This document shows, piece by piece, positions 1-32,379 of a DNA stretch of 32,379 bases (position 1 is its first letter; the number at the start of each line of letters is the position of its first letter). The stretch is taken from NCBI GenBank assembly GCA_021774775.1, contig JAJFIT010000251.1, positions 1-32,379 of the forward strand. Reading direction: 5' to 3'. Origin of the DNA: Alphaproteobacteria bacterium. GTDB taxonomy: Bacteria; Pseudomonadota; Alphaproteobacteria; Sphingomonadales; Kordiimonadaceae. The translations under genes were made by a program, and so were the position numbers. The notes below the pieces were generated by a model, which worked only from the letters and a program-made list of their open reading frames with translations, made no database searches and was not told the DNA's origin.

Positions 1-2843
1 CGGGCCAATACCGGTGCCAGATACTGTCCAGTATAGCTGGCTGCGCACTGGGCGACATCTTCCGGTGTGCCCACTGCGATAATCTCACCGCCGCCGTCGC
101 CGCCTTCGGGACCAAGGTCGAGTATCCAGTCAGCGGTTTTAATCACTTCCAGATTATGCTCGATCACGACAACGGTGTTGCCTTGCTCCACCAGCGCCTG
201 CAGCACTTCCATCAGTTTGCGGATGTCTTCAAAATGCAGGCCGGTGGTGGGTTCGTCCAGTATATAGAGGGTTTTTCCGGTAGACCGTTTGGACAGTTCC
301 TTGGCCAACTTCACCCGCTGGGCTTCGCCGCCTGAAAGCGTGGTGGCTTGCTGTCCGACCCGGATATAACCGAGGCCCACTTTCTCCAGCATTTCCAGTT
401 TGTTGCGAATGGCGGGGACGGCTTTAAAAAAGCCAACTCCCTCTTCAACTGTCATATCAAGAACATCAGATATTGATTTGTTTTTAAATAATATTTCCAA
501 TGTTTCTCTGTTATAGCGCCTACCCCTGCACTGGTCGCATTGCACATAAACGTCGGGCAGGAAATGCATCTCGATTTTGATCATGCCATCGCCGCGACAA
601 GCCTCGCAGCGTCCGCCTTTCACATTAAAGGAAAAACGACCGGGCTTATAACCACGCGCCTGCGCTTCGGGCAGGCCCGCGAACCAATCACGGATCGGGG
701 TGAAGGCATCAGTGTAGGTGGCTGGATTAGAGCGCGGCGTGCGGCCTATGGGACTTTGGTCGATGTCGACAATCTTATCGAGGTGTTCCAGCCCTTCGAT
801 GGATGTGTGCGGTCCAGGCACCATTCGGTTTTTGTTCAGGTGTTTGGCAACAGCCTTATAAAGCGTCTCGATGGTGAAGGTGGACTTGCCAGACCCCGAT
901 ACCCCGGTAATGCAGGTAAGCGTGCCCAGCGGGATGCTGCCGTCCACACCGCGCAGATTATTGGCAGTGGCGCCCTTAACGGTCAGGAACGTACCTTTTC
1001 CGGGCCTACGGCTATCGGGAGTTGGTACAGACCGAACCCCGGTCATATATTGACCGGTCAAGCTTTTGGGGTTGCGCAACACCTTTTCGGGTTTGCCCTC
1101 AGCGACAATCTTGCCGCCGTGCTCGCCAGCGCCGGGGCCCATGTCGATGACATAGTCTGCGCTACGGATGGCGTCTTCATCGTGCTCGACCACCAGTACG
1201 GTGTTGCCGATATCTCGTAGGTTTTTCAGGGTTTCCAGCAATCGCTCATTGTCGCGTTGATGCAGGCCTATGGAAGGCTCGTCCAGCACATACAAAACGC
1301 CTGTAAGGCCAGAGCCAATTTGCGAGGCTAGACGGATGCGTTGGCTTTCGCCGCCGGACAGCGTGCCTGAAGACCGGCTGAGTGTTAGATATTGCAAACC
1401 TACATTATTAAGGAAACCCAACCGATCCTGAATTTCCTTCAGCACTTTTTCAGCAATTTGCTGTTGTTTTTCAGTCAGACGCTCGGGAAGGGTTGAAAAC
1501 CACTCGTGCGCTGCAGAAACTGACATAGCGGTCACGTCACTGATGTGAGTCGCATCGATCTTCACTGCAAGTGCCTCGGGCTTTAGGCGTGCGCCCTTGC
1601 ATTTGGTGCATGTGGTGGACGATTGGTATTTGGACAGTTCGTCGCGCATCCAGTTGCTGTCGGTTTCGCGCCAGCGGCGCTCGATATTGTTAAGCACACC
1701 TTCAAACGGTTTATTGACCTCAAACCGACGCTTGCCGTCTGCATAGACGATGGTGACCGATGTTTTGCCTGTTCCATACAGGAACGCCTGTTGGGCCTGT
1801 TCGGGCAGTTCGCTCCATGGGATATCAAGCGATACACCAAAATGACCTGCAACTGCATCCAGTGCCTGAAAGTAAAAGGGCGAAGGGTTATTGGCCCGGT
1901 TCGCCCAAGGAGCCAAAGCACCAGCGCGTACGGTTTTGCTTTTGTCCGGTACCGCCAGATTCGGATCAAAATATAGTTTGTTGCCCAATCCGTCGCATTC
2001 AGGGCACGCACCAAAAGGGTTATTGAATGAAAACAGCCGCGGTTCGATTTCTTCGATGGTAAAGCCCGATACCGGACAGGCAAATTTGGCCGACATCAGG
2101 TGCCGCTCCTGCGCGGTTTCGTCTTTGGAAGCAAGCTCGTAGGCGACAAGGCCTTCGGTAAGCTCCAGCGCGGTTTCCACGCTGTCTGCCAGCCGCTGTT
2201 CCAGCCCGTTTTTGACCACCAACCGGTCAACTACCACTTCAATGTCATGCTTGTATTTTTTGTCGAGGGCTGGCACGTCTTCAATCAGGTAAAATTCGCC
2301 GTCTACTTTCACGCGCTGAAAACCACGTTTTTGCAGCTCGACGAATTCCTTGCGGTATTCGCCTTTGCGGCCGCGCACAATCGGTGCCAGCAGGTATATG
2401 CGTGCGCCTTCTTCCAGTGTCATGATGCGGTCGACCATTTGGCTAACTGTTTGGCTCTCGATCGGCAAACCGGTTGCCGGAGAGTAGGGCACACCCACAC
2501 GCGCCCACAGCAGGCGCATATAGTCATAAATTTCGGTAACAGTACCCACGGTTGAGCGGGGGTTCTTGCTGGTGGTCTTCTGCTCGATGGAAATGGCCGG
2601 TGACAGACCTTCAATATGGTCCACATCGGGCTTTTGCATCATTTCCAGAAACTGCCGGGCGTATGCGCTCAGGCTTTCCACATAGCGGCGCTGACCCTCG
2701 GCATATATGGTATCAAACGCAAGCGAAGACTTGCCCGAACCGGACAGCCCGGTGATAACAACCAGCTTGTCGCGCGGAATATCAACATTGACCGATTTTA
2801 GGTTATGTTCACGCGCGCCGCGCACTGAAATTTCTGTAAGCAT
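1..2843 (-). CDS. uvrA: UvrA, excinuclease ABC subunit A (3' end cut by window edge)
   Basis: DNA-damage recognition ATPase of nucleotide excision repair; it loads UvrB at lesions in the cytoplasm. The track misses it because the frame stays open to base 1. Translation from the ATG at 2843 begins [18 protein letters not shown] and gives 947 codons, so only the extreme C-terminus is missing. Visible are two ABC ATPase halves: Walker [10 protein letters not shown] near residue 35, GVSGSGKST in the second half, and signatures [16 protein letters not shown] and [16 protein letters not shown], each followed by a DEP Walker B. The second zinc module (CEACRGDG ... CDQCRGR) is intact, but the first reads CPVSG where E. 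coli has CxxC, so one cysteine is Ser. An ATG at 2847 is out of frame. A GAAC-N7-GAAC SOS box lies about 110 bp upstream, consistent with LexA control. Identification is certain. Confidence 0.98.
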
Positions 2844-2924
2844 ACATATGTCTCGTTAGGGCCAGTATCGTAGCAAGGTTTGTGACCAATTTTCATGATA
2901 TGAATTGGGCCGTAATGTTGCTGG

Positions 2925-2941
2925 TGTCAAGCGGCTTGACA
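2925..2941. promoter_or_regulatory. 17-nt palindrome carrying two divergent TTGACA hexamers
   Basis: TGTCAAGCGGCTTGACA is a perfect inverted repeat with 8-bp arms and one central base, in the uvrA/GGCT-like intergenic region. Each arm contains TTGACA reading outward, so it can supply a -35 element in both directions. Rightward, a 17-bp spacer puts the -10 position (2959-2964, ACAAAT, weak match) inside the SOS box. Leftward, the -10 candidates are poor. It could instead be a separate operator. The palindrome is seen directly; promoter function is inferred. Confidence 0.5.
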
Positions 2942-2956
2942 ATAACCTTGAGAAAA

Positions 2957-2971
2957 GAACAAATAAAGAAC
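2957..2971. promoter_or_regulatory. LexA/SOS box GAAC-N7-GAAC between uvrA and the GGCT-like gene
   Basis: GAACAAATAAAGAAC matches perfectly the direct-repeat LexA operator known from alphaproteobacteria (GAAC-N7-GAAC, i.e. GTTC-N7-GTTC on the other strand). It ends 35 bp before the GGCT-like start and sits 113 bp upstream of uvrA. It overlaps the expected -10 position of a rightward promoter with TTGACA at 2936-2941. uvrA is a classic SOS target, and control of the rightward gene is also likely from the geometry. Confidence 0.8.
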
Positions 2972-3006
2972 AATCCGATCACTACTGACAAAAATGGAGA
3001 CATCTG

Positions 3007-3414
3007 ATGAAAGTTTTTTTTTACGGTCTTTTTATGGATGTTGATTTGCTTGCAAAACAAGGGGTTGTTTCTGAAAGTATTAGCACAGGGTGGGTCAATG
3101 ATTTTGCCTTGCGTATTAGCAAGCGGGCCACATTGATGCGTAAAGCTGGAGATCAGGCTTATGGTGTATTAATGGATATTTCTTCCAGTGAGTTGGAGGC
3201 CTTATATGCCGAAGACAGTGTTGCAGATTATGTTCCTGAAACATTGATGGTAAATACCCAGGATGGCACTAAAATTGAGGCGGTCTGCTATAATTTACCG
3301 CAAGAAAAAATTGTAGGTGAAAATAAAGAGTATGCCCAACTGTTGTTGGCGTTGGCATTGAAATTGGGCTTCCCAGACTCGTACACAGTGCAAATTTTGC
3401 GGGCCACTCAATAA
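3007..3414 (+). CDS. Gamma-glutamylcyclotransferase-like (GGCT/AIG2 fold) protein
   Basis: A 135-aa protein opening MKVFFYGLFMDVDLL, which resembles the FFYGTLM substrate-loop signature of the GGCT/AIG2 superfamily, with a later YAEDSVADYVPETL segment where the family carries its acidic catalytic region. Known members cyclise gamma-glutamyl peptides or amines with release of 5-oxoproline; the substrate here cannot be read from sequence. The usual YGT/YGS is YGL, so activity is uncertain. By hand count G+C is about 41%, well below most of the surrounding sequence, suggesting acquisition. It lies divergent from uvrA with an SOS box 35 bp upstream, and convergent with the next gene. The start is the first ATG in frame; the Shine-Dalgarno is weak (GGAGACATCTG). 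Confidence 0.7.
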   Translation: MKVFFYGLFMDVDLLAKQGVVSESISTGWVNDFALRISKRATLMRKAGDQAYGVLMDISSSELEALYAEDSVADYVPETLMVNTQDGTKIEAVCYNLPQEKIVGENKEYAQLLLALALKLGFPDSYTVQILRATQ

Positions 3415-3473
3415 CGATTATTTACAAGAGGCAAATGCGCTTTCGATGGTCCGGACTCCGTCGACCGCAGGGG

Positions 3474-3500
3474 CAGCACAGTCTTTGGTAGACTGCGCTG
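3474..3500. terminator. Strong stem-loop between convergent genes, possible terminator
   Basis: CAGCACAGTCT and AGACTGCGCTG pair as an 11-bp stem with one A/C mismatch around a TTGGT loop. It lies 60 bp after the GGCT-like stop and 34 bp before the end of the convergent secreted-protein gene. No clear U-run follows on either strand, so rho-independent termination is not proven. The rest of 3415-3533 shows nothing else I recognise. Confidence 0.35.
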
Positions 3501-3533
3501 TTCTTGTGTATATTGGGTTATGCGTAATTTTGG

Positions 3534-4094
3534 CTATTCTGGCGTATAACGAACATATTTGCCGTCGAACCACACGGCCCACTCTTTTGTTTCTGCATTA
3601 TATTGTTCAAAAAACTGACGCACGCTGCCATCCGGCTGAGGTGTCCAGGTGCCTTTGAACGGAACCGAGTTTTTCTGGGCGTAATAATAGATGGTTCCTT
3701 CAAGCACCATTGCGCCGTTTTTCAGGCCGCCGACAATATCAATTGAATAGCCACCAGCGACCCAAAGTTGCCGCCATTTGCCGGTGTTGGGATTGTAATA
3801 ATTAAGGCTGCGGCCAGTTCCGCCCGATGAATTGGTCCAGCGTTCTTCCAGCGCGCATCCGCCTTCAACCGCCGAAATTTTATTGTGCCCGCCAATGGCG
3901 CCGCCGCCCGGCCAGGTAGACACCTCCCAATCACCGACCCAAAAATCGAACGCCCGAAAATTGTCATCAAGTGTGCAAGGCGGGGGTGGAGGTGTTGCCG
4001 GGGCTGTAGGCGTGGCAGCTTGTCTGGCGTTCGCTGACGCCGCGAACATGCCAGCAAGTGCAATGACAGCAAAAGTTGCTTTAATAGATTTCAT
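3534..4094 (-). CDS. Secreted lipocalin-like hypothetical protein (DUF1579-like)
   Basis: A 186-aa protein. The N-terminus MKSIKATFAVIALAGMFAASANA is a clear Sec signal peptide, followed by an Ala/Pro/Thr linker (about residues 24-40) and a compact domain containing FDFWVGDWEV, GGCALEERW, YYNPNTGKWRQLWV and FKGTW. This pattern of FW.GDWEV, beta-strand repeats and tryptophans resembles DUF1579-type lipocalin-fold proteins whose ligand is unknown. I chose the ATG at 4094 over the upstream start in the track because GAGGGGAAAG lies just before it and the signal peptide starts there. It is convergent with the GGCT-like gene. The function is unknown; a periplasmic location is inferred. Confidence 0.75.
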   Translation of the reverse strand: MKSIKATFAVIALAGMFAASANARQAATPTAPATPPPPPCTLDDNFRAFDFWVGDWEVSTWPGGGAIGGHNKISAVEGGCALEERWTNSSGGTGRSLNYYNPNTGKWRQLWVAGGYSIDIVGGLKNGAMVLEGTIYYYAQKNSVPFKGTWTPQPDGSVRQFFEQYNAETKEWAVWFDGKYVRYTPE

Positions 4095-4224
4095 GACTTT
4101 CCCCTCGTTCAACTGAAATTCCCCAATAGAGCCTAACGGCATGTTTAAGTTTGGCTATGTTGACGCGATGAACCGCCTGAAACCATCGGCGAATTGAACA
4201 AAAAATCAATGGTTGACCGTGAAA

Positions 4225-4239
4225 GAACAAAAATAGAAC
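4225..4239. promoter_or_regulatory. LexA/SOS box GAAC-N7-GAAC upstream of ssb
   Basis: GAACAAAAATAGAAC is a second perfect alphaproteobacterial LexA operator, 122 bp upstream of the ssb ATG. A TTGACC at 4213-4218 could be a -35 element just upstream, although no good -10 is evident. Two such boxes within 1.3 kb, both beside DNA-repair genes, make chance occurrence unlikely. Confidence 0.8.
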
Positions 4240-4361
4240 AAAATTCCTCAATAACCTTTTGCAAGGGTGGGGGTTTGTGGTCTATGTTCCCTCCGGTATG
4301 GAGGCAGCGGAGCGGTTCGTTTCACGCTGTACCCTCAGAATATTTCAACAAGGGGGCCCTG

Positions 4362-4862
4362 ATGGCTGGAAGTGTAAATAAAGTAATTTTGGTTGGTAAT
4401 CTGGGCCGTGACCCTGAAGTGCGTTCGATGCAGGACGGTTCCCCAGTGGTAAACCTGTCGGTCGCGACGTCTGAAAACTGGCGCGACAAAAACACCGGTG
4501 AACGCCGCGAAAAAACCGAGTGGCACCGTGTTGTCATTTTTAATGAAAACCTGGCTAAGGTTGCGCAGAGTTATCTGAAGAAGGGCTCCAAAGTTTATGT
4601 TGAAGGCCAGCTTCAAACCCGCAAGTGGACCGACCAGTCTGGCACCGAGAAATATTCAACCGAAGTGGTTTTGCAGCGCTTCCGCGGCGAACTGACCATG
4701 CTGGATAGTCGTAACGACGGGGCAGGTGGTGGCTTTAGCGACAACCAGTCAAGCTACGGCGGCGGCCAGTCTCAAGATGGACAACAGGGTGGCGGTCAAT
4801 CCCAAGGTGGAAACGCACCTGCTGGCGGAGCAGCCGATCTGGATGACGAAATTCCGTTTTAA
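4362..4862 (+). CDS. ssb: Single-stranded DNA-binding protein SSB
   Basis: A 166-aa protein that coats and protects ssDNA during replication, recombination and repair as a homotetramer. Residues 1 to about 110 are the OB fold ([44 protein letters not shown]). Residues about 120-158 are a disordered Gly/Gln/Ser linker, and the C-terminus is DLDDEIPF, the acidic tail that recruits partner proteins. The track ORF starts at 4194, but the true start is the ATG at 4362, preceded by AAGGGGG and matching the conserved MAGSVNKV; the extra 56 residues are not SSB-like and overlap the SOS box. In many alphaproteobacteria ssb is directly divergent from uvrA; here two genes lie between them. Confidence 0.98.
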
Positions 4863-4905
4863 CCTTAACTAAATTATATTCGAAAAATAATAGAGGTGTG
4901 GCTTT

Positions 4906-4963
4906 GGCTGCGCCTTTTGCTTGCCTGTATCGCCGTAAGGCGGACGATGGCAGCCTAACTTTT
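4906..4963 (+). terminator. Possible terminator after ssb
   Basis: GGCTGC (4906-4911) and GCAGCC (4950-4955) form an outer stem enclosing an inner CGCC-GTAA-GGCG hairpin, followed by TAACTTTT. It lies between ssb and the convergent UDG-like gene. The interior is long and unpaired, so the call is tentative. Confidence 0.35.
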
Positions 4964-5546
4964 AAATCAACGCCTTAACCCGTTCTTTCAGCGGGGGTAG
5001 CAGATCGCCCTCGAACCAGGGGTTTTTCTTCAGCCAGATATTGTTGCGCGGGCTTGGGTGCGGCAGAACCAATTTTGAAGGCCAGTGGTGACGCCAGTTT
5101 TGCACGGTTTTGGTGAGCGTGTTTTTGCGCTCATCAGGCAGGTGCCACGCAATGGCATATTGGCCAATCACAAGGGTCAGTTCCACCTGCGGCAACAACG
5201 CCATCAAGGGTTCACGCCACGTTTCGGCGCATTCCGGGCGCGGCGGTAGGTCACCAGATTTACCTGTGCCGGGGTAACAGAAGCCCATTGGTACGATGGC
5301 AATTTTCTCCGCGTCGTAAAATGTGCTGCGATCAATACCCATCCATTGGCGCAAGCGGTTCCCGCTGGGATCATCAAATGGAATTCCGCTTTCCTGAACC
5401 CGCCGCCCCGGCGCTTGGCCAACGATTAGAATTTTGGCGGCTGCGCTGACTTGCACAATGGGCCTGGGGTCACACGGCAGCGACTCTGCGCAAAGTGTGC
5501 AACGTCGGATTTCGCTGGTCAGGGTACTTAAATTTTTCGGTGTCAT
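4962..5546 (-). CDS. Uracil-DNA glycosylase superfamily protein (probable Fe-S type)
   Basis: A 194-aa protein with the UDG fold signatures: motif A IVGQAPGRRVQESGIPFDDP (near residues 41-60) and the C-terminal motif LPHPSPRN. Four cysteines, C16-x2-C19 and C90-x15-C106, have the arrangement of the [4Fe-4S] ligands in family-4-type UDGs, so a cluster is likely. Superfamily members excise uracil or deaminated bases from DNA in base-excision repair. Motif A (GQAPGRR...DDPSG) differs from canonical family 4 (GEAPGxxE), so the exact substrate is uncertain. It sits tail to tail with ssb in a repair cluster. The start ATG at 5546 has AAAGGTAG upstream. I see no SOS box near its own start. Confidence 0.85.
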   Translation of the reverse strand: MTPKNLSTLTSEIRRCTLCAESLPCDPRPIVQVSAAAKILIVGQAPGRRVQESGIPFDDPSGNRLRQWMGIDRSTFYDAEKIAIVPMGFCYPGTGKSGDLPPRPECAETWREPLMALLPQVELTLVIGQYAIAWHLPDERKNTLTKTVQNWRHHWPSKLVLPHPSPRNNIWLKKNPWFEGDLLPPLKERVKALI

Positions 5547-5795
5547 AAAACTACCTTTTAATGAAAAGCGAAGGTGGCACGGACGTTTTATGAAATCAAT
5601 TCACTTCAGGGTTACGACGGGCAGCATTTCTTAGTCAATATCAACTGTTTTGGCAGGCTATAATCGCACCCTTGTTCCAGTGCGCCGATGGAATATTGGG
5701 GAGCTCGACACCAAAGACGGGCAGAATTTTCTTTGTGCCATCAAAAAGATACGGCATGGTGGTAGGCAATGCTGCACTAAGTTGGGGTTAGATAA
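5547..5795. other. Intergenic region between divergent UDG-like and kinase genes
   Basis: About 250 bp that must hold both promoters. A TATAAT occurs near 5659, but no convincing -35 is at the right distance. The 96-aa ORF in the track (5650-5940) runs into the kinase frame and has no family features. I see no RNA gene or palindromic operator. Confidence 0.4.
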
Positions 5796-7613
5796 GTGGC
5801 AAGTGTGCAAAATGAATTGCCGACCGGGGTGGATAACGCGGCGATACAAAACCAAATTCGCAATAAGCTGGCAGCCTTTGAAAAGTCAACGTTGCGGATT
5901 GTCGCTATGGCCGTCGGTATTCTTTTTACTATACGGGTAGTTGCGTCTTTTTTTGTTATTCCTATCGAAGATGCAGTGGTTGTTGCAATGCCGCTCGGTG
6001 CCAGTATTTTACTGTCGTTTGGTATTGTGCTGGCTGATAAAGTTGGTCGGCTGAAATTCGCAACCGTACGGCCCCTCACAATGATGCTTGTCACACTTGT
6101 CACATTTAATGTGTTTTTCATTTTGCATACTACTGGTAATTTGAACCAATTTTTCTTTGCAACTTTATTGCTTGCTGCTTTGGGGTTAGTTGCGCCAACC
6201 TTTACCACATGGCTGGTTTTCGTTGTGCCATTTGTCATCACTTACCTGGGGTCGCTGTTTGTTGTAGATATCGCCATCCCAACACCCTATGTGGCAGCAC
6301 TTATTGGTGGTTGTACACTTTCTGCGGTTGCGTATTTTGTCCGCATGCCTGCAATCCGCAAACTTCTAGAACTGGAAGTTATTCAATCGTCTACTGTTGA
6401 AAAGCTGGAGCTTTCCAATCAGGCCAAAGATCAGTTTCTTGCTAACATGACCCATGAACTGCGCACACCGTTAACCGGTGTAATCGGTATGATTGACTTG
6501 ATGGCAGACACTGACCTTACCGATCTGCAACAATATTACTTGTCCACCACCCGCAAAAGCAGTCGCTATTTACTGACTGTAATCAATGATATACTGGATA
6601 TGGCGAAACTGGAGGCGGGCAAACTGGTTATCAACGACGTGCCAATGGATGCGGTTACCCTTTCTGGTGATATTGCTTCATTATTTGACATGCGCGCCAG
6701 GCAAAAGGGATTGAAGCTGGTCCTGCGATTGCCGGACGATCAATGTCTGCCGGTACTGGGTGATAGTATACGAATCAGTCAAATACTGCTCAACTTGCTG
6801 GAAAACGCGCTCAAGTTTACCACCGAGGGTACAATTGGTATAGTGCTGGAGGCAAACGTAACAGCGACTGGTACGAAGCTGATTTGGCGGGTTCGCGACA
6901 CGGGTTCAGGCATAGAAAAAGATCGTTTGCCTAAGTTGTTCGATCGTTTCGAACAGGTCGATTCCAGTAGAACGCGCGCTGCCTCCGGTACCGGGCTTGG
7001 TTTGGCAATTGTCTACGATTTGGTCGAGCTAATGGACGGCGAGGTCGGTGTAAATAGTGTGGTCGGAGAGGGTTCCGAATTTTGGTTTGAACTTCAGTTG
7101 CCCACCGTCGGTGAACACGACTTACCGTCTGATTCTACCTCCGCGCTCGATATGCGCTACCGGCAGGTCAAACCGTCAGAATATACTGATTCGCTTGACC
7201 CCGAAACACCGCTGCTGCCCCCTGAAAATGGTGCGGTCTCCAGCATTCGGATCTTATTTGCTGAAGACAATCACATTAACCGCGAATTGATACGTCGTTT
7301 CATCCGGCGCGAGGGCTGGTACGGTACGGCGGTGATTAATGGTCAGGAAGCAGTTGATACCCTGAAGGCAAATGCAAAGGGTTTTGATATTGTTTTGATG
7401 GATATTCAAATGCCGGTGCTCGACGGAATGTCGGCACTCAAAATTATAAAAACCGAAATTGCAGCTCCTCCCCCGATAATTGCACTAACGGCGAATACTT
7501 TGTCGGAAGATACACTGGAATATAGGCAAGCCGGGTTCGATGCTGTCGTTGGGAAGCCCATCGATATTGCGGTGCTGCGGGACACGGTGGAAAAGCTGAC
7601 AGCGCCGGATTGA
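5796..7613 (+). CDS. Membrane hybrid sensor histidine kinase with C-terminal receiver
   Basis: A 605-aa two-component protein. Residues about 30-200 contain roughly six hydrophobic segments with no PAS, HAMP or periplasmic loop domain visible, so the membrane part itself is the likely sensor. HisKA follows with the H-box ANMTHELRTPLTGV (phospho-acceptor H220), then HATPase_c with N, G1 and G2 boxes (LLENALKFT, RDTGSGI, GTGLGLAIV). The C-terminal receiver has ILFAEDNHINRE, phospho-acceptor D536 in VLMDIQMPVLDGM, and K587 in GKPID. A stop codon (TAA at 5793-5795) directly precedes the GTG start, with GGGG 8 bp upstream, so GTG is the earliest possible start. It stands alone; no partner regulator or Hpt gene is nearby. 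The signal and target are unknown. Confidence 0.92.
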   Translation: MASVQNELPTGVDNAAIQNQIRNKLAAFEKSTLRIVAMAVGILFTIRVVASFFVIPIEDAVVVAMPLGASILLSFGIVLADKVGRLKFATVRPLTMMLVTLVTFNVFFILHTTGNLNQFFFATLLLAALGLVAPTFTTWLVFVVPFVITYLGSLFVVDIAIPTPYVAALIGGCTLSAVAYFVRMPAIRKLLELEVIQSSTVEKLELSNQAKDQFLANMTHELRTPLTGVIGMIDLMADTDLTDLQQYYLSTTRKSSRYLLTVINDILDMAKLEAGKLVINDVPMDAVTLSGDIASLFDMRARQKGLKLVLRLPDDQCLPVLGDSIRISQILLNLLENALKFTTEGTIGIVLEANVTATGTKLIWRVRDTGSGIEKDRLPKLFDRFEQVDSSRTRAASGTGLGLAIVYDLVELMDGEVGVNSVVGEGSEFWFELQLPTVGEHDLPSDSTSALDMRYRQVKPSEYTDSLDPETPLLPPENGAVSSIRILFAEDNHINRELIRRFIRREGWYGTAVINGQEAVDTLKANAKGFDIVLMDIQMPVLDGMSALKIIKTEIAAPPPIIALTANTLSEDTLEYRQAGFDAVVGKPIDIAVLRDTVEKLTAPD

Positions 7614-7615
7614 TC

Positions 7616-9817
7616 CTAACCGGCCACATTGACGGCGACCGCCGTGTTTTTGAACGAGGGCGTTTTGCTGCGTTCATCAACCATTGTGCTGGTCAGGGCA
7701 TTTGCCTCCGGGTAATAACAAAGTAGATTGCCTCGCGGCACATCGAACGGAAAAACTTTCACCGCCAGCATTTCGCCAAAGGCCGACTTTAAAGAAATTT
7801 TATCGCCGTGGCTTACCCCCAACTCACTGATATCGTCTTGGTTCATCATTACGCACCAGCGATCATCGGTTTGCCGGTAACTGTCATGGTTTTCATAGAT
7901 AATCGAATTGAATTGGCCTTCGCTGCGTAGCGTGGCAAGCACGAAAGGATACTCGGCTTTGCCAACAGTTGGAAGCGGGAGGGCACATGACTGGAACCGT
8001 GCTTTACCCGTAGGGGTTTTAAATTCTGGCGTATGGATCAGGCGGCCGCTGATGTGGAATTCTCGTCGGGCAACGTCGATGTCCGCGAGGGCCTTCAGTC
8101 CCGGGACAATCCCCGCAATTGCCTGGCGAGTGTTTTGATGGTTTTTAAAGTCGTTAAACCTGAACGGCAAACCGGGAAGCAAGCTGTCAGCCATGTCGCA
8201 CAAAATAACAGTTTCAGGGCGCACACAGTCATGGCGGGCGATGCCGCCGTCACTTAGGCGAACAAAATTAAACATGCTTTCCTGGGTGGTTGGACTCCAT
8301 TCTTCATCGCGGGCTGTCACTGGCAAAATCAGGCTTTCCCCCGCCTCTACACCACTTACATGACCTTTGTTGAGTGTGGTGGTCAAAAACATTTTAAAGT
8401 CAATGTTATCAAGGGCTTTGGTCGCCCACGGAGTGTTGGGATTGGCTGCTAGAAGATTACCTCCCATGATCAATGCGGCGTCAATGTCACCGCGGTGTGC
8501 TGCATTCATGCATGCCATCGTGTCCATTCCGTTGGTGCGGGGTAGGGTGATGTCAAAGGCTGCTTCCATTCGGGCCATAACATCTTCCTGCAATAGCGGC
8601 TTTACCCCGATGGTGCCGATGCCCTGTACGTTTGAGTGTCCGCGCAGTGGCAACAGGCCCGCGTGTCGGGTGCCAATCATGCCGCGCAGCAACGCCAAAT
8701 TAACCAGGCTTTCAATGTTGGCCACACCGTTGATATGATGTGTGAGACCCATGCCCCAGGCGAAGATGGTTTTTTCCGATTGAACGTAGAGCGCCGCAAC
8801 CCGATCAAAGTCGTCTTTGGACAACCCTGTAGTGGTACACAACGTTTTCCAATCGGCATTTTTGATCGATGATAGAAAGGCATCATAGTCATCAACAAAT
8901 TGCTCAACGAAACCGGTGTTTGTACCGCCTTGTTCAATCACCGCTTTTGCCAGTCCGGTGAAAACCGCGACATCGCTGCCAATATTGGGCTGCAGATAGT
9001 CAGAAGCGATTTCGCTGCCGCCAGCAAGCATTGATTTGGGACTTTTGGGCACGGCGAATTTCACCAAGCCAGGTTCTTTTGCCGGGTTTATCATCACAAC
9101 GGTGCCACCTCGTTCGCGGCAGGCTTTCAGCTTGTGAATAAAACGTGGATGGTTGGACGAAGGATTAGCGCCGACCACGAAAATCAGGTCGCAGCCATCC
9201 AAATCTTCCAGCTCAATGGTTGAAGTAGCGGTTCCAACGGTTGAACCAAGCGCCACACTAGTGGCCTGATGGCAATAATAACTGCAATTGTTGACATTGT
9301 TGGTGCCGTATAGGCGGGCAAAAAGCTGGAAAACAAAGGCAGCTTCGTTGGAGGAACGGCCTGAGGAATAGAAAAAACTACGGTTCGGGGCTGTTTTTCT
9401 GAATCTGTCGACGGCAATCTCCATCGCGCGGTCCCAGCTCACAGGGGTGAACCGATCAGCGCCCCTGCTCTTGTGCAGCGGCGTGTTCAGGCGACCCAAC
9501 TGCTCCATTTCGCGGCCATCAAGTTCCTGCAGTTCATCAAGTGTGTGTTCAAATATTTCAACGGGTATTGCAGGCTGCACATCGCTGGACTGGGCTTGCA
9601 CGCTTTTATTGCAAACCGAAGGAAATTCCCCGGATTCGTTGGTCATGCCGCCAAGTTGTCCGCCCATGCCAAGTGCGCAGGCCTTGCAGGTGTTATGGGA
9701 ATTTAGCGCCTTGGCAGCTTTTTTTACCCCCATCTTGCGTACAGTGTTGAGGGTATAAAGCACCTTTTTTATGCCGCCACCGACAACAAGTGGCTTGGTT
9801 TTGGTGCCGATGGTCAT
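7616..9817 (-). CDS. FdhF/YdeP-family molybdopterin oxidoreductase
   Basis: A 733-aa member of the formate-dehydrogenase-alpha-like family that includes E. coli YdeP (cytoplasmic, bis-MGD). Near the N-terminus are C44-x2-C47 (CKACALGMGG) and C69, as in the CPGCAWP...FCENGAK region of YdeP relatives. SYYCHQATSVALG places C182 where the Mo-ligating Cys/Sec of formate dehydrogenases sits. Later motifs include VVGANPSSNHPR, GMGLTHHINGVANIESLV, GHSNVQGIGT and a C-terminal MopB-binding barrel (MMNQDDISELGVSHGDKI). There is no Tat signal, so it is cytoplasmic. The real substrate of this family is unsettled. It is divergent from mobA, the enzyme that makes its cofactor. No fdhD and no electron-transfer subunit are seen here. 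It ends 2 bp from the kinase stop. Confidence 0.9.
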   Translation of the reverse strand: MTIGTKTKPLVVGGGIKKVLYTLNTVRKMGVKKAAKALNSHNTCKACALGMGGQLGGMTNESGEFPSVCNKSVQAQSSDVQPAIPVEIFEHTLDELQELDGREMEQLGRLNTPLHKSRGADRFTPVSWDRAMEIAVDRFRKTAPNRSFFYSSGRSSNEAAFVFQLFARLYGTNNVNNCSYYCHQATSVALGSTVGTATSTIELEDLDGCDLIFVVGANPSSNHPRFIHKLKACRERGGTVVMINPAKEPGLVKFAVPKSPKSMLAGGSEIASDYLQPNIGSDVAVFTGLAKAVIEQGGTNTGFVEQFVDDYDAFLSSIKNADWKTLCTTTGLSKDDFDRVAALYVQSEKTIFAWGMGLTHHINGVANIESLVNLALLRGMIGTRHAGLLPLRGHSNVQGIGTIGVKPLLQEDVMARMEAAFDITLPRTNGMDTMACMNAAHRGDIDAALIMGGNLLAANPNTPWATKALDNIDFKMFLTTTLNKGHVSGVEAGESLILPVTARDEEWSPTTQESMFNFVRLSDGGIARHDCVRPETVILCDMADSLLPGLPFRFNDFKNHQNTRQAIAGIVPGLKALADIDVARREFHISGRLIHTPEFKTPTGKARFQSCALPLPTVGKAEYPFVLATLRSEGQFNSIIYENHDSYRQTDDRWCVMMNQDDISELGVSHGDKISLKSAFGEMLAVKVFPFDVPRGNLLCYYPEANALTSTMVDERSKTPSFKNTAVAVNVAG

Positions 9818-9904
9818 ATAGTGATCCTCAATACTGGTTTGCTAGGCAAAATAGAATGTCGTTACCGACAGTTTTTATACATCACAAATGACACAGCTTC
9901 AAAA

Positions 9905-10501
9905 ATGAAAATCGCAGGGTTGATTTTAGCGGGCGGACAATCCCGCCGGTTGGGTGCGCATAAGTTTCAAACGCTTTTGGGTGATCGGCCTTTGCTGGAC
10001 CATGTTGCTGCGGGCTTGGCACCGCAAGTTGGTGCGATGGCGGTGAATTTGCCGCCAGATTGTACGCACGAAAAAATTACCGTGCTGCACGAGCCAGAGG
10101 GCAAACGAGAGGGTCCGTTGGCGGGCGTGTTGCTTGGCCTTGAATGGGCACAATCTGTTGGAGCAGATACGCTGGTTACTATGCCGGTCGATGTGCCATT
10201 TTCCCCGCATGATATTGTCGCACAATTATTGACGCACAGTAAGGAGCAAGAGCCGGTATGTGCGGTTGAAGGCGGAAGACGGCACGGTTTGTGTGCCTTG
10301 TGGCCGGTGGTTTGTCTACCAGCATTTACTATTGCCTATACAGATGGAAATATACGCACTGTAAACCGAATGCTGGACTTGTTGCAGGTGCAAGAGGTCG
10401 CATTCGAAGCAATTGGCAATGAACAGTTTTTTAATATCAACACGACCGTAGATATTGAAAAAGCGCGGCAAATTTTATTAAGGACGAAAGACCTTGAATA
10501 G
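9905..10501 (+). CDS. mobA: Molybdenum cofactor guanylyltransferase MobA
   Basis: A 198-aa enzyme that attaches GMP from GTP to molybdopterin to give the MGD cofactor of the DMSO-reductase superfamily. The N-terminus has LILAGGQSRRLGAHK, the nucleotide-binding loop LAGGxSxRMGxDK of MobA (with Leu for Met and His for Asp), then GPLAGVLLGLEWA, VTMPVDVPF (metal-binding Asp) and the C-terminal FFNINTTVDIEKA. I chose the ATG at 9905 over the in-frame GTG at 9821, because family homology starts at MKIAGLILAGG. It is divergent from the YdeP-like oxidoreductase (87 bp gap), which fits shared need for the cofactor. Its last 8 bp overlap the next gene, implying co-transcription. Confidence 0.93.
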   Translation: MKIAGLILAGGQSRRLGAHKFQTLLGDRPLLDHVAAGLAPQVGAMAVNLPPDCTHEKITVLHEPEGKREGPLAGVLLGLEWAQSVGADTLVTMPVDVPFSPHDIVAQLLTHSKEQEPVCAVEGGRRHGLCALWPVVCLPAFTIAYTDGNIRTVNRMLDLLQVQEVAFEAIGNEQFFNINTTVDIEKARQILLRTKDLE

Positions 10502-11858
10502 GATTGATACCAATGTATTGGTCATCGGTGCTGGCAGCGTCGGCATTGCCGTTGCCTATTATTTGAAAAAACACGACCCGTCACTGGATGTAACTTTGGC
10601 GGATTGCGGGCAACCGATGGCCTTCACGTCTGCACAGTCAGGTGAAAATTACCGCAACTGGTGGCCTAACCCGATGATGCGTGCCTTCACCGACAGAAGT
10701 GTCGACCTGATGGAGGAAATCGCGCTTGAAAGCGACAACGTCCTTCAAATGACGCGGCGGGGCTATGTGCTGGCGACGCGTCAAACCGATATCGATGTTC
10801 ATCTTGCAGAGCTTGAGGCTGGATATGTCGATAGCCCGGAAAATCAGATACGGATGCACACTGGCGGGGCCAACGGCGGTTATCAGCCTGCGGTGGAGGA
10901 AGATTGGAAAAGCGCGCCGAACGGCGTGGATGTGCTAACCGATAAAGCAATGATAGAAAAGGCTTTTCCATATTTTGACCAGGAGATACGGTCGGTGATC
11001 CATATTCGGCGAGCCGGAATGATCAGCGGCCAGCAAATGGGGCAATATATGCTGCAGGCATATAGGGAAGTGGGTGGCAAACGATTGACCGGTAAGGTTG
11101 ATCACATTGATAGCGCGGATACTTTTTCGGTGCAGCTTGATAACGGTGCTACCATCGTTCAGGCAGCGCGCATCGTTAACGCTGCTGGGCCTTTTGTCGG
11201 CGACATTGCGGGCATGCTAGGCATTGACCTGCCAGTTGATAATTGGGTTCAGCAAAAAATCGCATTTGAAGACACCAAGAAAGCGATTGCGCGTACTATG
11301 CCCTTTTCCATTGATCTGGACCCGCAGTATTTGGACTGGGACGAGGACGAGCGGCAGTTGCTGGCAGAGGATCCGGATTTTGCGTGGCTCGCCCGTGAAC
11401 TACCTGGTGCGATCCATTGCCGACCTGAGGGCGGAGACCGAGGGGCCTGGGTTAAACTCGGCTGGGCCTATAACTCAGCCGCGGCAGCGGTTTCCTTTGC
11501 GCCGGAGTTTGATGATCAGTTTCCTGAAATTGTGCTGCGCGGCGCTGCTCGGTTGAACCCCGCACTGCGGGCTTACTACGGCCAATTGCCGCGCAGCACG
11601 GTTCATTACGGTGGCTATTATACGCTGACGGAAGAAAACTGGCCGCTGCTTGGCCCAACCGATGTGGACGGATTTTATCTCGCAGGCGCGTTGTCTGGCT
11701 TTGGCACCATGGCGGCCTGCGCCAGCGGCGATTTGCTGGCCAGGCATTTGCTGAACCGAGACTTGCCAGATTATGCAGCTATGTTGTCTCCATTGCGCTA
11801 CAAGGATCCATCCATTGTGGCGATGATGAATGCGCAGCAGAACCCCGGCATTCTGTAA
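10494..11858 (+). CDS. FAD-dependent oxidoreductase, DAO family
   Basis: A 454-aa flavoprotein. The N-terminal Rossmann motif is VLVIGAGSVGIAVAYYLKKH (GxGxxG at 12-17), followed by an acidic residue at the end of beta 2 (LADC). A DAO-type C-terminal half carries IVNAAGPFVGDIA, YYTLTEENWPLLGPT and DGFYLAGALSGFGTMAACASGDLLA. It probably oxidises an amine, amino acid or hydroxyacid; the substrate is unknown. It starts with TTG 8 bp inside mobA (an in-frame ATG is not available until Met40 in QPMAFTS, which would remove the FAD loop), so translation is probably coupled to mobA. A covalent-flavin motif is not evident. A near-tandem 15-bp repeat (GGCATTCT...) straddles its stop codon. Confidence 0.85.
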   Translation: MNRIDTNVLVIGAGSVGIAVAYYLKKHDPSLDVTLADCGQPMAFTSAQSGENYRNWWPNPMMRAFTDRSVDLMEEIALESDNVLQMTRRGYVLATRQTDIDVHLAELEAGYVDSPENQIRMHTGGANGGYQPAVEEDWKSAPNGVDVLTDKAMIEKAFPYFDQEIRSVIHIRRAGMISGQQMGQYMLQAYREVGGKRLTGKVDHIDSADTFSVQLDNGATIVQAARIVNAAGPFVGDIAGMLGIDLPVDNWVQQKIAFEDTKKAIARTMPFSIDLDPQYLDWDEDERQLLAEDPDFAWLARELPGAIHCRPEGGDRGAWVKLGWAYNSAAAAVSFAPEFDDQFPEIVLRGAARLNPALRAYYGQLPRSTVHYGGYYTLTEENWPLLGPTDVDGFYLAGALSGFGTMAACASGDLLARHLLNRDLPDYAAMLSPLRYKDPSIVAMMNAQQNPGIL

Positions 11859-11933
11859 CAAGGCATTCTATAAGGAATAGCTTGCAACCATTGCTGTCGG
11901 TACCCATTTCTAAAAGAAAAATGGAGTAAGGCC

Positions 11934-12746
11934 GTGACAATAGGATTGGCACTTGGCGGCGGCGCAGGTCTTGGTTGGGCGCACATAGGTGTAGTGCGGG
12001 TTCTGGAAGCCGAGGGTGTGCCCATTGACGTGGTGGCCGGAACCAGCATTGGTGCCATAGTGGGTGCCTGCATCGCTGCTGATATTGTTGACGAACTGGA
12101 AGATGTGGCCCGCGAAATTTCATTGCGAGACATGCTATCCATGGGCGAGCTTGGATTCAACAAAGGCAGTTTGCTTGGGGCTGGAAAAATCGAACAGCGT
12201 CTGCGCGGCCATTTCGGCCACCGAACCATCGAAGAATTAGCCAAACCATTCGCTGCCGTTGCTGCAGACCTTTATTCTGGCGAAAAAGTTGTGCTGGATC
12301 AGGGCGATGTGGTTACCGCGCTTAGAGCATCGTCTGCCATACCCGGCATGTTACCCCCGATACAAACAGCTCGCCTATTGCTGGTGGACGGCGGCGTCGC
12401 CGACCCCATTCCGGTGCAAGCCGCCCGGGACTTGGGCGCGAGTAAAATCATTGCCGTAGACCTGCAAGGTGATTATCCGGGCCGTTCGCGTCGGCTGGGG
12501 TTTGACCCAGACGGTGATAAACCTGCGTTGGCAGCGATGAAGTCAGCGCGGGCAGGTTGGTCGCTTGCACTGCGCGCCCTTAGTCAGGCCAACCTGAAAA
12601 TTGACAGACCGGATGTTTTGATTTCGCCGCGCATTGGTCATATCGACATGGCAGACTTTACCAAGGCGGATGAGCTGATCGCACTGGGTAAAAAAGCAGC
12701 CTATGACATGCTCACCGAAGTTGAGAGCATGCTGGCGAGGCAATAA
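11934..12746 (+). CDS. Patatin-like phospholipase (RssA/NTE type)
   Basis: A 270-aa cytoplasmic acyl hydrolase with a Ser-Asp dyad. The oxyanion loop LALGGGAGLGWAHIG lies at residues 5-19, the nucleophile S38 is in AGTSIGAI (GxSxG), and D152 is in LLVDGGVADPIPV. The size and lack of extra domains match the bacterial RssA/YlbK group, which act on phospholipids or lysophospholipids; the true substrate is unknown. The start is GTG at 11934, with GGAGTAAG just upstream, and homology begins at residue 2. It lies 75 bp after the FAD oxidoreductase on the same strand, probably the last gene of the mobA operon, and converges on the acyl-CoA dehydrogenase with a 19-bp gap. Confidence 0.92.
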   Translation: MTIGLALGGGAGLGWAHIGVVRVLEAEGVPIDVVAGTSIGAIVGACIAADIVDELEDVAREISLRDMLSMGELGFNKGSLLGAGKIEQRLRGHFGHRTIEELAKPFAAVAADLYSGEKVVLDQGDVVTALRASSAIPGMLPPIQTARLLLVDGGVADPIPVQAARDLGASKIIAVDLQGDYPGRSRRLGFDPDGDKPALAAMKSARAGWSLALRALSQANLKIDRPDVLISPRIGHIDMADFTKADELIALGKKAAYDMLTEVESMLARQ

Positions 12747-12765
12747 AAAGTCTAAACTATGTCAG

Positions 12766-13899
12766 TTATTTTTTGATTTCACGGTTGATAACCATGCGCT
12801 GAATGTCTGATGTGCCTTCATAAATCTGGCACACTTTTACATCGCGGTAGATGCGTTCAACCGGATATTCAGACAGATAGCCGTAGCCGCCAAGGGTCTG
12901 GATCGCTGCGGAACAAATTTTTTCTGCGGCTTCGCTGGCAAATAATTTGGCCATACAGGCTTCCTTGAGACAGGGCTGGCCAGCATCTTTTTTGGATGCA
13001 GCATTCAAAACCATTAGTTCTGCCGCTTGCAGTTCTGTGGCCATGTCGGCCAGGCGAAAACCAACCGCTTGGTGGTCGACGATTGGTTTGCCGAAAGTTT
13101 CGCGTTCTTTAGCGTAGCCGAGGGCATAGTCATAAGCCGCTTTTGCCATACCCACAGACTGGGCCGCGATGCCGATGCGCCCGGTTTCCAGATTGGAAAG
13201 TGCTATCTTGTAGCCATCACCTTCTGCGCCCATCAGACAATCGGTCGGCACTTCCATGTCATCGAAGACAATCTGGCAGGTGTCTGACGATTTTTGGCCC
13301 AGCTTATGTTCAACGCTGGCAACTCGGTATCCCGGCGTGTTAGTCGGTACCAAAAAGGCAGACAAACCGCGTTTTCCCGCAGACGTGTCGGTAACGGCAA
13401 ATACAATAGCCACACCGGCGATTTTGCCCGACGTGATAAATTGCTTGGTACCATTCAATTTCCAACCGCTGTTAGTCCGTTCAGCTTTTGTTTTTAACTG
13501 TGAAGCGTCAGACCCAGCTTGTGGTTCGGTCAGGCAGAATGCGCCGATCATGTCGCCGCGGGCGAGGGGCTTGAGAAAGCGCTCTTTCTGTTCGTTGCTG
13601 CCGTTTGCCAGAATAGCGGCGCATACCGGTGCGTTATTGACGCTCATTAGCGTCGATAGCCCGCCGTCACCGGCAGCAATTTCAATGAGCGCAAGCGCAT
13701 AAGAAGTATAGTCAGTTTCGGCGCCGTCCCATTCTTCTGGTACTGTCATGCCCATAAGGCCAAGCGCACCCATTTCGCGCAGAAAATCGGCGGGAATTTC
13801 GCCGGATTTTTCCCATTCACCGGCTCTCGGCGCTATCTCGTCGCGCGCAAAGGCACGTGCCATGTCTTGCACCATGCGTTGTTCTTCAGAAAGCATCAT
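12766..13899 (-). CDS. Acyl-CoA dehydrogenase
   Basis: A 377-aa FAD enzyme that introduces the alpha-beta double bond into acyl-CoA and passes electrons to ETF. Signature 1, GAFCLTEPQAGSDASQLKT, lies near residue 120; signature 2, the C-terminal QTLGGYGYLSEYPVERIYRD, is followed by YEGTSDIQRMVI, with catalytic base E361. That placement and the length fit the short-chain/branched-chain ACAD group; exact chain specificity cannot be read. The start is one of two adjacent ATG codons (MMLSEEQ). It is 33 bp downstream of the thiolase on the same strand, so the two probably form an operon for acyl-CoA degradation. Confidence 0.95.
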   Translation of the reverse strand: MMLSEEQRMVQDMARAFARDEIAPRAGEWEKSGEIPADFLREMGALGLMGMTVPEEWDGAETDYTSYALALIEIAAGDGGLSTLMSVNNAPVCAAILANGSNEQKERFLKPLARGDMIGAFCLTEPQAGSDASQLKTKAERTNSGWKLNGTKQFITSGKIAGVAIVFAVTDTSAGKRGLSAFLVPTNTPGYRVASVEHKLGQKSSDTCQIVFDDMEVPTDCLMGAEGDGYKIALSNLETGRIGIAAQSVGMAKAAYDYALGYAKERETFGKPIVDHQAVGFRLADMATELQAAELMVLNAASKKDAGQPCLKEACMAKLFASEAAEKICSAAIQTLGGYGYLSEYPVERIYRDVKVCQIYEGTSDIQRMVINREIKK

Positions 13900-13932
13900 G
13901 ACTTGGTACCACCAGTTTGATTGTTGCGTCCG

Positions 13933-15114
13933 TTAGGCCAGTTCAAGCGCGATCGCTGTTGCTTCGCCGCCACCAATGCACAAGCTTGCAACGCCGGTTT
14001 TCAGTCCGCGTTTCCTGAGGGCGTTAATGAGTGTAACACAGATACGGGCACCGGAGGCACCGATTGGGTGTCCAAGCGCACAGGCACCGCCATTAACGTT
14101 GACTTTGGCGTGATCAAGGCCAAGTTCCTGCATTGCAGCCATCGGTACAACCGCGAAGGCTTCGTTGATTTCAAACAAGTCCACATCGTCGGCGGTCCAA
14201 CCCGCTTTCTCCATCACGCTTTTCACGGCTGTAACTGGCGCCGTGGTGAACCATTCTGGCTCGTGGGCGAAATTCGCGTGGGCTATAACCGTTGCCAGCG
14301 GTGTCAGGCCGCGTGCCTCGGCCTCGCTGGCGCTCATCATTACCAGGGCCGCAGCCCCGTCTGAGATAGAGCTTGCGTTGGCGGCAGTTACGGTGCCGTC
14401 TTTTTTGAATGCGGGCCGCAGCGTAGGGATTTTGTCAAACCGTGCTTTCATCGGCTGTTCGTCCTCGGCGACCTCAATGTCGCCGCGGCGGCTTTTGACC
14501 GTAACAGGCGTTACTTCGCCGTCAAAAGAGCCATCTTCAATGGCCTTCTGTGCGCGCTTGAGTGATTCGATTGCATAGGCGTCCTGCGCTTCTCGGGTGA
14601 ACTGATAATGCTCGGCACACAGTTCAGCGAACACGCCCATAGGACCGCCAGCATAGGCGTCGGTCAGGCCGTCCAGGGCCATGTGATCAATGATTTGAGC
14701 GTTGCCGTATTTGATACCGGTGCGGGCATTGGGCATCATGTGCGGGGCGAGCGACATGCTTTCCATGCCACCTGCGACAACCACGTCATTGGTGCCAGCG
14801 AGAATGCTGTCATGGGCCTGCATCATCGCTTTCATGCCCGAGCCGCACATTTTGTTGACCGTTACAGCACCAGTTGAATTGGGAATGCCAGCTTTGATGC
14901 TGGCCTGGCGGGCAGGGGCCTGACCCTGTCCTGCGGGTAATACACAGCCCATTATAGTTTCATCGACCGTTTCACCCTCAACGCCAGCGTTTTTCAGCGC
15001 GGCAGCGATTGCAGTTGCGCCCAGGTCAGACGCTGGAACAGACGACAAGTCACCGAGCAACCCACCCATTGGGGTGCGGGCCATACCAACGATTACGATT
15101 TTTTCTTGAGACAT
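13933..15114 (-). CDS. Acetyl-CoA C-acetyltransferase (thiolase)
   Basis: A 393-aa thiolase II that condenses or cleaves acetoacetyl-CoA. The acyl-accepting C90 is in VTVNKMCGSGMKAM, H349 in GGACALGHPIGASGAR, and C379 in the C-terminal LCIGGGEATAIALE. The length and motifs match biosynthetic thiolases of the PhaA/AtoB type, used either in polyhydroxybutyrate synthesis or in ketone-body and branched-chain acid breakdown. Pairing with an acyl-CoA dehydrogenase and absence of phaB/phaC here favour a catabolic role. GGAG lies 8 bp upstream of the ATG. It is divergent from the small membrane-protein gene. Confidence 0.96.
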   Translation of the reverse strand: MSQEKIVIVGMARTPMGGLLGDLSSVPASDLGATAIAAALKNAGVEGETVDETIMGCVLPAGQGQAPARQASIKAGIPNSTGAVTVNKMCGSGMKAMMQAHDSILAGTNDVVVAGGMESMSLAPHMMPNARTGIKYGNAQIIDHMALDGLTDAYAGGPMGVFAELCAEHYQFTREAQDAYAIESLKRAQKAIEDGSFDGEVTPVTVKSRRGDIEVAEDEQPMKARFDKIPTLRPAFKKDGTVTAANASSISDGAAALVMMSASEAEARGLTPLATVIAHANFAHEPEWFTTAPVTAVKSVMEKAGWTADDVDLFEINEAFAVVPMAAMQELGLDHAKVNVNGGACALGHPIGASGARICVTLINALRKRGLKTGVASLCIGGGEATAIALELA

Positions 15115-15165
15115 TTGTGTGCTCCAACTTGTGTGCGGCGCGGGGAGGCACGCTGCAATTGTTAG

Positions 15166-15179
15166 GCTCTCAAAAGAGC
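15166..15179. promoter_or_regulatory. Short palindrome upstream of the thiolase gene
   Basis: GCTCT-CAAA-AGAGC, 52 bp upstream of the thiolase start in the divergent intergenic region. Its position suits an operator for the thiolase-dehydrogenase operon, but the arms are only 5 bp and no regulator is identifiable. Confidence 0.25.
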
Positions 15180-15235
15180 GTCAGATTTTGCCGGGACAAT
15201 GGCCAAAATACCGCGATTTCGCAAGTGTTATTTGA

Positions 15236-15263
15236 TTGACCAAATATGCATGGCAGCTATAAA
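15236..15263 (+). promoter_or_regulatory. Sigma70-type promoter for the small membrane-protein gene
   Basis: TTGACC (15236-15241), a 16-bp spacer and TATAAA (15258-15263). Transcription would start near 15270, leaving a short leader with GAGAGG before the ATG at 15286. This supports the small gene and rules out the upstream ATG at 15250, which would lie inside the promoter. Confidence 0.6.
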
Positions 15264-15285
15264 AGGCGCAATTGAGAGGTTGATC

Positions 15286-15456
15286 ATGAATAAAAAACCA
15301 ACGGTCACTGGTGTGATGGTGTTTATTGGGTTGCTCGGCGGTGTTATTGGCGGTTTATGGCTTCCCTATATTCCAAGCCTGGAGGCCCTTGCAGGCGGCG
15401 TTCTCGGCGGCATTGTTGGCTTTGTAATTGATAAAGCAAGCGACCGGAAAAGCTAG
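15286..15456 (+). CDS. 56-aa glycine-rich small membrane protein
   Basis: MNKKPTVTGVMVFIGLLGGV followed by two hydrophobic stretches rich in glycine (IGLLGGVIGGLW and LAGGVLGGIVGFVID) and a charged tail KASDRKS. This pattern suggests a short hairpin or two-helix membrane protein with glycine-zipper packing. I do not recognise a family. The start at 15286 is chosen because GAGAGG lies 8 bp upstream and a TTGACC-N16-TATAAA promoter lies just before it; the track's 15199 start precedes that promoter. It is convergent with the desaturase-family gene. The function is unknown. Confidence 0.6.
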   Translation: MNKKPTVTGVMVFIGLLGGVIGGLWLPYIPSLEALAGGVLGGIVGFVIDKASDRKS

Positions 15457-15478
15457 TATTTCATCGCAAATGGGGAAC

Positions 15479-16420
15479 TTACTCTGCAGCGACTGTATCT
15501 TTGCTGCCGTTAGACTTGGAGGTTTTTTGGACCGCCTCGCGCTTTTGCCAAGCCGCCCGGATCATATCGCTGGTCATTCGGCTACCATCGGGGGTCCAGC
15601 CGGGTGGGGCGAGCAAGAACATGGCCTTGTGTTTCCAGCGTTTCGCCGACCAAATGTCCTTGAAAATTCCAAGCCACTCATGAACCGCGACCCTAAGTGG
15701 GTTGAAGGTTCCCAAGTCAGTGACCAAACCATACCTGCAGGCTTCTTCTTTTTGCTCCGGGATGAACGATCCGAACATACGGTCCCACGCCATGAAAACA
15801 CCGGCATAATTGGCGTCAAGATAGCGCGGATTGTTAGCATGATGCACCCGGTGGTGGCTGGGTGTATTGAATATATATTCAAACCAGCGCGGCATCTTGT
15901 CGATGGCCTCTGTGTGAATCCAAAATTGGTAGACCAAATTTATACCTGCGACAAAAAACACGATTGCTGGTTCGATACCAAGAAGGAAGATTGGCATTTT
16001 AAACAAGATGCCGGGCGTGAAGGCACCAGTCCAGGTTTGGCGTAGGGCTGTCGACAGGTTATAATGTTGGCTTGAATGGTGAATTACATGGGCGGCCCAC
16101 ATCCAACGCATGCGGTGGCCCATTCGGTGAATCCAATAATAGGCCAAGTCATCAAGCACAAACGCCAGCACAAATACCCAAAGGGCAGTGCCTATGTCAA
16201 AAATGCCGAAATTTTGCCAAACCCAGTAAGAAGTTCCAATGAAAAAGGCGGCTGACAAAGCACCGGCAACCGTGCTGCCCAGGCCCATCAGCATGGAAGT
16301 CATGGTGTCTTTGCCTTCATAGCGCGCCCGGCCGGATTTCCAGCCAATGATCATCTCAGCGAGAATTAAAATAGTAAAAGCGGGCACCGCAAGCTGGGTT
16401 GGTGCAGGCAAATCAAGCAT
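15479..16420 (-). CDS. Sterol desaturase / fatty acid hydroxylase family protein
   Basis: A 313-aa integral membrane di-iron enzyme. The histidine clusters are complete: HRMGH (with YYWIHRMGHRMRWMW), HVIHHSSQHYN and HRVHHANN, preceded by several hydrophobic segments (residues about 10-25, 45-70, 78-95). The family inserts hydroxyl groups or double bonds into lipids (sterols, carotenoids, fatty acyl chains) in the inner membrane, using O2 and reducing power; the substrate here is not evident. The C-terminus is a basic, low-complexity tail (KTSKSNGSKD). The start overlaps the preceding gene by 8 bp, so the two are probably translated together. Confidence 0.9.
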   Translation of the reverse strand: MLDLPAPTQLAVPAFTILILAEMIIGWKSGRARYEGKDTMTSMLMGLGSTVAGALSAAFFIGTSYWVWQNFGIFDIGTALWVFVLAFVLDDLAYYWIHRMGHRMRWMWAAHVIHHSSQHYNLSTALRQTWTGAFTPGILFKMPIFLLGIEPAIVFFVAGINLVYQFWIHTEAIDKMPRWFEYIFNTPSHHRVHHANNPRYLDANYAGVFMAWDRMFGSFIPEQKEEACRYGLVTDLGTFNPLRVAVHEWLGIFKDIWSAKRWKHKAMFLLAPPGWTPDGSRMTSDMIRAAWQKREAVQKTSKSNGSKDTVAAE

Positions 16421-16853
16421 GAACGGGCTCCGGTTTTTTACTTTGTAGGCTTGTCAGTTGCGAAATCAATGACCGGCGCTGGTCCGCTGACAACAGCATC
16501 TCTATCGTTGGTTGGGTGAAATCACCCAGGTCGAATGACAGACCGTTCTCGGTTTCGGTGACTGTAACCATGTTGGTATCTGGAATTTCGCGGACAACCA
16601 CTCTGTCACCCAAGGCGGAAGCAATAGCATAGCCATCGCCGTGATCAGGGAAAAGGGCCACAGCGGTGGCGTGGTTTTCTGAAAGATAAACCAGCGGTGA
16701 TGCCGACGTAAAATCAACATGCGGGCAATAGCGTATCACATTGTTGATCACTCGTTCCTTCGTGAGTTTGCTTTTGGTGGGGAACAGCCTCGCAGCGATC
16801 AGTGCCACAATTATGACAGCAATCAATGACCCTATGAATTGCATGAACGACAT
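16413..16853 (-). CDS. Membrane-anchored hypothetical protein coupled to the hydroxylase
   Basis: A 146-aa protein with one N-terminal membrane segment (MSFMQFIGSLIAVIIVALIAARLF) followed by a soluble domain of about 115 residues (e.g. VIRYCPHVDF, ENHATAVALFPDHGDGYAIA). I recognise no family. The start at 16853 is chosen over the track start because GAGGGAGACGAAA precedes it directly. Its 3' end overlaps the sterol-desaturase-family start by 8 bp, so it is the first gene of a two-gene operon and may be a partner or regulator of that enzyme. Only topology and coupling are visible; the function is unknown. Confidence 0.7.
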   Translation of the reverse strand: MSFMQFIGSLIAVIIVALIAARLFPTKSKLTKERVINNVIRYCPHVDFTSASPLVYLSENHATAVALFPDHGDGYAIASALGDRVVVREIPDTNMVTVTETENGLSFDLGDFTQPTIEMLLSADQRRSLISQLTSLQSKKPEPVHA

Positions 16854-16979
16854 TTTCGTCTCCCTCGGCAAGAAGATAACATGATTTTCACGAGGTCAAG
16901 GACTGAAATTGCAGTGACATATTCTAATGGTAGCTTATGATGAAGCAGTTTGCATAGTTAACCTAGGGATTGGGGTAGA

Positions 16980-17963
16980 ATGTTGACACGAATTTCAATG
17001 ACAGCAGCACTGGGTTTGGGCCTGTTGTGTGGGCTCGAATTTGCCGCCGTTGCCGATAATCCGATTGTGATAGCGCATCGCGGTGCCAGTGGTTATTTAC
17101 CGGAACATTCGCTGGAAGCCTACAAGTTGGGCATCGAACAGGGCGCTGACTTCATTGAACCCGACCTTGTGATGACCAAAGACGGTGTTTTGGTTGCTCG
17201 GCATGACATTTATCTGTCGACTACGACCAATGTCGCTAGCCGCCCCGAGTTTGCTGACCGTAAACGGACAATCGGTGATCATACCGATTGGTTTGTCATG
17301 GATTTCACGCTCGCTGAACTTAAAACTCTACGGGTGCGCCAGGCATTTGGAGGCCGCGACAAGTCTTTTGATGACCAATTGGAAATTGCTACTTTGGACG
17401 AAATTATCGAATTGGTAATGGCTCACAAAGCTAAGGGAAGAACTGTTGGGCTGCATATAGAGATGAAACGCCCGGCGCTATTTAAAGCTTCGCTCAATGC
17501 GCAATTGGCTTCGCTTCTTGCCGCCAAGATGACAACACTGCAACAGTTGGAAATACCTTTGTACTTTCAATGCTTTGACGGCGAATTTGTCCGCGAAATA
17601 GCGCCGTTAACCGAGGTGCCAATCGTTCTGCTGGTTGGCGGGAAAGTCAACCCGCAGAGCCAATGGGTTGATTTGGACGTGACGTTGGAAAATTATTACG
17701 CGACGGCAGATGGCTTCGGTCTCAACAAGGCGTTGTTGTTCACCTCTGAAATGAAGCCAAGTGGCATTGTTGAAAAATTACATACCGCTGGCAAAATTGT
17801 TCATGTATGGACCGTGCGCGCCGATGCTTTGCCAAAGGGCTTTCAAACCATGGAACAAGAGCTTACACTGTTGCTGGAGACTGGGGTCGATGGATTTTTT
17901 ACCGATTTTCCCGGTAAAGGTGTTGCCGTCCGAAACCAATATGCAGCATCGCAGAAGGACTAG
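16980..17963 (+). CDS. glpQ: Periplasmic glycerophosphodiester phosphodiesterase
   Basis: A 327-aa enzyme that hydrolyses glycerophosphodiesters (deacylated phospholipid head groups) to glycerol-3-phosphate and an alcohol. A signal peptide (MLTRISMTAALGLGLLCGLEFAAVADN) is followed by the GDPD TIM barrel. The metal and catalytic residues are present: H33 in IAHRGASGYLPEHS, E60 and D62 in FIEPDLVMTKDG, and H75 in VARHD; LHIEMKRP and VHVWTVRAD follow. The small insert after HRG and the overall length fit the periplasmic GlpQ type rather than cytoplasmic UgpQ. No glpT or ugp transporter genes are adjacent. It is divergent from the hydroxylase operon, with 126 bp between starts. Confidence 0.93.
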   Translation: MLTRISMTAALGLGLLCGLEFAAVADNPIVIAHRGASGYLPEHSLEAYKLGIEQGADFIEPDLVMTKDGVLVARHDIYLSTTTNVASRPEFADRKRTIGDHTDWFVMDFTLAELKTLRVRQAFGGRDKSFDDQLEIATLDEIIELVMAHKAKGRTVGLHIEMKRPALFKASLNAQLASLLAAKMTTLQQLEIPLYFQCFDGEFVREIAPLTEVPIVLLVGGKVNPQSQWVDLDVTLENYYATADGFGLNKALLFTSEMKPSGIVEKLHTAGKIVHVWTVRADALPKGFQTMEQELTLLLETGVDGFFTDFPGKGVAVRNQYAASQKD

Positions 17964-17971
17964 AGTTTGTC

Positions 17972-18067
17972 ATGTTTGACTATGCCAGAGCAGTCATTAC
18001 AGCCTTGATTGCTCTCATCATAATTAAGGTCGGTGCAGAAATGTTATTTGCGGCCAGCAATATATAA
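17972..18067 (+). CDS. Possible 31-aa single-pass membrane peptide
   Basis: Too short for the track: MFDYARAVITALIALIIIKV and 11 more residues (GAEMLFAASNI). It has one hydrophobic helix of about 14-18 residues flanked by charges, as in many small bacterial membrane proteins. It starts 9 bp after the phosphodiesterase stop on the same strand, so it could be read from that transcript. The Shine-Dalgarno (AGAG) is weak. Unproven; conservation would decide. Confidence 0.35.
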   Translation: MFDYARAVITALIALIIIKVGAEMLFAASNI

Positions 18068-18119
18068 ATTGCTGACCGGCATGATTAGTTGTCGATTGGT
18101 TTTTTTGATCCGTGCCTGA

Positions 18120-18680
18120 TTAGTCGGCTTCTGGCAGTTTGCGACCGAAAGGAAAAGGGCATTCGTCTGAGGCGAAGCTTAAATAATCCAGAACGTCATG
18201 GATATAATTCGCTCCTTGCTTGATCAACCGGGTCAGCGCCGCATTCGGTTCGCCGACGAAGATGCTGATCACCACTTGCGCAGATGCCAGGAAAAATGCA
18301 ACCGAGATGGTTACCCAAGCCAGGAAACCAAAAAACACCATCAACAGCGCACGCTGAATAATTTTCGGCCAGTCACGACCCTTGAGGTCGTCGACTAAAT
18401 TGGACGCATTATAGTCTTGTCCGCTGGGCTGTGCGTCGGTTTTCTCCGACGTCTGCGGTTGCTCGTCTGCTGGCGGCTTGGTGCCGACCGCAGGTTGCTC
18501 TGTGGCCGCTGCGCTGTCTTGCGTCGAATTCTTTTTAGGCGCGGTCGTTTTACGCGTCGCAGGCTTCCTGGCAGAAGCAGCCTTTGAAGTTGCTTTGGCT
18601 CCGGCAGGCTTGCGCTTGACAGCCGACTTCTTTGCTGGCGTGGCGGTGCCTTTTTGGGGCGCTGAATTTTCCTCAGTCAT
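18120..18680 (-). CDS. DUF4389 membrane protein with a Lys/Ala/Pro-rich N-terminal arm
   Basis: A 186-aa protein in two parts. Residues 1 to about 95 are low-complexity, rich in Lys, Ala, Thr and Pro with repeated K-P-A and A-K-K blocks (e.g. TPAKKSAVKRKPAGAKATSK), resembling histone-H1-like tails. Residues about 100-182 match DUF4389: RDWPKIIQRALLM, a long hydrophobic span, IFVGEPNAALTRL, and DYLSFASDECPFPFGRK. DUF4389 proteins are inner-membrane proteins of unknown function, and most lack such a long basic arm. The arm could bind nucleic acid or acidic surfaces; this is inference. It lies downstream of the c-di-GMP gene on the same strand (121-bp gap), where GCCCT...AGGGC (18730-18746) forms a small hairpin. 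Confidence 0.8.
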   Translation of the reverse strand: MTEENSAPQKGTATPAKKSAVKRKPAGAKATSKAASARKPATRKTTAPKKNSTQDSAAATEQPAVGTKPPADEQPQTSEKTDAQPSGQDYNASNLVDDLKGRDWPKIIQRALLMVFFGFLAWVTISVAFFLASAQVVISIFVGEPNAALTRLIKQGANYIHDVLDYLSFASDECPFPFGRKLPEAD

Positions 18681-18801
18681 GGTGTCCTCAATGTTTATTT
18701 ATTTTATGGATAATATCTGGGGAGTCGTAGCCCTGCCGTCAAGGGCGGAACGGAAAATACTGATTGTTAGATATGTAGATATTTGGCGCTGATCGGTGGC
18801 T

Positions 18802-20589
18802 TTAGGTCCAGGGTAATTGACCATGGACCATTTTCGCGGCGTCAACGCCAGCAACAGGCCGCGAGTAATAAAAACCTTGGGCAAAAGCAAAACCCATTTC
18901 GGTTACCATGTCGATATGTTCGGTGTCTTCAAGGCCTTCTGCTACGATCTGGTGCCCCAGATTTGTCGCCAGCATACCAATCATTTCAAGTATTTTGAAC
19001 TGGGCGTTCCCGCGTTTCAACTGATTAATGAAGGCGCGGTCGATTTTGATAATGTCGATCGGAAATTGGTGCAGATAGTTCAACGATGAATAGCCAGTAC
19101 CGAAATCATCGAGCGCAACTTTAACTCCCAGCGCCCTTATTCGGTCTAGCGAAAGGGAAATATGTTCAGGGTTGGCCATGATTGAGCTTTCGGTCAGCTC
19201 AATGCGTAGGAGTCGACCGGGAAGGTTATATTTCTTCAAAGCGTTTTCAACCACACTGGCCACGTCATCGCGGGCGAACTGGACACCAGACACATTCACG
19301 TTAATCGGGACGACTTTGTCCTCGCCCACTTCCATGATCCAATGTTTTAAGCAGGTGCAGCAAGCCTCGATGGCCCAGCGGCCAAGCGGAACAATAATGC
19401 CGGTTTCTTCAGCGAGTTGAATAAATTCCACAGGTGATACGAAACCATGTTCTTTGTGCTGCCAGCGGGTAAGGGCCTCGAATCCGTGTAACTCTGAGGT
19501 ACGCAGATCGATTATTGGCTGGTAATATAATTGCAGTTCCTGCCGTTCCACGGCGCGCCTTAGTTCGGTTTCAAGGTGAAACAGTGACCGGGCTTCCTGA
19601 TGCGACTCGCGGCGATAAACTTCGGTGCAGGCTTTACCGGCTATTTTGGCACGGTGCATGGCGAAATCTGCATCACGAATCAGGTCTTCCGGATGGGTTG
19701 CGCTGGAAATTGTGCTGGCAACGCCGATGGAAACAGAAGTGAAAACCTCATTACCATCAAGGTCATACGGCTGTTTCATTGCGGTGTGAATACGCTCACA
19801 GACATCAATGACCGGTTGGATTCCGCGCATGTTAGGTACTAAAATGGCAAACTCGTCGCCTGAAAGCCTGGCAAGAATATCTTGACTGCCAATACAGCGC
19901 CGCAAGGTGGATGCCATGGAAATCAAAAATCTGTCGCCTGCGCTATGTCCAAAACTCTCGTTGATCAATTGAAAACGATCGATATTAACAATCAATACTG
20001 CGCAGCCAAATGGTTCATCGCTGTTTTCGCCTTTGATTACTGTTTCTTCAAGTTTGTTACGGAACAGTACACGATTGGGTTGGCCGGTCAGGGCATCATG
20101 GAAAGCATGATGCATAATATTTTTTTCTGCCAGTTTCTCAGCGGTCTGATCTTCGATGGTACAGAGAACTAACCTGCGGTCGCCCGCGGCATTGACAATC
20201 GGTTGAAGCTGACTTGAAAGATAATGGTCACCGTCTTTGTTGTGAGCTGTCCACTCGTAGGTAATCGGTTGTTTTTTTTCCAGTGTTTCCCGAATTTTAT
20301 CCGCCAAACTGTCCTTTTGTGTTGATGCCCAGATTGAACTAAGCGACGCAGGTAAGGCATCAATGTTGGAAAAGCCAAATAGAGACTGAGCATGGGGGTT
20401 CGCGGAATGAACAATGATGGTGTTATTTGAAGCCAGACCAAAACAGACTACGCCGTAGGGAAGGGCATTAATAATGGCCGTGGTATAATCCGGCGCTGAA
20501 TCATGGCGCGTACCAATCGAGGAACTGGATGTTGTTGGCAACATTGATGCTGTGCTGTCTACCACTTTATGTCCCACTAGCACATCCAT
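18802..20589 (-). CDS. PAS-GGDEF-EAL cyclic-di-GMP signalling protein
   Basis: A 595-aa cytoplasmic protein. A PAS domain (about residues 35-155; VCFGLASNNTIIVHSANPHA, ends EDQTAEKLAEKN) leads into GGDEF (HDALTGQPNRVLFRN, IVNIDRFQLINES) with the signature SGDEF, then EAL with GFEALTRWQH, ITESSIM-like ELTESSIM, DDFGTGYSSL and EGLED. The EAL metal and catalytic residues look complete, so phosphodiesterase activity is likely. The GGDEF signature is conserved enough for activity, but the product-inhibition site upstream is GSQD, lacking the RxxD arginine. It has no membrane segment. AAGGAA precedes the ATG. The signal sensed by the PAS domain is unknown. Confidence 0.93.
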   Translation of the reverse strand: MDVLVGHKVVDSTASMLPTTSSSSIGTRHDSAPDYTTAIINALPYGVVCFGLASNNTIIVHSANPHAQSLFGFSNIDALPASLSSIWASTQKDSLADKIRETLEKKQPITYEWTAHNKDGDHYLSSQLQPIVNAAGDRRLVLCTIEDQTAEKLAEKNIMHHAFHDALTGQPNRVLFRNKLEETVIKGENSDEPFGCAVLIVNIDRFQLINESFGHSAGDRFLISMASTLRRCIGSQDILARLSGDEFAILVPNMRGIQPVIDVCERIHTAMKQPYDLDGNEVFTSVSIGVASTISSATHPEDLIRDADFAMHRAKIAGKACTEVYRRESHQEARSLFHLETELRRAVERQELQLYYQPIIDLRTSELHGFEALTRWQHKEHGFVSPVEFIQLAEETGIIVPLGRWAIEACCTCLKHWIMEVGEDKVVPINVNVSGVQFARDDVASVVENALKKYNLPGRLLRIELTESSIMANPEHISLSLDRIRALGVKVALDDFGTGYSSLNYLHQFPIDIIKIDRAFINQLKRGNAQFKILEMIGMLATNLGHQIVAEGLEDTEHIDMVTEMGFAFAQGFYYSRPVAGVDAAKMVHGQLPWT

Positions 20590-20741
20590 TTCCTTAAACC
20601 ACGGCGCAAGCTTTGATCCGCATTATTCATCATGGGTTGTGGCTGGTAAATATTTGGTAAAAAAAGCGATAAATTTATTAACAAATCCAGAAACAGCTTT
20701 TTTACCTGCAAAAATTTAGCAGGCAACTTTCTTGCTGAGTG
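20590..20741. other. Upstream region of the PAS-GGDEF-EAL gene
   Basis: About 150 AT-rich bases between the start of the c-di-GMP gene and the nrdJ terminator; it should hold the minus-strand promoter of the c-di-GMP gene. I see no convincing -35/-10 pair, RNA gene or ORF. Confidence 0.3.
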
Positions 20742-20770
20742 AAAAAAATTGGGGAAGGCAAGCCTCCCCC
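20742..20770 (-). terminator. Rho-independent terminator of nrdJ
   Basis: On the minus strand GGGGAGGC-TT-GCCTTCCCC is followed by AATTTTTTTC: a GC-rich hairpin with a U-run, about 70 bp after the nrdJ stop. Rho-independent form is clear. Confidence 0.8.
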
Positions 20771-20776
20771 GAGATG

Positions 20777-20806
20777 ACCACCCACAGGGACGGGTTAGTG
20801 GGTGGT
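20777..20806. repeat. Perfect 9-bp inverted repeat between nrdJ stop and its terminator
   Basis: ACCACCCAC and GTGGGTGGT flank a 12-nt loop. It sits upstream of the U-run hairpin in the nrdJ transcript, so it may be an extra terminator or mRNA-stabilising stem. Confidence 0.5.
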
Positions 20807-20840
20807 AACTTCAAATTTCATATCTGCGCCGACGTGCGGG

Positions 20841-23800
20841 CTAGCTGCAACCGCTAGTGGAGCCACAGGTGTTGCATTTCATACATGTACCATTACGCAC
20901 CAATGTAAAATTGCCGCATTCTCCGCATGCGTCACCTTCATAACCCTTCATCCGTGCCGTTGTTCTGGCATCTGGCGTTGCGTCAGTGGCACCGTTTGTT
21001 ATGGCTGATCCCATAGTCATCGTTGCCGCCGATGCGCTTACTGCTGCCACTGAAACCGTTTCTAATTTGGTGTCTTTGTCTGTGTTGCGCGCAGTGTTGA
21101 GCACAACAAGATTGCTACCTCTGACATATCCAGCTGAGGCAAACTTCTGAACCCTTTCAAGGGCTTCAGACACATCATCACTTAAAGGCGGCAGTCCATC
21201 GTTTTTGTCGCCGCGCCCCGTAGTGTCGGGCATCAAATCGGCTGGCGTTGCGTGAGCAAGGTCTTCACGGCCAAGGTAGGAAATGGCCAATTCGCGGAAA
21301 ATATAATCCAACAGCGATGTTGCCATTTTGATGGTGTCATTGCCTTCAACACGTCCAAACGGTTCGAAACGTGTAAAAGTAAAGGCGTCGACAAACTCTT
21401 CCAATGGCACGCCGTATTGCAGGCCGATGGAAATGGCAATGGCAAAATTATTCATCAGGGAACGGAAGGCTGCGCCTTCCTTGTGCATGTCGATGAATAT
21501 TTCTCCGACAGAACCATCGTCATACTCGCCGGTGCGCAAATATACTTTGTGGCCGCCCACAATGGCCTTTTGCGTATAACCTTTGCGGCGTTCGGGCAGC
21601 CGATTGCGTTTTGTTGCGTCGCGTTCAATCTCGACAATACGCTCTACAATGCGTTCCGCGACAATTTCGGTTTTTTCTGGCAGGCTCTTGGCTTCAAGTT
21701 CGTCTTCCAGATCGTCCGCATCGAGCAGTGATGCATTCAGCGGCTGACTGAGCTTGGAGCCGTCCCGATAAAGCGCATTGGCTTTCAGCGCCAGCGACCA
21801 ACTCAATTCGTAAGCGGTCATGCACTCATCAACTTCAGCCGAGTTTGGCATGTTGATTGTTTTGGAAATCGCGCCGGAAATAAACGGCTGTGCGGCTGCC
21901 ATCATGCGGATATGGCTTTCCCACGACAACGAACGCTTGCCAATTTTTCCGCATGGGTTAGCGCAGTCAAATACATTGTAATGGGCTTCGCTCAGGTATG
22001 GGGCCATCTCCAAGGTCATGGCACCGCAGCAATATACATTGGCAGCGTCTACGTCTGCTTTGGCAAAACCAATGGCTTCCAACAGGTTGAAGCTATAGTC
22101 GCTCATCTGTTCGTCAGTTACGCCGAGGGTATTTTTACAGAAGTCAGTACCGAGCGTGAAATGGTTAAAAACAAATTTAATGTCGAAAGCATTTTCCAAC
22201 TGCCCTTCGATCAAATCGATTTCGCGGTCCGTAAATCCTTTTTCCTTTAGGCTGGCGTGGTTGATGCCGGGAGCATCTCTAAGTGTAGAATTTCCAACAG
22301 CGTATTTTTCGATCTCGTTAATTTGCTTGGCACTATAGCCAAGGACCTTAAGCGCTTGGGGTACAACGCGGTTGATGATTTTGAAGTAGCCACCACCCGC
22401 AAGTTTCTTGAATTTTACCAGCGCAAAGTCAGGCTCAATACCGGTTGTATCGCAGTCCATGACCAGGCCGATAGTACCGGTTGGTGCGATAACTGAGGAC
22501 TGTGCGTTGCGGTAGCCGTGCTTTTCACCAACTTCCAGCGCGCGGTCCCATGCATCTGCCGCTGCAATTGTAATCAGCTGGTCCGGGCAATTGGAAATGT
22601 CCAGGGCAACCGGGTTTGTGTTTAGTTTTTCGTAGCCATCCTTCTGGCCGTAGGCGGCGCGGCGGTGATTGCGAATAACCCGCAACATGTGGCCTTTGTT
22701 TTTACTGTAACCTGGGAAAGCGCCCAGTTCAGACGCCATTTCGGCACTTGTAGCGTACGATTCGCCGGTCATAAGTGCCGTGATGGCACCGCAAAGTGCG
22801 CGGCCTTCGTCGCTATCGTAGGCGATGCCGTTGCTCATCAACAGTCCGCCAATGTTGGCATAGCCAATGCCAAGTGTGCGGTATTCGTAGGAAAGCTGGG
22901 CAATTTCCTTCGATGGAAACTGTGCCATCAAAACAGATATTTCCAGCACCATCGTCCAAAGCCGAACGCCGTGCTTGAAGTTTTCTACCGCAAAGGTGCC
23001 GTCCTGGTTGCGAAATGTCATCAGGTTCAGCGACGCTAAATTGCAGGCAGTATCATCAAGGAACATATATTCCGAACAAGGGTTGGACGCCTTGATTTCG
23101 CCTGCCGCCGGGCAGGTGTGCCAGTCATTAATAGTGGTGTGAAATTGAATACCAGGGTCGGCGCAGGCCCACGCGGCTTGTCCGACATCGCGCCACAGGT
23201 CTTTGGCACTAATTTCGCGGGCGATGGAACCATCTGTGCGGCTCTTGAGCGACCAATTGCCGTCACCTTTAATCGCACGCATAAAATCGTCGGACACGCG
23301 AATTGAATTGTTGGAGTTTTGGCCGGAAACCGTCAAATACGCGTCCGAATCCCAGTCAGTATTGTATGTTTTGAAGTCAATTGACGCGTAGCCCTGCTTG
23401 GCAAACTGGATCACACGCTGGATATAATTCTCGGAAATCATCACCTTTCTGGCAGCAATGACCTGTTTCTTCAGCTCTTTGTTGGCTTTAGGCTCAAAGG
23501 CAGATTCGGCGAGGTCTTCTTTGGCGTCATGACAGGCCTTCATAATTCGGTTGAGGTGGATTTCATTGAGCTTGGATCCTGAGACAAGGGCAGACACTTT
23601 CTGCTCCTCGATAACTTTCCAATTGATAAATTCTTCAATGTCGGGATGGTCGATGTCTACTACGACCATTTTTGCCGCACGGCGTGTGGTGCCACCAGAT
23701 TTTATCGCTCCGGCAGCACGGTCGCCGATTTTCAGGAAACTCATCAAGCCAGACGACTGACCGCCTCCGGATAAACTTTCACCTGAGCCGCGCACATTGG

Positions 23801-24506
23801 AAAAATTTGTGCCGGTGCCTGAACCATATTTGAACAAGCGTGCCTCGCGGGTCCACAGGTCCATGATGCCGCCCTCATTCACGAGATCATCGGACACGGA
23901 CTGAATAAAACAGGCGTGAGGCTGTGGGTGCTCGTAACTGCTTTTGGACCGGGTCAATTTCCCGGATTTAAAGTCAACATAGTGGTGTCCCTGAGCCGGA
24001 CCATCAATGCCGTATGCCCAATGAAGGCCAGTGTTGAACCACTGTGGGCTGTTTGGAGCAGCCATTTGTGTGGCCAGCATGAAACGCATTTCGTCGTAAA
24101 ATGTGCGGGCGTCTTCTTCGCTATCGAAATAGCCGCCTTTCCAGCCCCAATATGTCCAGGTACCGGCTAGTCGGTCAAAAACCTGTTTGCTGCTTTTCTC
24201 ACTACCGAAATGATTTTCCCTGGGAACGCCAGCTAGCGCTTTTTTATCGATTTCCTGGCGCCATAACCAACTGGGCACATCTTTTTCTTTTACTGGCTTA
24301 AGGGCCTGCGGCACGCCAGCCTTGCGGAAATATTTCTGCGCAATAATGTCGGTTGCAACCTGGCTCCAGCTTGCGGGAACTTCAACAGCATCCATATGAA
24401 AAACAATCGATCCGTCAGGATTGCGGATTTCGCTTACAGCAGTGTGCCATTTAATAGCGGCATATGGACACGGATGTTCTTTGGTAAACCGACGCTCTAG
24501 ACGCAT
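20841..24506 (-). CDS. nrdJ: Class II (B12-dependent) ribonucleoside-diphosphate reductase
   Basis: A 1221-aa enzyme that converts ribonucleotides to deoxyribonucleotides with adenosylcobalamin, independent of oxygen. Landmarks: [13 protein letters not shown] (redox Cys), NPCSEYMF with the thiyl-radical C477, then [11 protein letters not shown] with the second redox Cys, [20 protein letters not shown] in the barrel, and a C-terminal zinc-ribbon-like CGECGNF...[13 protein letters not shown] carrying the shuttle cysteines. The length matches alphaproteobacterial NrdJ, and there is no intein. I chose the ATG at 24506 ([12 protein letters not shown]) over the track's 24527, because AAGGGGGAAAG precedes it and homologues start there. 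A terminator follows, and a candidate NrdR box lies upstream. No other RNR gene is present in the window. Confidence 0.97.
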
Positions 24507-24646
24507 TCTTTCCCCCTTGAAAGACACATAACTGTTGTTGAGCAGCGTGTTTTCTACACTGTCTGCCGATTATTTACTGTGCAGATAAGCCCTAATATCC
24601 GCCCGATACTTGCTTTGGGGACGACCCCAGCCTGACCTGCATCACC

Positions 24647-24658
24647 CACTATATGTTG
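24647..24658 (-). promoter_or_regulatory. Candidate NrdR box upstream of nrdJ
   Basis: Read on the minus strand, CAACATATAGTG matches the core of the NrdR consensus CWATATATWGTG in 11 of 12 positions. NrdR is the universal ATP/dATP-sensing repressor of bacterial RNR genes. The site lies about 140 bp from the nrdJ start. NrdR sites normally come in close pairs, and here the only other candidate is about 160 bp away. Confidence 0.5.
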
Positions 24659-24808
24659 GGGTGCTGGTCTTTGTTGGCACAAGTTTAGAGCCTAAATTCT
24701 GCGGGTTACAAGGCATTTTTTCAATATGTTGCGATTGACAGTGTTGCGGGCACAAGGCGGCGCAGGTCGAATCGGCAGCGGCCAATGAGTCGCATTAAAT
24801 TGCCTTAT

Positions 24809-24824
24809 TGTGCGCATATTGTGT
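24809..24824 (-). promoter_or_regulatory. Second, half-conserved NrdR-like site
   Basis: On the minus strand ACACAATATGCGCACA has a perfect left half of the NrdR consensus (ACACAATAT) but a poor right half. It is about 300 bp from nrdJ. Weak on its own. Confidence 0.25.
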
Positions 24825-25052
24825 GGGTAGTCAGTGGAGAAACAACCGTTATGCTTTCGAGCGGCGTAAAAACCAAATTTTGTGGGTACTAATGAGATTC
24901 GCAAGCATTTATAAATAATAAAGATATGAGCAGTTACTTTCCCTTGCTAAACAAACATGATAAACGGCGTCGAACAGGGTTTTGGTTACAGGGTTTACGG
25001 AACCAGGTTACTCTCGGTGCCAACAGTTAATTGACAAGTGCGGATATTTGAT

Positions 25053-25451
25053 ATGGCCGGTTTAGTATCTAAAGTTTTTTCTTCTCCTTTGTTCACTTGG
25101 TGGAACAGTGCCTCATTCGGCACGCTTCTTTTTACCAGCCGTAAGGGTAAAAAAGTGGGCGAAGACGATCAGGGTAATATTTATTATCAGCAAAAAGACG
25201 GTCATCGCCGTTGGGTTATCTATAAAAACGGCCCGGTGGAGGCTTCTCGAGTTCCAGCAGAATGGCATGGTTGGTTGCATTACACCAGTGATGAACTGCC
25301 GTCAGAGACACCGCTTAAAGTGAAAGACTGGGAAAAAGATCACCAGCCTAATCTTACGGGTTCGACGGCAGCCTATTTCCCAAGCGGAAGTGAGCAAGCC
25401 GACGGCAAACGCGCAGCAACTGCTTCAGATTATGAAGCCTGGCGTCCATAG
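25053..25451 (+). CDS. NADH:ubiquinone oxidoreductase NDUFA12-family accessory subunit
   Basis: A 132-aa protein of the B17.2/NDUFA12 family, an accessory subunit of respiratory complex I shared by alphaproteobacteria and mitochondria; it binds the hydrophilic arm near the membrane. Motifs include [23 protein letters not shown] near the start, [37 protein letters not shown] (the family's most conserved block) and a C-terminal YEAWRP. I prefer the ATG at 25053 over GTG at 25038 because homology starts at MAGL; its Shine-Dalgarno is weak. The gene leads the mlaD-DUF2155 set, a conserved alphaproteobacterial arrangement, 46 bp before mlaD. Confidence 0.93.
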
Positions 25452-25497
25452 TCTGGTTCGGGCAGAGGCCTGATTTTTACTGGAAACGGAAATATCT

Positions 25498-25953
25498 ATG
25501 TCTAGCAATCTGGTAGAATCGTTGATTGGTGCATTGGTCCTGTTGGTTGCGGGCTGGTTTCTGGTTTTTGCCTACGAGCGCACCGACGCAGGTGCGGGTA
25601 ACGGCTATGAGCTAACTGCCCGGTTTGACCGTATCGACGGTATCGGTGTCGGCAGCGATGTTCGCATGGCCGGCATTAAGGTTGGTACAGTGGTCGACAG
25701 CAGATTGGACCCTGTTTCCTTTCAAGCAATCGTTACGCTGTCGCTGGATAACGAAGTTCAATTACCCACAGATACTGCTGTTGCAATAACTGCTGAAGGC
25801 TTACTCGGTGGTACCTATATGAATTTGTTGCCGGGCGGAATGGACGAAACCCTGGCGGACGGTGATGAAATCAGCGAAACCCAAGACGCTGTAGACCTGT
25901 TGGGCTTGATCGGGAAGTTTATATACGGCGACGACAGTGCTGCGACAAACTAA
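25498..25953 (+). CDS. mlaD: MlaD-family MCE protein
   Basis: A 151-aa inner-membrane-anchored lipid-binding protein. An N-terminal helix (LIGALVLLVAGWFLVFAY, residues about 9-26) is followed by one MCE domain, with YELTARFDRIDGIGVGSDVR, GIKVGTV, and the later EGLLGGTYMNLLPGG. In the Mla system MlaD hexamers bind phospholipid and, with the MlaFEB ABC transporter, maintain outer-membrane lipid asymmetry. No mlaF, mlaE or mlaC genes are here; in alphaproteobacteria this copy is often separate, next to the NDUFA12-like gene, as seen. GGAAACGGA precedes the ATG. It overlaps the next gene by 17 bp. Confidence 0.93.
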   Translation: MSSNLVESLIGALVLLVAGWFLVFAYERTDAGAGNGYELTARFDRIDGIGVGSDVRMAGIKVGTVVDSRLDPVSFQAIVTLSLDNEVQLPTDTAVAITAEGLLGGTYMNLLPGGMDETLADGDEISETQDAVDLLGLIGKFIYGDDSAATN

Positions 25954-26392
25954 TAACACCGCTGGTTTTTCTACCTGGGTTTTTGGGCTATTCGCCTTGC
26001 TGGCGTTCGTTTCTCCGTTTTTAGCTAACGCTCAGGATGTTGGCCCCACTGATTTAGAAAGCGAAGCCCACGATATTGTGGTGTTGCGCGCCCTGGATAA
26101 AATCACCGCCCGGATCACCGAACTGGAGTTGAGAATCGGCGATGAAGTCCGCTTTGGCACGCTGGCCATTCGCGCTAAATATTGCCGAACACGACCGCCG
26201 ATTGAAACGCCCGAAACTTTTGCCTATTTGGAAATTGATGACCTTAAAAGGTCGGGAGCCGCCGAGCGGGTTTTTGAAGGCTGGATGGTGGCGTCCAGCC
26301 CTGCGCTGAACGCACTGGAACATGCAGTTTATGATGTATGGGTGATCAACTGTAAAATGGTTGAACCGGACAGGCCACGCGCCAATTTCTGA
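25937..26392 (+). CDS. DUF2155 domain-containing secreted protein
   Basis: A 151-aa protein with a signal peptide (hydrophobic FSTWVFGLFALLAFVSPFLANA) and the DUF2155 domain: VVLRALDKITARITELELRIG, then GTLAIRAKYCRTRPPIETPE, VFEGWMVASSPALNALEHAVYDVWVINC. Two conserved cysteines (YC and NC) may pair in the periplasm. The molecular role of DUF2155 is unknown. The GTG start lies 17 bp inside mlaD, so translation is probably coupled. The last 64 bp overlap the opposite-strand aat gene, and the conserved DVWVINC end lies within or beside that overlap, so it is not an artefact of a wrong stop. Confidence 0.88.
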   Translation: MLRQTNNTAGFSTWVFGLFALLAFVSPFLANAQDVGPTDLESEAHDIVVLRALDKITARITELELRIGDEVRFGTLAIRAKYCRTRPPIETPETFAYLEIDDLKRSGAAERVFEGWMVASSPALNALEHAVYDVWVINCKMVEPDRPRANF

Positions 26393-26985
26393 AAATTTGC
26401 TTCATGCTTTAATGCTTGATCTAGCAGGGTATGGTAGGCATCGCGGCTTATTTCAACTACGCCGAATTGTGCCAAGTGGTCAGTACCAAACTGGGTATCC
26501 AGTAGTGTGAAGCCACCAGCTCTCAGTCGGGCGACCAGATGCACCAGAGCAACTTTGCTGGCACCGGTTTCGGTGTGAAACATGCTCTCGCCAAAAAAGC
26601 CGCCGGCCAGCGAAACACCATACAGGCCACCAACCAGCTCGCCTGCGCGCCAGCATTCTACCGAATGGGTAAAACCGTGGGAGTGAAGGTCACAGTATAG
26701 ATCTTCGATTTCCTGGCTAATCCAGGTTCCGTCGCGGTCATCTGATGTGGCAGCACATTCGCGTACTACTTGGCGGAATGCTGTATCAATTCTGACGTCA
26801 AACTTTTCCTGCCTGACCAGTTTTCCAAGGGAGCGCGGGATGTGAAATTCATCCAATGGCAGGATACCCCGTTGTTTCGGGTCAACCCAGAATATTTCTG
26901 CGTCGTCGCGACTGTCGGCCATCGGAAAAATGCCATTGGCATAGGCATTTAGCAAAAATTCGGGGGTAACTTTGCTGTTAGTCAT
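26329..26985 (-). CDS. aat: Leucyl/phenylalanyl-tRNA-protein transferase
   Basis: A 218-aa enzyme that adds Leu or Phe to N-terminal Lys/Arg of proteins, tagging them for ClpS/ClpAP (N-degron pathway). Signature stretches: LLNAYANGIFPMADSRDDAEIFWVDPKQRGILPLDEFHI, ECWRAGELVGGLYGVSLAGGFFGESMFH, and LLDTQFGTDHLAQFG. The C-terminus LSGSTILQLITHTS aligns with homologues, so the 64-bp convergent overlap with DUF2155 is real. It is the last gene of the aroQ-accB-accC-aat run, 29 bp after accC. Confidence 0.96.
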   Translation of the reverse strand: MTNSKVTPEFLLNAYANGIFPMADSRDDAEIFWVDPKQRGILPLDEFHIPRSLGKLVRQEKFDVRIDTAFRQVVRECAATSDDRDGTWISQEIEDLYCDLHSHGFTHSVECWRAGELVGGLYGVSLAGGFFGESMFHTETGASKVALVHLVARLRAGGFTLLDTQFGTDHLAQFGVVEISRDAYHTLLDQALKHEANFQKLARGLSGSTILQLITHTS

Positions 26986-27014
26986 GCCCCACGTCTTTTC
27001 ATATACAGCTCAGG

Positions 27015-28361
27015 CTATTCTGATCGTTCTTCGAGAAATTTTTCGAGCCAGTGGATATCATAGTCACCTGCTTGAAAATCTTCGTTAGCCATCAATGCCT
27101 GGTGCAGTGGAATCGTGGTGATCACACCGTCAATTACATATTCCTCCAGCGATCTTTTCAACCGCAGCAAACACCCGTCGCGCGAATAGCCGGATACAAT
27201 TAATTTTGCGATCATACTGTCGTAATAGGGTGGAATTGTGTATCCCGCGTAGACGGCGCTGTCACAGCGGACATTTAACCCGCCAGGGACATGATACTGA
27301 GTAACAAGTCCGGGATTGGGCACAAAACTAAACGGGTGCTCGGCGTTAATGCGACACTCGATGGCATGGCCGAAGAAACGGACCATATCCTGCGTGTAGG
27401 ACAGTTTTTTGCCGGAAGCCACTCGGATCTGTTCGCGTACAATATCTATACCGGTGATCATTTCGGTAACTGGATGTTCAACCTGCACGCGGGTATTCAT
27501 TTCGATGAAGTAAAATTCACCGTCTTCATACAAAAACTCGATAGTACCAGCGCCGCAATAACCAAGATCAGACATGGCTTTTGAAATAATGCCCCCCATG
27601 CGTTCGCGTGTCTCGCTGTCGATAACCGGCGAGGGGGCTTCTTCCAGTACCTTCTGGTGGCGTCGCTGCAGAGAGCAATCGCGCTCGCCCAAATGGATAC
27701 AATTGCCGTGTTTGTCGCCGATCAATTGAAACTCAATATGACGTGGTTTGGTCAGGAATTTCTCTATATACACCGCATCGTCACCGAAGGATGCTTTTGC
27801 TTCGGTTCGACAGGTGTTGAGCTGCTGGCTCAGGTTTTCTGCGCTGCGGACAATTTGCATGCCGCGACCACCGCCGCCCGCAGATGCTTTGATGATGACC
27901 GGAAAACCAATGTCCTCGCAAACCTTGCGCGCTGTCTCATCGTCAGTAATGCCGCCGTCCGACCCGGGAACAACTGGAATGCCTAGTTTTTTGACAGTTT
28001 TCTTAGCTGTAATTTTATCGCCCATCACGCGGATATGGTCGCCTGAAGGACCGATGAATACGATGTCGTGCTCTTCGACGATATCGGCAAATTTTGCATT
28101 TTCAGACAGAAAACCATAACCTGGATGGATCGCGTCCGCGCCGGTAATTTCGGCTGCGGTCAAAATTGCGGGAATATTCAGATAGCTGTCAACTGACGCA
28201 GGCGGGCCAATACACACGCTTTCGTCTGCAAGCCGGACATGCATGGCGTCTTCGTCGGCGGTTGAATGCACAGCCACCGTTTTGATGCCCATTTCATGGC
28301 AGGCGCGGTGGATGCGAAGCGCAATCTCGCCTCGGTTAGCAATCAGAACCTTTTTAATCAT
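27015..28361 (-). CDS. accC: Acetyl-CoA carboxylase, biotin carboxylase subunit
   Basis: A 448-aa ATP-grasp enzyme that carboxylates the biotin on AccB, the first step in malonyl-CoA and fatty acid synthesis. It begins [20 protein letters not shown], with the glycine-rich ATP loop [35 protein letters not shown], and the catalytic block [18 protein letters not shown]. The length is typical of the family (about 447-450). It starts 11 bp after accB, in the usual accB-accC pair. Confidence 0.98.
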
Positions 28362-28372
28362 CGGCAGCGTTC

Positions 28373-28840
28373 CTACTCAATGATACAGAGAGGTTCGCCG
28401 AATTCCACCGGCTGGGAATCCGTGAACAAAATTTCTTTCACCGTGCCAGATTTTGGGGATGCAATCTGGTTCATGACTTTCATTGCTTCAATGATTAGCA
28501 ATGTGTCGCCTTCCTTGACCGTGTCGCCGACCTTAATGAAGACGTTGGCATCCGGACCAGAAGCGGCGTAGGCTGTTCCGACCATGGGCGAGGGTACCAT
28601 TCCAGGGTGGTCAGCAGCGCTGGCTGCAGGCGCTGCAGCCGGAGCCGCGCTCGTTGGGGCCGCGACAGGTGCTGGTGCTGCAGGCGCTGCGGGTACAGCA
28701 TAATTCACCGCACTTGGTGCCTGGCGTGCGACGCGAATGCTGAAGTCATCCTCGGCTACTTCGATTTCTGATAATGTCGATTTATCGAGCAGTTCCGCCA
28801 ATTCACGGATCAATTCCTTATACTCTTTAATTTTGGACAT
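28373..28840 (-). CDS. accB: Acetyl-CoA carboxylase, biotin carboxyl carrier protein
   Basis: A 155-aa carrier with an N-terminal coiled segment ([20 protein letters not shown]), a long Ala/Pro hinge (about residues 42-78) and the biotinyl domain, with biotin lysine K121 in [11 protein letters not shown] and the C-terminal [18 protein letters not shown] precedes the ATG. It is 42 bp after aroQ and 11 bp before accC. Confidence 0.98.
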
Positions 28841-28882
28841 TCAGTCTTCCCCTTCGTCTATCGATGTCTTTAACCGTGCAAA

Positions 28883-29326
28883 TCAATTGTTGCGCAGCAT
28901 AGCTGCTAACGCGTCAACCGCAAGAATATAACTGGTTGCGCCGAAACCACAAATTACCCCAGCCGCCACATCAGAAATGAAACTGTGGTGCCGGTATTCC
29001 TCGCGTGCAAACACGTTGGACAGATGGACTTCAATAACCGGTGTTTCAATCGCGCTAACCGCATCATGCAAGGCGATGGATGTATGGGTATAGGCAGCTG
29101 CATTTAAAATGATTCCGTCAGCAGATTTCCCGGCTTCCTGGACCCAGTCCACGAGCGTGCCTTCTATGTTGGTTTGGCGAAAGTCTGACGCTAAACCGTG
29201 GCCGGTGGCATGGGTGGCAACCAAGGCACTGATTTCGTCCAGTGTAGTGGTTCCGTATGTATCTGGCTCACGTGTACCCAGTAAATTCAGGTTGGGCCCG
29301 TTCAGAACAATAATTTTTTTCTGCAT
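28883..29326 (-). CDS. aroQ: Type II 3-dehydroquinate dehydratase
   Basis: A 147-aa shikimate-pathway enzyme that dehydrates 3-dehydroquinate to 3-dehydroshikimate; the type II form is a dodecamer. The start IIVLNGPNLNLLGTREPDTYG holds the catalytic Tyr and Arg region. Later come INAAAYTHTS-like NAAAYTHTSIALHDAV and EVHLSNVFAREEYRHHSF, with the catalytic His. aroQ-accB-accC is a common bacterial order. GAGAG lies upstream of the ATG. It is divergent from thiS. Confidence 0.98.
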   Translation of the reverse strand: MQKKIIVLNGPNLNLLGTREPDTYGTTTLDEISALVATHATGHGLASDFRQTNIEGTLVDWVQEAGKSADGIILNAAAYTHTSIALHDAVSAIETPVIEVHLSNVFAREEYRHHSFISDVAAGVICGFGATSYILAVDALAAMLRNN

Positions 29327-29489
29327 CAGCGGTCACTCTCTCCACAGATCGCTTGAAGCCATCTGTATAATGCCATAATGATGGCGTGCAAAGCAGGAAC
29401 AGTAATTTTATTGCTGCTGCCTAAAGCCAATTAGTTCAAAATGCAACAGCCAGAACGCAAGACTAGAATACAAGATTAGAAAAGTAATT

Positions 29490-29696
29490 ATGAGCCTATC
29501 AATCACAGTCAACGGTGAAGCCAAATCCATAGAAGCCCAGCAAACGGTTTGGGCTTTCCTTGAAGGGCTTCAACTGGATCCCAAAAAGGTCGCAGTTGAG
29601 CGAAATCTTGAAATTGTATCCAAATCTTTGTTCAAAGACGTGATGCTTGAAAACGGCGATCAGTTAGAAATTGTTCATTTCATCGGCGGAGGATGA
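29490..29696 (+). CDS. thiS: Sulfur carrier protein ThiS
   Basis: A 68-aa ubiquitin-fold carrier that delivers sulfur as a C-terminal thiocarboxylate to ThiG for thiamine thiazole synthesis. It ends [10 protein letters not shown], with the obligatory terminal Gly-Gly; the N-terminus [14 protein letters not shown] is typical. It overlaps thiG by 4 bp (ATGA). I examined 29327-29489 upstream for a TPP riboswitch and saw neither the CUGAGA nor the ACCUGA-type core. Confidence 0.95.
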
Positions 29697-30502
29697 CACC
29701 CGTGGCACCATCAAATAATTCAGACCAGTCAGCAAATGACACGTGGAAGCTTGCAGGCAAAATCTATAGCTCGCGGCTGATTGTAGGCACCGGAAAATAC
29801 AAGGATTTTGAGCAGACGGCAGCGGCGGTTGAGGCATCTGGCGCTGAAATTGTCACGGTCGCAGTACGCCGGGTTAATGTTTCTGATCCGAACCAGCCGA
29901 TGCTGGTGGATTATCTGGACCCTGAGAAAATTACCTATCTGCCCAACACCGCCGGTTGTTTTGACGCTGCATCCGCAGTGCGTACCCTTCGGTTGGCGCG
30001 CGAAGCGGGTGGTTGGGATTTGGTCAAACTTGAAGTTCTCGGAGACCAAAAAACCCTGTACCCCAATATGTTAGAAACATTTGAGGCCGCCGAAGTGTTG
30101 ATCAAAGACGGTTTCAAAGTGATGGTTTATTGCAGCGATGATCCAATCGCTGCAGCCAAACTGGAAGACATGGGATGTGTCGCGATAATGCCGCTTGGTG
30201 CGCCGATTGGCTCCGGTCTGGGAATTCAAAATCCGGTGCAAATCAGGTTGATGCTGGAGCAAGTTAAGGTACCATTATTGGTCGATGCTGGCGTTGGAAC
30301 GGCGTCCGACGCATCTGTTGCAATGGAATTAGGCTGCGACGGTGTGTTGATGAATACAGCGATTGCAGACGCAAAAGATCCGGTGAAGATGGCTAGCGCG
30401 ATGAAATTGGGCGTGGAAAGCGGGCGGTTGGCGTATCTTGCCGGACGCATGCCCAAAAAGAAATATGCAGACCCCAGCTCTCCACTAGCCGGATTAATTT
30501 AA
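29693..30502 (+). CDS. thiG: Thiazole synthase ThiG
   Basis: A 269-aa TIM-barrel enzyme that builds the thiazole phosphate of thiamine from deoxyxylulose phosphate, dehydroglycine and ThiS-thiocarboxylate. Motifs: [52 protein letters not shown] (Schiff-base Lys), and [29 protein letters not shown] hydrophilic N-terminal stretch of about 15 residues precedes the barrel. It overlaps thiS by ATGA and converges on the DsbA gene with an 8-bp gap. No thiO, thiE or thiF is in the window, so the rest of the pathway lies elsewhere. Confidence 0.98.
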
Positions 30503-30510
30503 CGCTTCCA

Positions 30511-31299
30511 TTACTCCGCTAGTTGGGCGGCATTTGCCTCGCGGCGGGCGCGGGAAACAGCCTGCACCAGGCGGCCATAGCCTGCTGCGCCGGTTACAAC
30601 ATCGTCTCCGATGATATAACCTGGCGTGCCCTCAAAGCCGATGTCTTTGCCGATAGCAAGCGTGTTTTGCACTGACTTTATCACCAGCTTGTCATTCATA
30701 TCTGCCTTCAATCGTTCTACGTTAAGACCCAGCGTGGCTGCAATTTGGTATAGCTGGCTTTCAGTTAGCGATCCTTTAGACGTCATGGTCGCAATATGAA
30801 ACTCCTCGAACTTGCCTTGCTTATGGGCCGCGAGCGCAGCGAGGGCGGCCAGATAGGAAACCGGCGTTTCACCCTGACGATCCAGTATCGGGAATTGCCG
30901 TGGAACATAACGGATATTGCCGTCTTCGCGCACAAGTTTCATAACTTCTGGAAAATGCCGACGGCAGAAGCTGCAGCGATAATCGAAAAATTCGACCATA
31001 GTGACGTCGCCGTTGGGGTTGCCGATCACGGGCGTTGCCGGGTCTTTTTCCAGATAATCGCGGTAGCTATTTATTGCTGGGCCCATACGCGCCATGGTTT
31101 GGCGTCGTTGAAGTTCGCGGAAGGCGAGGGCAATTATCTCAGGGTTTTTAAGGAGATAATCTTGAACTATCTGTTCAATTTTTTCGCGCTCGGCCGGGTC
31201 AACTTTCTTATCTTGTGCTGATGCTGGTCCAGTAAAAAACGCAACCGAAAAAGCAATTGCAGTAACAGCCTGAATTAATTGTGTCCCGAATTTCGTCAT
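30511..31299 (-). CDS. DsbA-family thiol:disulfide oxidoreductase
   Basis: A 262-aa periplasmic protein. A signal peptide (TKFGTQLIQAVTAIAFSVAFFTGPASAQ) is followed by an N-terminal helical segment (KIEQIVQDYLLKNPEIIALA), typical of the BdbD/Com1-like DsbA group, and a thioredoxin fold with FFDYRCSFCRRHFPEV (active-site CSFC), the cis-Pro region FEGTPGYIIGDDVVTG and an inserted helical domain. It oxidises or shuffles protein disulfides outside the cytoplasm. It is 5 bp after the M48 gene stop, so the two are one operon, as in many alphaproteobacteria. Confidence 0.93.
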   Translation of the reverse strand: MTKFGTQLIQAVTAIAFSVAFFTGPASAQDKKVDPAEREKIEQIVQDYLLKNPEIIALAFRELQRRQTMARMGPAINSYRDYLEKDPATPVIGNPNGDVTMVEFFDYRCSFCRRHFPEVMKLVREDGNIRYVPRQFPILDRQGETPVSYLAALAALAAHKQGKFEEFHIATMTSKGSLTESQLYQIAATLGLNVERLKADMNDKLVIKSVQNTLAIGKDIGFEGTPGYIIGDDVVTGAAGYGRLVQAVSRARREANAAQLAE

Positions 31300-31304
31300 A
31301 AATT

Positions 31305-32379
31305 TTACTCGTTACTGGTCGGCTCTACGCCGAAACTGGTTGTAATTCTGTGGCGCCCACGTCGGCGCTGTTGTTTGCTGGCTGCTTCTTCTGCAGCAAT
31401 GAAAATATCCTGAGCCCGAATCCAGTCCGGTGTGCCTACATTAAATCCGTCCATGGCCCTGCGTGCGTGGGTTAGGGCCTGCGCGGCTGCACCGCCCGAA
31501 TAAAATCGTTCAGCGGTCGCCAGATTGGCCTCTGGCTGTTGGTCAAGCCAGCTGTATGCTTTGGCAAGGTTAAACCACGCGAACGTATTGGTCCGGTCTT
31601 GGCGGGTCGCGGCTTTAAGGATTGGCAGCGCCTGCTGCATACGCTCGGAATCTTCGAATGAAACCAGCGCCTGGCCTAATGCTGTAGCAATTAGTGGCTC
31701 GCGCGGGGCTAACCGAACCGCCTCCTCGAAAACTGGAATTGAATCCGTAACCCGGCCGTTTTCGAATAGTATTTGGCCTTTGATCTCATGGAAATAAGGG
31801 TTGTTGGGTTCGGCATTTATCAGAGCATCGGCCTCGGCCAGTGCCAAATCCCACTCCAGCGCTTTGTTATAGGCATAGACCCTGGCGTAACGGGCGGCAA
31901 TGCTGGTGTCACTGACCGGATATTTACGCAGTGTTTGGCGTGGTTGGTCCAGATATCCGCCAAGTTTGGCTTGAAGGCGCTTGAAGCGTTCATCGATAAA
32001 TTTGTCTGGCGGTGTGTTGAAAAACGGACTTCCTGACGCGGTTTGCTGCAGCTGCAAAATGCGGGTGCGATTGAGTGGGTGGCTCCGCACGTATGGGTCC
32101 TGGCGGATCTGGGCGAGTATTTCCTGGTCACGCAATTTGTCGAAAAAACGGATCATTCCGGAGGGGGACACGCCGACCGTCTCCAGGTAGCGGGCACCAG
32201 CAAGGTCAGCCTCGCTTTCTTGTCCGCGCGTATAGGCCAAAAACTGTCGCTGGGCCACCGTTTGTCCGGCTGCGAGAATCCCAATGCCTGCGTCACCGCC
32301 GCCAAGGGCAATGGCCGCCGCCCCTAACACGAGCGACAAGATGCTGAAAGCGCCGGCTGTAGTTGCAGCGTCGCCGCGG
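31305..32379 (-). CDS. M48-family metalloprotease with C-terminal TPRs (N-terminus off window)
   Basis: The frame is open through base 32379, so the true start is beyond the edge; the track's start at 32339 is a TTG inside the gene. The visible 357 residues begin in the protease domain: a Gly/Ala-rich hydrophobic stretch (AAIALGGGDAGIGILAAG), then QESEADLAGARYLETVG, which holds the third zinc ligand Glu; the HExxH motif must lie upstream. SHPLNRTRIL follows, and residues beyond that form TPR-like helix pairs (e.g. NPYFHEIKGQILFENGRVTDSIPVFEEAV). This architecture matches BepA/YfgC-like periplasmic proteases involved in outer-membrane protein assembly quality control. It is upstream of the DsbA gene. 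Confidence 0.93.
   Translation of the reverse strand, partial: RGDAATTAGAFSILSLVLGAAAIALGGGDAGIGILAAGQTVAQRQFLAYTRGQESEADLAGARYLETVGVSPSGMIRFFDKLRDQEILAQIRQDPYVRSHPLNRTRILQLQQTASGSPFFNTPPDKFIDERFKRLQAKLGGYLDQPRQTLRKYPVSDTSIAARYARVYAYNKALEWDLALAEADALINAEPNNPYFHEIKGQILFENGRVTDSIPVFEEAVRLAPREPLIATALGQALVSFEDSERMQQALPILKAATRQDRTNTFAWFNLAKAYSWLDQQPEANLATAERFYSGGAAAQALTHARRAMDGFNVGTPDWIRAQDIFIAAEEAASKQQRRRGRHRITTSFGVEPTSNE

What the first reader, a model, noticed from the sequence alone, without database searches (positions are those of the whole stretch)
2957..3414. GGCT-like gene with a perfect SOS box over its promoter region
The GAAC-N7-GAAC box lies 35 bp before the GGCT-like gene, and with TTGACA at 2936 it covers the expected -10 position, the standard LexA repression geometry. 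GGCT/AIG2-fold proteins are not, to my knowledge, established SOS members. It suggests a damage-induced gamma-glutamyl or glutathione function; alternatively the box serves uvrA only.
Basis: partly seen in the sequence, partly recalled or inferred. Interest (0 to 1): 0.6.

Follow-up and report, generated by a model that had tools for sequence, protein, structure and literature searches.

The report
GGCT-like gene under uvrA's SOS promoter
In this marine bacterium (genus Kordiimonas) one DNA-damage switch sits between the repair gene uvrA and a small gene facing the other way, and comparison with relatives shows that the small gene recently replaced an unrelated gene while keeping its damage-controlled promoter.

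Summary
GAACAAATAAAGAAC (2957-2971) is an alphaproteobacterial LexA box, 35 bp before a real GGCT-fold gene (3007-3414). The genome is a Kordiimonas MAG. The box was not acquired with the GGCT gene: it belongs to the uvrA intergenic region, and is there in 28 of 29 family genomes read, mostly as the identical 15-mer. It does not serve uvrA only. It lies between two face-to-face promoters, TTGACA-N15-box towards GGCT and TTGTCA-N14-box towards uvrA. In most relatives the divergent slot holds a GFA-family gene. Where GFA is farther from uvrA (5 genomes) or unlinked (1), it has its own box, so GFA looks like an undescribed, lineage-specific SOS gene. Here GFA was replaced by GGCT. Homology to the sister genome runs through promoter and box and stops about 6 bp before the start codon, so the newcomer took over a ready-made SOS promoter. 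GGCT relatives elsewhere (80 loci, plus 23 copies in related genomes) never adjoin uvrA and have no credible box. SOS control of GGCT is well supported by anatomy but untested. A glutathione-enzyme function is weakly supported, because the catalytic Glu column is not conserved.

The parts
3..2843 (-). uvrA (947 aa in the window, start codon at 2843-2841, cut by the window edge)
   Evidence: Pfam UvrA_inter 1.3e-40, UvrA_DNA-bind 6e-38
2936..2941 (+). TTGACA, -35 element of the promoter towards the GGCT gene, 15 bp before the box
   Evidence: Read. TTGAC at 13-17 bp before the box in 18 of 21 GFA-serving boxes against 3 of 12 boxes that serve uvrA only
2957..2971 (.). LexA box GAACAAATAAAGAAC (GTTCTTTATTTGTTC on the uvrA strand)
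2986..2991 (-). TTGTCA on the uvrA strand, probable -35 of uvrA, 14 bp from the box
   Evidence: same place in G013, G014, G018, G006, G015 and G002
2996..2999 (+). GGAG, ribosome-binding site inherited from the GFA leader
   Evidence: sister genome G014 has TATGGAGAAG at the same place
3001..3536 (.). replaced segment: no homology to the sister genome; flanks 2841-3000 and from 3537 on are homologous
   Evidence: blastn, (79.5% over 161 columns, then 85.4% over 797)
3007..3414 (+). GGCT/AIG2-fold gene, 135 aa
   Evidence: Pfam, profile against PDB, AlphaFold model pLDDT 93 and Foldseek
3534..4094 (-). secreted-type protein of unknown family, kept between uvrA and ssb in many family genomes
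   Evidence: 92% identical in G014
4225..4239 (.). separate LexA box of ssb, GAACAAAAATAGAAC
4356..4862 (+). ssb
   Evidence: Pfam SSB 2e-38

Best explanation
One LexA box lies between two overlapping, face-to-face promoters. LexA bound there blocks the -10 region of both uvrA (minus strand) and the divergent gene (plus strand). DNA damage activates RecA, LexA cleaves itself, and both genes are transcribed. In the family Kordiimonadaceae the divergent gene is ancestrally a small zinc-binding GFA-family gene. On the branch to this genome the GFA coding sequence was replaced by a horizontally acquired GGCT-fold gene that kept the GFA promoter, LexA box and ribosome-binding site, so the GGCT gene is now an SOS gene by promoter capture. 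Shown here: anatomy, conservation, the swap and its borders. Inferred: LexA binding, induction, horizontal origin and any benefit. What the protein does is open; a gamma-glutamyl-type cyclotransfer is the first guess.
For: Box and TTGACA in register. Identical box at uvrA across the family. GFA in the slot in most relatives, including the sister genome G014 (100/100 support). GFA with its own TTGAC-N14/15-box in G010, G001, G007, G009 and G005, and unlinked from uvrA with TTGACA and box in G027. Three GFA copies outside this clade, in G017, G005 and G014, have no box. Homology to G014 runs through promoter, box and SD and stops about 6 bp before the GGCT ATG. Boxes also at lexA and the alkylation-repair gene, a near-match (one mismatch) at recA. 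GGCT gene G+C at third positions 0.40 against 0.51-0.60 for its neighbours.
Against: No binding or expression data. The GGCT-box pair is seen in one MAG only. G014, which has GFA, has lost the TTGACA, and two other GFA genomes (G002, G019) lack it, so the -35 is not required everywhere. The -10 hexamer under the box is weak (ACAAAT). The TTGAC statistic (p = 0.0009) ignores shared ancestry.
Confidence: 0.75

Rival explanations
1. The box serves uvrA only; the GGCT gene merely landed beside it and is expressed weakly or from another promoter.
For: The box is conserved in genomes with no gene in the slot (G013, G003, G028, G026, G023). GGCT relatives elsewhere have no box. LexA control of uvrA is part of the conserved SOS core (PMC3323433).
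Against: A second promoter with the box over its -10 faces the GGCT gene. The same promoter serves GFA in relatives, and GFA carries its own box when away from uvrA. No other promoter can lie between box and ATG in 35 bp without overlapping the box.
Confidence: 0.17
2. The GGCT gene in the slot is an assembly error of the MAG and the real genome has GFA there.
For: G000 is a MAG of 259 contigs, 84% complete.
Against: Both flanks belong to the same locus in register, the junction is inside a promoter leader, and the orthologous GFA is found nowhere else in G000 (best 2.8e-14, a distant paralogue). A chimera would have to swap one gene exactly.
Confidence: 0.05
3. The GGCT protein is not an enzyme but a non-catalytic GGCT-fold binding protein.
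For: The column of human GGCT Glu98 (position 70 here, Asp) is E in only 9 of 43 subfamily members and otherwise S, D, K, P, Q, A, T and others.
Against: The neighbouring position 69 is acidic in 36 of 43, and the YG motif and Tyr67, Tyr75, Tyr109 are invariant, so the active site may be shifted by one residue.
Confidence: 0.35

Closest known systems
uvrA-ssb divergent pair of E. coli and Vibrionaceae sharing one LexA site (PMC3323433)
   Same: uvrA with a divergent gene, one LexA box between them, both under SOS control; separate boxes kept when the pair is split.
   Different: The partner is GFA (relatives) or GGCT (here), not ssb; ssb lies 1.5 kb away with its own box; the box is the alpha-type direct repeat; the partner was exchanged for an unrelated gene.
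SOS regulon of Caulobacter, GTTC-N7-GTTC LexA box (PMC12700426)
   Same: Same motif, uvrA a member.
   Different: A word search of that paper for GFA and glutathione found nothing.
Human gamma-glutamyl cyclotransferase GGCT (PDB 3cry, 2pn7), B. subtilis YkqA (2qik)
   Same: Fold (TM-score 0.76 and 0.80 on the query) and YG motif.
   Different: About 20% identity; catalytic Glu column not conserved in this subfamily.
GFA / glutathione-dependent formaldehyde-activating family (PF04828)
   Same: The displaced gene of relatives is a member (7e-23).
   Different: Not homologous to GGCT; far below the cut-off of the formaldehyde-activating equivalog model (17 against 234.55 bits), so its enzyme name is not supported.

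Membership tests
SOS (LexA) regulon, alphaproteobacterial type | GTTC-N7-GTTC box | tested here: met
   2957-2971, no mismatch
SOS (LexA) regulon, alphaproteobacterial type | box overlaps the core promoter of the gene | tested here: met
   TTGACA-N15-box, 35 bp before ATG
SOS (LexA) regulon, alphaproteobacterial type | organism has lexA of the right kind and other box-bearing SOS genes | tested here: met
   lexA with TTGACT-N14-box, ssb, alkylation-repair gene; recA one mismatch
SOS (LexA) regulon, alphaproteobacterial type | box conserved with this gene (GGCT) | tested here: not met
   No GGCT relative elsewhere has a credible box; the box is conserved with uvrA and GFA
SOS (LexA) regulon, alphaproteobacterial type | box conserved with the slot's ancestral gene (GFA), also away from uvrA | tested here: met
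   6 genomes with a dedicated GFA box
SOS (LexA) regulon, alphaproteobacterial type | LexA binding and induction by DNA damage | not testable with these tools
   Needs EMSA/ChIP and RNA-seq
GGCT/AIG2 fold superfamily | fold | tested here: met
   Pfam over cut-off; model pLDDT 93, Foldseek to GGCT 1.5e-8
GGCT/AIG2 fold superfamily | catalytic glutamate (human GGCT Glu98, GGACT Glu82) | tested here: inconclusive
   Aligned column holds Asp70 here and is variable; neighbour Glu69 acidic in 36 of 43

The most novel reading that the evidence does not exclude
The uvrA SOS promoter of Kordiimonadaceae is a cargo slot: a bidirectional LexA promoter whose second gene (GFA, here GGCT) belongs to a lineage-specific, damage-induced small-molecule or thiol-adduct defence coupled to nucleotide excision repair, and unrelated proteins of like purpose replace each other in it.
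Probability: 0.25. Interest if true: 0.65.

Novelty: new variant of a known kind. Interest (0 to 1): 0.48.

Why it matters
It gives a clean case of how a gene joins the SOS regulon: not by evolving a box, but by landing behind an existing damage-controlled promoter. It also points to a GFA-family gene as an SOS member of one bacterial family, not found in the papers searched. If GGCT and GFA do related jobs, they would tie thiol or aldehyde chemistry to DNA repair.

Tried and rejected
Bare GTTC-N7-GTTC counts as evidence: rejected, equal to the reversed control genome-wide. GGCT as a conserved SOS gene: rejected; 80 loci from other genomes and the 23 copies in related genomes show no uvrA neighbour, and one isolated motif match at L133 (a gammaproteobacterial MAG, GC-rich spacer) is taken as chance. 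385 genomes sampled from the class gave 3 further GGCT relatives besides the window's own; their flanks were not examined. Same class searched for the SOS-type GFA: none at 1e-25, so it looks restricted to the family; that search had no positive control inside it, but the same query found 21 of 30 family genomes. The third box-like match (23821-23835) lies inside the ORF 20841-24527 and is taken as chance. Defence-system models: no match. Literature searches on GFA with LexA/SOS, gamma-glutamyl genes with the SOS regulon, and Kordiimonas with LexA returned no paper; only open-licence papers are held.

Full report
Observation. The box GAACAAATAAAGAAC is at 2957-2971. TTGACA at 2936-2941 lies 15 bp before it; the GGCT ATG at 3007 lies 35 bp after it, with GGAG at 2996-2999. 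The ORF is a real GGCT-fold protein: Pfam AIG2_2 and GGACT over cut-off, a profile of 49 relatives hits human GGCT at 8e-10, and an AlphaFold model (pLDDT 93.4) matches GGCT at 1.5e-8, TM 0.76.

Is the box more than chance? The bare motif is not: 86 matches in the genome and 86 for the reversed control. Three of the 86 have a spacer of A/T only (my reading of that list): the one here, that of ssb (4225-4239), and one in front of a HEAT/DNA-alkylation-repair gene (L085). Conservation is decisive. In the family, 27 of 28 genomes, and G019, have a box 90-180 bp before uvrA; the exact 15-mer is in 18 of the 27. In G027 the box before uvrA lies 684 bp away, beyond an inserted gene. lexA of this genome (Pfam LexA_DNA_bind 5e-14) has TTGACT-N14-GAACTAAAAGAGAAC, the same layout as the GGCT promoter. 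recA has a one-mismatch box, GAACAAAATGTGTAC.

What sits opposite uvrA. In 21 of 30 family genomes a distinct GFA-family gene is present at E below 1e-30, and in 20 of them it lies upstream of uvrA on the other strand. In 15 the two genes share one box. In five (G010, G001, G007, G009, G005) there are two boxes, one by each gene, the GFA one preceded by TTGAC at 14-15 bp; in G005 GFA has moved about 0.9 kb away and keeps a box. In G027 GFA is on another contig and still has TTGACA and GAACAAATAAAGAAC in front. More distant GFA copies of the same organisms (L127, L128, L129) have no box. TTGAC at 13-17 bp occurs in 18 of 21 GFA-serving boxes and 3 of 12 uvrA-only boxes (Fisher p = 0.0009, not corrected for ancestry, counted by hand). 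GFA is thus very likely an SOS gene of this family, and the box works in both directions. On the uvrA strand a TTGTCA lies 14 bp from the box here and in five other genomes listed (G013, G014, G018, G006, G015) and G002.

The swap. In a uvrA tree the sister of this genome is G014 (100/100), which has GFA. Alignment of the two shows homology over 2841-3000, that is promoter, box and ribosome-binding site, then none over about 3001-3536, then homology again from 3537, the end of the neighbouring gene. The GGCT gene therefore replaced GFA and begins about 6 bp after the old leader ends. Its third-position G+C is 0.40 against 0.51-0.60 in its neighbours, in keeping with recent arrival. GGCT relatives in 80 loci of other genomes are not beside uvrA and have no credible box, and neither are the copies in related genomes (its printed output was cut, so not every locus was seen in full, though and one search place uvrA and GGCT on different stretches in those genomes).

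Function. Human GGCT Glu98 aligns with Asp70; that column is variable in the subfamily (E 9, S 7, D 6, K 5, P 5 and others of 43), while position 69 is acidic in 36 of 43 and Y6, G7, D11, Y67, Y75 and Y109 are invariant. An enzyme with a shifted acid or a non-catalytic binder are both open. The displaced GFA protein is far below the formaldehyde-activating equivalog cut-off, so its name is no guide to function either. That both carry glutathione-related family names is suggestive only.

Comparison. A uvrA gene sharing a LexA site with a divergent partner is known: uvrA-ssb in E. coli and Vibrionaceae, with separate sites kept after insertions (PMC3323433). The GTTC-N7-GTTC box is the known alphaproteobacterial one (PMC12700426). 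What appears new is the partner (GFA), and its replacement by GGCT behind the same promoter.

Noticed in passing
G014 (L027), upstream of GFA: In the sister genome a short ORF (MITCRDCGFIRFLTPLTAAEVHNGRNE, CxxC) sits between the SOS leader and GFA and overlaps the GFA start; the same site that was exchanged in the window's genome.
   Followed up: partly
L085 (G000:C236:7544-10544), gene 365-1486 on the minus strand: HEAT/DNA-alkylation-repair-like gene with a box identical to that of ssb, 14 bp before its start: another probable SOS gene.
   Followed up: partly
L087 (G000:C215), from 1521: S24 peptidase (no LexA DNA-binding domain found) directly after GAACAAAACAGGAAC; possibly a second LexA-like regulator under SOS control.
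   Followed up: partly
window 3534-4094 and relatives: Secreted-type protein with no Pfam family, kept between uvrA and ssb in many family genomes; in G027 it lies between a box and uvrA, as if in one SOS operon with it.
   Followed up: partly
L002 (G053:C69): A 54% identical GGCT relative lies just downstream of an Ada-like DNA-repair gene on the same strand (Ada named from its sequence by eye, not tested).
   Followed up: no
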